In this document: in pieces, positions 1 to 64,000 of the stretch
How the letters are laid out: every line of letters begins with the position of its first letter
Position numbering within the stretch: position 1 is the first letter of the stretch
Assembly (NCBI GenBank): GCA_019187105.1
Contig: JABAQM010000001.1
Span: forward strand, 2,572,734 to 2,636,733
Length of the DNA: 64,000 nucleotides
Origin: Fimbriimonadaceae bacterium
GTDB lineage: Bacteria; Armatimonadota; Fimbriimonadia; Fimbriimonadales; Fimbriimonadaceae
Direction: 5' to 3'
Notes under the pieces: model-generated
Database searches by the model: none
Told to the model about the DNA's origin: nothing
Seen by the model: the letters and a program-made list of their open reading frames with translations, nothing else
Translations under genes and position numbers: made by a program

Positions 1-401
1 AGTCGATCCTCATCCCCGAAGTGCCGTACTCGTTGCTCGAGGTTTGCGACCGGATGCGATCGACCCACGCGAAAGGGAAGCGCAGCAGCATCATCATCGT
101 GGCCGAAGGGGCCGCCCGCGCCAGCGACATCCGCGACTTCATTCAGAAGAACACCGGGTTCGAAGCCCGCTACATGGTCCTCGGCCACATCCAGCGGGGC
201 GGCAGCCCGACCGCGTTCGACCGGGTGCTTGCGCTGCGGCTCGGCTCGTTCGCCGCCAACCGTCTGCTCAGCGGCTTCTCGGGCGAAATGGTTGGGGTGG
301 ATGGCGGCAAGCTCGTAGCCCACCCGCTCAGCTACGTCCTCAGCTCCGAACGCACCGTCGATCCGGAAAAGCTGCTGCTCGTCGAAGCGATGGCGGTCTG
401 A
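1..401 (+). CDS. pfkA: 6-phosphofructokinase, C-terminal part (5' end outside window)
   Basis: This is the last ~132 codons of an ATP-dependent 6-phosphofructokinase, the committed step of glycolysis (fructose 6-phosphate to fructose 1,6-bisphosphate). The reading frame is already open at base 3 and stops with TGA at 399-401. The family signature is visible as GHIQRGGSPTAFDR, with the substrate-binding QRGG and the DR pair, followed by the usual A-x-x-x-G helix. The segment before it (SIIIVAEGA) matches the core strand of the fold. The start lies upstream of the window. Its neighbour 4 kb away is a 1-phosphofructokinase, but the two are not in one operon. ATP versus pyrophosphate use cannot be decided from this fragment. 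Confidence 0.93.
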   Translation, partial: SILIPEVPYSLLEVCDRMRSTHAKGKRSSIIIVAEGAARASDIRDFIQKNTGFEARYMVLGHIQRGGSPTAFDRVLALRLGSFAANRLLSGFSGEMVGVDGGKLVAHPLSYVLSSERTVDPEKLLLVEAMAV

Positions 402-463
402 GCCATCGTTGCCCATTACTGTGCAAGAAGTCGTCCGAAAGGTATCGTTATTCGGACATTTGG

Positions 464-600
464 TTCCGAAGGAAGAGAAATCTGTTCGAACTTTTAGGAA
501 TTCCATTCGAGAGGTGAAGGATTCCGTTCGAGCTTTTAGGAAATCTTTTCGAAGCGAAAAGGCTTTAGTTCGAGCTTTGGAGAAGAAAGTCGCCCAAGAT
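464..600. repeat. Degenerate 21-bp tandem array A
   Basis: The word TTCGA recurs exactly every 21 bases at 485, 506, 527, 548 and 569, with a one-base variant (TTCCGA) at 464. Units 1 and 3 are the most alike, sharing TTCGA-x-CTTTTAGGAA. A plus-strand frame from 409 to 612 reads through the whole array and gives heptads of the form x-V-R-x-F-R-x (SVRTFRN, SIREVKD, SVRAFRK). Two more 21-bp arrays lie at 23247-23393 and 42828-42974. Either a decayed minisatellite or a small coiled-coil peptide gene is possible; I favour the repeat. Confidence 0.75.
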
Positions 601-715
601 TTCTTCGCTTGAGCAACTTCCTTCTCTTCTTGGGCCACTTTTGGGGCAAAGGTTCAGCCAGATTTGGAAGAAGTGGGCACAGATTGGGAGGAAAACCGAA
701 CCCTTACGCCCCCAC

Positions 716-890
716 AAAACCTGGAGCGCAGGCGTCCCGCCTGCCTGCGGATCCCTGGAAAGCGGGGCTCTGCCGAGCCATGATGCCTGATTTCTGCGAC
801 CCGTTCAGGGTCGGCTATCGTATCGGATTCCAACCCCGGGTCGAATGACCCGGGGCTAAGTTCTGGCACCGCTTCGCGGTGCAGCCGGAA
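716..890. repeat. Probable dispersed intergenic repeat with two hairpins
   Basis: The stretch starts with a GGAGCGCAGGCGTCCCGCC-type motif and ends with two strong stem-loops. One pairs CCCCGGGT (834-841) with ACCCGGGG (848-855); the other pairs GCACCGC (866-872) with GCGGTGC (876-882). From general knowledge, motifs of this style recur between genes in several GC-rich phyla. Only one copy is present here, apart from a possible relative near 21650, so repeat status is inferred. Confidence 0.45.
834..882. other. Twin stem-loops at the end of the intergenic repeat
   Basis: There are two adjacent perfect hairpins. The first has an 8-bp stem with a 6-base loop (CGAATG). The second has a 7-bp stem with a TTC loop. 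No T-tract follows on either strand, so they are unlikely to be intrinsic terminators of the usual kind. Confidence 0.6.
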
Positions 891-1066
891 TCCCCGAGTC
901 GAAATCGGCCGTTCTATGATGGATGCGAGAACGCTTCGCGCCCTGGTTAGCTTTGCGAACCCGGAGCAACCAGGAACAGGAAGGAGGGATGGAGAAGGGA
1001 AGTCGAATGGCCAACCACACCCCGGCCACCCGCCCGATACCTTTCACACATCCATAAAGCAGCGCC

Positions 1067-1094
1067 TTAAACCGACGTAGAAGCATCATATAAT
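1067..1094 (+). promoter_or_regulatory. Candidate sigma-70 promoter for the copper oxidase operon
   Basis: A perfect TATAAT lies at 1089-1094. TTAAAC at 1067-1072 sits 16 bases upstream as a weak -35. Transcription would start near 1101, giving a leader of about 55 bases to the ATG at 1156. A GAGGTG ribosome binding site is at 1140-1145. Confidence 0.45.
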
Positions 1095-1155
1095 GCAAGC
1101 GTGAAGTCATCGATCGTTGGAAAGCTGATGTCGCGATCAGAGGTGCCGGAATAGT

Positions 1156-2664
1156 ATGGCGACCGCATCCTGGGAAGGTCCATTCTTTTGGAACGATAAC
1201 TCGGTAACGCCGGGCGATCCGCCATCTAGCGGCGATCTCGCGAACCTGGACAAGTGCTACATCCCGGTTCACATGTCGCATGTCTATGACGGCACCAAGC
1301 CGTACTTGCTGGTGTGGCAGTACGGCTCTGGATCTGAGGGGCACCAGACCCCGGAAGCGCGGCTCTGGGATATCAACGCTCGGACTTGGGACTCCAACGT
1401 ACCCTTCTCGTACGCGAATCTCTTTTGCACCGGAACCTGTCAGCTCAACGATGGATCGCTAGCCTGCGCGGGCGGACACATCGACAACGGCTACGGCGCG
1501 GACGAGATGATCATTTTCAATCCCGTTGCCAAGACGTGGACGCGAAAGGCGGTCGGTCGTCGGGGGCGGTGGTATCCGACGGCGATCGAAGTCCGCGTCA
1601 ACGAGGGCGGAACGTGGAAGTACAAGGTGTTTGTGCATGCCGGAACCGTTGTCGCGACCGGCGACATGGACGTGGACAACGTCCGAATCCCCCAACTGAA
1701 CACGTTCCCGAGTAACTCCTGGACCCCACCCAGGGACACTGAAACTGGAGTTCTCGATGAAGATCCCAACGTTCGGCACTACTACCCTCACCTGTACATC
1801 ATGCCGGACGGCCGAATCTTCAAGGCCGGAACCGAATATCAAACGCAGTATTACGACATTGCCGATAACGCCTGGGAAGGCTCGGCCACCTTCCTGACCT
1901 CGGATACCGACTACGCAAGCGGGGCTATGTACGAGCCTGGCAAGATCATGCGCTGCGGCGGTCGGAGCCCAGCGATAGCCACCACGGGTCGGTTTGATCA
2001 TTCGACCGGCGTTTGGAATTCGACAACGTCGAGCATGGCCGAGACGCGGAGGTTGCACAATTGCGTGATTCTGCCCGATGGAAGGGTGCTCGCGATTGGT
2101 GGCAATCGGATCGACCTCTATGAGGAACCTCGATTCACACCGGAGATATGGGATCCGGCGACCAATAGCTGGTCCTCACAGCCTCAACCTGGACGATTGA
2201 TCCCGCGTTGGTATCATGCGACCGCCCAGTTGCTGCCGGATGGAAAGGTGATTGTGGCCGGTGGAGACTCTGATACTGAGTTTAATGCTAAGGGCAATCA
2301 AACTCCGCTCTATCAGATATTCAAACCGGCATATTTGAATACAACGGCGATTCCTAATCAAATAGCAACGGCACCTTCTACACTCCAAGTTGGGTCCGGA
2401 AACTTTAATGTGCTACTGACTCGCACATCGCCCATCACTAAGGCTTGTCTCATAAGGCTCGGCTCGACAACGCACGGTTTTGATGCTAGTCAGCGCTACG
2501 TTCCGCTGAGCATCGTATCCCAAACGCTGACGGCACTGGTCCTTACTGCACCTTCCGACCAGTACGTCGCTCCACCGGGGAACTACATGCTTTTCGTCAT
2601 GATTGACGAGGACGGCGAGAAGGTGCCCTCAACCGCCAAGTATGTGAAGGTGACTCCATCATGA
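1156..2664 (+). CDS. Copper radical oxidase (galactose oxidase / glyoxal oxidase-like kelch protein)
   Basis: This 502-residue kelch beta-propeller has a C-terminal E-set (DUF1929-type) domain. All residues of the galactose oxidase active site can be placed by local motif: Cys91 in NLFCTG (thioether cysteine), Tyr140 in RWYPT (cross-linked tyrosine), Tyr353-His354 in PRWYHAT (axial Tyr and Cu ligand) and His440 in TTHGFD (Cu ligand). Such enzymes oxidise primary alcohols or aldehydes with O2, making H2O2. The start is ATG with GAGGTG ten bases upstream; an in-frame TGA at 1126 excludes a long N-terminal extension. Oddly, no signal peptide is visible although relatives are exported. Its stop overlaps the start of the next gene, a PEP-CTERM protein. 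Substrate unknown. Confidence 0.85.
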   Translation: MATASWEGPFFWNDNSVTPGDPPSSGDLANLDKCYIPVHMSHVYDGTKPYLLVWQYGSGSEGHQTPEARLWDINARTWDSNVPFSYANLFCTGTCQLNDGSLACAGGHIDNGYGADEMIIFNPVAKTWTRKAVGRRGRWYPTAIEVRVNEGGTWKYKVFVHAGTVVATGDMDVDNVRIPQLNTFPSNSWTPPRDTETGVLDEDPNVRHYYPHLYIMPDGRIFKAGTEYQTQYYDIADNAWEGSATFLTSDTDYASGAMYEPGKIMRCGGRSPAIATTGRFDHSTGVWNSTTSSMAETRRLHNCVILPDGRVLAIGGNRIDLYEEPRFTPEIWDPATNSWSSQPQPGRLIPRWYHATAQLLPDGKVIVAGGDSDTEFNAKGNQTPLYQIFKPAYLNTTAIPNQIATAPSTLQVGSGNFNVLLTRTSPITKACLIRLGSTTHGFDASQRYVPLSIVSQTLTALVLTAPSDQYVAPPGNYMLFVMIDEDGEKVPSTAKYVKVTPS

Positions 2665-3371
2665 ATAGGTCCGTTTGCTGCCTAGCGGGTTGCACTATTG
2701 TCTCGCTCGCATACGCTGGCTGGCGCGACGATTTTGAGGGCGAGAACTACAACATCACGGACAAGTGGTCCAAATGGACTGAGTACGGAAGCAGCATTCA
2801 TTATGCCGCTCATGACGGGCTGCTCCATGTGACCGGGATGAAGTACCCGGTTCGTCCTGAGACCGTCCATTGGTTGGACAAGTGGTTTCCAGAAAACGCC
2901 TGGGACTTTGAGACCGAAACCCGGCTGGGATGGCTCGACACCACAAAGGGCGGTATCGGTTTTGGGGCGTGGAATACGTTCCCGTATTCAAAGATCGCAT
3001 CCTTTTCCTTAGAGCCTGGCAGATTGTTTGCCGACATCATCCTGGGCGGAGGGGCTGGTCGACTGACGATCAACAAGTCGATACCGAAGGGTGGTTTCTT
3101 CACGGCCAAGATCACGCGAGTAGGTCGTGTCGTTAGTGTGTATTGGGATGGTGAACTGATCTTGCAAGGCAGCCAGAACAACTACATGCCCTACCAGCGC
3201 ACCCACCTTTCGTTCAGCGCCGCATCGGAGGAGGATCGGATGGACTACTTCGTTGACTATGTATCCATCATCCCCGAACCGGGGACGTTCGCCGCCACCC
3301 TGATCGGCGGTGGGCTGCTGGCATGGAGACACAAGCGTCGGCGAAGCCCTGGCGAAAAGAATCGGCGCTAA
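2661..3371 (+). CDS. Secreted PEP-CTERM protein, LamG-like body
   Basis: This is a 236-residue exported protein. It has a short N-terminal signal (about residues 1-19, ending SLAYAG) and a beta-rich middle resembling concanavalin/LamG-type domains (WRDDFEGENYN at the start, paired aromatic strands after). A C-terminal PEP-CTERM sorting tail begins at about residue 205 (PEPG), followed by a hydrophobic helix and a basic RHKRRR end. PEP-CTERM tails are processed by exosortase during surface sorting. The ATG overlaps the oxidase stop (ATGA at 2661-2664), so the two are translationally coupled and probably act together at the surface. Exact function unknown. Confidence 0.8.
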   Translation: MNRSVCCLAGCTIVSLAYAGWRDDFEGENYNITDKWSKWTEYGSSIHYAAHDGLLHVTGMKYPVRPETVHWLDKWFPENAWDFETETRLGWLDTTKGGIGFGAWNTFPYSKIASFSLEPGRLFADIILGGGAGRLTINKSIPKGGFFTAKITRVGRVVSVYWDGELILQGSQNNYMPYQRTHLSFSAASEEDRMDYFVDYVSIIPEPGTFAATLIGGGLLAWRHKRRRSPGEKNRR

Positions 3372-3416
3372 ATCGCTGTAGCGATGCAGCTTGTCCAAAT
3401 AGGCTCCCAGAGGCAA

Positions 3417-4444
3417 CTAGTGCCACTTGACTTTCACGAGCCGGTAGCCTGCACTGGATTTCATCAGGAGCCAAGTGCCGTCCAACGAAGAACCGGCCAA
3501 CCGACCACCGGGTCCGGCAGCCCAACGTTTCTTCCTGCCGTCCCAAACAAGCGGATCGCCGGATGCCGGCGAGTACCAGAGTGTCGAGCCCACGTATCTT
3601 ACTCGCGTGTGATTCTGGCTGTCAACGTCTAGTGGCGCAAAGTCGCCCGACCTGACATGGATCTCACCGAACACCAGATTGCCTTGCGGTCCCTTCGTAA
3701 CCACGGCCCGCTCGCCGTCGGCTGAAACGGCGTAAATCCTCTTGACCTGAGGCTGAGCAGTCCGCGGAATCTTTTAGCAGCGACGCCTGCGACTCGTTTT
3801 AAGTTACCGTGCTCTTTCACCCCTCTTGGCGGCTTTGAAGGGATAACGCACACTGCGAGCGCTCCCTTGACCGTGCCGATCACGTGGTCGGCGTTCGGGC
3901 TGATCCATCTAGGGCTCGGTTCTTGCGTCCATGCGGTGACGGCGCGAGCGCCACCCTCTTTCCCGAGATCATAGGATGCGACGACTCTAAGTCCAGGGAC
4001 CAAGGCACGTTCCCGTTCTGTTTCTCCAGGGGGCAACTCAGACCCGTCAAGCAAAACCGTCACGCTGCGACCGTCGAATGCCATGACCTGCAGAATCCGG
4101 CCAAAGGGGCTGGAACCGTTACCGAGGATCTTGCTCGCGCGGTCGGCATTCGACGACAGAACCGGCAACCAGTTTCTTGTCTCAACATTGCGAACGACAA
4201 GCGGCGCCAAGTCGCGCCTTACCGCGCCATGACGCAAGTCCCAAACCGCCCCGCTCCAGCAAAAGGCCGACGTACCCCGATCGTCAACGGTTAGGTGGCC
4301 TCTTAGCGAGTCGCTCGCAATTAAGGCTGCATTACTGGCAGCGCTGACCCCCTTTAGATCGAAAGATTGAATAACGGAGAATGGGTGAGCCTCTTGCCGG
4401 CTGCCGATGGTTGCGACGAGGGTGGCGAGTTGGATGAGTAACAT
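3417..4444 (-). pseudogene. Frameshifted secreted protein of unknown function (HAF-like)
   Basis: Two minus-strand frames make up one gene. The first runs from the ATG at 4444 (signal-like MLLIQLATLVATIGS) and reads sensibly to about 3776. The C-terminal part (about 3775 to the TAG at 3417) continues in another frame with good protein character (KIPRTAQPQVKRIYAVSADG, later VRYVGSTLWYSPASGDPL). The break lies at a run of four A (T at 3772-3775 on the plus strand). One extra A would give VAAKKIPRTAQPQ and restore a single ORF of about 342 codons. So this is either a true frameshift or a one-base sequence error in a homopolymer. Short repeats such as GTSAFCWSGAVWDL resemble HAF-type units. Function unknown. 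Confidence 0.7.
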
Positions 4445-4507
4445 GGAATCAACTCGAATGACTAAGGACTGGCTCTATCCCCTAGTGTGCATCAATCGCT
4501 CCGCGCC

Positions 4508-5452
4508 ATGATCCTCACGGTCACGTTCAACCCCTGCGTCGACCATACGCTGCTCGTGAAGGGCCTCAGGCCGCACGACACCAACCGCATCGAGCAGACC
4601 GAGACCGATGCGGGAGGGAAGGGCTGCAACCTGAGCCGCATCGTGGCCGAGCTCGGCGGGGAAACCGTCGCGACAGGCTTCCTCGGCGGCGACACCGGAC
4701 GGTTCGTGGCCTCGGTTCTCGACCGGCAGGGCGTCGTCAACGACTTCATCTGGATCGACGGCGAAACGCGCACGAATTTCTCGGTGGAGGATGGCTCCGG
4801 CCAGCCCCCCACCACCTTCAATTCGCGGGGTCCCGAGATTGGCCGTGAGGATTGGAACCAGCTACTGGAGCATGTCGGTCGGCTTGCGGCGACGGCGTCG
4901 TGGGTGGCGATCGGGGGATCGCTGCCGCCCAGTCTCTCTGCCGAGGATGTCACGGAGCTCGTCGAGGTCGTGCGACGATCCCCGGCCAAGGTCCTCGTCG
5001 ATGCCGACGGCGCGCCGATGATGGCTGCGATCGACCACCGCCCAGACCTGATCAAACCGAATGCCGCCGAAGCCGAACGCTTGGTCGGCTTTCCGGTTTC
5101 CGATGTCGAGGATGCTGTACGCGCCGGCCTCTACCTTCAGGAGAAGACGAGGGGCACGGTTATCGTATCGATGGGCGTCAAGGGGGCCGTTCTCGTCGCC
5201 GAAGGATCGGTTTGGGTGGGGGTCACCCCCCACGTGGAATCGGTCAGCACCATCGGCAGCGGCGACTCCATGCTCGGCGGCTTCCTGTGGGCGATCGAAC
5301 GGGGCGACTCGGTCGAGGAGGCCTTTCGGTGGGGGCTCGCCGCCGGCGCCGCAACCGCGATCACCAACGGCAGCGAAATCGGCCGGAGGACGATGATCGA
5401 GGCACTATGGGCGAACGCGTCGGTTTCCCTCTATTCCCCAGCCGGGGCTTAA
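4508..5452 (+). CDS. fruK: 1-phosphofructokinase (PfkB family)
   Basis: This PfkB/ribokinase-fold sugar kinase of 314 residues phosphorylates fructose 1-phosphate to fructose 1,6-bisphosphate, or a close analogue such as tagatose 6-phosphate. The start is the ATG before ILTVTFNPCVDHTL, the typical N-terminus of the FruK/LacC group; a longer frame begins at 4487 but adds an unlikely leader. GGKGCNLSRI (about residues 35-44) is the first PfkB signature. The second is near the end, IGSGDSMLGGF, where the Asp is the catalytic base. No fructose PTS gene lies next to it, so the route of its substrate is unclear. It stands alone on the plus strand. Confidence 0.88.
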   Translation: MILTVTFNPCVDHTLLVKGLRPHDTNRIEQTETDAGGKGCNLSRIVAELGGETVATGFLGGDTGRFVASVLDRQGVVNDFIWIDGETRTNFSVEDGSGQPPTTFNSRGPEIGREDWNQLLEHVGRLAATASWVAIGGSLPPSLSAEDVTELVEVVRRSPAKVLVDADGAPMMAAIDHRPDLIKPNAAEAERLVGFPVSDVEDAVRAGLYLQEKTRGTVIVSMGVKGAVLVAEGSVWVGVTPHVESVSTIGSGDSMLGGFLWAIERGDSVEEAFRWGLAAGAATAITNGSEIGRRTMIEALWANASVSLYSPAGA

Positions 5453-5590
5453 AGCGCCTCCCTTGCGGATGCCTGCATCGGCAGATGCGACATGCGGGGT
5501 CCATAGCAAATAGAGGGCCGATATAGAGGAAAGCTGTGTTACCATGATCGTGTCGCGCAAGGCGACAGCCTGACGCGGCCGAGGAGGAAC

Positions 5591-8500
5591 GTGAACAACA
5601 CCGCGCGTCGGTTCTTCGGGTGCCGGTCGATCGCCACATGGGCTGTATGGGCCGCCGTCGCTACGCTTCCTGTCGATGCCCAGCCGGGAGGGCTTGCTCC
5701 TTATCCCACTCCCGATATGGCCCTCAATGCCGGCCCCGGTCATAAGTGGCAGGGCGGGCCCAGCAGCGTCAATCCCTATTCGTTTGCCAAGCAGTCGAGC
5801 TTAACCCTGATCCACTGGAAAACGGTCGGCGGTTTGGAGATGGACTTCACCATCCACCACAACAGCATGGCAGCCTATGGCACCGGAACGCTCGGCACGA
5901 AATGGTCGCACAGCTACGGGACGCGGTTGCTCCGGTGGAGCCAGTCCGGTACCGATCGCATTGCCGTGGTGTTCGCCGACCACCGGATCGGCATGCTGGC
6001 CAAGAGCGGCGCGACCTGGGTTCCGCAAGATGGCTATCGCTACCAGCTCACCGAAGTGGGCGCCAATTTGGAACTTCGGATGCCGAACGGAATTCGTTTG
6101 ACCTTCCAACCTGTGGGCGGCAACCTGATCCCCAAACGCTATCGGCTCGCTTCGCTCACCAGCAAGGGCGTGAGTGCAACGATGACCTATGACGCCGCCA
6201 ACCGCCTGGTAAGGGTAAGCGAACCATCCGGTCGCGCCCTACGGCTGAACTACGTTCTCGGAAAGCTGAGCTCGCTCGAGTTTTTGGTCGCCAACGTCCC
6301 CCAACGAGTGTGGCAATTCGCTTACGCGGGAAACAATCTCATCGCGGTGCAACTGCCCCCGGTGACGGGCCCGCAAGGGTTGGAGTTTCACTCCTACGCT
6401 TTTAGTTACAATCCCTCCGCCAACATCATCAGCGTTACCGATCCCGTCGGACTGAGCCAGCAGTTCAGTTATTCCGGCAACGAGATTTCGGCCATACAGG
6501 AGCCCGGCAATTCCAGCACGGAGCGGACCACGTTTGCACGGCAGGGGAACCTGCGCGTCGTGACTGACCCGCTGGGACACTCAAAAACGTTCGAATACGA
6601 TGCCTCGAGCCGTCTTGTCCGAGTACAGGACGAACTGGGGTTCAACGCCTTCCTGGAATATTCGGATCCCGACGATCCCTATGCGCTAAGCGCGGTGGTC
6701 AAGCCTTCGGGAGATCGCTATGAATTCGACGTGAACAGCCGGGGCTACGCCGTGGGGTGGAAGGACCCAGCCGGCAATCGTTGGGACTACTCGTACGACT
6801 CGCGAAACAACCTGGTCCAGGTGCTTGCGCCGCTCGTTACCGATGCCTGGGGGAACGTTGAAAGTGGACGCCACCGGACGGTTTACATCTATGACAGCCA
6901 GGATCGAATGCTGCAAGTCCGGCGTTACATATCGCCAGGATCGTTTCGGACGACCAGCTATGGCTACGACGGGCTCGGCAACCTGATTTCCATCACCAAC
7001 CCGAGCAACCGGACGTGGACCTATGGCCGGGATGCGTATGGGAATGCCACTCAAGTGCAGACGCCGACGGGCAGGGTCTCGCGACAGATCTTCGACACAG
7101 CCGCACAGACCGCAGGCTTTACCGTTCCCAATGCCTTTATCGATGGATTGGGGCAGCGAACGGACTTTCTCAGAGACGAGTGGGGCCGACTAACCCGCAT
7201 CGACTATCCGGCCTCGTTCGATACCGAGTATCAGTATGATGGTCGCGACAGGCTCATTCGAACGGTGGGTTCCGAAGGAACGACCCTTTATTCGTACAAT
7301 CCACGCGGCCTCGTCGCCTCGATCGACTGCCCTCCTTTCAATCTGACCTACGACTACGATGCGGCCTATCGGCTGATCCTCTCCTCCGACACCAGCATAA
7401 GCGGCCAGCGAACTGTTCAATACGCGTATAGCCCTCGGGGCCAGGTTGTCAGCATCAACGACGGCTTTGTCACCCACTTCTCTTCCTATGACCTGGATGG
7501 GAGAATCGCATTCCGGCAGCTGGGAAATGGAGCAAGCTCCTACTATAGCTATTCCGGCGGACGCTTGGTCTCGCAGACTCACTATGACGTCAATCAGAAT
7601 CCGATGCAATCCTTCCTGTATCGATTCCAGGCGGACGGGAGGCTTGTCGAATCGAGCGAGATGTTTGGGGCTGTCGTTCGCTACGGATACGACTTCTTCG
7701 GGCGCGTCGTGCGTGAAGAGCGCTCGGATTTCCAGTGGATGCCCTACGACTTCCAGTGGAGTTACGACATCGCGGGCAACCGGGCAGCCCAGATCTGGAA
7801 CGGCAACCAAACCACCTACTCCTACGATAACGACAACCGCATCATCGACGCTACCAGCCAGCTGGGAACGGACTTCTATTGGCACGATCCGGCCGGGCGG
7901 CTTATCCAGCGAATTCAAGGTCCCGAAGACCTTCGGTTTAGCTATGACGAAGCCGGGCGACTAAGGGCTATTGACGAGTGGAACGGTTCCTTCCAGCAAC
8001 CGTATGCCGCTTACGACTACGACGCGCTGGGCCGGCGCAGCCGTCGTTACCGCTTCTTCGGCGGCAGCCTCTACTCGCATAGCTCGTCACTGTACGACGG
8101 CTCGCATTTGGTTCGCGAGGACACTTATGTGCAGGGCTGGCCCGCCTTCCGCATGATGCTTTGGGGTCACGGTCTCCTCAGCGTCCAGGAACCGTTTTCC
8201 TCCTTGGTCGACTACGGGGCTCAGGACATCTTCGGCAACCTGCGAACCTCGAGCAACTATTGGGGCCAGGGCACCGGTCTGGTCCAGATATACAACGCTT
8301 TCGGACAGACGGTTTACGGTCAGCCGCCTCCCGGTGGATACGGGTTCTTAAGCGACCGGGGAGTGAGGACCGATGGCGACGCCGGCCTGATGTTTAATGG
8401 CAACAGCTATCACGATCCGACGATTGGTGCGACTTTGAACGCTTCGTTCGGTTCGGTGGCGAGCCACTGTCCTTACTGTGGAGGCGGTGGTACCCACAAG

Positions 8501-8800
8501 CCCGATTGCCACATTGTCGCGCCGCTCCCTCCGCTGGTACTACCGGGGGACTTCGGCATTCCCGGCTTTGACTTCTATCCTCTACCGGGCCCCCTTGAGG
8601 GCGACACCAATTTAGACGGTGACGTCGACGCGGCTGACTATTTGGTGTGGCGGAGGAACGTCGGCTGCCTGCTCCCCCCAGTAAACGAATGGCCTTTCAA
8701 CGAACCCGAAGACTTCCGGAAGCTGATTGAAGATCTGTTTGAGGCGCCTGACCCGAACCGGTCCGAACGCGACGAGGGGATGGAGTCACAATCCTACTAG
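5591..8800 (+). CDS. RHS/YD-repeat secreted protein with dockerin-like tail
   Basis: This 1069-residue protein starts at GTG, with GAGGAGG just upstream. An N-terminal signal peptide (about 1-31) is followed by a DUF6531-like start (LGTKWSHSYGTRLLRW). A long run of RHS/YD repeats follows (many YDxxGRL units, about residues 190-850). The C-terminal tip has a compact Cys/His cluster (HCPYC at 959-963, DCH at 972-974). Next comes one dockerin-like calcium loop, GDTNLDGDVDAADYLVWRR (about 1004-1022), and an acidic end. RHS shells often enclose a toxin or adhesive tip; no known toxin domain is seen and no immunity gene follows. The tail suggests surface anchoring or protein binding. No adjacent secretion genes. 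Confidence 0.88.
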   Translation: MNNTARRFFGCRSIATWAVWAAVATLPVDAQPGGLAPYPTPDMALNAGPGHKWQGGPSSVNPYSFAKQSSLTLIHWKTVGGLEMDFTIHHNSMAAYGTGTLGTKWSHSYGTRLLRWSQSGTDRIAVVFADHRIGMLAKSGATWVPQDGYRYQLTEVGANLELRMPNGIRLTFQPVGGNLIPKRYRLASLTSKGVSATMTYDAANRLVRVSEPSGRALRLNYVLGKLSSLEFLVANVPQRVWQFAYAGNNLIAVQLPPVTGPQGLEFHSYAFSYNPSANIISVTDPVGLSQQFSYSGNEISAIQEPGNSSTERTTFARQGNLRVVTDPLGHSKTFEYDASSRLVRVQDELGFNAFLEYSDPDDPYALSAVVKPSGDRYEFDVNSRGYAVGWKDPAGNRWDYSYDSRNNLVQVLAPLVTDAWGNVESGRHRTVYIYDSQDRMLQVRRYISPGSFRTTSYGYDGLGNLISITNPSNRTWTYGRDAYGNATQVQTPTGRVSRQIFDTAAQTAGFTVPNAFIDGLGQRTDFLRDEWGRLTRIDYPASFDTEYQYDGRDRLIRTVGSEGTTLYSYNPRGLVASIDCPPFNLTYDYDAAYRLILSSDTSISGQRTVQYAYSPRGQVVSINDGFVTHFSSYDLDGRIAFRQLGNGASSYYSYSGGRLVSQTHYDVNQNPMQSFLYRFQADGRLVESSEMFGAVVRYGYDFFGRVVREERSDFQWMPYDFQWSYDIAGNRAAQIWNGNQTTYSYDNDNRIIDATSQLGTDFYWHDPAGRLIQRIQGPEDLRFSYDEAGRLRAIDEWNGSFQQPYAAYDYDALGRRSRRYRFFGGSLYSHSSSLYDGSHLVREDTYVQGWPAFRMMLWGHGLLSVQEPFSSLVDYGAQDIFGNLRTSSNYWGQGTGLVQIYNAFGQTVYGQPPPGGYGFLSDRGVRTDGDAGLMFNGNSYHDPTIGATLNASFGSVASHCPYCGGGGTHKPDCHIVAPLPPLVLPGDFGIPGFDFYPLPGPLEGDTNLDGDVDAADYLVWRRNVGCLLPPVNEWPFNEPEDFRKLIEDLFEAPDPNRSERDEGMESQSY

Positions 8801-8854
8801 CTCCTTCGGGGCGACCATGCAAACCGATCGAACGCTCAAATTCTACAGCGAGAA

Positions 8855-8874
8855 GTGGCCCGAATTCGGGCCAC
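8855..8874. terminator. Perfect palindrome between convergent genes
   Basis: GTGGCCCGAATTCGGGCCAC is a 20-base perfect inverted repeat between the convergent RHS and HAF genes. It has no strong T-tract on either side, so a bidirectional terminator role is plausible but unproven. Confidence 0.5.
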
Positions 8875-8907
8875 CTCTCCAAAAAGAGATGTGGCGCCCT
8901 GCTTGTG

Positions 8908-9960
8908 CTACGCGGCGCGCAAGCGCGCGCTCCAGACAGCGGGGTGAGCGATCGGCACGCAATGGTCTTCGTTGGCACTGCCGGCGTGGGTGGCTTCATA
9001 TCGACTCGCCTCGCCACATATACGAATTTCGTTTCCAGACACGGTGATTGCCCATGCGACCGATGCGTTGTAGTCCGGTGGCAGCATCGCGTTGAGATCA
9101 ACCCATCGGTCTGGGGCCCCTTCCCACAGGACCGCACGGTTGTCGCAGCCGGTGGACCCGTTGCGGGTGACGTCCTTGACCCGAACCATCCCGACCTGCA
9201 GTCCCTGGGCCGCCCCATAGGCGCGCGCGGTCTGGAACCCCTTCGGAGTGAGGTCGCGGAACGAGGCCGCCGACCCTTGCCACAAGCCGGCACGGGCACA
9301 CATGCCCTTGAACACGCTGCCGATCTGGTATTCACCGTCGAGAGCCTCGATCTCGCTCGCGAAGGACTTGTCGGGGGCGAGGTCGATCGGGTCTTGACCC
9401 ACTTCGCGCCATAGCATGGCACGTCCACGGATGCTTCCGGCGATCTGAACACCGTCCGTTGCGCGGAGGGAAACGTCGCCGGGGCCATCGATGACCACGG
9501 GATCCGCTCCATCCCTCCACAGCAGCCCGACATCTGGGCCCCGCCCGCGACTACCCATGCCGATAACCGCTCCGCCGCCGGCAGCCGTTGCCCAGGTGCT
9601 CGCAAACGTGGGATCGTGGAGATCGTGAGCAGATAATGTTGAGCCGTCAAACTGCCACTCGGCTGCCGTCATGGCTCCATCACGTATTCGTTGGTGACCG
9701 GGAATGATGTTGCCGTGACTGGCGCGTCCGGTCGCCACTTCCTTGGTCTTCTCGTTGATTTCCAGGAGCGAAGGCTCGCCTCCTGGCCACCAGCAAGCGT
9801 ATGCCTGAGCACGAGCCGCCTCTGCGCGACCGACCGGGTGCCCGTTACAGAATCCATAAGCTGCGCCGCGTGAGAATCGCTTCGGTAGGGCCAGAATGCC
9901 GACCTCCCAGCTGTCTGGATCGATGGTGATGAGAGTTGATGCATGCTCCATAGGCTTCAA
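8908..9960 (-). CDS. HAF-repeat beta-propeller-like protein
   Basis: This 350-residue protein is built of HAF-type repeats, in which a G-x-x-x-(V/I)-(V/A)-G strand is followed by A-x-(L/C)-W and then a polar D-L pair (for example RAMLWREVGQDPIDL, RAGLWQGSAASFRDL, RAVLWEGAPDRWVDL). Such repeats probably form a propeller and are common in secreted proteins of this kind of organism. Two near starts are possible (9960, or the ATG at 9951); neither shows a signal peptide. It converges with the RHS gene and diverges from the gene at 10095. Function unknown. Confidence 0.7.
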   Translation of the reverse strand: MKPMEHASTLITIDPDSWEVGILALPKRFSRGAAYGFCNGHPVGRAEAARAQAYACWWPGGEPSLLEINEKTKEVATGRASHGNIIPGHQRIRDGAMTAAEWQFDGSTLSAHDLHDPTFASTWATAAGGGAVIGMGSRGRGPDVGLLWRDGADPVVIDGPGDVSLRATDGVQIAGSIRGRAMLWREVGQDPIDLAPDKSFASEIEALDGEYQIGSVFKGMCARAGLWQGSAASFRDLTPKGFQTARAYGAAQGLQVGMVRVKDVTRNGSTGCDNRAVLWEGAPDRWVDLNAMLPPDYNASVAWAITVSGNEIRICGEASRYEATHAGSANEDHCVPIAHPAVWSARLRAA

Positions 9961-10094
9961 CCGAGTTATCGGATACCTGTCCGGGCGACTAGATTGCCCT
10001 ACACCGCCAAAAAATGGAAATCGAATGCGAAACTCTTAGTACGAACATTGTCGTATACAGATCCAAGCTCCGGAGCAGGAGCGGAGGAAATCAG

Positions 10095-10694
10095 ATGAAG
10101 TTAGCTTTTCGTTCACTCGTCGTCGCGTCGCTCGTATTGACCGCCGCCCTTGGTTTGGCCCAGATCCGGATTCAAAGCGGGCTGAGCGCCACCCCGATCT
10201 TCACCATGATGCATCAACCCGATGTGGCGAAGGAGTTGGCGTTGACGGAGAGCCAGAAGAAGGCGCTCGAGAAGGCGTCAGATGGCGCCGTCTTTCGGCA
10301 GGGCGACCGTGTCGGCTTAAGAATTACGCCGGAGATGGACTTGGACGAAATGGAGGCCGCTTCCCTCAAGGTGCTGAACGACAAGCAGCGCACGCGACTC
10401 TTCGAGATCTACAGCCAGCATCAGGGCCTCATTGCGCTGGCTCATCCGACGATTGCCAAGTGGTTCGGCCTTGAGCCTGGGAAGGCGAAGAAACTGGAAG
10501 CCATCGTCGAAGATCACCAGAACGAGATGATGGAAATCGCCCATGCCAACGGTGGTCGCATCGATACGCACGAACACGCCAGTGAGATTGGTGGCATCAA
10601 AAAGAAGACGGAAGACCGGATCCGCGCCCTCCTCACACCAGCTGAACTCAAATCTTGGGAAGCCAAGAAGGGCAAGCAGTGGGCTAAGAAGTAG
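10095..10694 (+). CDS. Secreted LTxxQ-like helical protein
   Basis: A 199-residue exported protein. I chose the ATG at 10095 because GGAGGA lies about 8 bases upstream and a clean signal peptide follows (MKLAFRSLVVASLVLTAALGLAQ). An open frame begins upstream at 10014 but has no such features. The mature part is helical and charged. It carries two LTxxQ/LNxxQ-style motifs (ALTESQKKALEK and LNDKQRTRLFEI) and a late LLTPAELKSWE, the pattern of Spy/CpxP-like periplasmic proteins. It may be a periplasmic chaperone-like or metal-responsive protein; this is inferred from motif style only. Confidence 0.7.
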   Translation: MKLAFRSLVVASLVLTAALGLAQIRIQSGLSATPIFTMMHQPDVAKELALTESQKKALEKASDGAVFRQGDRVGLRITPEMDLDEMEAASLKVLNDKQRTRLFEIYSQHQGLIALAHPTIAKWFGLEPGKAKKLEAIVEDHQNEMMEIAHANGGRIDTHEHASEIGGIKKKTEDRIRALLTPAELKSWEAKKGKQWAKK

Positions 10695-10709
10695 CCGTTT
10701 GAAACAAAT

Positions 10710-10737
10710 GGGCGCGCGGAGAGAGCCCCGCGCGCCC
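10710..10737. terminator. Strong hairpin between convergent transcripts
   Basis: GGGCGCGCGG (10710-10719) pairs perfectly with CCGCGCGCCC (10728-10737) around an 8-base loop. On the minus strand it is followed by the T-rich ATTTGTTTC, and on the plus strand by no T-tract. It would best end a minus-strand transcript from the small ORF at 10753-10920, and may also stop the plus gene. Confidence 0.6.
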
Positions 10738-10752
10738 GATAGAAGGATTGGC

Positions 10753-10920
10753 TTAGTTGCCGCCGCCACCACCCCAAGTCACTCGCTTGATCATCAGCGC
10801 GTTGTTAGCCGGCGATGTGGATCGGTTCTGGTAACTACGAGGTCGGATGAGCACCGCATGAAACAAGTATCCGAACCGATTGGGTACCACCGTTGAACCG
10901 GACCGCAACCGATAAGACAT
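10753..10920 (-). CDS. Possible small protein, 55 residues
   Basis: A short minus-strand frame starts at ATG 10920 and ends at TAA 10753-10755, just before the hairpin at 10710-10737. Its composition looks protein-like (RFGYLFHAVLIRPRSY in the middle, NNALMIKRVTWGGGGGN at the end). The frame is closed by a TGA shortly upstream. The ribosome binding site is poor (GACGAGG region). The tail hints at the end of a larger degraded gene. No family recognised; it could also be chance. Confidence 0.3.
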   Translation of the reverse strand: MSYRLRSGSTVVPNRFGYLFHAVLIRPRSYQNRSTSPANNALMIKRVTWGGGGGN

Positions 10921-11032
10921 CGATAGCGCCTCGTCCCGTCCTCAACCAACTTGCCTCACAGTACATCACGAGGAAGTCTGCACGGGCATCCCTCCTTTTC
11001 AATGACATCGCCTGGGAAAATTGGGGAAAACC

Positions 11033-11078
11033 TTGCATTCGGGCGGCGGTAACGTACCATACACGTAGGAGGTGATCC
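11033..11078 (+). promoter_or_regulatory. Candidate promoter and 12-base perfect Shine-Dalgarno
   Basis: AGGAGGTGATCC at 11067-11078 is complementary over 12 bases to the conserved 3' end of 16S rRNA, an unusually long match, 1-2 bases before the ATG (core AGGAGG spaced 7). TTGCAT (11033-11038) and TACCAT (11055-11060), 16 bases apart, form a possible promoter that would give a very short leader. Confidence 0.5.
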
Positions 11079-11079
11079 G

Positions 11080-11397
11080 ATGAGTGAGAATATGGAACGC
11101 TTTCGCAGCATCGACGGCAGCGAGCATCTCGTCGAACAGCCGTTCGTCCATATCGTGTTCCAGCACGGGAACCCACTGGAGGTGGGGGAGAATGGGTGCC
11201 TGATCGAGGACGTGATCGAGGTGATCCAAAAGAAGCTGCTCGACCACCAAGGGCGCGACCTGGCCTGCGAGGAAAATGCCACCGCCCTCTACCACCTGGA
11301 AATGGCCCGGGAGGCGCTGCTCTTAAGGCGCAAGCACCGACTGGAGCAAGGCGTGCTTGGCACCGCCCTGCCGCATAAGGCCGTCGTCCTGGCCTAG
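11080..11397 (+). CDS. Small protein resembling the Acb2/Tad1 hairpin family
   Basis: A 105-residue protein. The N-terminal part contains HIVFQHGNPLEVGENGC (residues 24-40) and then a predicted helix (LIEDVIEVIQKKL). The second part, LACEENATALYHLEMAREAL followed by RRKHRLEQGVLGT (residues 61-95), has the layout I associate with Acb2/Tad1-domain proteins: a conserved Cys, an Asn, an L-E pair in an amphipathic helix, an arginine-rich turn and a final GV-x-GT. Phage members of that family bind cyclic nucleotide signals and blunt CBASS or Thoeris immunity. No phage genes are nearby, so here it may be a resident copy with another job. Translation should be strong. The link to the family is by remembered motif, not by search. 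Confidence 0.6.
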   Translation: MSENMERFRSIDGSEHLVEQPFVHIVFQHGNPLEVGENGCLIEDVIEVIQKKLLDHQGRDLACEENATALYHLEMAREALLLRRKHRLEQGVLGTALPHKAVVLA

Positions 11398-11933
11398 TCC
11401 GAAGACCGAGCGGTTCGTTCTTCGATCTGGCGAACGTGCCGCTCGGTGTGATCACGCACGAGCTCCAGGCAGTCGGCGAGGTTCATGGAGATGATCCCGA
11501 CGAAAGGGTTCTTGATCCGCACCGTAAGGTCCTTTCCCTTGGCCGATTCCACGATTCCTCTCCACGCCCCCGCCTGGTCGACCCAGCGCCGATAGTCGAC
11601 CTCGTCGTATTGGCGCTCGGCCGGCACCGTCGATCCGGGCGACTTCGCGTTGCCATTCGGACCCGATGCCTTGATCAAGAGTCCGCCGAACCACGTGTGC
11701 TCAACGGGGGCGCCACCGTCCGGTCCCGCCGCGGCTACGGCAGCTCCGACCCTCTCCATATAGGGCTGGTGGGTGCGGACCATATGCTCCACGACCTCGC
11801 CGGCGCTCCATTCGCCTCGCGCTGTCCTTCTGTTCCAAACGCTGTCGTCGACACGTCGCCGTACGGCTTCGACCCTTTCGAGGTGCCGATCCAATTCGAT
11901 CAGGCAGCTGTCGACGAGCTCCGCCGCGGTCAC
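11394..11933 (-). CDS. DinB-like metal-binding four-helix protein
   Basis: A 179-residue DinB/YfiT-superfamily protein. The expected histidines are present: one in GEWSAGEVVEHMV (helix 2) and two in DHTERHVRQIEE near the C-terminus (H-x3-H). These together form the metal site of this fold. Members include thiol (bacillithiol or mycothiol) S-transferases and many proteins of unknown substrate. It starts with GTG that overlaps the stop of the upstream hydrolase (GTGA at 11930-11933), so the two are co-translated. The 3' end overlaps the stop of the convergent Acb2/Tad1-like gene by a few bases. Confidence 0.8.
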   Translation of the reverse strand: MTAAELVDSCLIELDRHLERVEAVRRRVDDSVWNRRTARGEWSAGEVVEHMVRTHQPYMERVGAAVAAAGPDGGAPVEHTWFGGLLIKASGPNGNAKSPGSTVPAERQYDEVDYRRWVDQAGAWRGIVESAKGKDLTVRIKNPFVGIISMNLADCLELVRDHTERHVRQIEERTARSSD

Positions 11934-12718
11934 TTCAGAAACGCCTCGACGAAGAACAGCACCATAGCCGCCCAGCTGCGGCGGTCGGCAGCGGCGTTAT
12001 AGGCAACCGGAGAGTCTGGATTGTTGCCGGCGGCCTCCTGGGTGAACGAATGCTTGGCGCCGGCATAAGCGACAAACTGGTAGTCGACCTTGGCATCCTC
12101 CATCTCCTTTTGGAATGCGGATACTTCGGTTGGCGGAACCAGGGGGTCGACGGCGCCGTGGCAAACCAGGACGCTGCCCTTGATCTTGCTGGCATCAGCC
12201 GGGTTGGCCGTGCCGAGCCCACCGTGGAAGCTCACGACCGCCTGAACATCGGCGCCGCTCCGAGCCAGCTCTAGCGCACCGGTGCCGCCGAAGCAGTATC
12301 CAATCGCGCCGAGCTTCTTGCCGTCCACCATCGCCTGCGACTTCAGCACGTCCAAGCCCAGGTTCAAACGGCGGCGGAACGTCGTCAGGTCGCCTTTGTA
12401 CTTGCCAGCGGCGGCACCGGCTTCCTCGGCGTTCTTCGGCCGACTGCTTTTGCCGTAGATGTCGCAGGCGAACGCGACGTATCCGAGGTTGGCGAGCATC
12501 CGCGCCCGTTTCTTCTCGTAGTCGGTGAGGCCCATCCATTGGTGAATGACCATAACGCCCGGAGCCTTGCTCGCAGACGTGGCCCGCTTGGGGTCAAAAA
12601 TCAGAAAGCCTTCGAGCTCGATCTCGCCATCCTTATAGGTGACGGCTCGTTCGGTCAACTGAGCCACCGCGGGAACGACGGCGGCAAAAATCGCCAGGGC
12701 GCAAAGCAAGCATCGCAT
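11930..12718 (-). CDS. Secreted dienelactone hydrolase family protein
   Basis: A 262-residue alpha/beta hydrolase of the dienelactone hydrolase family. The start at 12718 gives a signal peptide (MRCLLCALAIFAAVVPAVA); the longer frame from 12799 adds no signal-like residues. The catalytic triad is visible as Cys142 (GYCFGG), Asp191 (AVDPLVPP) and His223 (AKHSFT). HQWMGL (about 59-64) fits the oxyanion region. Unlike cytosolic DLHs of aromatic degradation, this one is exported, and no aromatic pathway genes are near, so the natural ester or lactone is unknown. It is coupled to the DinB-like gene downstream. Confidence 0.87.
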   Translation of the reverse strand: MRCLLCALAIFAAVVPAVAQLTERAVTYKDGEIELEGFLIFDPKRATSASKAPGVMVIHQWMGLTDYEKKRARMLANLGYVAFACDIYGKSSRPKNAEEAGAAAGKYKGDLTTFRRRLNLGLDVLKSQAMVDGKKLGAIGYCFGGTGALELARSGADVQAVVSFHGGLGTANPADASKIKGSVLVCHGAVDPLVPPTEVSAFQKEMEDAKVDYQFVAYAGAKHSFTQEAAGNNPDSPVAYNAAADRRSWAAMVLFFVEAFLK

Positions 12719-12722
12719 GCCG

Positions 12723-14609
12723 TCATTGTGACGAATCGGCGCGACGAAGCAGGATGCCCCGGCCAAAATCCTGCTGAACGACATAGTGGCCTTCGGCAAC
12801 CGCTTCCGCCAATAGAGGCTTCCACTTCGTCCGCAGATCGCTCATCAAGGCGGTGCGTTCATCGGCGGGAAGCGGGGTGCCCTGCATCGCTGCTCGCCAA
12901 CGCTCCCCGAAGTCGGGAGGGGAGCCCAGCATGTTGACGTACACGTGGGTGTAGTCTCGTAGACCGGCCGCGAAATCTGCGCCGGTCTGCATCGTGTCGT
13001 ATGGGAGGCGAGTGCTGTGGCCCGGGTTCGCCCAGGCGTAGGGCACGTCCAGCCAGTAGCCGAAGACCTCATCAAAGAGCGCGACGCTCCCTCCTTTCGC
13101 CAGCTCGTTGATCGCTTGCGCCGGTCGGTAAAACGGAACCCGGCGGCCGAGATACTCGTCGCGGCTGATCTCTCCGGTAACGACCGCAAGTCGATCGGGA
13201 AGAAAGGCGCCGCACCACCAAAGCAAGGTCACCAGGGCCTGCACAACGACCGCGCCGGCCACCGCGGGACGCCACCTTGTGGCCTGCCACGCGGAAGCGG
13301 TGAGATAAGCGAGGACCGGAGCCAAGCTGGCGATATAACGGCTCTGTTGGCTAAGCCCGAACCATAGCAGCAGACTGATCCCCGTTGCCAGGAGTAGCCA
13401 GCGCTCGTAACCGCCGCCCCGTCCGGAAGCAAGGAGGACGAAGCTGCCGAAGAGTAGGGCAAAGCCGACGCTCGCCGTGGGCAAACCCTGCCCCGACTGT
13501 GGAGCGGGGTTGTTGTAGCGCCCTGGCTGATAGGCGAGGCCGAGGACAGCGTGGCCGAGATTCTGGGGTCCGAGCACCCCGAACGTCTTCTGCTCCTCGG
13601 TGTAGATCTTCGCCCGGAACTCGTCCCAATCCTTGCCGCCCAGCACACCGTAGAAGAAGGGATAGACGGGATTGCCCGTATTGAGGACATTTCGAACGAG
13701 CCAGGGCGAGGCCAGGACGAGGGAAACGATCGCAATCGATAGGCCCGTTCGGAGGGGCTTGGCGCCCTTGCGCACCGTCATCACCACCGCCAGCAGGCCA
13801 ACGACGGCGAGGGTCTGCAGACCCGTGTACTTGCTTGCGCACGCAAAGCCGATCAGGAGCGCAGGCAGCCACCACCCCCGGTGCTCTTCCAGGAGAGCTT
13901 CAACTGCATAGAGCAGACCGAATCCGGCAAAGAGGCCGTGGGCGACGTCGATATAGTTTGTGCCGCTCTGCCAGACGACGACCGGCACGTAGGCGAATCC
14001 GGCGAGCGCGATCCATGCTGCCTTCCCGCCAAGCCGTCTCCGCACAAAGCCGGCCACAGCGGCTAGGCCGTAAAGCAGAAAGAAGACGGTAAACAGCCTC
14101 GCTGCCCATTCGTCGGTCAGCAAGCCGAAAGCAAACAGCGAATCGACCGCGAACGGGAAGTTCGAGTGGTGGATGAACCAGATTTCTCGCAGGCCGCCGC
14201 TCTGGAGCCAAAGCTTGGGAACGGCGAGGTGATATGCCATCGAATCCCACTCGGTCGTATCGGGTGGCGAGAGCGCCGTCAGCACCGCGAACACGAGCAC
14301 CGGAACCGACAACAGGATCCACGCGGCAAGCGCCCGTCCGTGCCGGGTGGTGTCGGCAGTCCATCCTTTGGCGAAGCACAGGACCGCGGTGATGACAATG
14401 ACGATAACCAGGCCAGTCGCGGCCCGCGTCGAGAAGCTTCCCGCCCATAACGCCAGGAAGCTCAGGGTGCCAAGGGAGCCCAGCAAGATGAGTCCGGCAA
14501 TCCCGAACCTTTCTCCCCGCGAATAGCCCGCCAGGAACCCACCGCTGCCACCTGCGGCCAGCGCCGGTACGGCCAGCAGAGCGGCGATGGTCAGCAGGGC
14601 AACGGCCAT
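12723..14609 (-). CDS. GT-C family integral membrane glycosyltransferase
   Basis: A 628-residue polytopic membrane protein with about 11-13 predicted helices. It has the acidic loop motif typical of GT-C/PMT-like enzymes (TEWDSMAYHLAVPKLWL, about residues 118-134), which binds a polyprenyl-phosphate sugar. The C-terminal third is soluble and probably extracytoplasmic (FYRPAQAINELAKGG onward). Such enzymes transfer sugars from lipid carriers to glycans, lipids or proteins on the outer face of the inner membrane. It ends five bases before the start of the hydrolase gene on the same strand, so co-transcription is likely. Donor and acceptor are unknown. A second, unrelated-looking GT-C protein is at 26966. 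Confidence 0.78.
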   Translation of the reverse strand: MAVALLTIAALLAVPALAAGGSGGFLAGYSRGERFGIAGLILLGSLGTLSFLALWAGSFSTRAATGLVIVIVITAVLCFAKGWTADTTRHGRALAAWILLSVPVLVFAVLTALSPPDTTEWDSMAYHLAVPKLWLQSGGLREIWFIHHSNFPFAVDSLFAFGLLTDEWAARLFTVFFLLYGLAAVAGFVRRRLGGKAAWIALAGFAYVPVVVWQSGTNYIDVAHGLFAGFGLLYAVEALLEEHRGWWLPALLIGFACASKYTGLQTLAVVGLLAVVMTVRKGAKPLRTGLSIAIVSLVLASPWLVRNVLNTGNPVYPFFYGVLGGKDWDEFRAKIYTEEQKTFGVLGPQNLGHAVLGLAYQPGRYNNPAPQSGQGLPTASVGFALLFGSFVLLASGRGGGYERWLLLATGISLLLWFGLSQQSRYIASLAPVLAYLTASAWQATRWRPAVAGAVVVQALVTLLWWCGAFLPDRLAVVTGEISRDEYLGRRVPFYRPAQAINELAKGGSVALFDEVFGYWLDVPYAWANPGHSTRLPYDTMQTGADFAAGLRDYTHVYVNMLGSPPDFGERWRAAMQGTPLPADERTALMSDLRTKWKPLLAEAVAEGHYVVQQDFGRGILLRRADSSQ

Positions 14610-14641
14610 GGATGGGCAGTAGAGTACTCCGCCGGTAGACT

Positions 14642-16093
14642 TTGACCGTGCCCGAATACGTTGCCAGCATCGGCATGGAGGTTCACGCCGAGCTCGATAC
14701 CGACAGCAAGATGTTCTGCCGCTGCGCCGTCGCTTTTGGCGGCGAGCCCAATACGAGAGTCTGCCCGGTATGCCTCGGGTTGCCTGGCTCCCTGCCGGTT
14801 CCGAACCGAAAGGCGATCGAATTCGTCATGCGCACCGCCCTGGCCCTTAACTGTCAAATCGCCCGGCGCTCAATCTTCCACCGGAAGAACTACTTCTATC
14901 CCGACCTGCCAAAGGGCTATCAGGTGAGCCAGTACGAGGAAACCAACCCCATCGGCTATTACGGGCATCTGGAGATTCCGAGCGGCGACGGATACAAGCG
15001 CATCAGGATTCGGCGCGTGCACCTGGAGGAAGACACGGGCAAGCTGCTCCACTTACCGAGTGGCGGCAGCGGGGTGGACTACAACCGGGCGGGAGTGCCG
15101 CTCATGGAGATCGTCACCGACTTTCCTCCAGATATCGCTAACGCCGAGGAAGCCAAGGAGTATCTCGTCCAGCTTCGCAACATCCTGATCTACCTCGGCG
15201 TGTGCAACGGCAAGATGGAAGAGGGCGCCCTGCGCTGCGAGCCCAACATCTCCATTCGGGCAGCCGGCGAAGACAAGCTCGGAACGAAAACCGAGCTAAA
15301 AAACCTGAACAGCTTTCGGAGCGTTCAACTGGGCGCGCAGTTCGAAATCCGTCGCCAGACCGCCGTTTTGGAGCAGGGTGGAAAGGTCCTGCAGGAAACG
15401 CGCGGTTGGAACGAGGCAACCGAGAGCAGCTTCCTGATGCGCACGAAGGAAGCGGAGAACGACTACCGCTACTTTCCCGACCCGGACCTGCCCCCAATGG
15501 TTTTCGACGAAGCCTTCATCGAGAACGTCCGGGCTACGCTGCCGGAATTGCCGCTTGCCAAGTTTCGACGGTATCGAGAGGACTGGGGTCTCAGCGCTTA
15601 TGATGCGAACTGGCTGATCGCCGACCGCGAGACCGCTGAGTGGTTCGAGGAGGCGGTCGGCCTTAAGGGAGATCCCAAGGCGGTCTTTAACTGGATGAGC
15701 AGCGACTTTGCCAAGATGCTCAACGATCAAGGTCTTACGCCAAGGTCCTCTCAAGTCACCCCGACGATGCTGGTCGAGCTGACGCGGATGATCGAATCCG
15801 GTTCCATCAGCGGCAAGATTGCCAAGGATGTCTTCAAGGAGATGTTTTCGGCAGGTCGAACGGCGGCGGAAGTGGTGGCCGAAAAGGGGCTGACTCAGAT
15901 ATCGGACGTGGACACGATTGTGGAGGCGGCTCGCAAGGCGATTGCCATGAATCCCGAGCCGCTGGCCAAGTACCGTTCGGGCCAAACCGGAGTCATGGGC
16001 TTCTTCGTCGGACAGGTCATGAAGGAGACGGGGGGCCGGGCGAACCCCGGCATGGTGCAGGACATTGTTAAACGCTTACTTGATGAAAGCTAA
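14642..16093 (+). CDS. gatB: Aspartyl/glutamyl-tRNA amidotransferase subunit B
   Basis: GatB is the kinase/tRNA-binding subunit of GatCAB, which turns misacylated Glu-tRNA(Gln) or Asp-tRNA(Asn) into Gln- or Asn-tRNA. At 483 residues it is full length. Seen: the N-terminal [17 protein letters not shown] motif and the zinc cysteines (CRC and CPVC). Also present are the central EDTGKLLH segment and a C-terminal YqeY-like tail domain (from about residue 330) ending in [13 protein letters not shown]. The start is uncertain: TTG at 14642 or GTG at 14648. gatA and gatC are not adjacent, as is common outside Firmicutes-type operons. Confidence 0.95.
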
Positions 16094-16198
16094 TCGGTTC
16101 ATCTACTGTTCATCTTCCAGTCATTTTTCGCTAACCTTTTTGTCGGACAGTATAGCGGCGCTGTAATCAGCGCATGCAATTGTTAATCCCCACCTGTT

Positions 16199-16231
16199 GC
16201 CCTCCGCCGACCCCCAAGGAGGGCATTTTTT
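16199..16231 (+). terminator. Rho-independent terminator downstream of gatB
   Basis: GCCCTCC (16199-16205) pairs with GGAGGGC (16218-16224), loop of 12 bases, followed by six T at 16226-16231. It lies about 105 bases after the gatB stop, so it may end gatB mRNA or a short separate transcript. Confidence 0.75.
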
Positions 16232-16321
16232 CCTTAGGTCGAGCCCTTGCCAGCTCGGCGTTCTGCAGCAGATGCATTCCCACCCAAACCGCAACCAACG
16301 TCGTTTCGTGGGTTCTGCATC

Positions 16322-16405
16322 ATGTACGCTGGTCAAGTGTGGATTGTGACCTCGCGCCGGCACCTGAAAGCAAGGATCGCGATGGACGTGGTGCAGGTTC
16401 CCTGA
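16322..16405 (+). CDS. Possible 27-residue leader ORF
   Basis: ATG at 16322 to TGA at 16403-16405, two bases before the kinase ATG (TGACCATG). The peptide is basic at its centre (TSRRHLKAR) and composition is plausible, but no strong ribosome binding site is seen. It might couple translation of the kinase or be chance. Confidence 0.25.
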   Translation: MYAGQVWIVTSRRHLKARIAMDVVQVP

Positions 16406-16407
16406 CC

Positions 16408-16935
16408 ATGATCCTGCTTCTTTGCGGCACTGCATTTGCGGGAAAGTCCACGATCGCCGCGCGGCTTGGCAAAGACGATGGGTTTACCATCATCTCTCTC
16501 GACGGGATTCACCAGGAGATGGGTAACCACCAACCCATAAGCGATAGCCAGTGGGCGGCCGCCCACAAAGAGGCGTTGCGGCGTACTGAGGATTGCCTGA
16601 ACGAAGGACGGAGCGTGGTAATCGACGACACGTTGTGCTATCGATTTCTCCGGGATAGCTTCCGCGAACTGGCTGATCGGCTCGGCGTCCGTTCCTGTTT
16701 ACTGGTGTTGCAGATCGAGCCCGATGAGGTTTGGCGTCGCCTGAATCACAATCGAATGTTCCCGAACCGGCATGATGTGTCGGACGCTGTGATCGAACAG
16801 CACATCAGGACTTTCGAATGGCCGGGTGAAGGGGAGTCGCCGTTTGTTGTCGATGCCTCTCAACCGATCGATATCGTCTATCGAATCGCTCGAAACCATG
16901 TCATGGGACGAAACCAACCCAGCCGCACCCCGTAA
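16408..16935 (+). CDS. P-loop kinase (AAA/zeta-toxin-like nucleotide-binding protein)
   Basis: A 175-residue P-loop protein. MILLLCGTAFAGKSTIAARL gives the Walker A (GTAFAGKS) at the N-terminus. Asp in IISLDGIH fits the substrate-side acidic residue, and SVVIDDTLCYRFLRD resembles the Walker B/lid region of small-molecule kinases. An arginine-rich lid (WRRLNHNRMFPNRHD) follows. Relatives phosphorylate sugars, nucleosides, antibiotics or tRNA ends; the substrate here cannot be told. The ATG at 16408 is chosen because the motif begins at once and upstream sequence looks non-coding. It is followed 12 bases later by a small membrane-anchored protein. Confidence 0.75.
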   Translation: MILLLCGTAFAGKSTIAARLGKDDGFTIISLDGIHQEMGNHQPISDSQWAAAHKEALRRTEDCLNEGRSVVIDDTLCYRFLRDSFRELADRLGVRSCLLVLQIEPDEVWRRLNHNRMFPNRHDVSDAVIEQHIRTFEWPGEGESPFVVDASQPIDIVYRIARNHVMGRNQPSRTP

Positions 16936-16947
16936 TTCTGGACGATC

Positions 16948-17307
16948 ATGCTATGGCTTGCCGCCGGATTGTCCGTCTACTCGGCCTACGTTGTGGTTAG
17001 AGCCCTTCGGGACATCCGAGCTCTGCGAGAACCTGCTGCGCACATCGAAATGCTCATCAGAACCAAACCGCTACCGGAACTGCTCCAATTCGTGCCCGGA
17101 CCGCCGAAGTTCGACCCCAGGCTTAGCTCCCTCCCCGATCCGGTTCTTCAGGGCCTGCATCTATCGAGTGTTCGCAAGGCATACGGAGAGTATCAGTCGG
17201 TTCGCCGGGCATTGGAGACCGAGCTGGCCCGGGCGAAGGTGCGATTAGATGGTGTCGATCAGGCGTTTCAGAACGCGCTCGACGCTAATTCGGCCGAGTC
17301 AAAGTGA
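16948..17307 (+). CDS. Small membrane-anchored protein of unknown function
   Basis: A 119-residue protein with one N-terminal hydrophobic segment (WLAAGLSVYSAYVVV) and a charged helical body. The end is likely a coiled coil (VRRALETELARAKVRLDGVDQAF). It starts 12 bases after the kinase stop, so they probably share a transcript. Its 3' end overlaps the convergent GH26 gene by about 23 bases. The short non-helical stretch LPELLQFVPGPPKFDP is the only other feature. No family recognised. Confidence 0.6.
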   Translation: MLWLAAGLSVYSAYVVVRALRDIRALREPAAHIEMLIRTKPLPELLQFVPGPPKFDPRLSSLPDPVLQGLHLSSVRKAYGEYQSVRRALETELARAKVRLDGVDQAFQNALDANSAESK

Positions 17308-18625
17308 GCTCGACCTGGCGCGCAGCAACGACGTTGCCGTCTGCGTCGACAGCCTCGATCGTCAGGGCGCCCGTGCTGGGCTCGAGCGCCCGAGGATCGA
17401 GAACCACGTGGCCGTCAGGCTCGGCGATCAGCTCCACGTAGCCCCACTTGTAGCGCAGCGCGAGGCCGGTTCCCGAGACCTCGGCTCGAACCGCTATCGG
17501 GCTATCGACGGTCGAACCAGAGTCAAGAGTGCGAACGACGAATTCGTTTTCCCCTGGCAAGCCCCCCGGAGCGCCGGATAAGAAGTAGGGATGATCGATT
17601 AGCTTCCGATACGTCGCGCGGACGGTTGGATCGGTGGTCACCCTATAGTCGTTGTTCCGCCTGTGCTTTAGCGCGATCCCATTGGTATTGAAGTAATAGA
17701 TAGCCTTGACCTTGGGGTAACGCTTTCGCAGGCCCTGGTACAGCTGGTCCAGGTTCGAAACGGCGAATTGCCTGACGTACTTGTTCTCGACTGCCGAGAA
17801 ATGGGTTACCCCGTACTCCGCAATCATGATCGGCTTCCGATCGGCGAACTTACGATAGATCGGGTCCAAGAGGTCAAACGGTCCGATGTCGTGTGCAGGC
17901 GTGGACTTGTTCTGGTTGAAGTACGTGACGTTGTACATGTTGACGCCGACCCAGTCCACATAGGCGTCTCCGGGATAGTACGGATCGATTGTGCCCAGCG
18001 GCATGGCGTACGGGCACCACACCATCGCCACGTTCGGCGCGCGTTCCGCCATAACGCGATGGACGAGTCGCCACTTCTGTCTGTACAAAACCGGATCGCC
18101 GTGGTATCGAACCCAGTCACCATTCATTTCGCTTGCAAACCGGAGGAAAATGCGAGCCTTTGAATCGCGCATCATGTCCGCCAACGACCGCAGATAGTCA
18201 TCGTCCTGCACCGTCGCCAATCCTGCGTTGGGTTCCAGCGCGATCTGAATGAGCTTCCCGCGATCCCGCAGTGCGGCAATGTATTCCGACGGCAGCGGTC
18301 GCCCGTACCCAAGATAGAAAAAGTAGGATGCGTGCGGCTTCTGTACGATTTTCTCGAATGCGGCCGGATCCCGGCGGCCCCGTCCATCGACCATCAGCTT
18401 TTGGCTGATTGATGGATCCAGCTCCACATAGGCGCCCAAATAGCAGCCCTTGGCGGGCTCGTGCTTGGCGCGGCCGCTTTCAACGACCGGCTTAGCCAGG
18501 ACCCGCAGAATCGAGATTTTCGGCGTGGGCTCGTTGGCCATGGTCGTGGCCGGCAGGAAGCCAACGATGGCCCAGCCTGCCGCAACCGCCACTATCACGC
18601 CTACGATCCAGCGCACCATTATCAT
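17285..18625 (-). CDS. GH26-like glycoside hydrolase (beta-mannanase fold)
   Basis: A 446-residue membrane-anchored or exported protein with an N-terminal hydrophobic segment (about 5-25). The TIM-barrel part (about 60-350) has the GH26 acid/base motif FLRFASEMNGDW with Glu166, and the nucleophile motif IMIAEYG with Glu270. SEMNG is close to the family's HEMNG but has Ser for His. A C-terminal Ig-like beta domain (about 355-446) follows. GH26 enzymes cut beta-mannans and related chains, and bacterial exopolysaccharide loci often carry such lyases. The ATG at 18625 overlaps the upstream dehydrogenase stop (TGATG), an unexpected coupling of a metabolic gene to a hydrolase. A TTG at 18628 is an alternative start. 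Confidence 0.8.
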   Translation of the reverse strand: MIMVRWIVGVIVAVAAGWAIVGFLPATTMANEPTPKISILRVLAKPVVESGRAKHEPAKGCYLGAYVELDPSISQKLMVDGRGRRDPAAFEKIVQKPHASYFFYLGYGRPLPSEYIAALRDRGKLIQIALEPNAGLATVQDDDYLRSLADMMRDSKARIFLRFASEMNGDWVRYHGDPVLYRQKWRLVHRVMAERAPNVAMVWCPYAMPLGTIDPYYPGDAYVDWVGVNMYNVTYFNQNKSTPAHDIGPFDLLDPIYRKFADRKPIMIAEYGVTHFSAVENKYVRQFAVSNLDQLYQGLRKRYPKVKAIYYFNTNGIALKHRRNNDYRVTTDPTVRATYRKLIDHPYFLSGAPGGLPGENEFVVRTLDSGSTVDSPIAVRAEVSGTGLALRYKWGYVELIAEPDGHVVLDPRALEPSTGALTIEAVDADGNVVAARQVELTLTRPN

Positions 18626-19833
18626 CAAGATCGGCTAATCGGCAAAACACTCGCATCAAAGATGTGCGGATTGGTCTTTACCGATAGCAGCGCGCTCGCA
18701 GTCGGCTGCTTGTCGACGGCAATCTGTGCAATTGCGGCTTGAGCGCCGCCGAGCACGATGTTCTCCATTTCCTGAACGTTGATCCCCTCATCTTTTAGAA
18801 CGCCAAGGACATGGGCGAGGACACCCACTCGGTCTTGATGGCGCACCACGATGAGATGGGTGGCCTGGTCCGCCCGCTGGACGTTGACCACATTCGGAAC
18901 CACGCCGGTGTACTTATATTCTCGAACGATGCGGACGACCTCTCTGGCCACGGCATCCTGCGCCTGGTCGGTGCTTGCGCCGATGTGGTGGGTGCAATAA
19001 CAGTTGGGGTTGTCCTTTAGCGATCCGTCATAGGTGCCTTCGCCAGTGCTGGGTTCGCCGTCGAATACGTCCAGCCCGGCGAAGATGCGACCCTCGTTCA
19101 GGTGCTTTTCCAAAGCTGCCTGGTCCACGACCTCGGCGCGGCTCGTGTTGATGAAATACGCCCCGGGCTTCATGGCGCTGAAGAACTTGTCGTTCAGCAT
19201 TCCCTTGGTATCCGGGGTCAGCGCAACGTGAACCGAAATGGTATCGCACTGCTGCGCAAGCTCTTCCAGCGTCGAGGCCCGACCGATGCCAAGGGCAGCG
19301 GCGACGTCCGGAGTCATCCAGCGGCTGAAGGCGACCACCTGCATGCCAAATGCTCTGGCGCGGATGATCATCTCCTGCCCGATCTTGCCCATACCGATGA
19401 GGCCAAGGGTCGAGCCGTGTATGCCCTTTGCCTTGCTGAACTGCTTCTTGTTCCACTTGCCCTCGCGAAACTGGATCACATTATCGGGGATGTGTCGGTC
19501 GACGGCCAAGATAAGGCCAAAGGCAAGCTCGGCAACGGCTTGGCTGTTCTTGCCAGGACAGTTGGAAACGTAGATGCCCCGAGCGCTGGCTGCGGCGACG
19601 TCGATCGTGTTGTATCCGGCTCCGGCGCGGATGATGAGGGCCAGCCGTGACCCATCCATCATGGCCTCCGTGACCTTGGTCGAGCGCACAACGAGGACTT
19701 CCGCCCCTGTCTCCTTCAGCTTCGCGGCCAAGGCGTCTTCCTTCAGATCGGCGTCGTAAACGATCTCCAATCCGAGCTCGGCAAGGCCGTCTAGGCCGAC
19801 TTTCTCAAACTTGTCGGCGACAAGGACTTTCAT
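18625..19833 (-). CDS. serA: D-3-phosphoglycerate dehydrogenase-like (ACT domain)
   Basis: A 402-residue D-2-hydroxyacid dehydrogenase. It has a substrate domain, a Rossmann NAD domain with GLIGMGKIG (about 146-154) and the catalytic set Arg in NTSRAEVVD, Glu in the LDVFDGEP loop and His in CTHHIGAST. A C-terminal ACT domain (about 325-400, HLIVVRHQDRVGVLAHVL) typical of serine-sensitive SerA follows. It would oxidise 3-phosphoglycerate in serine synthesis; other 2-hydroxyacids are possible. The start ATG at 19831-19833 follows the usual MKVLVADKFE. The stop overlaps the start of the GH26 gene. Confidence 0.88.
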   Translation of the reverse strand: MKVLVADKFEKVGLDGLAELGLEIVYDADLKEDALAAKLKETGAEVLVVRSTKVTEAMMDGSRLALIIRAGAGYNTIDVAAASARGIYVSNCPGKNSQAVAELAFGLILAVDRHIPDNVIQFREGKWNKKQFSKAKGIHGSTLGLIGMGKIGQEMIIRARAFGMQVVAFSRWMTPDVAAALGIGRASTLEELAQQCDTISVHVALTPDTKGMLNDKFFSAMKPGAYFINTSRAEVVDQAALEKHLNEGRIFAGLDVFDGEPSTGEGTYDGSLKDNPNCYCTHHIGASTDQAQDAVAREVVRIVREYKYTGVVPNVVNVQRADQATHLIVVRHQDRVGVLAHVLGVLKDEGINVQEMENIVLGGAQAAIAQIAVDKQPTASALLSVKTNPHIFDASVLPISRS

Positions 19834-19878
19834 TGCCGGTCATTTTACTCGCCGGCCCCAGGTTCGAATTGGGACCAT

Positions 19879-19900
19879 CGCCCTACCTGACAAGGGCTTG
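19879..19900 (+). other. Stem-loop in the leader of the lipoprotein gene
   Basis: CTGACAA and TTGTCAG form a perfect 7-bp stem around a four-base loop, about 75-95 bases before the chosen start at 19974; a further CTGTCAGG follows. Position is approximate. Purpose unknown; it lies in the divergent region between the dehydrogenase and the lipoprotein. Confidence 0.35.
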
Positions 19901-19973
19901 TCAGAGTTCTGTCAGGTTCAAATCCTACGATATGTCCATTCGGGCGAGAGAGCCCAGAAAAACGAGAAAGAAC

Positions 19974-21548
19974 ATGAACACCACGACTCTGAACGACGGC
20001 GCACGTATCAAGCGCCAAAACGACTGGAATTCACCGATGATCGATGCCGTGCGCAAATGGTGGCCGCTGGCCCTCGCCGGCTTCGCCGTAGCGATCGCCG
20101 GCTGCGGCGGCGGAGGAGCCGGTAGCCTCGGAGGCACAACCGGCGGAGGCACAAACGGCGGCGGGACGGGCGGCGCCAACGACTCGCTATCCCAAGCCGT
20201 GAAGGCTGCCCAAGGAGGCAATCTCCAGACACCTGATGGCCGCGTGACCGTCGAGATTCCCGCCGGCGCCCTCAGTGCCGACACGACGATCAACATCAAC
20301 CAGCCGAGCCGGGATGCGGGCGGGTTCCAGAACTACGTCACCCACGGCAAGCTCGTCAATGTCGAAGGCAATGGCGTCAGCCTGCTCAAGGACGTGATCC
20401 TGAAGATCAAATTCGATGCGTTCCCAGAGGGAGCGTTGCCGGAGAACCTTTCCCTCGCCATCGACACCGGAACCGGCATCCAGCGCCTGAATGGTCTGGA
20501 AGTCGACTCCGACGCCAAGGTGATCAAGGCAAAAATGCGGCAGCTGGGTCGCTTCGGCATCGTCCTCGATGGCACACTGCCCAGCGGCGTGGACTTCGTG
20601 GAGATGCGCTCCGGTACCCACAGCTTTGGCGTCGCCACCGAAGAGAAGGATGGCCATCTCCAGATCGAGGTTCAGGAGGACGGCACCATACAGGGCGGCG
20701 GCCTTGAATTGCCCAGCGGCAACGGTCTCGCCATCCACGCCAAGCTCGGTTCGGAAATGGCGGGCAAGCGGCTCGGCGTCAAGGTCGAAGCGGTAACCCC
20801 CGAGGTCTATACGCAATCCTTCGTCGCGATCTTCGACAACTCGGTTCCGCTCGTCGAGACCAACGAGAAGGGCGAGGTCGACATCCTCCTGCCCAAGTTT
20901 CTCTTCAACGAGCTCTACGGTTTGCTCAAAAACGCCAATACCGTCAGCTTCCGCCTCCAGTTCTTCGATCCGGACGTAACCCGCGCCGTTTACCGCTTCC
21001 CAACTTGGTTCGTCACGATGTCGACGGTCGGCAACACCCCGCCTTCCAACACCTGGGGCCAGATCATGGTCGGCGAATACAACTTCGGTCAGAAGCAGGA
21101 CGTCCTCTGGGGCACCGCCAACAATTCCAACCGACCGCTGCGACTGATGGTCTACGTCAAGCCGGACGGCCACTTCGACTCGAATCCGTGGGGCAACTTC
21201 GAAGCGCCGGCCATGGCTCTCACCTTCGAGACCCAGCCAGTACAGCCGAACGGACTCGTCTTCTCGCAGGTCGACAACCACTATCCGATCTGGGCCTTCA
21301 ACGGCCAGAACGACGCCCGGGCCGAACTCCTCGGCAGCGCCTACAACAGCTACTTCCGCAAGTCCTGGCAGCTGGATGCGAACGGGCAGCAGGTCGAGAT
21401 CATCGACGCCAAGGCAGTAGCGAAGAACTTCCGCGATGCGGTGACGCACAACGAATTCGGCGCCCGAGTCCGCTACTACCTGAAGCAGGATGAGCCGCCG
21501 ATCGAGATCTGGATCACCTTCGTCAAGTGCGGCCGGTTCGCTTGGTAA
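19974..21548 (+). CDS. Large lipoprotein with ZU5-like N-terminal domain
   Basis: A 524-residue predicted lipoprotein. A hydrophobic segment ending AVAIAGC gives a lipobox, followed by a glycine/threonine linker (GGTTGGGTNGGG). Next is a ZU5-like beta domain, recognised by TPDGRVTVEIPAGALSADTTI and the following strands to LGRFGIVLD (about 80-200). The rest is beta-rich with no clear family. The start may be ATG 19974 (purine-rich GAGAAAG upstream) or ATG 20038, which would place the signal at the very N-terminus. It is monocistronic and ends at a strong terminator. It probably sits on the outer membrane or cell surface; role unknown. Confidence 0.75.
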   Translation: MNTTTLNDGARIKRQNDWNSPMIDAVRKWWPLALAGFAVAIAGCGGGGAGSLGGTTGGGTNGGGTGGANDSLSQAVKAAQGGNLQTPDGRVTVEIPAGALSADTTININQPSRDAGGFQNYVTHGKLVNVEGNGVSLLKDVILKIKFDAFPEGALPENLSLAIDTGTGIQRLNGLEVDSDAKVIKAKMRQLGRFGIVLDGTLPSGVDFVEMRSGTHSFGVATEEKDGHLQIEVQEDGTIQGGGLELPSGNGLAIHAKLGSEMAGKRLGVKVEAVTPEVYTQSFVAIFDNSVPLVETNEKGEVDILLPKFLFNELYGLLKNANTVSFRLQFFDPDVTRAVYRFPTWFVTMSTVGNTPPSNTWGQIMVGEYNFGQKQDVLWGTANNSNRPLRLMVYVKPDGHFDSNPWGNFEAPAMALTFETQPVQPNGLVFSQVDNHYPIWAFNGQNDARAELLGSAYNSYFRKSWQLDANGQQVEIIDAKAVAKNFRDAVTHNEFGARVRYYLKQDEPPIEIWITFVKCGRFAW

Positions 21549-21919
21549 GCCTTATCGCCTAACACCCCGACACCCCACCCCCGTCCTTGTGGCGGGGGCT
21601 TTTTTTGGTTATGGGTCCCACTCTGGGGCGATTCACGTGCGCTCGGCAGGTCTAGTGGAGGGCGAACCTCCGGCGAGCCACGGTCCCAGCGTTAGGTAAA
21701 GGCAATGCCGTACTCTAAGGGCGTCTTGCCCTGAAAAGGTCCATCCCGTAGCACCCTTGCCTTGTTGGGGAGACATCAATCGGCTCAGCTATTGGAACCG
21801 AGCACCTGGCATCCGAAATGCTGTCGGTACCTGGGTTAACCGCGGAAACTTGGCCACCCCGAGCCCCTGCAGTGGTAGGATCCGGTAATTGGCGGCCTGT
21901 CCGTGATGGATTACTTAAG
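21549..21919. other. Intergenic region: terminator, then a repeat-like patch
   Basis: After the terminator the stretch near 21640-21690 (motif GGAGGGCGAACCTCCGGCGAGCC) resembles dispersed intergenic repeats of the kind also suspected at 716-890. The remainder to 21919 has an open frame continuous with the next gene from 21818, but I see no ribosome binding site there. No further feature recognised. Confidence 0.45.
21578..21606 (+). terminator. Rho-independent terminator of the lipoprotein gene
   Basis: An 8-bp stem CCCCCGTC (21578-21585) / GGCGGGGG (21591-21598) with one T-G pair and a CTTGT loop is followed by seven T (21600-21606), about 30 bases after the stop at 21548. Confidence 0.9.
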
Positions 21920-22762
21920 ATGTGGCTAGCTCTCATCCTTCTTGCGCCTCAAAATGTCACAACAGCCCTCCTGTTCACAGCCGAGTACCACCAAGGCAAG
22001 TTGATGGTTCACCGTTATTCCATCGCTGGCTCTAAGCTGCTGGAAAGTGGAAGGATTGAGCTCGCCTATCCACAACTAAAAGGCCCGTCACTTTCGCTGT
22101 CGCCAAACGGCCTGGCCCTTGCTGCGGACTTTCCCTCGAACGAGGTACTGGGCCAGCGGCGAATCTTCCTCACTTCGGTCGCCAGATTCCCGGCCCACAG
22201 CACCTTTGTTACACCGCAGCCGTATCTTCGCACCTGGTGGATATCGGACAGTAGATTTGCTCTTGGGTCGTATCCTGGCGGGCCTCTCCATTATGAGGTC
22301 CGAAATGCCCGTGGCAAGGTAGTAGAAGAGGGTAAGAAGCTGGTCAAGGAGAAACCGGATCCTCGCATAGAGCGTGCCTTTCCAAAACTGCTGGATGCGA
22401 TTCACGAGGCCTCTGTCGGCCTGTCTCCTAGTCCATCTAGCCCGTTTGACTTCAACTCTTCATGGGCCGCGGTGTCACACGGACAGATGGTTTTCTCCGA
22501 CGACTACCGTGTGTGTCACTTCGGGGGCGCGCCAGTCGCGGATATGTGGAAGTCATTTTTGTATGTCGCCGAACTTAAGCAAGGTAAATGGCGAGTTCGG
22601 AAGGTTTGCGAGGCGGCACCATGGCCGAGGTTGTTCGTGGGCAAGGACTATGTGGCCTTGCTCGAAGGGTCTAAGGAGGGCAAGTGGGTCACGATCTTGA
22701 AGCGGAAGGACTATCGGAAAATAGGCATAGTTCGCGCTGAGGATGCCGTTCTGATCCCATAG
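21920..22762 (+). CDS. Exported protein of unknown function, 280 residues
   Basis: The ATG at 21920 gives a short signal-like start (MWLALILLAPQNVTTALLFTA); a longer frame opens at 21818 but its first 34 residues look non-coding. The body contains strand-rich stretches such as GPSLSLSPNGLALAADFPSN and YVAELKQGKWRVRKV that resemble beta-propeller blades, but no repeat is clear enough to name a family. It lies alone on the plus strand, before a repeat island and convergent to purE. The ribosome binding site is weak. Confidence 0.6.
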   Translation: MWLALILLAPQNVTTALLFTAEYHQGKLMVHRYSIAGSKLLESGRIELAYPQLKGPSLSLSPNGLALAADFPSNEVLGQRRIFLTSVARFPAHSTFVTPQPYLRTWWISDSRFALGSYPGGPLHYEVRNARGKVVEEGKKLVKEKPDPRIERAFPKLLDAIHEASVGLSPSPSSPFDFNSSWAAVSHGQMVFSDDYRVCHFGGAPVADMWKSFLYVAELKQGKWRVRKVCEAAPWPRLFVGKDYVALLEGSKEGKWVTILKRKDYRKIGIVRAEDAVLIP

Positions 22763-22792
22763 GTTGGGTCAGCATGCGTGGGCAACGAAATC

Positions 22793-22843
22793 CTAACCCA
22801 CTTTCGAGTTGGAGTCCCGAACCAACAGCTCCTGAGACCGGCG
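22793..22843 (-). pseudogene. Relic of a purE 3' end
   Basis: On the minus strand this 51-base stretch reads RRSQELLVRDSNSKVG then TAG. The true purE C-terminus, 710 bases away, reads [16 protein letters not shown] then TAA. Thirteen of sixteen residues match, and the core is nearly identical in DNA (28 of 29 bases from TCCCGAACC onward). Upstream similarity stops abruptly at the first Arg. It looks like the old or duplicated end of purE separated by an insertion. Confidence 0.75.
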
Positions 22844-22866
22844 CCGGGTGCCGCAGGCATTCCGAC

Positions 22867-23197
22867 GGGTGGCATGCATCGGCTGACGCCCACCACCCAC
22901 CGATTGGAGAGCCCCGATGCATGTTTCCCACGATCTCATCATACAGCCCCGATAGCATGAGGCGGCGGGCGCGTGGCCGCAATCCTCCTAACCCTCTCCC
23001 TCCAGGATCGGGTGGCATGCATCGGGTGATGCCACACCAGCCCGTCGATTCGAGCCCCGATGCATGTTCCCACGATCTCATCATATGGCCCCGAAAGCAT
23101 GAGGTCAGCTTACTCGGGCCGTGGCGCGGCCCCGCAACTACATGCATCGCTGGCGGGTTATCAAGTTCGATGCAGATAGACGCTATGCATGCCACCC
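22867..23197. repeat. Direct and inverted copies of a GGGTGGCATGCAT palindromic unit
   Basis: GGGTGGCATGCATCGG begins copies at 22867 and 23010. In each, CATGCATCGG (22873-22882; 23016-23025) is answered by its reverse complement CCGATGCATG (22914-22923; 23057-23066), making a long-loop hairpin. The CACGATCTCATCATA tract follows both. At 23185-23197 the same 13-base end recurs inverted (ATGCATGCCACCC). Copies are about 143 bases apart. Confidence 0.8.
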
Positions 23198-23246
23198 AAA
23201 TGAACGGTGGCGGCCACCCGCGGCCGAAGGCCGGGGGGTTGGGACA

Positions 23247-23393
23247 GGCGTCCGGGCCGATCGGACGGGCTTACGGTCCATCCGGCCGCTTGCCCGAGCC
23301 TTGCGGACGCGCATCCGCTTCATCCGGTCATGCGTCCGGACGATCCGGAGACCTGTACGGATGATCCGTACAAGGGTCCGCGTCATCCGTACG
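23247..23393. repeat. 21-bp tandem array B, seven units
   Basis: Seven contiguous 21-base units carry CCGG/TCCG-rich cores. In the plus frame they read GVRADRT, GLRSIRP, LARALRT, RIRFIRS, CVRTIRR, PVRMIRT and RVRVIRT, a consistent x-V-R-x-I-R-x heptad. The minus strand also stays open with a heptad period. DNA identity between units is modest, yet the spacing is exact and the V-R/I-R positions are held. No start codon with a ribosome binding site precedes it. Compare arrays A and C. Confidence 0.8.
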
Positions 23394-23500
23394 GCCTCCA
23401 TGACCGCGTGAACAAGCGCACCTTGCCTCTGGCAAATCAAGAATAGCCTTGGGACACATCAGGTTTGGGACGTCCTCTGTTGCGACGAACTTTGGACCTG

Positions 23501-23986
23501 TTACCCAACCTTGGCGTTCGACTCCCGAACCAACTGCTCCTGAGACCGGCGGAAGTCCTGGAGCTTCGACGCCAAAGCCAAGTCCGTGACCGCCAGGATC
23601 GCGATCGCAAGCAGGGCCGCGTTCTTCGCATTCCCGATTGCGACGGTCGCCACCGGAATGCCCGCCGGCATCTGCACGATCGAATGGAGCGAGTCCACCC
23701 CTGACATCGCCTTGCTCTGGACGGGAACGCCGATGACCGGCAGCGTCGTCCAGGCGGCGGTCATCCCGGGCAGGTGGGCGGCGCCGCCCGCTCCGGCGAT
23801 GATCACCTTCAGCCCTCGCTCGCGTGCCGACATCGCGTACTCGCGCATGCGGTCGGGCGTCCGGTGGGCGCTGACGACCTCCACTTCATGCGGCACGCCG
23901 AATTCGGCAAGCGTTTCGGCGGCGGCTTTCATGGTCTCCCAGTCCGACTGACTGCCCATAATCACCCCGACCGTGGTTTCCGCCAT
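23501..23986 (-). CDS. purE: N5-carboxyaminoimidazole ribonucleotide mutase
   Basis: PurE class I, 161 residues, converts N5-CAIR to CAIR in purine synthesis. Motifs: [10 protein letters not shown] near the N-terminus (phosphate and substrate binding), SAHRTPDRM with the catalytic His, and [13 protein letters not shown]. Length fits the family. purK is not next to it. The gene diverges from ftsZ with a 54-base gap, so their promoters must overlap in 23987-24040. Its 3' end borders the repeat island, and a relic of that 3' end lies 710 bases further on. Confidence 0.96.
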
Positions 23987-24040
23987 GTGAACAGGTTACT
24001 CCGCGAAGCGTTTGACCTGACTTTCCCGTCTCTATGAGCG

Positions 24041-25156
24041 GTGAACCTATACGCCAGTTCGGAAACCCTGTTTGACCATCAGGCCCAGATCAAAGTGCTT
24101 GGCATCGGCGGAGGCGGCGGCAATGCCGTGAACCGGATGATCCAGGTCGGCGTCGCCGGCGTGCAGTTCGTGGCGATGAACACGGACTCGCAGGCGCTCG
24201 ATACGAGCCTTGCCAAGCGAAAGCTCCACCTTGGCGAGACCGTCACCAAGGGGCTGGGTGCGGGGGGCGATCCGACCGTGGGCGAAGCCGCCGCGAAGGA
24301 AAGCGAGAAAGCCATTCACGAGCTGCTCGAAGGCGCCGACATGATCTTCATCACGGCGGGAATGGGCGGTGGCACCGGTACCGGCGCAGCGCCGATCGTG
24401 GCCGAGATGGCCCGCCGAATGGGCATCCTCACCGTTGGCGTGGTGACCAAGCCTTTCCTCTTCGAGGGTCCGCGACGAAAGAAGCTGGCCGAAGATGGAG
24501 CCGCCCGGCTGAAGGAACATGTCGATACGCTCATCGTGGTTCCCAACGACAAATTGCTTAGCTTCGTGGACAAGCGCACGACGATGCAGCAGGCGTTCCT
24601 GGCCGCTGACGATGTCCTCCGACAGGGAGTGCAGGGAATCAGCGACATCATTCTGCTGCCCGGCATCATCAACGTGGACTTCGCCGATGTCAGGACGGTC
24701 ATGAAGGACGCCGGCGTCGCGCTGATGGGCCTCGGCAAAGCGGTAGGTGAGCAGCGCGCCCGACTGGCCGCCCAGGCAGCAGCCAACAGCCCGCTCCTCG
24801 AAACCAGCATTCTCGGCGCCAAGAAACTCCTCGTGAACATATCCGCCGGAGCCGATTTCAGCCTCGGCGAGGCGCACGATGCGATGGAATACATCATGCA
24901 ATTTGCCGATGCCGGCGACGCGGAAATTTTCATGGGTCACGTGATGAAGGAGTCGTCGGAGGGCGAGGTGTCCATCACCCTGCTCGCCGCCGGCATGTCC
25001 ACCGAACGTGCGACGTTGGACCGCGATGTGTTTGCCGAGTACGCAATCCCCGGGGTAACGCCGCCACCGATCCCGAAGCAGGCGCCTCCTCCGATCGCGC
25101 TCGACGAATCCGACCTCGACATTCCCGCCTTCCTGAGAAGGCACCGCACGCCCTAA
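24041..25156 (+). CDS. ftsZ: Cell division protein FtsZ
   Basis: FtsZ, 371 residues, is the tubulin-like GTPase that forms the division ring. Seen: the N-terminal GIGGGGGNAVNRM nucleotide motif, the tubulin signature GGGTGTGAAP (about 109-118), the T7 synergy loop (NVDFADVRTVM) and the C-terminal interaction peptide DLDIPAFLRR. The linker between globular domain and tail is short, roughly 25 residues. The start is GTG (24041). It is not in a dcw cluster here; neighbours are purE (divergent) and a DUF1579 gene (convergent). FtsA or SepF partners lie elsewhere. Confidence 0.97.
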   Translation: MNLYASSETLFDHQAQIKVLGIGGGGGNAVNRMIQVGVAGVQFVAMNTDSQALDTSLAKRKLHLGETVTKGLGAGGDPTVGEAAAKESEKAIHELLEGADMIFITAGMGGGTGTGAAPIVAEMARRMGILTVGVVTKPFLFEGPRRKKLAEDGAARLKEHVDTLIVVPNDKLLSFVDKRTTMQQAFLAADDVLRQGVQGISDIILLPGIINVDFADVRTVMKDAGVALMGLGKAVGEQRARLAAQAAANSPLLETSILGAKKLLVNISAGADFSLGEAHDAMEYIMQFADAGDAEIFMGHVMKESSEGEVSITLLAAGMSTERATLDRDVFAEYAIPGVTPPPIPKQAPPPIALDESDLDIPAFLRRHRTP

Positions 25157-25216
25157 CCAAGGCGCGATTTTAGCGAAAAAGACAAGCAACAAACAAGGAT
25201 ACTGGTCCAACGCATA

Positions 25217-25247
25217 GCCCCGACCCAACGAGGTCGGGGCATTTTTT
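25217..25247 (+). terminator. Rho-independent terminator of ftsZ
   Basis: GCCCCGAC (25217-25224) pairs with GTCGGGGC (25233-25240), loop CCAACGAG, followed by six T (25242-25247). Confidence 0.92.
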
Positions 25248-25287
25248 AAAAATGATAAAGCCCGCCAGTTCTGTCGGATTGGCGGGC
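25248..25287 (-). terminator. Rho-independent terminator for the minus-strand DUF1579 gene
   Basis: Stem GCCCGCCA (25260-25267) / TGGCGGGC (25280-25287). Read on the minus strand it is followed by TTTATCATTTTT. It faces the ftsZ terminator, giving back-to-back terminators between convergent genes. Confidence 0.8.
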
Positions 25288-25310
25288 CGGCAAAAGAGTA
25301 AGGTTGTCCC

Positions 25311-25835
25311 TTACTTCTTCGTATACGTTCCTTCCATCAAAGTTTGCCAGTCACCGGCTTCCTTCATCTCCAACTTGAAATCGAGCGATTTGTCAGATTT
25401 CTTGGTATAGGTAGCCCGCATGGTGAACTCGTTAGGCATGCTCGCCGTCTTGGTGGGTTTGCTTACCAAGACGATCTTGTCGCTGCCAAGCGGTCCGGTC
25501 ATTTCCATCCCGGTCGGCTCAAAGGAATCGAACCAATAGCTGACCCACTTCTTGGTACTGGCATCATAACTCAGCATTTGCATGCCGGTCATTTCCATGC
25601 CGTCCATCTTATAGGAGTGCATGCCATGCAGGTGGCGTCCGCCGAGTACTTTCTTATAGGTAACGGTGGAATCTGCAGATCCCTTCTGACCCATCATGTA
25701 GGTCGTCAGTTTGGCCGTCCACTCGCCAACCCAGTAGTCGACCTTGGACATCTCCGCCGGTACCGGCGGCATCTCTTGAGCATGGCCAGCCACAGCGGTC
25801 GCAACCAACAAGATACCGAGCAATAGTTTCTTCAT
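25311..25835 (-). CDS. Secreted DUF1579 family protein
   Basis: A 174-residue exported protein. ATG at 25835 gives MKKLLLGILLVATAVAGHAQ, a clear signal peptide; a longer frame from 25850 adds five residues only. The mature part follows the DUF1579 pattern: WVGEWTAKL, LGGRHLHGMHSYKMDG, YDASTKKWVSYWFDSF, ending with repeated beta strands. It is rich in Met (MDGMEMTGMQM). The fold is a small beta barrel related to lipocalins; function unknown. It lies downstream of the thioredoxin fusion on the same strand, with a 42-base gap, so they may share a transcript. Confidence 0.8.
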   Translation of the reverse strand: MKKLLLGILLVATAVAGHAQEMPPVPAEMSKVDYWVGEWTAKLTTYMMGQKGSADSTVTYKKVLGGRHLHGMHSYKMDGMEMTGMQMLSYDASTKKWVSYWFDSFEPTGMEMTGPLGSDKIVLVSKPTKTASMPNEFTMRATYTKKSDKSLDFKLEMKEAGDWQTLMEGTYTKK

Positions 25836-25877
25836 AGAAGGTCCTCTCAAGCGTAACCGCAGCCCCCGATTGCTGCC

Positions 25878-26885
25878 TTAACCACCGATGCCGGCGTTCC
25901 CCTTGGCCTTCTCCATTTCAGCCAGGAATTGATCGATCGGCCGGAAGCCAACCATCTCATGAACGATCGACTCGTCGGCCTTCATGAATTTGATGGTGGG
26001 GTAGCCGCTGACGTTGAATCGAGCGACTTCCGACTGCTGGTGGTCGCCATTGATCTTGACGAACACAAACCATTTCGACATTTTCTTAAAGGAATCCTGA
26101 GTGTAGACTTCACGGTCTAACTTCTTGCAGAAGCCTCACCAATCAGCGTAAAAGTCCACGAGTAGTATCCGCTTGGTTTTCTTGGCAACGTCCTTTCCTT
26201 CGGCAAGGCTGTAATACCAACGGTCCGAGATCAGGTCTTCTTCCTTAACTTCTTTCGATCCTTCCGGAGCCTTGAAAGCGAAGAGATCGGCACCTGCGGC
26301 GGCGGCAATCGACTTTACGTCGTAGACCATGGTGTCGGATTCTTTGCCGGCAACCGAAAGCTCAGCCTGTTTGACAAGTGAATCGGCCGGATCGACGTAA
26401 AGTGTCCACTTTGCGTCGGCACTGTCTTTGGCGGTTACCTCTAAAACCTTGAACTTCGTGCCTTTGCGGACCTTGTCTGGCATCGCCTTCGCATTGTAGC
26501 CGTTATCGAACTGCTTTTCGGCGAAGAAAGCGGACCACAACTGGGTCGCTTCACTGGCGAGTAAGCCTTTTAGCTCGGCATCGGACTGGGCGCGCTTAAA
26601 GTAGGTCTTACCCTTCTTGTCATAGATCGTGATGGTGGTGCCATCGGCGACCGTTAAACTGTCCGAAGATTCGAGTCTCAGCTTGTTGGGCTTTGACAGC
26701 GCGACGGTGTACTCTTGCGAGGTTCCACCGAGTCGGGTGACGGTATAGGTCGATTGCAGCGATTCTGCCTTGAAGAGTTTGTCGCCAACTGCCTTGAGGA
26801 GGCTGGCGCCCGTACCACTCGTTTGTGCAAGAACAACGGCCGCAATTCCACCGATAGTGATCGCTAGAATGGGTTTGCTTCTCAT
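25878..26885 (-). CDS. LolA-like/thioredoxin fusion with in-frame TGA at the active site (candidate selenoprotein)
   Basis: Two frames, 26885-26136 and 26135-25878, are in the same phase and separated only by TGA at 26138-26136. Read through, codon 250 is the TGA and the sequence is DFYADW-(TGA)-GFCKKLDREVY, followed by KWFVFVKINGD and the cis-Pro motif GYPTIKF. This is a thioredoxin_7-type domain whose W-C-G-F-C would have selenocysteine as the first thiol. Residues 1-24 are a signal peptide and 30-215 a LolA/RseB-like beta domain (DGTTITIYDKKGKTYF). A 7-bp stem can form right after TGA (26130-26136 with 26105-26111), but its 18-base loop is larger than classic bacterial SECIS loops. A nonsense mutation TGC/TGT to TGA or a base error is the alternative. 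Confidence 0.65.
26105..26138 (-). promoter_or_regulatory. Possible SECIS-like stem next to the in-frame TGA
   Basis: On the minus strand AGGCUUC, which includes the last base of UGA, can pair with GAAGUCU (one G-U pair). A competing 5-bp hairpin UAGAC/GUCUA with loop CGUGAA lies about 20 bases after the UGA, in the usual distance range. Neither is a textbook SECIS, so this is weak support only. Confidence 0.3.
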
Positions 26886-26965
26886 CTTGATATCCAAGAA
26901 CTGATGATGTCGAGGCAGGCAACGTTCGGGGGCTGCATGCAGTCAGGTCCATTGTATCACGCGGG

Positions 26966-28339
26966 GTGGTGAATCCCGCGCATAATCGGACGGTGCCGAG
27001 ATCGGGGATTTGGATCGTCGTCCTCCTCTTCCTATCGCTTGCCGGGGGCTACATTTACGCCACGCCCTATCGGCAGTCGGGCTTTTTGGCCAATCAGCGA
27101 ACCCTTGAAGGCCTTCCTGCTCCGGCAATCGACATCGGGGCGCCCGACGAAAGGCAGCATGCCAACTACATCGCCGGCCTCGTTGAGGGTCAGGGCTTTC
27201 CGGTGCTGAAGCCGGGCGACCCAAACCTTGGAGAAACCTACCAAAGCCACCAGCCGCCGCTCTATTACTTGCTCGGCGCCGCTGTGGGCAAGGTGTTTGG
27301 TCTGGAACCGACCTCACCCAGCGGCATTCATCTCCGGTGGATCAACGCTCTTATCGGGGCGATCACCGTGATCGGGCTCTTTCGACTTGGCCAGAAGGCG
27401 ACGGGAAACGACTGGGTTGCTTTGCTGGTCGCGTCAATAGGGGCACTCATTCCGATGGTTCTCGCACTCCATGCTGCGGTGAGCAACGATCCACTGCTCT
27501 TTTGCCTGTGCACCTGGACCCTGGTTTGGCTGCTGGACGCAGACGCCAGCGGGTGGACGATGCGGAGAGCTCTCTTGATCGGGGCTCTGGCAGGGCTGGC
27601 TCTGAATACGAAATCGACCGCAGTCGCCCTCCTTCCCCTCATGGCAGTGGCCGGGTACGTTGCCGCGAAGCGAGACCGTACCGCTTGGAAATGGGTATCG
27701 GCTGCAGTCGTTCTCGCTGTTGTGATGGCGCTTCCCTGGTGGATGAGGAATATTGGGCTTTATGGCGACCCGCTTGCGATGAGCGCGTTTAGGGAGGCCT
27801 TTACGGGAAACCCCAGGACGGAGGACCTGGTTCAGGCGCTCGGACCGAGCCGATACTGGACCGAGCTGTTCGGATGGTGGACGCTTCGAAGCTTCTTTGG
27901 GGTGTTCGGATATATGGACATCTTCTGGCTTCCAAACCTCTATCGGATCCTGGCCGCCATTACGGCCATCGTTGCGATCGGGTGCCTCCGGAAAGAACGG
28001 GTGGCGGAAGCAGCCTCTGCCAAGGCCGGATTCCTCCTGTCCGGTACCTTCTTTCTCCTTATCCTGATTCTCTATGTGCAGTTCAATCTCACGTATTTTC
28101 AGGCTCAAAGCCGTTACCTTTTCCCGGCGATCGGTCCCATTGCGCTCGTGCTCGGCACTGGGCTCTCGGTCTGGTTGGCAAGCCGAATCCGGGCTGGCGC
28201 CGTGGTCGCCATCGCCCTCCTGGTGGTGGCAAATCTAATCAATTTGGCCAGGTTGCCCGAAGAGTTTAAAGAGCGTGCGGCGCAAGACGCAAAATTATCG
28301 TCGCATCCTCACGAAATAACCCGTCGTATACTCGGTTAG
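26966..28339 (+). CDS. GT-C family membrane glycosyltransferase (DUF2142/ArnT-like)
   Basis: A 457-residue polytopic membrane protein. Its first periplasmic loop holds IGAPDERQHANYI, the Asp-Glu pair that binds the lipid-phosphate sugar in GT-C enzymes, and SHQPPLYYLLGA further on, a common partner motif. About ten transmembrane segments follow, ending in a short charged tail. It should transfer a sugar or sugar-like group from a polyprenyl carrier; acceptor unknown. Start: GTG at 26966 or 26969, or GTG at 26993 just before the first hydrophobic segment. It diverges from the thioredoxin-fusion gene and precedes the STN-like gene by 13 bases. Confidence 0.75.
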   Translation: MVNPAHNRTVPRSGIWIVVLLFLSLAGGYIYATPYRQSGFLANQRTLEGLPAPAIDIGAPDERQHANYIAGLVEGQGFPVLKPGDPNLGETYQSHQPPLYYLLGAAVGKVFGLEPTSPSGIHLRWINALIGAITVIGLFRLGQKATGNDWVALLVASIGALIPMVLALHAAVSNDPLLFCLCTWTLVWLLDADASGWTMRRALLIGALAGLALNTKSTAVALLPLMAVAGYVAAKRDRTAWKWVSAAVVLAVVMALPWWMRNIGLYGDPLAMSAFREAFTGNPRTEDLVQALGPSRYWTELFGWWTLRSFFGVFGYMDIFWLPNLYRILAAITAIVAIGCLRKERVAEAASAKAGFLLSGTFFLLILILYVQFNLTYFQAQSRYLFPAIGPIALVLGTGLSVWLASRIRAGAVVAIALLVVANLINLARLPEEFKERAAQDAKLSSHPHEITRRILG

Positions 28340-28352
28340 GAAGGAAACGCCC

Positions 28353-30683
28353 ATGCTCACTCAGCTCTTTATTAGCCTCGTGCTTGCGCCTGCCCATGGC
28401 TTCTCGCCCCAAGACGCACTGAGTAAGCCGATTACGTTCAAGCACCCGGTGGCGTCGGTTCGGACGGTCGTCGAGGCGTTAGGGACCGCAGCCGGTGTGA
28501 AGCTGAGTGCAGCTCCAGCATTGAAGAACGAGATTGTTTACATCAATGTAAGAGACGCCAAGTTGGTCGACGTCATGAACCGGCTCGGCGATCTGGTGGC
28601 GAGCGCATGGACTGAGGAGTCTGGCGGCTTTTCGCTGTCGCGGTCTGCGCAAAAGGTGAAGCGCGACGAGGACCGCGAATACCAGCAGAGGCTGGCCAAC
28701 TATACCAAGGCCCTGGCTAAGAAAAAGGAAGAGCTCGGTGACCCGATCACTGAAAAGAGCGCTTCGACGACGATCCGCGAGATGCGAGAGATTCAGAAGG
28801 CGATGAACTCGAAGAACGCGAATTATAACGCCGCACAGTGGAAGAAGTACGAAAAGCTAAGCCAGCAGACTCCGGGCCGCCGCGCGATGATCAGGTTGAT
28901 TACCGCCATCGGCGCTCCTGCATTTGCGGCGATCAAACCGACGGAGCGCGTGGTCTTTGCCACCTCACCCACGCGCATGCAGCGACCCCTTCCCAACGCG
29001 GCGGTTGTTGCGCTCAACGAGCTTGCAGCCGAGCAGTCTGCTTGGGCCAACGCCCATGCCTCCTTACCGGAACCCGAAATGAACATGGCTCCACCGCCCC
29101 CTGCGGTCGAAACTACGGAAGGAGTTCAAGTTGCGCAAGAGGTCGCGGCGGATCTCGGCGAGCAGCAAGAGTACATCTCGATGCATGACCCAAATGGCCC
29201 TAAGCGGCCATTTAAGAAGCCACCCGCAAAGGCGTTTCTCATCGCCGAACCGCAGAACATGGGAATGGAGCTCAGCCAGATTACGCTCGTTCTTCACGTG
29301 TGCGACGCCGAAGGCAACCTGCTGCTATCTACCCGCGACGACATGAATTTCGAAGACATGGCCGATATGAGCGAGTGGTCTGACCCGAAGAAGATCTTTG
29401 AAGTTGGTAAGGACGAGAAGCCAATCGAGTTATCGCCCGTGATCAAGGATCTTGAGAAAATGATTGGTTTGTTCGGCATGAATGACACTGCCGGACCCCT
29501 TTCCCCAGAAACGATCGACTTCATCTGCAACCCCGAGAAACATGAGCTCCTGGATGCGACGAATACGCCTGCTCTAGACGCAGTTGCCGAGCAAAAGAAG
29601 ACAAACGTCATCGCCTCGGTGCCCGACATGATGTTCTTCCTTCCCATGATGGGCGCTATGTCAGGAGGCATGAAGCTCACTCCGTCGGTCTACTTGAAGG
29701 TTGTCTCGATGCCGATCTTTATGCAGACAGCCCATAAGGACGGATGGCTCACGATTCAACCGATCAGCCCGGTCGCCACGCGTCGTTCCCGAACAGACCG
29801 TGAGGCCCTTGGTATTTACCTACGGCGTGTCCGCAAAGAAGGGCGGGTTACGCTCGACAGCGAAGCCGAGTTTGCCTTGAAATCTGGTGACGGAGGAATG
29901 TTTGGGCTGGCAGACATGCTTTTGAGAGTGGTACTCGAAGATGGCAACATGGGCGGCCCAATGTTTGGTGGCGAAGCCGACCGTAAGAACTACCTTAAGC
30001 TATACGGAAGCCTAAGCCCTGCCCAGAGGCAGGTCCTTGCCACTGCCAATGGTCGGATCCATCTCCAGCAGCTCTCGCCGTTTCAGCAGCAGCTCGTTAC
30101 CGAAATGGTGTATGGTCCAACGCCGGGTTGGGGGGGTGGATCGACTCTCGACCTCATCCCAGAGGAATCTTCGAATCCGGGTCAGGAAGAGACGATGACC
30201 GAGATGCCGTCGTTTGGGGACTTCTCAGTTGCCACCGAGCCTACTCAGGCGCTCCCCAGCGGACTGAATTTGAACGGATATTTCACGATGAAGTCGGCGA
30301 CGAGCGACGTCATTTTTGCCTCCCATGCTGACCAGCGGTGGGGCAGTTATCCGCAGGACATCGAATCGATCGCCTTCAATCTCTTCGCCAAGGATCATCC
30401 TGATAAATTCCCATGGATAACGGAACAGGGCGAGTTCGTGAGTTTCCAGGCCGGACGGCAGATTCAGCTGACATTCGTTTTCCACTTCACGTCAAGACTT
30501 GGCATGAGCGGCACCTTGAACGACCACCAAAAGCTAGGCAAGCCCGGACCGATAACTTCTCTCCCGCCAGACGTCCTTAAGAAAATCAACGAAGCGGTGA
30601 AGCGGCAGGCCGAGGCCCACAAGGAAGGCGGAGGCTTGACCCTCCCCGACGAGGATGGTGACGGGCCGCCGCCCAACCGGTAA
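28353..30683 (+). CDS. Large secreted protein with N-terminal STN-like domain
   Basis: A 776-residue exported protein with a signal peptide of about 15 residues (MLTQLFISLVLAPAHG). Residues about 25-95 (ITFKHPVASVRTVVEALGTAAGVKL then NEIVYINVRDAKLVDVMNRLGDLV) follow the secretin/TonB short N-terminal (STN) pattern. A lysine-rich helical stretch (about 105-170) and a long middle region without a known family follow. The end is strand-rich with an acidic Pro tail (LPDEDGDGPPPNR). It starts 13 bases after the GT-C gene and is followed within about 45 bases by an ECF sigma/anti-sigma pair whose anti-sigma also ends in an STN-like domain. Function unknown. Confidence 0.7.
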   Translation: MLTQLFISLVLAPAHGFSPQDALSKPITFKHPVASVRTVVEALGTAAGVKLSAAPALKNEIVYINVRDAKLVDVMNRLGDLVASAWTEESGGFSLSRSAQKVKRDEDREYQQRLANYTKALAKKKEELGDPITEKSASTTIREMREIQKAMNSKNANYNAAQWKKYEKLSQQTPGRRAMIRLITAIGAPAFAAIKPTERVVFATSPTRMQRPLPNAAVVALNELAAEQSAWANAHASLPEPEMNMAPPPPAVETTEGVQVAQEVAADLGEQQEYISMHDPNGPKRPFKKPPAKAFLIAEPQNMGMELSQITLVLHVCDAEGNLLLSTRDDMNFEDMADMSEWSDPKKIFEVGKDEKPIELSPVIKDLEKMIGLFGMNDTAGPLSPETIDFICNPEKHELLDATNTPALDAVAEQKKTNVIASVPDMMFFLPMMGAMSGGMKLTPSVYLKVVSMPIFMQTAHKDGWLTIQPISPVATRRSRTDREALGIYLRRVRKEGRVTLDSEAEFALKSGDGGMFGLADMLLRVVLEDGNMGGPMFGGEADRKNYLKLYGSLSPAQRQVLATANGRIHLQQLSPFQQQLVTEMVYGPTPGWGGGSTLDLIPEESSNPGQEETMTEMPSFGDFSVATEPTQALPSGLNLNGYFTMKSATSDVIFASHADQRWGSYPQDIESIAFNLFAKDHPDKFPWITEQGEFVSFQAGRQIQLTFVFHFTSRLGMSGTLNDHQKLGKPGPITSLPPDVLKKINEAVKRQAEAHKEGGGLTLPDEDGDGPPPNR

Positions 30684-30718
30684 CCTCAGGAAGCCGAGCG
30701 GTCGTCCAAAGCCGTAGC

Positions 30719-31282
30719 GTGCTATCGATGGCCCTTAATCCGGCGCATGCCGCGAATATGGACGACGATGCGGTCCTGCAGGACCGGTGGATGGCTGGCG
30801 ACGAACAGGCGTTCGAAGTCCTTTACCGGAAGTATTACGGGAAGGTGTTTGCCATCGCGAAGGGCGTCCTTCTCGATGCCGACGATGCCTCCGATGCCAC
30901 CCAGGAGATCTTTCGCCTCGTCCATCGGAACCTGCGGCGATTCGACCGACGGTCGAAATTCAGCACGTGGCTTTACCGCATCGCCGTCAATCGCAGCATC
31001 CAGGAGGCCCGCTCCATCCGCCGAAGGAAGTCGGAACTTCCGATCGAATCTGCCCAGCACATCGGTCGCGAAGATGAGGTCCAGGTCGTCGATCCGAAAA
31101 TCAACGACGCCTTGGGCAAACTTCAGCCCATCGACCGGGCGGTCCTGATCTTGTTCTATTGGGAGGAGCTCAGCTTGGAGGAGATCGCGACGTCTCTGTC
31201 TTGCAGCGCAAATGCAGCCAAAACGCGGCTGTTCAGGGCCCGCGAAAGATTTCGGAAACTTTACGAGCAGGAGGAAGCATGA
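30719..31282 (+). CDS. ECF sigma factor (first of three)
   Basis: A 187-residue sigma-70 family factor of the ECF type. Region 2 contains FEVLYRKYYGKVFAIAKGVLLDADDASDATQEIFRLVHRNLRRF, with the -10 binding helix FSTWLYRIAVNRSIQ following. Region 4 is AVLILFYWEELSLEEIATSLSCSANAAKTRLFRAR. The linker is short. GTG at 30719 or ATG at 30728 may be the start. Its stop overlaps the start of the anti-sigma gene (ATGA at 31279-31282), the standard arrangement for an ECF with its membrane regulator. Target promoters are unknown, though the adjacent STN-like secreted gene is an obvious candidate. Confidence 0.9.
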   Translation: MLSMALNPAHAANMDDDAVLQDRWMAGDEQAFEVLYRKYYGKVFAIAKGVLLDADDASDATQEIFRLVHRNLRRFDRRSKFSTWLYRIAVNRSIQEARSIRRRKSELPIESAQHIGREDEVQVVDPKINDALGKLQPIDRAVLILFYWEELSLEEIATSLSCSANAAKTRLFRARERFRKLYEQEEA

Positions 31283-32010
31283 GCCGCTGGAGTCAGTCAG
31301 ACGACGAACTGATGTGGATGGTTGCGGAAAGCCGCGACGACGCTGCGGTGGAGGACCTCGTCGCACGGCGACCGGAGCTGCGTTCGGAAGTTCTCAAGCG
31401 TGCAACGATGATTGCGGGTCTAAAGGGCGCGAAGCCCGAACTGGACGACTTACATCGCGTCCCCGAATTTGGGCGCGCGTCAGCTCCGTGGCGGAACCGG
31501 CCGAAGATTGGACGCTGGATCCTGGTCGGATTGCCGGCGATTGCTTTGGCTGCCACCTCAATTATCGTGGGTCCAACCCTACTGAATCGGAACCCAGATA
31601 GTCCGCGCGGCTATTCGGTCGCGAATTCAGCCGAATTGTCGCCAGATTCACTGAAGAACCTTCCTCCGAATCCATACCCGGAGACGGGAACGACCACCTC
31701 CGGAGATCCCAATGTTTCGGCGACGAAGGAGGATGTCGCGTCGATCGGCTCTGCGATTCGCGAGCCGAAGGTGACGCTGCGGGAGGAGCGAATCAAACTC
31801 GTTGACGCCATCCAGCGCATTGCTCAGCAAGCGGGCTTAACGATCGAAATCGCCCCTGGACTGCCCGATTTCGAGATCACAGCGAGCTATGTGGACGTTC
31901 CCGCTCGCGAAGCCTTGGGAGACATCGGCAAGAATTTTGGCTTCACCGTGTTCGATCAAGGAGACCGGGCAATCCTGATTATCCCGGCTGTTGATCAGGC
32001 AGCGAAGTAG
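31279..32010 (+). CDS. Membrane anti-sigma factor with periplasmic STN-like domain
   Basis: A 243-residue protein with a cytoplasmic helical N-terminus (1-75) lacking the zinc H-x3-C-x2-C motif. One transmembrane helix spans about 80-101 (WILVGLPAIALAATSIIVGP). A disordered Pro/Ser linker and a C-terminal STN-type domain follow (about 163-240: VTLREERIKLVDAIQRIAQQAGLTIEI, FEITASYVDVPAREALGDIGKNFGF). By position and topology it is the anti-sigma factor of the overlapping ECF gene. The STN-like end would face the periplasm and resembles the N-terminus of the 776-residue protein upstream. This suggests a sensing pair; partner binding is inferred. Confidence 0.75.
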   Translation: MSRWSQSDDELMWMVAESRDDAAVEDLVARRPELRSEVLKRATMIAGLKGAKPELDDLHRVPEFGRASAPWRNRPKIGRWILVGLPAIALAATSIIVGPTLLNRNPDSPRGYSVANSAELSPDSLKNLPPNPYPETGTTTSGDPNVSATKEDVASIGSAIREPKVTLREERIKLVDAIQRIAQQAGLTIEIAPGLPDFEITASYVDVPAREALGDIGKNFGFTVFDQGDRAILIIPAVDQAAK

Positions 32011-32013
32011 CTC

Positions 32014-34830
32014 TCAGCCATCTACGGCGGCCCGCAATACCTGGACAGCGGATTCGAGTGCCTCATCCACCTTGGCTAGGTCGCGTCCTCCCGCCGTCGC
32101 ATAGGTCGGTCCGCCGCCTCCACCGCCTCCGGCGGCTTTGGCAACCTCTCGCACAAGGTTGCCGGCATGCGCTCCAGATTCCACTGCCTTCGGGCCCGCC
32201 TTGGCCACGAAGGTCACTTTGCCATCCAGGATGCAGGCAGCGACGACGACGAGGTTGGGCCGCTGCGCCACGGCGTCATCGACCTCTTGGGCGGCCAGCT
32301 TGGGATCGATCTCAAACTTTGCCGTCATCAAGGACACAGGCCCAATCTCGACGATCGGATGTCCAGATCCGTTGGACCCGCCGCCTCGAGCGGCCTTAAG
32401 TTCGGCCTGCTCTCGACGCTTCCGCTCTTCTCTAACCTGGTCCAGCAGCCGTTCCACCGCTTGCCTCAGGTCCTTTGGCGTCGACTTGACGATCTCAGCC
32501 ACCTCATGGAGGTTTCCATGAAGCTCATTGGCCCATCGATGCGAGCCCCTGCCGGTTATGGCGGTAACCCGTCTGACGCCAGAGGCCGCGCTGCTCTCGT
32601 GAAGAATCTTGAATAGCCCGATTTGCCCGGTGTTTCGGACGTGAATTCCGCCGCAGAGCTCACGGCTGAAGCTCGGACGGTCGGGTGACATGTCGCCAAC
32701 CTGGACGACCCGCACACGATCGGCATACTTTTCGCCAAAGAGCGCCATCGCTCCCATGGCTCTGGCCTCGTCGAGTGGCACGTCCGAGTAGATCGTGACT
32801 CCCTCGGCCGACAGAACGTGCTCGTTGACGATCCCCTCGACGCGAGAGATCTCCTCCGCAGACATTGCCTTTCCGTGGGTGAAGTCGAACCTCAAATGAT
32901 CGGGTGCGACAAGCGAGCCAGCCTGCGTCACATGGGTCCCAAGCGTGTCTCGAAGCGCGGCGTGAAGGAGATGAGTGGCGGTGTGGTTGCGAATCACGTC
33001 CGTCCTGCGATTTGTGTCGACAACCGCCCTCGTCTTGCGCTTCATGAGGCGCTCCAGCAGGAAAACCTGTGCTTGGTCGACGGGCATCCCCTCGTGGCCA
33101 AGCGGCACGTCCGGCACGACGACATGAACCCATACGCCGTCGTGCTTCGTGACATCGACCACATTGAACCGGGTGTCCTCAACGATCAACACACCCGTGT
33201 CCGCGACCTGACCCCCGGATTCGGCATAGAACGGCGTCTGGTTGAGCGCAACGGCGAATTCGGCGACAGCTTTGCCGTTCTCGTCGGCTTGCGGCAAGGC
33301 GCCGACAATGACAGCGTCGGTTTCGGTTTCGGAATATCCCAGAAACTCGGTTGGGGTTGCCTTACCGTCGTCCGTGATAAAGACGAACGCGACACCGACC
33401 CCGCCGTACACCGACTCCCGTTGGTCGGCGCCACGGGACCGCTCCTGAGCCTCTGCCAAGGCGGCCTTATAGCCGGCGAGGTCGACGGTCACGCCCGCCT
33501 CCTCGCAAAGCTCCTGCGTCACCTCGAGCGGGAATCCGTAGGTGTCGTAAAGCATGAAAGCCACCTCGCCGTCGAGAACCTCCCCCTTCCGGCGTGCCAA
33601 GGCCTGCAGAAGAATCTCAGAGCCTTGGTCGAGCGTTCGACGGAACAGCGCCTCTTCGTTCTTCAAGGTCTCGGCGATCACGCTCCTTCGGTCAACGAGC
33701 TCGTGATAGTGGTCACCCAATGACTCGACCACGCCGTCGACGACGCGATACAAGAACAGGTCTTCGAAGCCAAGCACCCTCTGGCCCTTGAGCACCGCGC
33801 GCCGAATGAGCCGCCTCAACACATAGCCGCGCCCGGTGTTGCTCGGCAGGATGCCGTCGGCGATGCAAAACGATGCGGTCCGGATGTGGTCCGCGATGAT
33901 GCGAACGGCGGTGTCGCGAGCAGTATCCTGACCGTACGTTGCCGTCGAGGAGGCGAACTCGGCAGATAACCGATCGATGAGCTTGATAATCCCGGAGAAG
34001 GCGTCCGTATCGTAGACGCTGCGGTAGCCGCCCAGGGCGGTCGCCGTGCGCTCGAGGCCCATGCCGGTGTCAACACTCTGAAAAGGCAGCGAAGGCATCC
34101 CCGTCTTCCGGTACCCGCCCTCCTCGAGCGGTTCGCCTTGCCACTCGTACTGGATGAAGACGTCGTTCCAAATTTCGAGCCACAGTTTCGCCGCATCGTC
34201 CCGCAGGAAGCCATCTCGATCGTAACCCCCGGCCACTGTCGGGGGCGGGGGGACGTCGTTCGATGTCCAATAGAACATTTCCGAATTCGGTCCGCACGGA
34301 CCGGGAGGTCCCGACGAAAAGGCTCCCGCCGGCCAGTAGTTGGTCTCTTCGCCGAGTCGGAAAATGCGGGAGGTGGGCTCGATGCCTAGTGGTGCAAGGT
34401 GAGCGCTCCAATGCTCGAACGCTTCGTCGTCCTCCTCGAACACGGTGAACGCGAGTCGCCGGGGATCGAGATTTAGCCACTGGGGCGCGGTCAGGAACTC
34501 CCACGAGAACGCGATGGCCTCCTGCTTGAAGTAATCGCCAAACGAGAAGTTGCCCAGCATCTCGAAGAAGGTCAGATGCGAGTGGTTGCCGACCGATTCG
34601 ATGTCGCCGGTGCGAACCACCTTTTGGGCGTTTGTCAGTCGTCGGTTTGGCGGTTCGGCGATGCCACGGAAGAACGGCTTGAACTGAACCATTCCCGCGC
34701 CATTGAACAGCAGCGATTCATCCAGCCGGCCGGTGACGTCGTAGGGGATCAGCGATCCCGAAGGGTATAGAGAGTGACCCTTCGAAATAAAGAAATCCAA
34801 ATACTTCTGGCGGAGCTCACGAACTTTCAC
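32014..34830 (-). CDS. alaS: Alanyl-tRNA synthetase
   Basis: AlaRS, 938 residues, full length. The class II catalytic core begins with LRQKYLDFFISKGHSLYPSGSLIP and includes RPTNAQK-type and FFEMLGNFSFGDYF motifs. The editing domain has NHTATHLLHAAL (H-x3-H) and RELCGGIHVRNTG, which complete its zinc site. The C-Ala domain ends with a glycine run and TYATAGG. It charges tRNA-Ala and clears Ser/Gly mischarging. The stop (TAG? read as minus TGA region at 32014) lies four bases from the convergent anti-sigma stop, so transcripts overlap. Nothing unusual in the motifs. Confidence 0.97.
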   Translation of the reverse strand: MKVRELRQKYLDFFISKGHSLYPSGSLIPYDVTGRLDESLLFNGAGMVQFKPFFRGIAEPPNRRLTNAQKVVRTGDIESVGNHSHLTFFEMLGNFSFGDYFKQEAIAFSWEFLTAPQWLNLDPRRLAFTVFEEDDEAFEHWSAHLAPLGIEPTSRIFRLGEETNYWPAGAFSSGPPGPCGPNSEMFYWTSNDVPPPPTVAGGYDRDGFLRDDAAKLWLEIWNDVFIQYEWQGEPLEEGGYRKTGMPSLPFQSVDTGMGLERTATALGGYRSVYDTDAFSGIIKLIDRLSAEFASSTATYGQDTARDTAVRIIADHIRTASFCIADGILPSNTGRGYVLRRLIRRAVLKGQRVLGFEDLFLYRVVDGVVESLGDHYHELVDRRSVIAETLKNEEALFRRTLDQGSEILLQALARRKGEVLDGEVAFMLYDTYGFPLEVTQELCEEAGVTVDLAGYKAALAEAQERSRGADQRESVYGGVGVAFVFITDDGKATPTEFLGYSETETDAVIVGALPQADENGKAVAEFAVALNQTPFYAESGGQVADTGVLIVEDTRFNVVDVTKHDGVWVHVVVPDVPLGHEGMPVDQAQVFLLERLMKRKTRAVVDTNRRTDVIRNHTATHLLHAALRDTLGTHVTQAGSLVAPDHLRFDFTHGKAMSAEEISRVEGIVNEHVLSAEGVTIYSDVPLDEARAMGAMALFGEKYADRVRVVQVGDMSPDRPSFSRELCGGIHVRNTGQIGLFKILHESSAASGVRRVTAITGRGSHRWANELHGNLHEVAEIVKSTPKDLRQAVERLLDQVREERKRREQAELKAARGGGSNGSGHPIVEIGPVSLMTAKFEIDPKLAAQEVDDAVAQRPNLVVVAACILDGKVTFVAKAGPKAVESGAHAGNLVREVAKAAGGGGGGGPTYATAGGRDLAKVDEALESAVQVLRAAVDG

Positions 34831-34856
34831 GTGGAGCCAAAAGGGTACCAGTTGAA

Positions 34857-35363
34857 CTAACGCCGCTCAATAATGGCGATGGGATCCAGCCCGGCGACCA
34901 AACAGGTGCACTCATTGGCGGCTACGTCGGTATTCGCTTGGATGGCTTCGGCCCACGATCCTCCGACCATCACGTAGATGCTGACTTTGGACTCGTTGGT
35001 CACCTTCGATGGATCGTACTTTGCCCGAACCCCAGGAAACTGGATAAACGAGAACGGAAAGGGCTCGAACGTATAGGCGCGGATGATCGTGCCAAAGCTC
35101 GGGGTTGCCACCGATGGATCTTTGGTGACCTTTACGACCGTATCAGCGAGAATCGAACGCGGGCCGATATCGAAGACAAGGTCTCCGTTCCAGCAACTCG
35201 CCAAGCCGCCCGCTTGCTTCAGTTGGACCTCGTCGACATTCCCGCCGGTCTGCCCGCCGTTGGATCCACCACCGGAGGTTGCCGTCCCCGAGCCACCACC
35301 GCCGCATGCTGCCATCATCACCGCGGCAACCGCTATTGTCAGTGGGAATCCTGCTCGTTGCAT
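34857..35363 (-). CDS. Small lipoprotein of unknown function
   Basis: A 168-residue predicted lipoprotein. The signal peptide ends with the lipobox AVMMAAC, then a glycine/serine linker (GGGGSGTATSGGGSNGG). The body (about 45-168) has NGDLVFDIGPRSILADTVVKV and SFIQFPGVRAKYDPSKV, a beta-sandwich-like pattern similar in style to the ZU5-like lipoprotein at 19974 but shorter, with three late cysteines (ECTC, ASC). It sits upstream of alaS on the same strand with a 26-base gap and diverges from the next secreted gene. Function unknown. Confidence 0.7.
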   Translation of the reverse strand: MQRAGFPLTIAVAAVMMAACGGGGSGTATSGGGSNGGQTGGNVDEVQLKQAGGLASCWNGDLVFDIGPRSILADTVVKVTKDPSVATPSFGTIIRAYTFEPFPFSFIQFPGVRAKYDPSKVTNESKVSIYVMVGGSWAEAIQANTDVAANECTCLVAGLDPIAIIERR

Positions 35364-35452
35364 CCTGGGGGAACCTTTCGCCGTATCGGTACGATATGCT
35401 TAGGGACTTGGGGAGCGTACCCCTTTCCCTATAAATTCAACGAAGGAATTCT

Positions 35453-36133
35453 ATGAGAGTTATCAGCACCTTACTCGCCGTCGTTATCGGAACAGCGGCC
35501 TTTTCTCAGGACTCGCTTTCTCCTGAACGCAGATATGCGGCGGGAGAGAAAGACACCTACACCATGAAGATGTCGATCGAAGGTGGCCCGGGTGAGTTCA
35601 ACATGTTCATGAAGATCATCCAGTCGATCACCAAGGTGTACGACAACGGTGATGCCGATCTAGAAGTCGAGATCCCCGAGTTCAAGATGAGCATGGGCGG
35701 CAACGAAATGCCCAGCCAGCAGATCCCAACTCAGAAATCGAAGGTCAACAAGTTCGGAAAGTCGCTCGACAAGCGCGAAGCCGGCAACCCGATGATGAAC
35801 ATGCAGTTTCTGCAGTACTCGTCCTACTTCGGCGAAAAGCCCCTGAAAGTCGGCGAGACCATCGAGTTCAACGAGATCGACAAAGACAATCCCAAGAGCA
35901 AGGTCAAGGGGAAGATGAAAGTCGAGGAGATCAAGGATGGTGTCGCGAAGATCCTGTCGTTGCTCGACGTTTACATTCCGGAAGCCGAGCAGCCGCTGAA
36001 GGTTTCGGTTACCTCGCTGGTCGATGTCAAGACCGGCAAGCTCAACAAGAGCGATGGCCGTGTCACCGATCTTCCTTCACAGGGCGGCATGACAATCGAA
36101 GCCCTCGTCTACACCCTCGAAAGGGTCAAGTAG
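35453..36133 (+). CDS. Secreted protein of unknown function, 226 residues
   Basis: An N-terminal signal peptide (MRVISTLLAVVIGTAAFSQ) precedes a lysine- and methionine-rich beta domain. Strands include DTYTMKMSIEGGPGEFNMFMKIIQSITKVYDNGDADLEVEIPEF and a second half KVGETIEFNEIDKDNPKSKVKGKMKVEEIKDG, resembling DUF6263-like proteins. It may bind a hydrophobic or polymer ligand, but this is a guess. AAGGAA lies about 7 bases before the ATG. It is monocistronic and ends at a terminator shared with the convergent ABC gene. Confidence 0.7.
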   Translation: MRVISTLLAVVIGTAAFSQDSLSPERRYAAGEKDTYTMKMSIEGGPGEFNMFMKIIQSITKVYDNGDADLEVEIPEFKMSMGGNEMPSQQIPTQKSKVNKFGKSLDKREAGNPMMNMQFLQYSSYFGEKPLKVGETIEFNEIDKDNPKSKVKGKMKVEEIKDGVAKILSLLDVYIPEAEQPLKVSVTSLVDVKTGKLNKSDGRVTDLPSQGGMTIEALVYTLERVK

Positions 36134-36146
36134 TTCGTTCGAACAC

Positions 36147-36179
36147 AAGCCCCCAGCTCAAGCAGGGCGGGGGGCTTTT
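36147..36179 (+). terminator. Rho-independent terminator
   Basis: AAGCCCCC (36147-36154) pairs with GGGGGCTT (36170-36177), then TT. It follows the secreted gene stop by 13 bases and lies just before the convergent ABC ATPase stop, so it may act in both directions. Confidence 0.75.
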
Positions 36180-36183
36180 CGCT

Positions 36184-36951
36184 TTATGGACGGCGGGCAA
36201 TGATGTGCGAGCTGCCATCAAGATCGGCAAACCGTAGATCAACGCCATAAGCCTTGGCAAGCCGGCTGAGCTGTGCCGGATCATCGAAGCGCCCTTCGGC
36301 GGCGACCCTGCCTTCCTCCATAAGAATGAATCTCTCGGCGATTCCGGCCGCCATATCAAGGTCGTGGAGGGCGATGAGGACGACGTGGCCCTCTCGGGCA
36401 AGGCGCCGCACCAGTTCCACCAGCTCGCTGACGTGCCGCAGATCGAGGTGGGTGTTCGGCTCGTCGAGGAGCAGAATCGGAGTCTCCTGGGCGAGCGCCC
36501 TTGCAATGAGCACACGCTGGCGCTCTCCACCGCTAACCTGATCGATCGGTCGTCCAGCGAGCTCCTCGCAAGCGGTTGTGCTCATGGCTCGATCGATGGC
36601 GGCATGGTCGTCCTGGGTCTCCCAGAATCCAGTCGACCGCGCCAAACGGCCCATGGCCACGATCTCACGGACTGGGAATGGGAAGGCAAACGTCTCCATT
36701 TGCGGCACCCCCGCGACCCACTTGGCTCGCTCCTTGGGCGGCAGCTTCAGAAGGTCGACGTCGCCAAAGGCCGCCTCGCCGCCGTAGACGTTGGCGACCC
36801 CCATCAGAGCTTGGAGCATCGTCGATTTGCCGGAACCGTTGGGACCAACGACGGCAAGGACTTCGCCTTCGGCTACGGCGAAAGACGCGCTGCGGACGAA
36901 GGCTTCGCCGCCGAACCCTGCCCGCAGCTCCTTGATCCGGAGCTCAGGCAT
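36184..36951 (-). CDS. ABC transporter ATPase, FecE/BtuD-type
   Basis: A 255-residue ABC ATPase of the iron-chelate/cobalamin/metal importer class. Walker A is VVGPNGSGKST, the Q-loop is in VPQMETFAFP, the signature is VSGGERQRV, Walker B is PILLLDEPNTHLD and the switch His is in IALHDLD. HLDLRH after Walker B is typical for this class. Its start overlaps the end of the MsbA-like gene by 8 bases, so it is translated from the same mRNA. No permease or binding protein of an importer lies in the window, so its partners must be elsewhere, or it works with another system. Confidence 0.85.
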   Translation of the reverse strand: MPELRIKELRAGFGGEAFVRSASFAVAEGEVLAVVGPNGSGKSTMLQALMGVANVYGGEAAFGDVDLLKLPPKERAKWVAGVPQMETFAFPFPVREIVAMGRLARSTGFWETQDDHAAIDRAMSTTACEELAGRPIDQVSGGERQRVLIARALAQETPILLLDEPNTHLDLRHVSELVELVRRLAREGHVVLIALHDLDMAAGIAERFILMEEGRVAAEGRFDDPAQLSRLAKAYGVDLRFADLDGSSHIIARRP

Positions 36952-38689
36952 CGATCACACCTGAGCTGAAAGCGCGATACATGGCCGCGTAGGCGCCGGA
37001 TCGCTCCATCAGATCGCTGTGGTTGCCGTATTCGACGACCTCCCCATGACGAAGAACGAGAATCTTGGTGGCACGGGCGGCTGTTGTAAGGCGGTGCGCG
37101 ATGACGAGAGTAGTCCGCTCCTCCATGATCTCTTCCAGGGCTTCCTGGACATGCTTTTCGCTTACGGCGTCGAGGTTTGAAGTCGCCTCGTCCAAGATCA
37201 GGACTCTCGGTTTGCGGACAGCGGCTCTTGCGATCGCAACCCTTTGCATCTCGCCACCAGAAAGGCGAACACCCCGCTCGCCAAGCTCCGTCTCGTACCG
37301 GTTCGGCATCGTGGCGACAAACGGCTCGGCGTGGGCGGCAATGGCTGCTTCTGAGATCTCTCCATCGGTCGCTTCCGGCAGTCCCATCCGAATGTTGTCG
37401 GCGATGGTTCCGGCGAACAGGAAGGTCTGTTGCGGGACGACGCCGATCTGTCTCCGAAGCCACTCTGTCTTGAGGTCGCGAATGTCAACACCGTCGTAAG
37501 TGATGCGGCCCTCGCTGGGATCGAAGTATCGCTGCAGTAGATCGGCGATCGTGCTCTTGCCCGCACCGCTCGGCCCGACCAGGGCCAGGCTATGACCCGC
37601 CTCGATGATGAAGGAAACATCCTTGAGGGCCAAGGTTCCGTCAGGGTACGCAAAGCTAACATGGTCGAATTCAATCCGGCCCATGGACTCGCTGAGCTCT
37701 TTCGCGCCAGGCTTGTCCGCCATGGGCTCAGGAACGTCGAGGATTTCGGAATAGATGCGGTCGGCTGCCGCCTCGACCTGCTTGCTGGTGCTCACGAGCG
37801 AACCGATGTTCTTAAAGCCCTGATTGATGACATCGAGACCCATGATGAAGGCGGCCAGATCACTGACGCGTAAGGTCCCGTTCTGCACGAAGTAGCCACA
37901 AACGAACACTACAAGGGCCAACGCAACCGCGCCGATCAGCTCGACCAATGGCCGCAGGGTCGCGGTACGCCGTATCGCAACGATCTGGCTGAGGAAGCTA
38001 GCTTCGACCAGCCGCTCAAAGCGCGATTTCATCATCGCTTCCGCGCCGAACGCCTTGACAATCCGCACGCCTTGCAGCGACTCTTGGGTCATCGCGTTGA
38101 GATTGGCGAGGTCGACTTGGACATCGTGCTGGGCGGCCTTGATCTTGCGACCGTTCCGCTGGATGACAACGGCCATGACAGGCAGCACGGCGCAGCAAAT
38201 CAAGGCGAGCTGCCAGTGGAGAATGAAAATCGATACGAGGCCGCTGATCGCCTTGATCGGCCCGTCGATCGAGTCGCGAACCACGCTGATGGCCGAGTTG
38301 TAAACGCCGACGTCATTGGTGAGCACGCTCTGCAGTGCGCCTGCTTTCTTCTCGTGGAAATAGCCCAACGGCAGTCGCATCAGCTTTTCGTACATCCGGA
38401 TGCGAAGGTCGCTTGTGAGGCGGGCAGCCGCCTTGCCCAGGTAGAAGGCTTGAGCCCGGGTAAAGGAATACTTCACGCTAAAGAGCGCGATGACGCCAAG
38501 GCTTAGCCACCAAAGCCGTTCGAAGTGCCGTTGCTCCACGGAATCGAGTATCAGCTTGATGAACGGAATCGTCGCGGCCATGAGCCCCGCTGCAAAACCG
38601 GAAGCGACGAGGCCCTTCACGATAATCGCGCGGTGCTTGTACAGTTCGCTGCTGATCCGGGGATCGAGGGGAATACGGAGCCTAGCCAA
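36944..38689 (-). CDS. MsbA-like ABC exporter, half-transporter
   Basis: A 581-residue fused TMD-NBD protein. Six transmembrane helices lie in about 20-325. The nucleotide domain follows, with LVGPSGAGKST (Walker A), GVVPQQTFLFAGT (Q-loop), RLSGGEMQRVAIARA (signature) and PRVLILDEATSNLD (Walker B); the H-loop is VIAHRL. Coupling-helix sequence GYFHEKKAGALQSVLTNDV fits the lipid-flippase/MsbA group. It likely flips a lipid, lipid-linked glycan or peptide as a homodimer. It heads a two-gene operon with the FecE-type ATPase. No lipid A genes are next to it, so the substrate is open. Confidence 0.88.
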   Translation of the reverse strand: MARLRIPLDPRISSELYKHRAIIVKGLVASGFAAGLMAATIPFIKLILDSVEQRHFERLWWLSLGVIALFSVKYSFTRAQAFYLGKAAARLTSDLRIRMYEKLMRLPLGYFHEKKAGALQSVLTNDVGVYNSAISVVRDSIDGPIKAISGLVSIFILHWQLALICCAVLPVMAVVIQRNGRKIKAAQHDVQVDLANLNAMTQESLQGVRIVKAFGAEAMMKSRFERLVEASFLSQIVAIRRTATLRPLVELIGAVALALVVFVCGYFVQNGTLRVSDLAAFIMGLDVINQGFKNIGSLVSTSKQVEAAADRIYSEILDVPEPMADKPGAKELSESMGRIEFDHVSFAYPDGTLALKDVSFIIEAGHSLALVGPSGAGKSTIADLLQRYFDPSEGRITYDGVDIRDLKTEWLRRQIGVVPQQTFLFAGTIADNIRMGLPEATDGEISEAAIAAHAEPFVATMPNRYETELGERGVRLSGGEMQRVAIARAAVRKPRVLILDEATSNLDAVSEKHVQEALEEIMEERTTLVIAHRLTTAARATKILVLRHGEVVEYGNHSDLMERSGAYAAMYRAFSSGVIDA

Positions 38690-38746
38690 AGCCGGTCAAG
38701 AGTGTACGTGATCCCTAAGGGCTGGGTGGCGCGTCAAAATGGTTGC

Positions 38747-39703
38747 ATGCTCCGAATGTCGCTGGTATTTCTCGCAACGGCCGCTATCGCGGCTCAAACG
38801 GAGACGATCGAAAAGCCCGTCAAGTCTATCCAGGCGTTCGAGCTGGACTGCATGGCGCTAACGCTGAGCCATGATGGCAAGACCCTCGCCTCTGTCGGCG
38901 CCGGCGACAATGTCGTGCTGTGGGATTTGGAGTCGTTCCGTCGAAAGATGGACCTCACGGAGGGGGAGCTTTCCGCATCCTGTGCCTCGTTTTCTCCAGA
39001 CGACAAGAAGATTGCGGTGGGGACGGAGCAGAACGAAACCCTTCGCGTCTTCTCGACCATTGATGGCGAAGAAATCGAAACGTATGAGCTGAAGAATGGG
39101 GGCACGACGGAAGTCGCCTATGGTGCAAAGGTCCTCGTTGCAGGGGGCTTGGACATCTCCCTGGCCGTGATCGACCCCGAAAGCAAGAAAATCCTGCGGC
39201 GGATCGCCGGGTATGGCTCGATCAACTCGATGAGCTTTTCTTACGACGGCAAGTTCCTCGCAACCGCCGACACCGGAGGATCGGTGCGGATTTGGGATAC
39301 CGAATCATGGTCTACGACCACCCGCTTGGAGGGTATGGGCACCGAAGTCGCCTACTCGCCGAATGGCAAGTATCTTGCGATCGGTTCGGGCGGCTCCGAG
39401 AATCTCGGCAGGGTCGTCCTGCTCGAATCCGCTGGCTGGGCGACCAAGGGCAGCTTCAAGGTTGGGAAGGAGGCCGTCCTCTCGCTAGCCTTCTCCAAGG
39501 ACGGCAAGTGGCTCGCCGCCGGCACCGAGGATGAGCACGTGCAGCTCCTCAACGTCGAGACCCAGGTCCTCGGACCGAAGATCAAGCCGGTCTTGCGATC
39601 CAACGAGGAGTTCTATGTCTATTCGATGGTCTGCTCCCCCGATGGCAAGCAACTCATCACCGGCAGCAGCACGGGCCGGATCCAGTACTGGACGCTGCCC
39701 TAG
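38747..39703 (+). CDS. Exported WD40-repeat protein
   Basis: A 318-residue protein with a short signal peptide (MLRMSLVFLATAAIAA) followed by about six to seven WD40 blades. Blades end in motifs such as NVVLWDLES, GSVRIWDTES, HVQLLNVET and GRIQYWTLP, with SPDG/SHDG/SKDGK turns between. Such secreted propellers bind proteins or glycans; there is no enzymatic signature. Start ATG 38747 or 38756; the longer frame from 38525 overlaps the divergent exporter gene and looks non-coding. An ECF sigma gene follows about 75 bases later on the same strand. Confidence 0.8.
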   Translation: MLRMSLVFLATAAIAAQTETIEKPVKSIQAFELDCMALTLSHDGKTLASVGAGDNVVLWDLESFRRKMDLTEGELSASCASFSPDDKKIAVGTEQNETLRVFSTIDGEEIETYELKNGGTTEVAYGAKVLVAGGLDISLAVIDPESKKILRRIAGYGSINSMSFSYDGKFLATADTGGSVRIWDTESWSTTTRLEGMGTEVAYSPNGKYLAIGSGGSENLGRVVLLESAGWATKGSFKVGKEAVLSLAFSKDGKWLAAGTEDEHVQLLNVETQVLGPKIKPVLRSNEEFYVYSMVCSPDGKQLITGSSTGRIQYWTLP

Positions 39704-39776
39704 AGTTTTTCGTTTCGCGTCAATAGGAAGGGCTCTAGCCGGCATCTGTTATGTAGGAGCATCCTTTGGACGAACC

Positions 39777-40334
39777 GTGTACCAAGACGACCTAACCCTC
39801 GCCGCAAAGATTGCGATAGGCGATGAAGCAGCGGCCCGCAGGCTTGTTGGGGAACACCACCAGGGTTTGCAGCGCTTCTTTGTAGCCCTCGGAAACTCGC
39901 CCGATGACGCCGCAGACCTGGCGCAAACGACTTTCATCCGGGTGCAGCTCAAGGTTGGATCGTATCGAGGTGAGGCGCCACTCAAAACATGGTTGTATCG
40001 AGTCGCTCTTCGAGAGCATTCGACGCGCGCCAGAAGAAGGCGCCTCAACGCACCGCTCGACGCGTTGCTCGGTAAGGCGATTACCACTCCAGCACTGGAT
40101 TCGGCAGGCATTGCCGTCTGGCAGGCGATCGGTCGTCTTTCGCTGCCAATTCGCTCAGCGTTCGTACTCCACGAGATCGTGGGATTCTCCACGATCGAGA
40201 TCAGCGAAATGCTCGACACGCCGGTTGGAACCATCACCTCGCGACTCTCGATCGCCAGGAAACGCCTGCGAAAGCTCCTAGACGACAAAACGGAGGAACT
40301 ACCCCATGAGAAACCCCAGTTCGAATCGACTTGA
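39777..40334 (+). CDS. ECF sigma factor (second of three)
   Basis: A 185-residue ECF sigma factor. Region 2 is RRLVGEHHQGLQRFFVALGNSPDDAADLAQTTFIRVQLKVGSYRGEAPLKTWLYRVALREH. Region 4 is PIRSAFVLHEIVGFSTIEISEMLDTPVGTITSRLSIARKRLRKLL. I chose GTG 39777 since the sigma fold starts there; the open frame reaches back to 39531 inside the WD40 gene but that part is a shadow. The 3' end overlaps the next gene by 29 bases (ATG at 40306), tying it to a membrane partner. Distinct in sequence from the factors at 30719 and 57423. Confidence 0.87.
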   Translation: MYQDDLTLAAKIAIGDEAAARRLVGEHHQGLQRFFVALGNSPDDAADLAQTTFIRVQLKVGSYRGEAPLKTWLYRVALREHSTRARRRRLNAPLDALLGKAITTPALDSAGIAVWQAIGRLSLPIRSAFVLHEIVGFSTIEISEMLDTPVGTITSRLSIARKRLRKLLDDKTEELPHEKPQFEST

Positions 40335-41106
40335 GGATGGCCTGGCTTCACTTCGCACGGCACAGTTCTCGGCTGACCCCAGTCACATAGCTTCTGCCAT
40401 GCATCTGGCTCCCACAAAAAGGCGGCGAACCTTACGCCTTGGCCTTGGTTTGGTTGGTGCGGTCACCGTGGGAATCGTGATCTTCGCAATGGGGAATCCC
40501 TCTCGGGCTGTTGCTGCGGCCGCATTGCGCAAGCTGCTCTCGCAGACCCCGGCATACGCGGTTTACACCTCGTCCGCCGTCATGCCAGATGGTGGTCTTC
40601 GGCAACTTTCTAAGTGCTATTACAGCCCTAGTGCCACTCGGCGGGATATAAACCATCCTGACAAGGGAGAGATCGTTGTGCTGACAACCCGCACCCAAAT
40701 TAGGAAGCTCCATCTAGCTTCGGGTGAGATCACCGTCATCGAGGCCGACCGGGAAAAGAAGGAGGACTTCTTGGAGATTGATTTTACGCTTGAATCCCTT
40801 GTCGGTACGCTCTGGAAGGATACTGCTGTCTCGCTAGAGCACGACGTGCCCTTCAAGGGGAGAACGTGGGATCGCTACACAGTCGAGCAGGATGGGGGAA
40901 AGTGGCACTTGTACGCTTCGCCTGCCGATGGCATGATTCATTGGGAGGAGGAGTGGCATGATCCCGATTGGCGAGGCTATATGGGAACGTTACAGCGCGG
41001 CACGGAGCATCGCCTGAACGAGATTTCGTATCCAGAGTCCCTTCCCGAAAGCCTCTTCGAGCTCCCGGAAGGGAAGGCTTCGGTTCCTAATGTTCCTCGA
41101 AGGTAA
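40306..41106 (+). CDS. Membrane anti-sigma factor-like protein, RseB/LolA-like periplasmic part
   Basis: A 266-residue protein with a basic cytoplasmic N-terminus (1-40) and a transmembrane helix (about 42-62, LRLGLGLVGAVTVGIVIFAM). Its periplasmic domain of about 190 residues alternates strands (YAVYTSSAVMPDG, QLSKCYYSPSATRRDI, EIVVLTTRTQIRKLHLASGEITVIEADR), similar to LolA/RseB-type lipid-binding folds. Genetic linkage and overlap with the ECF gene make it the likely anti-sigma factor. No zinc motif. RseB-like domains sense mislocalised lipids or lipoproteins in other bacteria, so an envelope-stress role is a reasonable guess. Confidence 0.65.
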   Translation: MRNPSSNRLEDGLASLRTAQFSADPSHIASAMHLAPTKRRRTLRLGLGLVGAVTVGIVIFAMGNPSRAVAAAALRKLLSQTPAYAVYTSSAVMPDGGLRQLSKCYYSPSATRRDINHPDKGEIVVLTTRTQIRKLHLASGEITVIEADREKKEDFLEIDFTLESLVGTLWKDTAVSLEHDVPFKGRTWDRYTVEQDGGKWHLYASPADGMIHWEEEWHDPDWRGYMGTLQRGTEHRLNEISYPESLPESLFELPEGKASVPNVPRR

Positions 41107-41121
41107 ACTCGGTAGGTTCCC

Positions 41122-41529
41122 ATGCCAACGCTCCAGTTCTCGGTTGTCGCACCCGATCGCACCGTCGTCGACGAGCCGGTGCAATCCCTGATCGCCCCCG
41201 GTGTGGCCGGCTACCTTGGGGTTATGTCCAACCATGAACCGATGATCTTGGCCCTACGGCCGGGCCTGGTGGAATACAGCGATCCCAACAACCAGCGGCG
41301 CTATGTTGCGATCGGCGGCGGCTTTATGGAGATCACCGGGGACAAGGTGACGGTCCTGGCCGATTCGGCCGAGCACGCTTCGGAGATCGATATTCGCGAG
41401 GCAGAGGAAGCGCTGGAAGCCGCCCGTGCGGCCCTGCGTGGAGAGGAATCGCGAATGGGAAGCGAGGAAGCAACCCGCGAGCTTGAGAGGCAGATGGCGC
41501 GTATTCGTGCCGCGAAGCGCACGGGCTAG
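41122..41529 (+). CDS. atpC: F-type ATP synthase epsilon subunit
   Basis: A 135-residue epsilon subunit. The N-terminal beta-sandwich has FSVVAPDRTVVDEPVQSLIAPGVAGYLGVMSNHEPMILALRPG, and the C-terminal two-helix part is Ala/Glu-rich (EIDIREAEEALEAARAALRG, TRELERQMARIRAAKR). It sits in the central stalk of F1 and controls ATP hydrolysis. It is not with other atp genes here; usual order would place it after atpD. Neighbours are an anti-sigma-like gene 15 bases upstream and a transglutaminase-like gene downstream. A good match to family length. Confidence 0.93.
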   Translation: MPTLQFSVVAPDRTVVDEPVQSLIAPGVAGYLGVMSNHEPMILALRPGLVEYSDPNNQRRYVAIGGGFMEITGDKVTVLADSAEHASEIDIREAEEALEAARAALRGEESRMGSEEATRELERQMARIRAAKRTG

Positions 41530-41597
41530 GATAATCAGCGGCGGGCGTTGTGCGGCCCGTCACAATGGGTAGCATCCGCAAACGGCATTCTAGAGCC

Positions 41598-42806
41598 ATG
41601 CGCTACCTCTTCCTGCTCTTCGTAATCGCCGCCGGCGCGGGGACAATGGCCCAGGGCGTCGACGACCGCCAACTCAAAGGCCAACTCTCCCTGGCGATGG
41701 AGCACAAGGATTGGCGTAGCGTCGAGCGGTTGGCGGCGACCGTTCTCCAGCTTGACGTGGACGACGAGTGGGCCTGGCGATGCCTTAGCTGCGCGCGTCG
41801 CAACCTCGGCAATCCCGAAGGCGCCGTCTACGCAGCCGACGAGGCTCTGCGAAAGAAAGAGACCGGCTGGGGATATTTCGACCTCACCGCCGGCTTGGTC
41901 GATTTGGGCGACTACCAGCGAGCGAGGTCGGTGGCCAACCACGCGCTGCTGATGGGGCGGCCGTTTATCGGCGATGCCTACAATCCCATCAAGCAGCAGC
42001 TCGAGCGGATCGAGCCCCGCCGATACGAATGGCGCTTCAAAATCGACCCTTCCAAGCGGCGGGACAAGAAGTCGAAGGTGCTGCGGTTCCGATTGCCTGA
42101 TACCGACCTCGACAGCCAGCAATCCAGTTTCCGAGTGATCGGCGGCGGCGCCTACACCGTCAGCGCAGAACAGGGCTTTCGTGAACTGGAGTTCAGGTCC
42201 CCTGGCAAATCGGTGTTTGAAATCTTGGTCGATATCACCGTCAAGCCGGTTAGCCAGCGTCTTGCCGTCCTTTCACGAAAGGCCAATGCGGCGCTCCCCG
42301 CCGAGGTCAAGCCGTTCCTCCGCAATGAGGGATATGGCGCCTGGTCGGAGAGCGTCCTCGTCCAGGCCGGAATCCTCAAGGGCAAGGACGACCTCCAGAC
42401 CACTTACAAGATCGCCGATTGGTTCAAGCGAACCATCAAGTACGCGACGAACGACAACGCCAGGACGGCGGGCGAGACGCTCGCGAGTAAGAAGGGCCAT
42501 TGCCACCAGCAGGCAACGCTATTCACGGCGCTTGCCCGGGCGAATGGGGTCCCGTGCCGGATCGTGCGCATGAATTGGGCCGAAGCCAACCAAACCAGTG
42601 GCAAGGTCGTCTGGCACTCCTATGTCGAGGTCTGGCTACGCGGCGTCGGCTGGGTCCATGTCGAACCCGCTGACCCGCTGTCGATCGGCGTAATACCGAA
42701 CGTCAAGATGAGAATCGGCACGACGTTCGACGAGCCTCACCTCAAGGACACCCTGGAGTCTTTGCGCAGCGGCGAGCCGACTTGGAAGCGGTTGCCGATC
42801 GATTGA
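41598..42806 (+). CDS. Secreted transglutaminase-like cysteine protease fold protein
   Basis: A 402-residue exported protein. ATG 41598 gives a signal peptide (MRYLFLLFVIAAGAGTMAQ). Residues 20-140 are helical TPR-like (DWRSVERLAATVLQLDVDDEWAWRCL). A beta domain follows (about 145-220), then the transglutaminase core (about 235-370) with the triad Cys302 (KKGHCHQQ), His340 (VWHSYVEVW) and Asp359 (EPADP). Such proteins are usually peptidases or amidases rather than cross-linkers. TGA stops it at 42804-42806, but the same frame stays open for 57 more codons through a 21-bp repeat array until TGA at 42978. Substrate unknown. Confidence 0.85.
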   Translation: MRYLFLLFVIAAGAGTMAQGVDDRQLKGQLSLAMEHKDWRSVERLAATVLQLDVDDEWAWRCLSCARRNLGNPEGAVYAADEALRKKETGWGYFDLTAGLVDLGDYQRARSVANHALLMGRPFIGDAYNPIKQQLERIEPRRYEWRFKIDPSKRRDKKSKVLRFRLPDTDLDSQQSSFRVIGGGAYTVSAEQGFRELEFRSPGKSVFEILVDITVKPVSQRLAVLSRKANAALPAEVKPFLRNEGYGAWSESVLVQAGILKGKDDLQTTYKIADWFKRTIKYATNDNARTAGETLASKKGHCHQQATLFTALARANGVPCRIVRMNWAEANQTSGKVVWHSYVEVWLRGVGWVHVEPADPLSIGVIPNVKMRIGTTFDEPHLKDTLESLRSGEPTWKRLPID

Positions 42807-42827
42807 ATCCGCCGATTCCCTGAGTTG

Positions 42828-42974
42828 TTCGCGGACGTCGCTAGGTCGCTCGCGGACCTCGCCAAATCATTCGCGGACCTCGCCAGGTCACTCGCGGATG
42901 TCGCTAGGTCATTCGCGGACCTCGCCAGGTCCCTCGCGGATGTCCCCAAGTCATTCTCGGCAAGTAATTCGCGC
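42828..42974. repeat. 21-bp tandem array C, six to seven units
   Basis: Units of 21 bases start at 42828, 42849, 42870, 42891, 42912 and 42933, with a decayed seventh. They alternate TTCGCGGAC and CTCGCGGA(C/T) starts, each followed by (C/G)TCGC(C/T)AGGTC-type sequence; identity is high. In the frame of the upstream transglutaminase gene they read FADVARS, LADLAKS, FADLARS and so on; the minus strand reads DLARSAN-type heptads. It lies in the 288-base gap before the DUF4331 gene. Best-conserved of the three arrays. Confidence 0.88.
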
Positions 42975-43094
42975 GCATGAGCTTCGACCACCCCGTTCAT
43001 CAAACCTTTAGTCGCCGGTCACGTGTCCATCAGACCCGCCGACTTCAATGTTCTCGTATCGCGGGAATCTCAGCCGCGAAATGGAGAACACAGA

Positions 43095-44504
43095 ATGACA
43101 AACCTAAAACGAGCGAGCCTGGCCGCAGCCATGTCCTGGTGTGCGGTGACGGCTTTCGGCGCCAGTCACAATGACGCGCCGCTGATCAACATGGACCCGT
43201 CGGCGAACATCACCGACGTCTACGCCTTTGTTGGCAAGAACCACATTGGACAGAAGGTCCTCAACGTCGTCATGACGGTCAATCCCCTCGAGGATCCCGG
43301 CAATGGCGTGAACTACTACCGGTTCGACGACAACGTGATGTATTCGATCCACCTTGAGAAAGCGAAGCTCAAGGATGGCAAGCCGTTCTTCACCGGCAAG
43401 GGCGACATCCGCTACAACTTCCGGTTCAAGACGGGTTACAAAAATCTGAACACGATCCTGTCGTATGGCCTCGGTACCGAGGCTGGCGCGATTATGATCC
43501 CCGGCGACGCCCGGCAGAACTTTGTCCAAACCTACACGATCCAGCGCGTCGATGCGAGCGGCTCGCGGATGCTCAACGTGGGCAACATGATGATCTCGCC
43601 CCCCGTCAACGTCGGCCCGCGCACCACGCCGCGGTACTTCGACGCGCAGGGCAACGTGATCCAAGGCGCCATGACGGCTGCCGAACTCGATCCATACACC
43701 GCCGCGACCATCTATAAGCTTCGCGATGGCAGCCGATCGTTCTGCGGTCAGCGGGAGGACGGCTTTTATGCCGACGTTCCTGGGATCTTCGACTTTCTTG
43801 GTGTTCGAAGCCCAGGCAAGGATGGCTTCAGCAGCTACAACGTTCACGCGATCTCGATCGAGATTCCGATCTTCCAGATCGTCCAGGGCAACGAGACCCC
43901 CGTGGTTGGTGTCTTCGCGACCACGTCGCGACCGTCGATGAATGTGCGCGCGGGGACCAACACGGGCGACTGGATTCAGGTCGGCCGCATGGGCAACCCC
44001 CTCTTTAATGAGACCTTGGTCGCGCTGAGGGACAAGGACATCTACAACCAGACCCTGCCGGAAACGGACGAGGCGACGTTCAAGAAGTACGCGGAGAACT
44101 GCGAGCTTGCCTTCTTGCTCAATGCCGTTTTTGGCACCAACTTCGTCGTTAACGGCCGCAGCGACCTCGTCGGAATCTTCATTCCCGACGTGCTCAAGGT
44201 CGATCTCTCCACTCCTCCGGTGCGTCTTGCCGGCGAGGACGGGTTCAACCGGCTGAGCTTCATCGGTGGCGACACCGTGGCCAGTGCCTTCACGGGTGGA
44301 CAGGTGCCGAGCGGCTGGCCGAATGGTCGGCGATTCGGTGACGACGTCGTCGATATCGCGCTGACGGCGGTCGCGAGCGGCCCGACGTTCGAGAACATCA
44401 ACCTTCTTGGTGACAACGTGAGCGCCAATGACGCCGTTTACAACCGCGTCTTCCCCCATGCGGGCACTCCTCACGGTGGTCCCACGAATTCCCTCCACCA
44501 ATAG
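43095..44504 (+). CDS. DUF4331 family exported protein
   Basis: A 469-residue exported protein of the DUF4331 family. ATG 43095 has GGAGAA about 8 bases upstream and a signal peptide (MTNLKRASLAAAMSWCAVTAFG). The family hallmark begins the mature protein: ASHNDAPLINMDPSANITDVYAFV. Later motifs include YNFRFKTGY and FCGQREDGFYADVPGIFD (about 230-250), and the beta-rich end PNGRRFGDDVVDIALTAV. Function is unknown, but members are often surface or periplasmic and may bind metal through the N-terminal SHxDAP motif. It is followed at 86 bases by a TPR lipoprotein, a recurring pairing in bacteria. Confidence 0.9.
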   Translation: MTNLKRASLAAAMSWCAVTAFGASHNDAPLINMDPSANITDVYAFVGKNHIGQKVLNVVMTVNPLEDPGNGVNYYRFDDNVMYSIHLEKAKLKDGKPFFTGKGDIRYNFRFKTGYKNLNTILSYGLGTEAGAIMIPGDARQNFVQTYTIQRVDASGSRMLNVGNMMISPPVNVGPRTTPRYFDAQGNVIQGAMTAAELDPYTAATIYKLRDGSRSFCGQREDGFYADVPGIFDFLGVRSPGKDGFSSYNVHAISIEIPIFQIVQGNETPVVGVFATTSRPSMNVRAGTNTGDWIQVGRMGNPLFNETLVALRDKDIYNQTLPETDEATFKKYAENCELAFLLNAVFGTNFVVNGRSDLVGIFIPDVLKVDLSTPPVRLAGEDGFNRLSFIGGDTVASAFTGGQVPSGWPNGRRFGDDVVDIALTAVASGPTFENINLLGDNVSANDAVYNRVFPHAGTPHGGPTNSLHQ

Positions 44505-44520
44505 TGCAGACAAACCTGGC

Positions 44521-44555
44521 TGCCGGCGCCCGAACATTCGGGCCCGGCGCCGGGG
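44521..44555 (+). other. Intercistronic GC hairpin
   Basis: CCGAA/TTCGG nested within GGCGCC-rich arms forms a strong imperfect hairpin between the DUF4331 and TPR genes. No T-tract follows, so it may stabilise mRNA or weaken readthrough rather than terminate. Confidence 0.5.
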
Positions 44556-44589
44556 GGAACCTGCCAATCCGACCTGCACGAGAAATTCC

Positions 44590-45855
44590 ATGAACTGCAC
44601 GAAACATCTTCCGATCCTCGTATCCGGCATCCTCCTTGCCGTGACGAACTTGTCTGGCTGTGGCCCCAGCCCAGCCACCGCGACTTCAATGGCTGTTCCG
44701 GAACTGGGTTCAACCCCGACCGACGGCCTTATTCGAAAGTATCGGGCTGTGGCAGAAAAGCAGCCCAAATCGGTGGAGGCCCTGGTCAATCTGGGTGAGG
44801 CACAGCTTCAGAAGGGACGCGAATCGGGTGAGCTGGCCTGGTACGTCGAGGGCCGACGCTGCTTGGAGAAGGCTGTCGCCCTCGATCCGGGTGATCCAGT
44901 TGCCCTGACCCGGCTCGCCGCATCGAAAACCGTGTTCCACGACTTTCACGGGGCGGTGAAGCTTGCCAAAGAGGCAATACAGCACGGGGCCACCCATCAG
45001 GCATACGGTGTGCTCGTCGATTCCTGTCTGGAACTGGGCGACTATGATGCGGCTACGGAAGCCGCGCAGAAAATGATCGACGCCAAGCCCGACATGGGAT
45101 CCTATAGCCGGGTGTCGAAGCTCCGGTATCTGATGGGAGACATCAAGGGCGCGATCCTGACCATGGAGAAGGCCCTGGCTTGCGGGTCGATGTTCAGCGA
45201 GAACGCTGCCTGGTGCCGTACCCAGATCGGCGATCTCTACTGGCGATCCGGCGCTTATCCGGCTGCTGAGAAGCAGTTCCTTGGCGCGCTTGAAAAGGTC
45301 CCGAACTACCGTCACGCCCAAGCCGGCTTGGCTCGGATTCGATTCGGGCAAGGGAAGCGAGCTGAGGCGATTGGTTTGATGACAAGGGCCTGCGAGGGTA
45401 AGGCCGCGCCTATCCCGTATCTGGCTGAGCTCGGTGACTACCACATCGCGGCGGGCGATTCGGACAAAGCTGAAGCAGCGTTTGCGAGAATCGGCGAAAC
45501 CGTCAAGCGGTACCACGAGGCCGGCATCGAGGGCGAGGAGATCATGGTGGCGCAGTTCCAGCTCGACCACGATCGCAACGTTGCGGAAGCGGCCAAGGTT
45601 GCCGCGAGCGAGATGAGCCACCACCAAACGGTCGAGGCCTACGCGAACCTGGCGTGGTCCCAATACAAGCAGGCGAAGTTTGCTGAAGCCAAAGGTTCGA
45701 TGAAAAAGGCGATGCGGACAGGCGTCCAAGACGCCTTGCTGTGGTACCGCTTGGCCAAGATCGAGGCCGCCCTGGGGAACAAGACCGAAGCCGACCGGCT
45801 CATGGCTTCGGCCAAATCGCTCCATCCAAACTTCCACCCAATTTTTGCACGCTAG
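44590..45855 (+). CDS. TPR-repeat lipoprotein
   Basis: A 421-residue lipoprotein. The signal peptide ends in the lipobox NLSGC (Cys24). The mature protein is a chain of about nine TPR or TPR-like helices, with typical G-x-x-x-Y-A and A-L-x-x-x-P positions (LGEAQLQKGRESGEL, YWRSGAYPAAEKQFLGALEKVPNY, NLAWSQYKQAKFAEAKGSMKKAM, ALGNKTEADRLMASAKSLHP). TPR lipoproteins scaffold protein complexes at the membrane. Following a DUF4331 gene with an 86-base gap, it is probably expressed with it and may be its partner. The open frame before 44590 overlaps DUF4331 and is not real. Confidence 0.83.
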   Translation: MNCTKHLPILVSGILLAVTNLSGCGPSPATATSMAVPELGSTPTDGLIRKYRAVAEKQPKSVEALVNLGEAQLQKGRESGELAWYVEGRRCLEKAVALDPGDPVALTRLAASKTVFHDFHGAVKLAKEAIQHGATHQAYGVLVDSCLELGDYDAATEAAQKMIDAKPDMGSYSRVSKLRYLMGDIKGAILTMEKALACGSMFSENAAWCRTQIGDLYWRSGAYPAAEKQFLGALEKVPNYRHAQAGLARIRFGQGKRAEAIGLMTRACEGKAAPIPYLAELGDYHIAAGDSDKAEAAFARIGETVKRYHEAGIEGEEIMVAQFQLDHDRNVAEAAKVAASEMSHHQTVEAYANLAWSQYKQAKFAEAKGSMKKAMRTGVQDALLWYRLAKIEAALGNKTEADRLMASAKSLHPNFHPIFAR

Positions 45856-45953
45856 CGATCGACCAGCCCCCCGCGGATGCAACCGCCGGGGGCAATCGTC
45901 CCACCGTGAGAAATATTCCTCCTGGCTGAGGCGTCCGTTATACTTAGGAACAC

Positions 45954-48230
45954 GTGGCCCTTTCTGCAGCAAGTCGTGGACAGGTGAATACGAAAAAGCG
46001 GCGCAGACCCTGGCTCCGACGATTCAAGATCGCCCTGGCGGTCTTTTTCATCGTCGTTGTGGGTGGCGCCGTTTGGGCGAGCATCTTCTGGCGGCAGCAG
46101 CTCGACAAGGCCTCAGCGCTCCTTCCCACGCTGCCGGATGTGATGACGCAGCTCGCCAAGCAGCCGACCAAAATCCTTAGCGGCGATGGCAAGGTGCTCT
46201 TCACGATTTCCACAGAGTATCGCCGGCCGGTCAAGATAGCGGACGTCCCGAAAGTCGTGATCGACGCCACGCTCGCCGCAGAGGACAAGCGTTTTTACAG
46301 CCACAGCGGAGTCGATTCGATTGCACTCATGCGGACCTTGCTCACCAATGCGCGTGAAGGTCGGGTAGCCCAGGGCGGAAGCACGCTCACAATGCAGCTG
46401 GCAAAGCGGGTCTATTCCGAGGGTCAGAAGACGCTTCAGCGAAAGATCCAGGACATGGCCCTAGCCGTCATGATGGAGAACGAGCTGACAAAAGACCAGA
46501 TTCTCGAGCTCTACTTGAACCAGGTCTTCTATGGCTCCGGAGCCTACGGTATCCAGGCCGCCGCCGATGTCTATTTCGGCAAGAAGCTCGAAGACCTCAC
46601 GGTTGCGGAAGCAGCGCTACTCGCAAGGTGTGTGCGCAGGCCCAGCCATGAAAACCCGTACGCGAATCTGAACCGGGCAATCGAAAACCGCAACGTCGTC
46701 CTCGGCATCATGCGTGAAGAAGGCATGATCACCCCCGAGGCATACGAAAAGGCCAAGAAGGCCAACGTGGAGCTTGCCGGAAGGCGTGACCACGTGGTGG
46801 CCTCGAAGCGGCTCGCGCCGTATTTCGTGGACTACGTGATGGACACGGTCCACCGTGAGATGCCGGGCGTGGATATTTCCAGGGGTGGCTACACGGTCGA
46901 AACCACCATAAACATGGCTATCCAAAAAGGGGCCGAGCAGGGCGTAAGGGACCTTGTCCGACGGTACCGTGGCCGTGGCGTGCGGACCGGGGCTTTCGTG
47001 GTACTCGACCGGGAAGGACAGATTTTGGCCATGGTGGGCGGCGCGGATTACGAGCGCAACCAGTTCAATATGGTCGCCCAGGGTAAACGGCAGCCGGGTT
47101 CCGCGTTCAAGCCGTTCGTTTATTCCGCAGCCTTCGAGCTTGGTCAGTTGGACAAGTACGATTCGGTTTCCAATGAACGGCTGTCAATCCGCGACAATGC
47201 CACGGGCAAAACTTGGTCGCCCGACAATTCGAACGGAAAGTACGGAGGCAGGGTGTCCGTTCGGTCCGCAATGGCTTACTCGATCAATATCCCGGCCGTC
47301 CGAACCCTCCAGACCGTCGGCGTTTACAATGCGATACGGATCGCCGAGGATTCGTTCGGGTTCAAGAGCAAACTCGACCCGTACCTACCGCTCGCTCTCG
47401 GAGCCAGTGCCGTTTCACCTCTCGAAATGGCCACCGGCTACAGCGTGTTCATGCTCGGCGGCAACCGATTCACTCCCTTCGGCGTCCGCAGGGTGATCGG
47501 GCCCGACGGCCAGGTTGTGCTCAGTAACGATCCACGCATCGTCGATAACGTGATTAGTGACAAAACGGCTGGCGATATTGACGACCTCCTTCGGAATGTC
47601 GTCACCGGCGGAACCGGCCGGCGGGCACGATCGGTCCTCAACGCCCGAGGGAAGACGGGCACGACCAGCGAGCACCGCGACGCGTGGTTTTGTGGCTACA
47701 CCGATCAGCTCGTTGGGATTGGCTGGATAGCCAACGAGCAGTATGACGAGAAGGCCCACGCCTGGGTTTATGGCAAGATGCCGGGCGTCTTTGGCGGCGA
47801 GGTCACCGTTCAGATGTGGCGCGAGATCATGGAGCGGGCCCAGGAGGTCGTGGGCGAGAAAACGGAAAATCGACGAGGATCCGATGTCCTTGCCCCGAGG
47901 CGTAATCCCGAACCTCCCGTTGCCGAGGACGCGATTGTTCCGGAGCCACTCGACGAGCCGTTGCCCGACGTCAACGAATCTGCACCCTCCGAGACGGGTG
48001 ATAACGGCGCCACGCCGGATGAGGCTTCCACGGGCGATGGCGCGCCCCCGGCTGCGACCAAGAGCGATGGATACCAGGCCAAGTCTGAACCCCCACAGCG
48101 TGCGTCGGTCACCTTGGAGATTTGCGCTGACTCAGGGGCACGGGCCTCAGCCTACTGCCCCGAGGTGGTTACACGAACATTCTCCGCCGAGCGTGCGCCG
48201 CGCCGCGTTTGCCGGATCCACGGACCCTAG
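45954..48230 (+). CDS. Class A penicillin-binding protein (PBP1)
   Basis: A bifunctional peptidoglycan synthase of 758 residues with one transmembrane anchor (about 25-45). The GT51 domain has ATLAAEDKRFYSHSGVD and the QGGSTLTMQLAKR motif. The transpeptidase has the nucleophile in GSAFKPF (SxxK), SxN in YSINIPA and KTG in ARGKTGTTS. After the catalytic domain a Pro/Glu/Ser-rich tail leads to a Cys-rich end (ICADSGARASAYCPEV, VCRIHG) known from other PBP1 tails. The start is GTG 45954 (AGGA upstream) or GTG 45984. It polymerises and cross-links the wall. Confidence 0.93.
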   Translation: MALSAASRGQVNTKKRRRPWLRRFKIALAVFFIVVVGGAVWASIFWRQQLDKASALLPTLPDVMTQLAKQPTKILSGDGKVLFTISTEYRRPVKIADVPKVVIDATLAAEDKRFYSHSGVDSIALMRTLLTNAREGRVAQGGSTLTMQLAKRVYSEGQKTLQRKIQDMALAVMMENELTKDQILELYLNQVFYGSGAYGIQAAADVYFGKKLEDLTVAEAALLARCVRRPSHENPYANLNRAIENRNVVLGIMREEGMITPEAYEKAKKANVELAGRRDHVVASKRLAPYFVDYVMDTVHREMPGVDISRGGYTVETTINMAIQKGAEQGVRDLVRRYRGRGVRTGAFVVLDREGQILAMVGGADYERNQFNMVAQGKRQPGSAFKPFVYSAAFELGQLDKYDSVSNERLSIRDNATGKTWSPDNSNGKYGGRVSVRSAMAYSINIPAVRTLQTVGVYNAIRIAEDSFGFKSKLDPYLPLALGASAVSPLEMATGYSVFMLGGNRFTPFGVRRVIGPDGQVVLSNDPRIVDNVISDKTAGDIDDLLRNVVTGGTGRRARSVLNARGKTGTTSEHRDAWFCGYTDQLVGIGWIANEQYDEKAHAWVYGKMPGVFGGEVTVQMWREIMERAQEVVGEKTENRRGSDVLAPRRNPEPPVAEDAIVPEPLDEPLPDVNESAPSETGDNGATPDEASTGDGAPPAATKSDGYQAKSEPPQRASVTLEICADSGARASAYCPEVVTRTFSAERAPRRVCRIHGP

Positions 48231-48862
48231 CCCTTCGGCTTGACGTAGGACACTTTGACCTTCAACGACAGCTTGGCGCGTTCGTCCTCCGAGCCAGGAA
48301 TCGGAATCGCCGACAGCGTATGTGCGGCCAGCTCGGTAACCCAACCCCTCTCGTCGATCTCTCCGGAAAAATTCGCGCGATAAGGCCGATCCAGGGTGGA
48401 CTCCGTGAATGAGCCGGTAAAGCGACGGCCCTTGGGATCGAACACCATCGTCCACGCGGCTCCACCAAGGCTTTCGGAGGTGGGAATCGTCATGCCTTTG
48501 GCGGCAAGAAGGATCAAGCGCTCGAGCCGAGCATCTGAATACAAGTCTTGCGAAGGTCCGTCCAGCGATACCAAGTTGCCCACATCGGATCGCACGACCT
48601 TGTAATGGCTCCAGTCCTCCGTGAATCCGGTTGCCGCCGGTTTACCGTCCAGCCAGAGCGACTTGGACACCCGCTTCAGGTCGATCTCGATCTTCCCATC
48701 GCCGACCTTCGTGACGCGGTACTCCACGTCATCGATGTAGCGCATGTCGATCTCCTCCTCATCATCCTTGAAGTGGTATTCGACCGTTCCCTTGTAAAGG
48801 TCGTCCGGCTTTACGTCAAGCTTCGTGAGTTGAAGGGCAAGTGTGAGTGTAAGGGGAATCAC
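48227..48862 (-). CDS. Exported protein of unknown function, 211 residues
   Basis: The GTG start overlaps the stop of the DivIC-like gene (GTGA at 48859-48862). The first 14 residues (MIPLTLTLALQLTK) are a short hydrophobic leader, perhaps a signal. The body is beta-rich with acidic stretches (YKGTVEYHFKDDEEEIDMRYIDDVEYRVTKVGDGKIEIDLKRVSKSLWLDG) and ends in basic strands (ERAKLSLKVKVSYVKPKG), a layout like the secreted protein at 35453. It is the last gene of a tightly coupled minus-strand operon and converges with the PBP gene. No family recognised. Confidence 0.65.
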   Translation of the reverse strand: MIPLTLTLALQLTKLDVKPDDLYKGTVEYHFKDDEEEIDMRYIDDVEYRVTKVGDGKIEIDLKRVSKSLWLDGKPAATGFTEDWSHYKVVRSDVGNLVSLDGPSQDLYSDARLERLILLAAKGMTIPTSESLGGAAWTMVFDPKGRRFTGSFTESTLDRPYRANFSGEIDERGWVTELAAHTLSAIPIPGSEDERAKLSLKVKVSYVKPKG

Positions 48863-49125
48863 GGATCGATCTCCAGCGGCCGCTCGCCAGGTTTGGTGAA
48901 GCCTTGTTCACGCGCCATCTCCTCCCGTCCAATCGGGCTGTCGAGTTGGGTCCGCTCGCGAAGCAGGTCTGCGTGCTTTCGCTCCGCCTGTTTCATCTCC
49001 TTGTTAGCGGCCTCCGCCTCATGGCGTTGCTTCTGATAGGCCTGCCAAGGCTTCAAGCTGGCGACGACGCCAACACCAATAGCGGCGAGAAAAAGGAACG
49101 GCATCCAGAGGCTTCGGCGCTTCAC
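48859..49125 (-). CDS. DivIC/FtsB-like septum protein
   Basis: An 88-residue bitopic protein with one transmembrane helix (about 8-24, MPFLFLAAIGVGVVASL). A coiled coil follows (QKQRHEAEAANKEMKQAERKHADLLRERTQLDSP), then the C-terminal MAREQGFTKPGERPLEI segment. That end, in which A-R-E-x-G-F-x-K-P-G-E is the clue, matches the DivIC/FtsB family of divisome proteins. It would join FtsL and FtsQ/DivIB at the division site. It starts with GTG overlapping the esterase stop (GTGA) and its own stop overlaps the next start. The pairing with an esterase is unusual. Confidence 0.75.
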   Translation of the reverse strand: MKRRSLWMPFLFLAAIGVGVVASLKPWQAYQKQRHEAEAANKEMKQAERKHADLLRERTQLDSPIGREEMAREQGFTKPGERPLEIDP

Positions 49126-50111
49126 TGCTTTTTAGACGTTCCAAACAGCGCTTTCAAACCAAGCGGCAGCCGTTCTCGCCACGCCGTCCAATTGTGGCCC
49201 TCGTACGAATGAACCATTGTGACGATGCGGGGCTTTAGCCTTGGCGCAAGTTCCAGGTTGCCGCTCTTGATTCCCTTCTCGTATTCGCCGTAATCCAGAA
49301 AGATTCGAGCCTTCCGCGGCACCGGCTTCAGGGCTTCCGTCGTGTGCTGGTCCTTGGCAACATAAAAGGCTCCAGACTGTGACAAGAGTCCTCCCGCAAA
49401 GGTGTCGGGGTACTTCCGGAGAAGCAGGAGTCCAAAATAACCTCCCAAGCTAGCGCCCCCCGTGTACCGCTTCTGAGAATCAGCGGTGATGGCACTCCGG
49501 AGCGGTCCTTTTATTGCGCCGACCACCATGGATTCATAGTCCGAGGATTGCCGCCACAGCTCGTTGGATCTGTCCTTGACCGTCTTGAAGAACACAAATT
49601 GAATCGGGGTGATCTGGCGCTTGCTGATGAGGTTTCCGGCGATGTCCAACGCTCGGCCGCGCGCGACGTAGTCTGGGCCGTCGAACATCACCAGGCAAGG
49701 CATGTCGGCTTTTCCTGGAATCGACGGGGTATAGACCACGACTTCCGAACGATCGGACGAACCGTATCTTAGCGGGAACGCGGATTTCTTCCACGTGATC
49801 GGCGACGGAGCGAAGCGGGTAGCTCGATACCCAAGGCCGGTCCAAACCGAGTTTCGCCCCCCGATTCCGTTGTCGACGGTCGCCTTGTTCTTCGGATCCA
49901 GCATCCACTGGCCATCGACAATGAACTGGTATTCGATTCTCGCCTCCCTGGGGAGATCATAGGCGATGGACCATTGTCGGCCCCGGGCTTTCATCGGCAC
50001 AGGTTTCCAATCCGTCAAATCCGAGGCAAACTCGACCTTTTTAGCTTCTGGCGCCTCGATCGCAAAGGCGGTGTTGTCTGCGCCGACGATAAGGAGGGTA
50101 AGGAGCAGCAT
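49122..50111 (-). CDS. Exported esterase with N-terminal carbohydrate-binding-like domain
   Basis: A 329-residue exported alpha/beta hydrolase. A signal peptide of about 17 residues is followed by a CBM48/AMPK1-type sandwich (residues about 20-90, VEFASDLTDWKPVPMKARGRQWSI, IEYQFIVDGQWMLDP). Next is an enterochelin-esterase-like domain with the nucleophile Ser221 in GGASLGG and the base His306 in EGHNWTAW. Such fusions hydrolyse siderophore or acyl-sugar esters; no siderophore genes are here. It leads a coupled run with the DivIC-like and 48227 genes by GTGA overlaps, and follows the two small anchored proteins closely. Confidence 0.8.
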   Translation of the reverse strand: MLLLTLLIVGADNTAFAIEAPEAKKVEFASDLTDWKPVPMKARGRQWSIAYDLPREARIEYQFIVDGQWMLDPKNKATVDNGIGGRNSVWTGLGYRATRFAPSPITWKKSAFPLRYGSSDRSEVVVYTPSIPGKADMPCLVMFDGPDYVARGRALDIAGNLISKRQITPIQFVFFKTVKDRSNELWRQSSDYESMVVGAIKGPLRSAITADSQKRYTGGASLGGYFGLLLLRKYPDTFAGGLLSQSGAFYVAKDQHTTEALKPVPRKARIFLDYGEYEKGIKSGNLELAPRLKPRIVTMVHSYEGHNWTAWRERLPLGLKALFGTSKKQ

Positions 50112-50114
50112 GGC

Positions 50115-50552
50115 CTATCGTGGCAATCCGGGAAACAGATCGCGAGGGATGCCACGCACGTCGACCAGCCAATGGCCGTCCACTCGAACCAGCGGGAGCC
50201 CGAATTTCTGGTCGAACGCGCCGGGATCGGTCGAGTTCCTAACGACAGTTAAGGTGACGGTCGCGTTGTTCTCGTCGATGACCTGGGAGTTCGTAATATC
50301 CCACTGGAACCGGTAGTACCGGGCGACTCGTTCCAGTGTGTGCTTCCACTTTGCCCGCTCGGATTCCGGAGAATCGCCGGGCAGGTGGCCGTATTTAACC
50401 AGCTTCTCGATGTCGTGGTCGGCCAGCGCTGACATGAACTTTCCCGCGCCCGAGCTAGGGGATTCGCCGCTAAGGGTGAAAACCATCACGACGACAATCG
50501 CCCCAAGAATTCCCGCCAGCACGAGCCAATTCGCCCTACCGTGACGATGCAT
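50115..50552 (-). CDS. Membrane-anchored NTF2-like (DUF4878-like) protein, paralogue 1
   Basis: A 145-residue protein. The ATG at 50552 is chosen because MHRHGRANWLVLAGILGAIVVVMVF places a basic N-terminus and one transmembrane helix at the start; the long frame upstream is a shadow. The extracytoplasmic part (SSGAGKFMSALADHDIEKLVKYGHLPG, then YYRFQWDITNSQVIDENNATVTLTVV and LPLVRVDGHWLVDVRGIPRDL) has the NTF2/DUF4878 layout, a cone-shaped fold in lipoproteins and secretion proteins. It shares layout with the next gene upstream and is four bases from the esterase, so the genes are co-transcribed. Confidence 0.65.
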   Translation of the reverse strand: MHRHGRANWLVLAGILGAIVVVMVFTLSGESPSSGAGKFMSALADHDIEKLVKYGHLPGDSPESERAKWKHTLERVARYYRFQWDITNSQVIDENNATVTLTVVRNSTDPGAFDQKFGLPLVRVDGHWLVDVRGIPRDLFPGLPR

Positions 50553-50574
50553 GAATAATCGATTAAACCCGAAC

Positions 50575-50988
50575 TCAGGCTTGCCCGAACCGGGTTGCGA
50601 CCACATCGACTTTCCACAAGTGCCGCTCGCGAACCACGACCCACGGCACCGCTCTGACGACCCGGTTGTTGAAGAGATACACCACGTCGACGATTCTCCG
50701 GTTCGGGCTGCCGTCCATCGTCTTTCGAGTTCCGACGATTCTGACTCGCGCTCCGGCCATGAAATCATGCTGGACAATCGACGCCATCATGTAGGCATCC
50801 GAGTTCTCGTTAACGGATTGTAAGGTCACCTGCTGAAGTTCGCGAGGCGAGTTGTTGATTGCGGCCTCGTGGAATTGCCTAACCGCACTCTCGGGCCCGG
50901 AGTTCTGGAGAACAAAGAACACGATCAGGGTCACCGCCGCCAAGAGAATCGCGGGCAATACAGGGGACTCTGGCTTGGAAGGCTTCAC
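50575..50988 (-). CDS. Membrane-anchored NTF2-like protein, paralogue 2
   Basis: A 137-residue protein with an N-terminal transmembrane helix (about 10-28, VLPAILLAAVTLIVFFVLQ). An NTF2-like domain follows (ESAVRQFHEAAINNSPRELQQVTLQS, RVRIVGTRKTMDGSPNRRIVDVVYLF, VVRERHLWKVDVVATRF). The order of helix, strands and a final W-K-V-D-V strand matches the gene at 50115 (HWLVDV), suggesting a tandem duplication, though sequence identity is low. It is the first gene of the minus-strand operon ending at 48227. Function unknown. Confidence 0.65.
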   Translation of the reverse strand: MKPSKPESPVLPAILLAAVTLIVFFVLQNSGPESAVRQFHEAAINNSPRELQQVTLQSVNENSDAYMMASIVQHDFMAGARVRIVGTRKTMDGSPNRRIVDVVYLFNNRVVRAVPWVVVRERHLWKVDVVATRFGQA

Positions 50989-51077
50989 CGCGGACGAATG
51001 TTACCAGTCAGTTGAACGTTAGCCTTGCGGTAACGTCGAAACCGACATACAATGGAGAAGGAGGAGGGAAGCACGAC

Positions 51078-52307
51078 ATGAGCGAAGAATTCTCAAGACG
51101 CGAACTGATGCGGCGAAGCGGCATGATCGCCGTTGGACTGGTAACCCCACCCTGGCTTTCCACGATTGCCAAGGCGGATGTCCTAAGGCAAAGCAAGGGC
51201 GGCAAGGTCGATCCAAACACGATCCTCGTGGTTGTGCAGCTGTCGGGGGGCAACGACGGCCTTAACACGATCATTCCCTACAGCGATTCGAAGTACCGCG
51301 AGCTGCGTCCTAATCTGGCTATTGCCGATTCCGCGGTTCTGAAGATAGACGATAAGCTCGGAATGCATCCCGGCCTCGGGGGACTGAAAACGCTTTACGA
51401 CGAGAAGAAGGTTGCGGTTATTCAGGGCGTCGGCTATCCGAAGGCCAACCGGTCTCACTTCAAAAGCATGGAGATCTGGCAATCGGCCAGTCCCGACGGC
51501 AAGCTCAGCTATGGCTGGATTGGCCGCCACTTCGACGAACGCCTTAGTCAGGGCACGTTGAACCCCGTCGTTGCACTCGGTCTTTCCACGGATAAGCCGC
51601 GGTCGCTTAGCGCCAAGTCGGCCAGCATCCCCTGCTTTGCCAGCCTCGCCGATATCCAGAACATGGTCGGCGATCCGGATGCCGAGAAGATGCTGCGGCA
51701 GATTCAAGGCGCCGAGTCGACCAATGCCGATGTTCGCGTCATCCAACAGGCCAACAACACCGCTTTGGACGCGATGACCGCTCTCCGGGACAAGCTCGCC
51801 AAATTCGAGCCGAAGCAAACGTATGGCACCGATCCGTTCGGTGTGGGGTTCAAGCAGATCGCGCAGCTGGTTGCCACGTCGCCGCAGACGCGAGTGATCT
51901 ACTTCAGTGCCGGAGGCTTTGACACCCACGCCCGCCAGGCGGATCAGCACCAGCGATTATTGGATGGGTTTTCTAAGGGCCTGTTCTCGTTCCAGCGGGA
52001 AATCGAGGCGCTGGGGCTCGATAAGAAGGTGGTTGTCATGGTCTTTAGCGAGTTTGGTCGCCGAACTTACGAAAACGCCAGCGCTGGGACCGATCACGGT
52101 GCGGCCGCACCCATGTTCCTCGTCGGCTCCGGAGTAAAGGGCGGGATGTACGGTCCGATACCGAACCTAAACGACCTTGACGATGGCGATGTCAAGTTCG
52201 CGATCGACTTCCGGCAGGTTTATGCCACCGCCCTCGATGGTTGGCTTGGCGGGACCTCGGAAGTCGTGCTGGGGTCCAAGTTCCAGAACGTCGAAATCTG
52301 GCGTTAG
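51078..52307 (+). CDS. DUF1501 protein with Tat signal
   Basis: A 409-residue DUF1501 family protein (alkaline phosphatase-like fold). ATG 51078 places a twin-arginine signal at the N-terminus (SRRELMRRSGMIAVGLV); a longer frame from 51012 lacks sense. Family motifs: LVVVQLSGGNDGLNTIIPY, GMHPGLGGLKTLYDEKKVAVIQGVGYPKANRSHFKSMEIWQSA, a metal-site-like GFDTHARQADQH and VMVFSEFGRRTYENASAGTDHGAAAPMFLVG. It is probably a folded, metal-dependent hydrolase exported by Tat. The usual DUF1800 partner gene is not beside it, which is unusual; it stands alone. Confidence 0.88.
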   Translation: MSEEFSRRELMRRSGMIAVGLVTPPWLSTIAKADVLRQSKGGKVDPNTILVVVQLSGGNDGLNTIIPYSDSKYRELRPNLAIADSAVLKIDDKLGMHPGLGGLKTLYDEKKVAVIQGVGYPKANRSHFKSMEIWQSASPDGKLSYGWIGRHFDERLSQGTLNPVVALGLSTDKPRSLSAKSASIPCFASLADIQNMVGDPDAEKMLRQIQGAESTNADVRVIQQANNTALDAMTALRDKLAKFEPKQTYGTDPFGVGFKQIAQLVATSPQTRVIYFSAGGFDTHARQADQHQRLLDGFSKGLFSFQREIEALGLDKKVVVMVFSEFGRRTYENASAGTDHGAAAPMFLVGSGVKGGMYGPIPNLNDLDDGDVKFAIDFRQVYATALDGWLGGTSEVVLGSKFQNVEIWR

Positions 52308-53149
52308 GCCCGTAGCTCACGCAGCACGCGGACGTTTTCCGCGTGCTGCGTGTCTGCTTCCGGGGTCTCGATGACGATCGGCACATCGACGAAGCGGGGA
52401 TCGTTTACCAGGAGCCGGAAGGCTTCCGTGCCGATCGCGCCCTGACCAATGTGTTCATGCCGGTCGATCTTTGTGCCTAGACCTTTCTTGCTGTCGTTGG
52501 CGTGGATGGCACGAATGAGGTCGCATCCGACGATCCGGTCGAATTCTGCGAGCGTGGCTTCGTAGGTTTCGGCGGTTCGAATATCGTAGCCCGCCACGAA
52601 GAGGTGGCAGGTGTCCACACAGATCGCGAGCCGGCCCGCTCCCTTGACACCATCCAGAACGGCAGCAAGCTGCTCGAACCGGCATCCCAGGGCCGAGCCT
52701 TGTCCGGCCGTCGTTTCCATGAGGAGCGTTACGTCCTCCGGCGTTTCAGCGAGGATTTCGCGAGTAGCTTCAACGATTTTGGCGATACCAGCTGCCTCTC
52801 CTTCTCCCTTGTGGGCGCCCATATGAGACACCACGAAGGGGATACCAAGCTGTGCCGACCGGTCGATTTCGGCCTTGAGCGCCGCAATGGACTTTTGTCG
52901 GATCTCCGGCTCGGGCGAGCAGAGATTGACCAAATAGCTGTCGTGGCTGACAAGTGCTCGTATTCCCGTCCTTTCGGAAGCTGCCCGGAATGCAGCTATC
53001 GCTTCAGAACTTAGCTCTTTTGCTTTCCATTGTTGGGGATTGCTGGTGAAGACTTGTACTGTAGAGCATCCAATCTCGGCCCCCTTTTCTATAGCGTTAT
53101 GGAGTCCGCCAGCGGTTGGCATATGCGCGCCGATCAGCTTGGCTCCCAT
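52304..53149 (-). CDS. nfo: Endonuclease IV
   Basis: An AP endonuclease IV of 281 residues, acting in base excision repair by cutting 5' to abasic sites using three zinc ions. Metal ligands can be placed: His in SHDSYLVN, the HMGAH pair, Glu in LLMETTAGQG, Asp-His in CVDTCHLF, His in IHANDSK, DRHEHIGQG and the final ETPE. MGAKLIGAHMPTAGGL is the usual N-terminus, so ATG at 53149 is chosen over the longer open frame. It diverges from the phosphohexomutase gene with a 45-base gap and converges with DUF1501, overlapping its stop by four bases. Confidence 0.94.
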   Translation of the reverse strand: MGAKLIGAHMPTAGGLHNAIEKGAEIGCSTVQVFTSNPQQWKAKELSSEAIAAFRAASERTGIRALVSHDSYLVNLCSPEPEIRQKSIAALKAEIDRSAQLGIPFVVSHMGAHKGEGEAAGIAKIVEATREILAETPEDVTLLMETTAGQGSALGCRFEQLAAVLDGVKGAGRLAICVDTCHLFVAGYDIRTAETYEATLAEFDRIVGCDLIRAIHANDSKKGLGTKIDRHEHIGQGAIGTEAFRLLVNDPRFVDVPIVIETPEADTQHAENVRVLRELRA

Positions 53150-53194
53150 CGCTCTGATCCTACCGCTGCTGGGTCGGGATACACTCGTCCGACA

Positions 53195-54550
53195 ATGGGC
53201 CAATACCTGGCGTGCTTCAAGGCGTACGATGTTCGCGGAATCGTTCCCGATGAACTGAATCCCGAACTGGCGTATGACATTGGTCGAGCCTATGCCGACG
53301 AAACCGGGGCGCAAACAGTCTGCGTCGGCTACGATATTCGGCTCTCCGGGCCGTCGCTCGCCCTCTCGCTCGCCAATGGCCTCGCCGATGCCGGGATCAA
53401 GGTCGTCGACCTCGGCCTGGTTGGCACCGAAATGGTGTACTTCGCGACAGCATTCTATGGCTACGACGGCGGAATCATGATCACCGCAAGCCATAACCCG
53501 CCGCAGTACAACGGCATGAAGATGGTCCGGCAAGAGAGTCGACCGATCAGCAGCGACACCGGGCTGAACCTCATCGAGAAACGCGCCTTTGAAAAGCAAT
53601 TTGATCGTTCCGCGGCCACCCAACCCCCCCGGCAATCTCACCCGAGTCTCTACGCCGACTATGTCAAGCACCTGCTGACGTTCGTGAATCCGGTCGAGCT
53701 CCGACCCCTGCGCATCTTGGCGAATCCTGGCAATGGTGCTGCGGGCATCGCCGTTGAGGCAGTCGCCCCGTATTTGCCACTCCAAATCACGCGTATGCAT
53801 TTTGATCCGGATGGCTCCTTTCCTAACGGTGTGCCCAATCCGATCTTGGAGTCTTCACGGGCGGAGATGGAAGCAAAAATGCGGGAAGACGGCACTTACG
53901 ACTTCGGCGTGGCGTGGGACGGAGACTACGACCGCTGCTTCTTCCTCGATGGGCATGGGAACTTTATCGAGGGCTATTACATCGTTGGGCTGTTGGCGCA
54001 GTCCATCCTGGGCGTCGATCCGAAACAAACGATCATCTATGATCCCCGGCTGTATTGGAACACCCTGGACATCGCGAATCGCCTGGGTGGGAAGGCGGTT
54101 GTATGCAAGAGTGGCCACGCATTCATCAAGGAGAAGATGCGTGCGGAAGACGCAGTCTATGGCGGGGAAATGAGCGCTCACCACTACTTCCGTGGTCATT
54201 GGTACTGCGACAGCGGCATGATTCCGCTGATGCTTATCGCTCACCTGATCAGCCAAAGCGGGAAATCGTTGGGCGAGCTGGTCGGCGAAATGATCTCGCG
54301 CTTCCCATGCTCGGGAGAGATCAATTCCGTGGTGGCATCGGTACCCGACGTTCTCGCTAGAGTCGAAGCGGCTTATCCCGGCGGGAAAATCGACCGTATC
54401 GATGGTCTAAGCATTGCCTACGAAGATTGGCGATTCAACCTCCGGGGTTCAAATACTGAGCCAGTGATCCGATTGAACGTCGAAAGCCGAAGCAATCGAG
54501 ACCTCATGGAGCAGAAAACGGCGGAGCTGCTTGAACTCATTCGAACCTAA
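53195..54550 (+). CDS. Phosphomannomutase/phosphoglucomutase
   Basis: A 451-residue alpha-D-phosphohexomutase. The start ATG at 53195 gives MGQYLACFKAYDVRGIVP, the classic N-terminus. The phosphorylated catalytic serine is in ITASHNP (Ser99), the Mg loop is DGDYDR (242-247), the sugar-binding GGEMSAHHYF lies later and the C-terminal phosphate loop is RGSNTEP. It interconverts mannose or glucose 1- and 6-phosphates, feeding GDP-mannose and surface glycan synthesis, which would suit the glycosyltransferases in the window. It precedes the promoter of the SLH porin by about 40 bases. Confidence 0.92.
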   Translation: MGQYLACFKAYDVRGIVPDELNPELAYDIGRAYADETGAQTVCVGYDIRLSGPSLALSLANGLADAGIKVVDLGLVGTEMVYFATAFYGYDGGIMITASHNPPQYNGMKMVRQESRPISSDTGLNLIEKRAFEKQFDRSAATQPPRQSHPSLYADYVKHLLTFVNPVELRPLRILANPGNGAAGIAVEAVAPYLPLQITRMHFDPDGSFPNGVPNPILESSRAEMEAKMREDGTYDFGVAWDGDYDRCFFLDGHGNFIEGYYIVGLLAQSILGVDPKQTIIYDPRLYWNTLDIANRLGGKAVVCKSGHAFIKEKMRAEDAVYGGEMSAHHYFRGHWYCDSGMIPLMLIAHLISQSGKSLGELVGEMISRFPCSGEINSVVASVPDVLARVEAAYPGGKIDRIDGLSIAYEDWRFNLRGSNTEPVIRLNVESRSNRDLMEQKTAELLELIRT

Positions 54551-54587
54551 ATTCAGACTTTATTCAGGCAAAAAACGATTGGGGTGC

Positions 54588-54616
54588 TTGCATTCTCCGT
54601 TTTTGCGTAGCATAAT
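54588..54616 (+). promoter_or_regulatory. Sigma-70 promoter of the SLH porin gene
   Basis: TTGCAT (54588-54593) and CATAAT (54611-54616) are spaced by exactly 17 bases. Transcription would start near 54623, leaving a leader of about 180 bases before the ATG at 54804. A long leader suits a highly expressed envelope protein and may fold to protect the mRNA. Confidence 0.6.
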
Positions 54617-54803
54617 ACGGTTGTCGGGGTCCGCCTCGACGAAAAACAAGAGACGCAGGATGCGCCGCCAAGCCGGTTCAGCTCTGGACGCTTGGTTCTC
54701 ATAGGGAACTGTGGAAAGTTGTGGGAGTCATTCCCAGGCTGCCGAGCGACGCTTCGTATCCAAATCTCGCGTTTATCCTAGACAGGAGAACAAGGTAAAG
54801 ATA

Positions 54804-56747
54804 ATGAAGCGAACACTTATGTACGCCTTCGCAGTTATGGCCAGTACGGTCATTTCGGCAAGCGCACTCGCTCAGGATCCGTTCCCGGATACTCAGGAAA
54901 ACCACTGGGCATACGAGGCACTGCAGAACCTGAAGAACGAAGGCATTCTCGTCGGTTACCCGGATGGCTACTTCCGCGGCAGCCGATTCCTCACCCGCTA
55001 CGAGCTCGCGGTGGCTCTTAACGCCGCCTACACGAAGCTCAAGGGTATGATCGACGGCCTCGACGGCAAGATCCGAGCTCTCGATGAGATGATCAAGAGC
55101 GGCGGCGCCGACCAGGCAGCCCTCCAAGCGCTCCGAGACGAGCTCGCTGCGCTCAAGGCTGCTCAGGACAGCATGAAGGGCTGGGGCGATGAGATCGCTG
55201 CCCTGAAGCGCATGGCCGGTACGTTCGAAAAGGAACTCGCCAGCCTCGGCGTCGACGTCGAGCAGATGAAGAAGGATCTCGCCAGCCTCAACGATCGCGT
55301 TTCGGCTCTCGAGAAGAACAAACTCCCGGTGAAGATCAGCGGCGACCTGAACATTCTTGCTGCCGGTGGTCACGGCCGAGACAACCTGGTCGGTATGAAC
55401 AGCGACGGTTTCTTGACCGGCGTCCCGTTCAATGGCCAGAGCGCAGCCCGAATCACCCAGGACCTCAGCATCCTCCACGAGGCCGCTTTCACGTTCGAAG
55501 GAACGAACGATGAGGGCCCCAAGTGGAAGGCAACCGTCGTCTATGGCAACATGGCAGCCTACTTTGGCGGCCAGTTCGCCCCGGGCAACGGCGCCAGCGT
55601 CTATGGCCGCAATGCCAACGGTACCGACGGTCCGACCAGCCTTTACTTCCAGGAAGCCAAGGCTTGGTTCTCGACTTCGATTGCCGGCCTCGGCTTCGAT
55701 GCCGTCGTTGGTCGACAAGGCTATCAGATCAGCCCGCTGCTTCTGAAGCGACCGGACACCACCACGTTCTTCGCGAACGAGCGATGGGATAACGGCGATC
55801 AGAATTTCGATGGCGGCTTGCTCAAGTTCATGTTCGGTAACGTCGGCCTGCACGTCTTCGGCGGCAAGCTCGGCAACGACACGACCACCGGTATCGGTGG
55901 CGCCAACGTTGCCCTTCAGACGCGATTCCTGAACTTCGGTGGCCAAGCCAACGATCCGTTCGCCGGTGGCGTGTTCACCGCGAACACGATGCTCGGTGTC
56001 CGCGCCGACGTGCCGATCAGCGGCTACGGCGGACTCAACCTGGCTTACATGTGGCTGGACAGCAACGCAACCGTCAACGGCGTCAACCGAGTCTCGGTAT
56101 TCGGCGCTGACCTCAATGCCATGGTTTCGGGCTTTGAAATCAAGGCTGGCTATTCGCAGAGCGACTACTTCGGTGGTTCGACCAAGAAGAGCAGCACGGA
56201 CAACAAGGCCTACTACGCACAGGTTGGCTACAAGCAGAACAACTGGGGCGCTTACGCTGGCTACAAGCAGATCGAGCGATTCTTCGGTGCACCGGGTGCT
56301 TGGGGCAAGCTGGGTCACATCACGAACCCGCGCGACCTCAAGGGCTTCTATGTCCGAGCCTACATCGATCCGACTGCTGACATTCGACTCTTTGGCGCTG
56401 GCCAGTTCTACGATGGCGTGAGCAACGTCATCAACGCTGGAAGCAAGGCCAAGGCTCGAAGCTTCAAGATCGGCGGCGAGTGGAAGGTCAACCCGACTTG
56501 GACCGCGATGGCTTCGTATGAGGACGTCGAGTTCAAGAACGGCGCGTTCGGCAACAACGCCGTTCGCGAGAAGTGGTTCACCGTTGGCTTCGGTTATGAC
56601 TTCGGCGCCAATTCGATGCTGAAGATCATGTATCAGTTCAGCGACCACGAGCGAGTCAATGTCCTCACCGGCAACGTTGCGGGCATGAGCGCTACCGGCG
56701 CACTCAAGGGCGGTTATCTCACCACCCAAGTCAGCTTCAAGTTCTAA
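54804..56747 (+). CDS. SLH-domain outer membrane porin
   Basis: A 647-residue outer membrane protein. The signal peptide is MKRTLMYAFAVMASTVISASALAQ. One SLH domain follows (about 26-80: FPDTQENHWAYEALQNLKNEGILVGYPDGYF, TRYELAVALNAA), then a heptad-rich coiled coil (about 85-180). A beta-barrel of roughly 450 residues has alternating aromatic strands and ends in Phe (VSFKF), the BAM signal. In such proteins the SLH part grips the peptidoglycan or its secondary polymer and the barrel sits in the outer membrane. Arg is mostly CGA and codon use is strongly biased, pointing to high expression. ATG 54804 has AGGTAAAG upstream. Confidence 0.93.
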   Translation: MKRTLMYAFAVMASTVISASALAQDPFPDTQENHWAYEALQNLKNEGILVGYPDGYFRGSRFLTRYELAVALNAAYTKLKGMIDGLDGKIRALDEMIKSGGADQAALQALRDELAALKAAQDSMKGWGDEIAALKRMAGTFEKELASLGVDVEQMKKDLASLNDRVSALEKNKLPVKISGDLNILAAGGHGRDNLVGMNSDGFLTGVPFNGQSAARITQDLSILHEAAFTFEGTNDEGPKWKATVVYGNMAAYFGGQFAPGNGASVYGRNANGTDGPTSLYFQEAKAWFSTSIAGLGFDAVVGRQGYQISPLLLKRPDTTTFFANERWDNGDQNFDGGLLKFMFGNVGLHVFGGKLGNDTTTGIGGANVALQTRFLNFGGQANDPFAGGVFTANTMLGVRADVPISGYGGLNLAYMWLDSNATVNGVNRVSVFGADLNAMVSGFEIKAGYSQSDYFGGSTKKSSTDNKAYYAQVGYKQNNWGAYAGYKQIERFFGAPGAWGKLGHITNPRDLKGFYVRAYIDPTADIRLFGAGQFYDGVSNVINAGSKAKARSFKIGGEWKVNPTWTAMASYEDVEFKNGAFGNNAVREKWFTVGFGYDFGANSMLKIMYQFSDHERVNVLTGNVAGMSATGALKGGYLTTQVSFKF

Positions 56748-56770
56748 GTACGCTTAGACTTTGCTAGCCA

Positions 56771-56798
56771 AAGGCCCCCCGATCGATCGGGGGGCCTT
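56771..56798. terminator. Bidirectional palindromic terminator
   Basis: AAGGCCCCCC-GATC-GATC-GGGGGGCCTT is a 28-base perfect palindrome 24 bases after the porin stop, followed by the T-rich ACTTTGTTTGG. Confidence 0.88.
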
Positions 56799-56863
56799 AC
56801 TTTGTTTGGCGCCCTGGGTGGGATCGGGGCAAAATGAACGTGATTCCCATAAGGAGAACAAGC

Positions 56864-57283
56864 ATGAGAAGCAAACGAGTTTTAGCGATCCTTGCAACAC
56901 TGGCCCTTGCCGTTGTCGCCACCGCCCAGCTGATGGAGCTGATCAAGATCATCGGCATCGGGGCAGCCGTCCAGAAGTTTGGACCGGAGATGAACAAGGC
57001 CCTCAACAAGCTGACCAATCACAAGGATACGGATAAGCAGTGGACGAAGGTCGTTCCGATCCTGAGTGTGGGCATCGGCGGCGGATCGAGTGCCATCGGT
57101 GCCGCACAGGTGACCGGCCCCAAGAGCCAGGTGGAAAAGGTGAACGCGGTTGCCTCGCCGGAGCTCAACTTCCTAGGAGAAGTGCGCCTTCGAGCACTGA
57201 TTCCTGTCTCCAACAAGGAACTCAAGAGTATCCGGAGCGTTCAAGGTGTGGGCGTGAGTGGGATTGTCGATCTGAAGCTCTAA
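56864..57283 (+). CDS. Small secreted protein of unknown function, 139 residues
   Basis: ATG 56864 is preceded by AAGGAG (about 8 bases) and gives a signal peptide (MRSKRVLAILATLALAVVATAQ). The mature protein begins with a helical LMELIKIIGIGAAVQKFGPEMNKALNKL. It then has glycine-rich strands GGGSSAIGAAQVTGPKSQVEKV and ends in VSNKELKSIRSVQGVGVSGIVDLKL, which reads like a ligand-binding BON-type or heat-stable fold, but no family is certain. It follows the porin terminator by about 65 bases with its own start signals. Role unknown. Confidence 0.65.
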   Translation: MRSKRVLAILATLALAVVATAQLMELIKIIGIGAAVQKFGPEMNKALNKLTNHKDTDKQWTKVVPILSVGIGGGSSAIGAAQVTGPKSQVEKVNAVASPELNFLGEVRLRALIPVSNKELKSIRSVQGVGVSGIVDLKL

Positions 57284-57422
57284 GCGGCCTGTGGAGGATG
57301 GCAGTTCCAACCCAGCCATCCTCCCCGGGACCTTTGGCAGCAAATTCACCGGTTGTCAGCATATGGGAACTCGATGAGCGACCCCAGTGTTGAACCTGGC
57401 GACGGGTACACTCCGCGCGCTA

Positions 57423-57989
57423 ATGCTCTTCCGCCGTCGGGAACCAAACCGAGAAAGGTTCGAGCGAATGGCCGAGGAAGTGTTTCCATCGCTTTACGGA
57501 ACGGCTCTTCGCTTTACCCGAGATCGGGAAGATGCGGAGGATCTGGCTCAGGAAGCGGTGATTCGCGCTTACGAAGCCTTCGACCGGTTTGATGGACGAA
57601 ACTTCAAAGCCTGGATCCTGCGGATTCTGACCAACCTCTACATCAACCGATATCGACAGCGGCAGCGGACTGGTCAGGCAGCGTCTTTGGATGACGACAA
57701 TATTGCCGAACCAGTCGCGGCGGCAGGTGAAATGCCGGACCGGGTCCTGCTGGAAGGCTTGGTTGGCGCCGATGTGGAGAGCGCATTGGCAAAAGTACCA
57801 CCAGACTTTCGGACGGCAGTGATCCTTAGCGATATAGAAGGATTGAGCTACGAAGAAATGGCGCAGGCGCTCCAGATACCGATTGGAACGGTACGATCGC
57901 GGTTGGCGCGTGGCCGAGCGATATTAAAGCGGGAACTATTGGAATTTGCAATGAAAGAAGGCTATCTAAAACAAGGAGCGACAGATTGA
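57423..57989 (+). CDS. ECF sigma factor (third of three)
   Basis: A 188-residue ECF sigma factor. Region 2: MAEEVFPSLYGTALRFTRDREDAEDLAQEAVIRAYEAFDRFDGRNFKAWILRILTNLYINRYRQRQR. Region 4: KVPPDFRTAVILSDIEGLSYEEMAQALQIPIGTVRSRLARGRAILKREL. The YRQRQR stretch and GTVRSRLARGR are typical of the RpoE-like ECF group. I prefer ATG 57423 (MLFRRREP) to the earlier open frame. The stop overlaps the start of the anti-sigma gene by four bases (TTGA at 57986-57989). It is unlike the other two ECF genes in its linker sequence. Confidence 0.9.
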   Translation: MLFRRREPNRERFERMAEEVFPSLYGTALRFTRDREDAEDLAQEAVIRAYEAFDRFDGRNFKAWILRILTNLYINRYRQRQRTGQAASLDDDNIAEPVAAAGEMPDRVLLEGLVGADVESALAKVPPDFRTAVILSDIEGLSYEEMAQALQIPIGTVRSRLARGRAILKRELLEFAMKEGYLKQGATD

Positions 57990-58717
57990 GCGACTGGCTT
58001 GACGCCCACGCACTGGCAGACGGACAGTTGTCCGAGGACGAGGCCAGTGCCGTAAGGGCAAAACTCGAAACCTGTACTCAAACGAAATCCGAATTCGAAG
58101 CAGTCTGTGCACTGCGAGAGACCGTGAAGCGCGGCTGCGATGGAAGTCCCAATCCTGAACTCTGGGACAAGTGCCGCGGCCGACTCGATGAAATCGACCG
58201 GCTTAAACGAACCGAGCGCTTCGTCGGCAAATATGCCTGGGCCCTCTGCGGGCTTTTCTTCATCGCCATTACCAGCGCCGGGGTCCTGAACCGTCTCGAT
58301 CCAAGCCGCTCGATGCGTTCGAGCGAGGTTGCCAGCATGTTCAGCAGCCTTTCTCCTTTCCGCACTCGGCTCGGACCGCAAGATATTCCCAATGTCCTCA
58401 ATCAGGAAGTTGGTAGCGCACCCGTATCAGTCCCGCCCGGAGACCTCCGCGTTATCGGTATGGCGAGGCGTGTGATCGACGGTAGGCCCGTCGTTCGCTT
58501 CGAGCTTCAGGATCGTGTCGGACCGATTTCCGTGCTGGCTATCGGAAAGGCCTACAAGATCGAGGGACTATCTGACGACCAAGTCGCGATGCACGAGTGG
58601 AAGGCCGGCAGTCGGAACTGCGTGAGCTGGGTCGACCGCGATGTGATCATGGTCGTTGCATCCGAGCGTGAGATGTCCTTGGTGAGGGAGCTCGCCGAGA
58701 GTTTCAGCACCCGGTAA
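57986..58717 (+). CDS. Membrane anti-sigma factor
   Basis: A 243-residue protein starting with TTG inside the sigma stop. The N-terminus MSDWLDAHALADGQLSEDEASAVRAKLETC is the usual anti-sigma helix bundle (compare A-x-x-D-G-x-L-x-x-x-E). The zinc triad is incomplete, with one Cys in LETC but no H-x3-C-x2-C. A transmembrane helix lies at about 79-101 (VGKYAWALCGLFFIAITSAGVL). The periplasmic part ends with strands DRVGPISVLAIGKAYKI and CVSWVDRDVIMVVAS, similar to the C-terminal domain of other membrane anti-sigma proteins. It should hold the ECF factor at the membrane until released. Confidence 0.82.
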   Translation: MSDWLDAHALADGQLSEDEASAVRAKLETCTQTKSEFEAVCALRETVKRGCDGSPNPELWDKCRGRLDEIDRLKRTERFVGKYAWALCGLFFIAITSAGVLNRLDPSRSMRSSEVASMFSSLSPFRTRLGPQDIPNVLNQEVGSAPVSVPPGDLRVIGMARRVIDGRPVVRFELQDRVGPISVLAIGKAYKIEGLSDDQVAMHEWKAGSRNCVSWVDRDVIMVVASEREMSLVRELAESFSTR

Positions 58718-58818
58718 GAAGCCACTTTTCCTTGTAGGCCTTTGGGTTCGGCTTGCAGCAATGCGGGCCGGCCCCTTTTTTCGTCCGGGTAGCTCCCGCC
58801 GTGTCAAAATGAACATGC

Positions 58819-59724
58819 TTGGAGGCGAAGGAGAGCCACGAGGCCCAAAGAGCGGCGCGATTCAGCCTTTTTATGACGGTTGTGGCCGTCATCGTCAAGG
58901 TTGCCGCTGGTCAGGCAAGCGGTAGCGTCAGCGTCCTGTCGGAGGGACTTCAGTCGGGCGCCGACGTACTCATCTCCTTTGCGGTTCTCCAAACTGTCCG
59001 ATGGTCAACCCGGCCACCCGATGAGAGCCATCCTTATGGACACGGCAAGGCTGAGCTCATCATGGGGCTCCTGCAAACCGTCGTGGTCCTGGCAGCTTCC
59101 GCTTGGATATTGGTAATGGCACACCATCGCCTCATGCATCCGGCGGCTATCGAAATCGACTGGGGTATTGCCGCCATGGCTTACGCCGTGATTGCCAACA
59201 CCTGTGTCGGCGCCTACCTGGGAAGGGTCGCCAAGCGAACGAAATCGGTTGCGCTTCGCTCCGAGGTGCTTCACTTGAGGAGCGACAGCCTAGCAGCGCT
59301 AGGAGTCTTGGTTGGTCTCGTGGCGGTCGGAATCACGGGCTGGACACCCCTTGATCCAATCGTGGCGGCCGTCTTTGTTGTGATATCAATGGTTGCTGCC
59401 GGAGCGAGCCTGCGAGACGTGCTGCACCCCTTGATGGATGGAGCGCTGCCCGAGGAGGACCGCACACGGATCGAAAAAACCCTGGAGGGGATTCCAAGTG
59501 TTCGCGGGTGGCATAACGTCAGAGGGCGCTCCATGGGCTCGCACCATGTGCTTGAGCTCCATGTTCTCCTCGACGACGACCTCTCGTTTGTCCGCGCGCA
59601 CGAGATTGCCGAGCAAGTGGAGTCGGCTCTCAGCGAGGCTTTGGATGGCGCCCTTGTGAGTGTTCACTACGAGCCGTTTGCGGCGGAAATGCGCCACCGG
59701 AGGGAAGAGCATGGCGAGCTCTAG
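58819..59724 (+). CDS. Cation diffusion facilitator (CDF) transporter
   Basis: A 301-residue CDF efflux protein with six transmembrane helices and a C-terminal cytoplasmic domain. Metal-site motifs: SEGLQSGADVLIS in helix 2 (Asp; the usual His is Gln), PPDESHPYGHGKAE between helices 2 and 3, and HLRSDSLAAL in helix 5 (His and Asp). The cytoplasmic domain has GWHNVRGRSMGSHHVLELHVLLD. CDF proteins export Zn, Mn, Fe or Cd by proton exchange; metal not predictable. Start is probably TTG 58819 since an in-frame TGA lies at 58810; ATG 58873 is also possible. No metal-responsive regulator is next to it. Confidence 0.88.
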   Translation: MEAKESHEAQRAARFSLFMTVVAVIVKVAAGQASGSVSVLSEGLQSGADVLISFAVLQTVRWSTRPPDESHPYGHGKAELIMGLLQTVVVLAASAWILVMAHHRLMHPAAIEIDWGIAAMAYAVIANTCVGAYLGRVAKRTKSVALRSEVLHLRSDSLAALGVLVGLVAVGITGWTPLDPIVAAVFVVISMVAAGASLRDVLHPLMDGALPEEDRTRIEKTLEGIPSVRGWHNVRGRSMGSHHVLELHVLLDDDLSFVRAHEIAEQVESALSEALDGALVSVHYEPFAAEMRHRREEHGEL

Positions 59725-59795
59725 CGCAACACTCCCGCAACACGACCAAAGCACCGATCTTACACAATAGAGGTTCGTCGCCTTTTTGGTGCCCG

Positions 59796-60641
59796 ATGTT
59801 TAGCGTAGCTTTTGCAGTTGTCCTTGGTTTTTTGGATCGGCCCAGCATGCCGGTCCGAGTCAGCAGGCGCAAGGGAAATGTCCAAGGCAACGTTCTCATC
59901 CTTGAATATCACCGTATTGGTGCGAAGAATTCCACGTGGGTCCGCTCTGCCAAGTCCTTCAGAAAAGACCTGAGCCGCCTTTACGAACTGGGTTATCGCC
60001 CGGTTACGCTGAGCGAATACCTGGAGAATCGGATGAAGCTGCCGTCGGGTGCTTCGCCCGTTATTATCACTTTCGACGATTCGCATATCAGCCAGCTGAG
60101 TATCGACAGGCAGGGCAACGTCGACCCAAACTGCGCTGTTGGGATCTGGCAAAGGTTTGCTGCAAAGAGACGCACGTTTCCCGTCAAGGCCGTCTTCTTC
60201 GTCCTGCCTCCCCGTCCGTTCGGGTCAGGTAAGAGCATGCTGAGGAAGTTCGGCATGCTGGAAAGATGGGGCTGCGAGATCGCGAGCCATTCCCTCAGTC
60301 ACCGGCCGTTTGCGAAGCTGACGGAGGATGAGGTCAAACAGGAAATCGCCGGATCCAAGGATTGGCTCAGAAGCTTGGGAGTTGATGCCAAATACCTCGC
60401 CTTGCCATACGGGTCCTTGCCGAACAACCGTGACCTGCTCGAGGGATTCGAATACAACGGCCGCCGCTATGCCTACGATGCCGTTCTGTTAGCGGGGAGT
60501 GGTCCGGCACTCTCGCCTAACTCAAGGAGATTGCGACACCTCCGGTTGCCGCGTGTGCAGGCCATTCAAGGCGATTACGGCATCGACTATTGGCTGGACC
60601 GAGTGAAACGCGGTAAATCCAAGCCGTACGTACAGCCGTGA
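59796..60641 (+). CDS. Polysaccharide deacetylase (CE4, NodB homology)
   Basis: A 281-residue CE4 deacetylase with a short hydrophobic N-terminus (MFSVAFAVVLGFL), signal or anchor. Motif 1 is VIITFDDSH (catalytic base Asp and metal Asp), motif 2 is ASHSLSHRPF (two metal His), and ALPYGSLPNN is motif 3. NVLILEYHRIG opens the domain. It removes acetyl groups from peptidoglycan, chitin-like or exopolysaccharide chains outside the cell. Its stop overlaps the next start (GTGA at 60638-60641), so it is co-translated with the CBS-DUF1385 membrane protein. Confidence 0.85.
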   Translation: MFSVAFAVVLGFLDRPSMPVRVSRRKGNVQGNVLILEYHRIGAKNSTWVRSAKSFRKDLSRLYELGYRPVTLSEYLENRMKLPSGASPVIITFDDSHISQLSIDRQGNVDPNCAVGIWQRFAAKRRTFPVKAVFFVLPPRPFGSGKSMLRKFGMLERWGCEIASHSLSHRPFAKLTEDEVKQEIAGSKDWLRSLGVDAKYLALPYGSLPNNRDLLEGFEYNGRRYAYDAVLLAGSGPALSPNSRRLRHLRLPRVQAIQGDYGIDYWLDRVKRGKSKPYVQP

Positions 60642-61756
60642 TCGATGGCCTAAGCCGACTTACCGGAACTATCGGCAGGCACCTCGTGCCTGCCGAAATC
60701 GTGGATGTCGGCACGTCGCTCGGTATCGCCGCTGAGCGGATCCATGAATCGGGAAGACCCCTGCTCGTCGTTGACGGCGGCCGCTATGTCGGGATCGTAA
60801 GGGAAAGCGACATCGGCGCGGCCATTGGAGACGGCGCAGAATCAACAGCGCCTGCGCCGCTATCAAAGCTTCCGAGCCTTCCCATGACAGCGACGGGTGT
60901 GGAAGCTCTGCGGGCATTGGAAGCGTGGTCGACCCCTGCGCTTGCGGTTGTCGATGCGCTCGATCAACCGGTCGGCCTGATCACACCATCCGCACTGGTT
61001 GCAGAAACGGCGAGCGAACCGCGGCCGCGAGTGGTTGGCGGAATGGCCACACCATTCGGCGTCTACCTAACAAACGGCGCCGTGAGCGGAGGGGTTGGGG
61101 GTGGCGCGCTTGTCGCGACCGGGATGTTGCTGTTCACCATGTTCTTGGTCGCGACGATCCTGTCGGTGATGGTCGGTTCGCTGGTTGAGCCCTTGCCATG
61201 GCCCGAGGCCGTCAAGTCGCTTCTCATTGCATCCACGTCGGCGTTCGCCTTCCTCGGCATCCTACGCGTTCTGCCCCTCACGGGTTATCATGCCGCCGAA
61301 CACATGACGGTTCACGCCATCGAACGCGGCGAGCCGATCGTTAAAGAGGCTGTTCGCAGGATGCCCAGAGTGCATCCGCGTTGCGGGACCAATTTGGCGG
61401 TTGGTGCGACGCTGTTCATGGCTTTGGCGACGACAACTTGGATTGAAAATCAAGAACTGAAGCTATTGGCAGCGGCGGTCGTCTCCCTATCACTTTGGCG
61501 TCCAATCGGCTCGCTCTTGCAGCAGCACGTCACCACACGCAAGCCGAGCGATCGGCAACTCGATGCCGGCGTACGAGCGGGGCGTCAGCTTCTGCAACGG
61601 TTTGCTTCCGAGGGGGCACAACCACGAAGCATCTTTCAAAAGCTTCTGCTCAGTGGCATGTTCCACATCATGCTAGGATCGCTGCTCGTTTACGCCCTGC
61701 TCCAGGTCGCCTTTTGGATCCTGCCGATTCCAGAAGCTTGGAAGGTATACTTTTAG
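60638..61756 (+). CDS. CBS-domain/DUF1385 fusion membrane protein
   Basis: A 372-residue protein with two CBS modules (about 10-130: VDVGTSLGIAAERIHESGRPLLVVDGGRYVGIVRESDI and the second ending PALAVVDALDQPVGLITPSAL). A DUF1385 region follows (about 140-372), with GGMATPFGVYLTNG, a double transmembrane hairpin and the conserved GYHAAEHMTVHAIERGEP and RMPRVHPRCGTN motifs. The His/Glu/Cys/Asn residues there suggest a metal-dependent enzyme or channel, but no activity is established for DUF1385. CBS pairs usually sense adenine nucleotides. Start GTG 60638 overlaps the deacetylase; secG follows 11 bases later. Confidence 0.8.
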   Translation: MIDGLSRLTGTIGRHLVPAEIVDVGTSLGIAAERIHESGRPLLVVDGGRYVGIVRESDIGAAIGDGAESTAPAPLSKLPSLPMTATGVEALRALEAWSTPALAVVDALDQPVGLITPSALVAETASEPRPRVVGGMATPFGVYLTNGAVSGGVGGGALVATGMLLFTMFLVATILSVMVGSLVEPLPWPEAVKSLLIASTSAFAFLGILRVLPLTGYHAAEHMTVHAIERGEPIVKEAVRRMPRVHPRCGTNLAVGATLFMALATTTWIENQELKLLAAAVVSLSLWRPIGSLLQQHVTTRKPSDRQLDAGVRAGRQLLQRFASEGAQPRSIFQKLLLSGMFHIMLGSLLVYALLQVAFWILPIPEAWKVYF

Positions 61757-61767
61757 GTTCAAGGTCC

Positions 61768-62007
61768 ATGCTCCTCTACAACATCGTCCTGGTTGTGGCG
61801 CTTATCGTCGCCGTGCTTTTCTCGCTGATCGTTTTCGCGACCGGCAAGGGCGATGCGATGTCCGGTGGCGGCTCAGTTCGAACGACGTTCAAGGGCAAGG
61901 CTAGCTTCGAGGACCAGATGTCGAGGCTGACACTTTACTTCGGCATCGCATTCATGGCGCTGATGCTGGTGTTGGACGCTCTCGCCAACTACGCGACGAG
62001 AAAATAA
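61768..62007 (+). CDS. secG: Preprotein translocase subunit SecG
   Basis: SecG, 79 residues, two transmembrane helices (about 4-24 and 54-74) around a short cytoplasmic loop with GKGDAMSGGGSVRTTFKGKASFEDQMSRLT, where GG and the F-x-D-x-x-x-R-x-T pattern match the family. It joins SecYE to ease protein export. The ATG at 61768 is a correction of a much longer open frame (61495) whose N-terminal part is a shadow of DUF1385. It is the third gene of the deacetylase operon and lies four bases before the phosphatase start. Confidence 0.9.
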   Translation: MLLYNIVLVVALIVAVLFSLIVFATGKGDAMSGGGSVRTTFKGKASFEDQMSRLTLYFGIAFMALMLVLDALANYATRK

Positions 62008-62011
62008 CGCC

Positions 62012-62722
62012 TTGCCGCTGCGGATTCTCCACACCGGCGACTTTCACGGAAAACTCGACCCCAAGCGCTTGGTGCCGCTCAAGGCGCTACGATCGCAAGC
62101 CGAGCTGTACTTCGACTGTGGCGATGGGGTTAGCTTCGGCAATCTCGCCATCCCGACCAAGATCGATCCGGTTTGGCAGCGGCTGGCTGACCTCTCTTGC
62201 ACGGCAACGGTTCCGGGAAATCGTGAGTCTCACGTTCTCTCAAGTGCCCACCTGAAGAAACTCGCAGGAGCCGCTCAGCCGATCCTGTGCGCAAACCTCG
62301 TGGATCGTGCCGGAAAACCGGTTCACCAGGCCTCAGTGGTTGTCGACGGCGTCGGGATCTTCGGTGTTATGGTCCCGATGGTGACCGAGCGCATGGCCAG
62401 CAAGGTGATCAGCGATTATCTATGGCTCAATCCAATCAAGACGGCAAAGCGAATCGTCGCGGAACTCAGGCCAAAGGTGGAAGTGCTGATCGCTCTAACC
62501 CATATCGGATATCCGCAGGATGTCGCCCTCGTGGGGGAATGCCCTGGGATTGACCTCATTCTGGGCGGGCATTCCCATACCCTGCTTGAGGAACCGGTGC
62601 TGCACGGAGAGACGTGGGTTGCCCACACCGGCAGTCATGGGAGGTTTGCTGGTCTCTATTCCTATGATTCCGGCACGAAAACCCTTAGCGGAAGCCTGCA
62701 TAGCCTCGCGCCAAGCGGATAA
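62012..62722 (+). CDS. Metallophosphatase of the 5'-nucleotidase superfamily
   Basis: A 236-residue calcineurin-like phosphatase starting at TTG. The metal motifs are in order: TGDFHGKL (D-x-H), DCGD, GNRE, LTHIGYP and GGHSHTL. The third motif is GNRE instead of GNHE, so the conserved catalytic His is Arg. No signal peptide and no C-terminal 5'-nucleotidase domain, making it a short cytosolic form. Related proteins cleave nucleotides, cyclic nucleotides or UDP-sugars. It lies between secG and an SDR in one tight plus-strand run. Confidence 0.8.
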   Translation: MPLRILHTGDFHGKLDPKRLVPLKALRSQAELYFDCGDGVSFGNLAIPTKIDPVWQRLADLSCTATVPGNRESHVLSSAHLKKLAGAAQPILCANLVDRAGKPVHQASVVVDGVGIFGVMVPMVTERMASKVISDYLWLNPIKTAKRIVAELRPKVEVLIALTHIGYPQDVALVGECPGIDLILGGHSHTLLEEPVLHGETWVAHTGSHGRFAGLYSYDSGTKTLSGSLHSLAPSG

Positions 62723-62731
62723 CCTTGCAGC

Positions 62732-63439
62732 ATGATACGTCATGCCGTCGTGACCGGCGCGACAAGCGGGATAGGTCGGGAAACCGCCCTACAGCTTGCC
62801 TCAAATGGTTGGCATCTGATTTTGGTTTCCAGACGAACCACGATGCTCGACGAAGTTCGGGGTGAGGCACTGAGCATGGGAGCGCTCTCGGCCGCCACTT
62901 TTACCCACGACATCACCAGCCGCACAAACGAGACGCTTGCCAAGTTTGTATCCGCCACGTTTCACTCACCGTTTGCGCTGGTCAATGCGGCAGGCGGGGC
63001 CGGGTTCGGCGACGTGATGACCGTATCGCAGGATGAAATGGTGGATCAGGTGGAGCGCAACCTCATAGGCACGATGCTGATGTGCCATGCCCTCCTTCCG
63101 GCCATGGTCGAATTTGGTGCCGGCCATATCGTCAACGTCCTGAGCGTCTGCAGCAAGGTCGCCTTTGCCGGTACGGCGGCTTATGGAGCGGCCAAGGCCG
63201 GCGCCCTAATGTTTACCAACTGTTTGAATGCAGAGGTCCGTAAGAAGGGGGTAAGAGTTAGCGGACTGATGCCCGGTGCCGTGGATACGCCGTTATGGGA
63301 TGGCAAGGGCTGGAAGCCGGAACAATCCGATATGCTCAAGCCTGCGGCGGTCGCTCAAACGATCGTGGATATTTTGGAGTCTCCGGCAGATCGGTCTTTT
63401 GACGAGGTGTTTCTCATGCCTCCAAAGGGCGTGCTTTAG
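62732..63439 (+). CDS. Short-chain dehydrogenase/reductase
   Basis: A classical SDR of 235 residues. The NAD(P) motif is TGATSGIGRE, NAAGG is next, and the catalytic Ser is in NVLSVCSKVAF, with YGAAKAG giving Tyr and Lys. The R-R after the beta2 strand (SRRTTM) suggests NADPH preference. Substrate unknown; a PGAVDTPLW motif after the active site is typical of the clan. It starts 9 bases after the phosphatase stop and ends the plus-strand run. Confidence 0.86.
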   Translation: MIRHAVVTGATSGIGRETALQLASNGWHLILVSRRTTMLDEVRGEALSMGALSAATFTHDITSRTNETLAKFVSATFHSPFALVNAAGGAGFGDVMTVSQDEMVDQVERNLIGTMLMCHALLPAMVEFGAGHIVNVLSVCSKVAFAGTAAYGAAKAGALMFTNCLNAEVRKKGVRVSGLMPGAVDTPLWDGKGWKPEQSDMLKPAAVAQTIVDILESPADRSFDEVFLMPPKGVL

Positions 63440-63442
63440 AAT

Positions 63443-63485
63443 AAAAAAGAGCCTGTGCGGAAGGAGAGGACAAAACCGCACAAGC
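63443..63485 (-). terminator. Rho-independent terminator on the minus strand
   Basis: Read on the minus strand, GCTTGTGCGG (63485-63476) pairs with CCGCACAGGC (63460-63451), one G-U, loop of 15 bases, followed by TCTTTTTT. It ends a transcript that comes from the right, either the fumarase-like gene or the candidate RNA below. Confidence 0.9.
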
Positions 63486-63586
63486 CCGTAGTGCACGTCG
63501 TCTTTTCGAGGCTTAGTCGACAATCGTTGTTGTCGCTCCAAAGACTTTGAGATTTGTTTCTCGCGGCTCGCGTCAGAACCGCTTGA
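63443..63586 (-). ncRNA. Candidate small RNA with own -10 box and terminator
   Basis: On the minus strand a perfect TATAAT (63596-63591) lies about 7 bases before 63584. The following 140 bases have no credible ORF and can form several hairpins: a CGACAA/TTGTCG stem with loop CAACGA, a GAGA/TCTC stem and the strong terminator stem at the end. No good -35 is seen. It lies in the 262-base gap between the fumarase-like gene and the SDR. It could be a 3' UTR fragment of the former, but the TATAAT argues for a separate RNA. Confidence 0.4.
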
Positions 63587-63701
63587 TCTCATTATAAGGA
63601 ACAAACCTCTTGGTTGGTGAGTTCCTTCCACAGATTAGGACGAAAGGACTACCGTATAGGTTCGTGTTCCTAGACCCTAGCACGATTGCCGGCCAAAACC
63701 C

Positions 63702-64000
63702 CTAATTTTTACCAGGTATTCCAGGCTCGGTGAGCAAGGCCGGATCTAATGCTTTTTTAAGGGTCTCCTCGTCCAAAAGGCCCTGCGACCGTACGATCTC
63801 TGGAACTGTCTTGCGTTCCTTCAGGGCTTGCTTGACCACATCTGCCGCTACCTTGTAGCCCAGGTAAGTATTAAGCGCCGTCGCAAGCGACGGAGACGTT
63901 TCGGCGTACTGGCGGCAGCGTTCGGCGTCTGCCTCAATCCCGAGGACGCAGTTACTCGTAAAGGTTCTTAGGGTGTTCGTCAAAATTTGGAGGCTGAACT
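63702..64000 (-). CDS. Fumarase/aspartase superfamily enzyme, C-terminal part
   Basis: The last ~100 codons of a class II fumarate hydratase or aspartate ammonia-lyase; the 5' part lies beyond the window. The frame enters as FSLQILTNTLRTFTSNCVLGIEAD (the helix preceding the C-terminal domain). It continues with ATALNTYLGYKVAADVVKQAL, where the TALN-x-x-x-GY motif is diagnostic, and ends with GLLDEETLKKALDPALLTEPGIPGK. Fumarase (fumC) is the likelier reading because of the short final tail, but aspartase fits nearly as well. TAA stops it at 63702-63704. Confidence 0.85.
   Translation of the reverse strand, partial: FSLQILTNTLRTFTSNCVLGIEADAERCRQYAETSPSLATALNTYLGYKVAADVVKQALKERKTVPEIVRSQGLLDEETLKKALDPALLTEPGIPGKN

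Follow-up and report, generated by a model that had tools for sequence, protein, structure and literature searches.

A LolA/RseB-like carrier domain joined to a probable selenocysteine thioredoxin in a Fimbriimonadaceae bacterium

The locus and the predicted protein

The window, i.e. the whole stretch of 64,000 nucleotides analysed here, carries on its minus strand a 335-codon gene (25878-26885) that runs from an ATG at 26885-26883 to a TAA at 25880-25878. The sole in-frame stop inside this gene is a TGA at 26138-26136 (codon 250), and the two halves that it separates lie in one frame. The TGA falls on the first cysteine of a thioredoxin active site (DFYADW-U-GFCKK, where U marks the TGA), while the second cysteine and the cis-proline are intact. 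The sequence-only reading of this DNA had pointed out both the position of the stop and the preserved thioredoxin features, and both observations hold; the Pfam match to Thioredoxin (PF00085, 1.6e-18) runs across the TGA.

The protein begins with a signal-peptide-like N-terminus (MRSKPILAITIGGIAAVVLA/Q..., 26811-26885, minus strand), which has a pLDDT below 50 in the model and which, judged by eye, may direct export. It is followed by a LolA/RseB-like half-barrel domain (residues 22-216, 26238-26822) and by the thioredoxin domain (residues 220-335, 25881-26228), with the active site W-U-G-F-C and cis-Pro 296. Pfam recognises the first domain weakly, as LolA (PF03548, 2.9e-5, residues 60-161), barely over its cut-off, and the LolA lipoprotein carrier equivalog TIGR00547 scored 22.7 bits, below its cut-off of 112. 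An AlphaFold model with 74 family members as input reached a mean pLDDT of 91.7. In this model, residues 22-216 adopt the half-barrel common to LolA and RseB and match solved structures of LolA (4mxt, Z 18.4 over 180 aligned residues; 8cgm, 16.2; E. coli LolA, 14.6-14.8) and of RseB (14.7). Residues 220-335 match thioredoxin 2lst (Z 16.3) and the C-terminal domain of DsbD (14.8), and C250, C253 and P296 are invariant in the family alignment, as expected of a thioredoxin fold with a C/UxxC site and a cis-proline. The predicted structure is a LolA/RseB-like half-barrel joined to a thioredoxin.

Such a fusion had been described from sequence alone as unfamiliar. The model and the solved structures confirm that it is real; it is also old and shared throughout the host's order, mostly with cysteine at the active site. 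Among 291 genomes of the phylum, the full-length fusion occurs only in four families of that order (f1, f3, f4 and f5). Matches from outside the order that were listed at E 1e-30 extend over the thioredoxin part and no further, and a sequence scan of public genome contigs returned one distant thioredoxin and nothing else.

A divergent gene for a PMT/DUF2142-type membrane glycosyltransferase (26966-28339, plus strand) adjoins the orthologue in most relatives. This conserved arrangement supports orthology and indicates that selenocysteine (Sec) and cysteine have been exchanged at one locus; it may possibly also reflect a functional link between the two genes. The next gene downstream in the host, DUF1579, is not kept as a neighbour in relatives.

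The TGA codon in relatives and the selenocysteine machinery

A homologue search over 200 related genomes yielded full-length homologues across the host's order. At the aligned codon, 12 of 80 distinct full-length family members, the host gene included, carry a TGA and the other 68 a TGC or TGT. Since no other codon was found in any of the 80, a chance origin of the TGA is excluded. Stops in the homologues of genomes G024, G084 and G005 lie elsewhere and were left out of the TGA count. Contig C15 of G057 and contig C25 of G039, which are assigned to different genera, are identical over 80 codons on each side of the TGA, and the two were counted once; their identity suggests a mis-binned contig or a very recent transfer. 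On a maximum-likelihood tree, at least 5-6 switches between Sec and Cys are required, and the nearest clade unites the host gene with one Sec gene (44% identical) and one Cys gene (46%).

A nonsense mutation or a sequencing error at the catalytic codon, which would make the gene a pseudogene or a misread one, is the alternative that comes closest to surviving, as TGA is one base away from TGC and TGT. We consider it very improbable. The same TGA stands in 11 other distinct homologues from other genomes, always together with selA, and the reading frame that follows it is conserved. Overall, all 12 TGA genes are hosted by selA-positive genomes, compared with 40 of the 68 Cys genes (Fisher p 0.006), the remaining 28 Cys genes being found without selA. 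Moreover, differences among the Sec homologues downstream of the TGA number 662, 573 and 885 at codon positions 1, 2 and 3, respectively; this excess at third positions indicates that the downstream part is still translated.

The same region bears on a second alternative, in which the TGA is a real stop with low-level read-through and the product is a functional, truncated LolA-domain protein. The whole LolA-like domain does lie within residues 1-249, and a paralogue in the genome (L109) matches the LolA part only. Termination would nevertheless strike the catalytic residue inside the thioredoxin domain, and the 85 codons past the TGA stay conserved in the TGA genes, so that this explanation appears even less credible than the previous one.

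The genome also holds the decoding machinery that had been proposed as a check: selA (445 bits, cut-off 268), selB (355 bits, cut-off 242), selD (347 bits, cut-off 125) and a tRNA-Sec (69 bits), for which ARAGORN gives the anticodon TCA. With this machinery present and TGA found in relatives, the earlier suggestion of a selenocysteine thioredoxin is supported on two points that could have undone it. A change of the genetic code, by which TGA would be an ordinary sense codon in this genome, would account for an in-frame TGA and is the least plausible alternative, since a neighbouring sigma factor gene (30719-31282) ends in TGA, the residue replaced is always cysteine and the Sec machinery is a dedicated one.

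Other genes of this genome carry such a codon. In the selD gene itself (G000:C1:1769561-1770469, minus strand), a TGA interrupts the motif CAG-U-ASK, which is the known UxxK site. A Bcp-type peroxiredoxin gene (G000:C1:397944-398309, minus strand) has its TGA at the peroxidatic cysteine (TPG-U in place of TPGC), and peroxiredoxins with TxxU are a known selenoprotein type (PMC13188914). Counting the fusion gene, no fewer than three genes of this genome have a TGA where Sec is known to occur in proteins of their kind, a lower bound, as the selenoproteome was sampled. Separately, a gene with TPR and AhpC/TSA-type parts (G000:C1:624232-624588, minus strand) contains an in-frame TAG; the gene is probably disrupted, or an error is present.

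The hairpin downstream of the TGA codon

Bacterial SECIS elements have been modelled as a stem of 4-16 bp with a loop of 3-9 nt that has a G in its first two positions and lies 16-37 nt after the UGA (PMC13188914), with a published energy cut-off at or below -7.5 kcal/mol. The host gene contains a SECIS-like hairpin, GTTAGAC-CGUGAA-GTCTAC (26103-26121, minus strand), whose loop begins 21 nt after the UGA and whose stem consists of 5 bp above an interrupted lower stem. The sequence-only reading had called this stem no textbook SECIS. In loop size, position of the G, spacing and stem it fits the published rules better than had been noted; its energy of -7.0 kcal/mol, obtained with a simple local implementation that failed to separate Sec from Cys homologues, falls narrowly short of the cut-off. 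Hairpins of such energy alone are equally common in the Cys homologues (25/68), and Rfam returned nothing for the region.

Given that the energy scan did not split the two groups, the argument was moved to the loop sequence and to a stem at a fixed position. A G[G/U] loop closed by three or more stem pairs at the 21-nt position was found in 8 of the 12 Sec genes and in none of the 68 Cys genes (p 2e-8), a comparison in which the CGUGA loop motif was picked after inspection of the sequences and the relatives are not independent. The remaining 4 Sec genes need a different hairpin, and the signal was weak when all possible stems were compared. Codon choice tells the two groups apart as well: arginine at the loop position is written CGT or CGG in all eight Sec genes that have it but in 3 of 16 Cys genes (p 2e-4), the other 13 using other arginine codons. 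That synonymous codons specific to the Sec genes build the hairpin loop is a further argument against a mutation or an error at codon 250.

Although it belongs to a different family, the peroxiredoxin gene has the same CGUGA loop at the same 21-nt spacing (GGATATC-CGTGAC-GATGTCC), and selD has a hairpin GTCGGA-CGTGC-TCCGAC at 32 nt. Across nine such hairpins, the stem bases vary yet pair at 42 of 45 positions, a score reached in 24 of 2880 permutations in which the 3' halves were swapped.

Proposed function and relation to known systems

We conclude, with a probability of roughly 0.94, that the gene encodes an exported selenoprotein in which the UGA at 26138-26136 is decoded as Sec and a LolA/RseB-like carrier domain is combined with a Sec thioredoxin; that it is a genuine selenoprotein is highly probable. 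What can be taken from sequence and its modelling is the machinery, the repeated TGA/Cys exchange at this codon, the conservation of the hairpin and the folds predicted for the two domains. SelA, SelB, SelD and tRNA-Sec would decode the UGA, aided by the hairpin just downstream, and the protein would be placed outside the inner membrane, so that the enzyme probably works outside the cytoplasm. There, Sec would replace cysteine as the attacking residue of the thioredoxin domain (UGFC). The LolA-like cavity may hold a lipidated or hydrophobic client or ligand, and the Sec-Cys pair could act as a reductase or isomerase, reducing or rearranging a disulfide of the client or reducing an oxidised thiol. 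The genome encodes a DsbD-like protein of ~610 residues; a membrane electron carrier of this kind would be the obvious source of electrons for keeping the Sec-Cys pair reduced.

Thioredoxin selenoproteins of the PF00085 UxxC type are already catalogued (PMC13188914, PMC9312934). The host protein shares with them the thioredoxin fold and Sec in place of the first CxxC cysteine; it differs in its N-terminal LolA/RseB-like domain, its signal-peptide-like start and a UGFC site without the usual proline. Like the Trx7/PDZ (seleno)protein (NF041199) and the rhodanese/DsbD fusion-like TsoB (NF045694), it would be a multidomain selenoprotein of the thioredoxin type, but its partner domain is another one: it scores 30 of 300 bits, below the cut-off, against the former model and 48 of 805 against the latter, through the thioredoxin part only. 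The N-terminal domain has the fold of LolA and RseB at 11-20% identity and, unlike them, comes with a catalytic thioredoxin domain. The extracytoplasmic thioredoxin folds of the DsbD C-terminal (gamma) domain and DsbH are among the top structural matches of that domain, whereas these carry CxxC, and the partner of DsbD-gamma is a membrane electron carrier rather than a LolA fold. No NCBIfam model fits the fusion protein, the term 'LolA' is absent from the 2026 catalogue of prokaryotic selenoproteins (PMC13188914), and a search that covered subscription journals thinly returned no literature joining 'selenoprotein' with 'outer membrane lipoprotein carrier'. Sec thioredoxins have long been known, and it is the LolA-fused architecture that is new. 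The catalogue of selenoproteins would gain a carrier-fused thioredoxin, where ordinary annotation would end the gene at its catalytic residue.

The active-site proline is missing from all 12 Sec genes, compared with 11 of the 68 Cys genes. In a tree-aware test, on average 3.8 of 5 independent pairs agreed with this association and none opposed it (p 0.125); the independent pairs being too few, it remains a suggestion. With several switches between Sec and Cys at a single orthologous locus, and a neighbouring active-site residue that tends to change along with them, the family offers a way to study what an enzyme that probably works outside the cytoplasm gains from selenium. We lean, by a modest degree, towards a broader view: these proteins may form an unlisted selenoprotein family of extracytoplasmic LolA-like carriers in which a Sec thioredoxin acts on bound cargo and Sec occurs only where the active-site proline is replaced, mostly by an aromatic residue, which would make the family a natural experiment on the exchange of Sec for Cys.

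Two further observations were made in relatives. One genome (G041, contig C94) carries a tandem pair of fusion genes, one with the TGA and the other with no stop in its frame. Additional thioredoxin-domain genes (L101-L106 and L108), matched without the LolA part, have a TGA at the same active-site cysteine.
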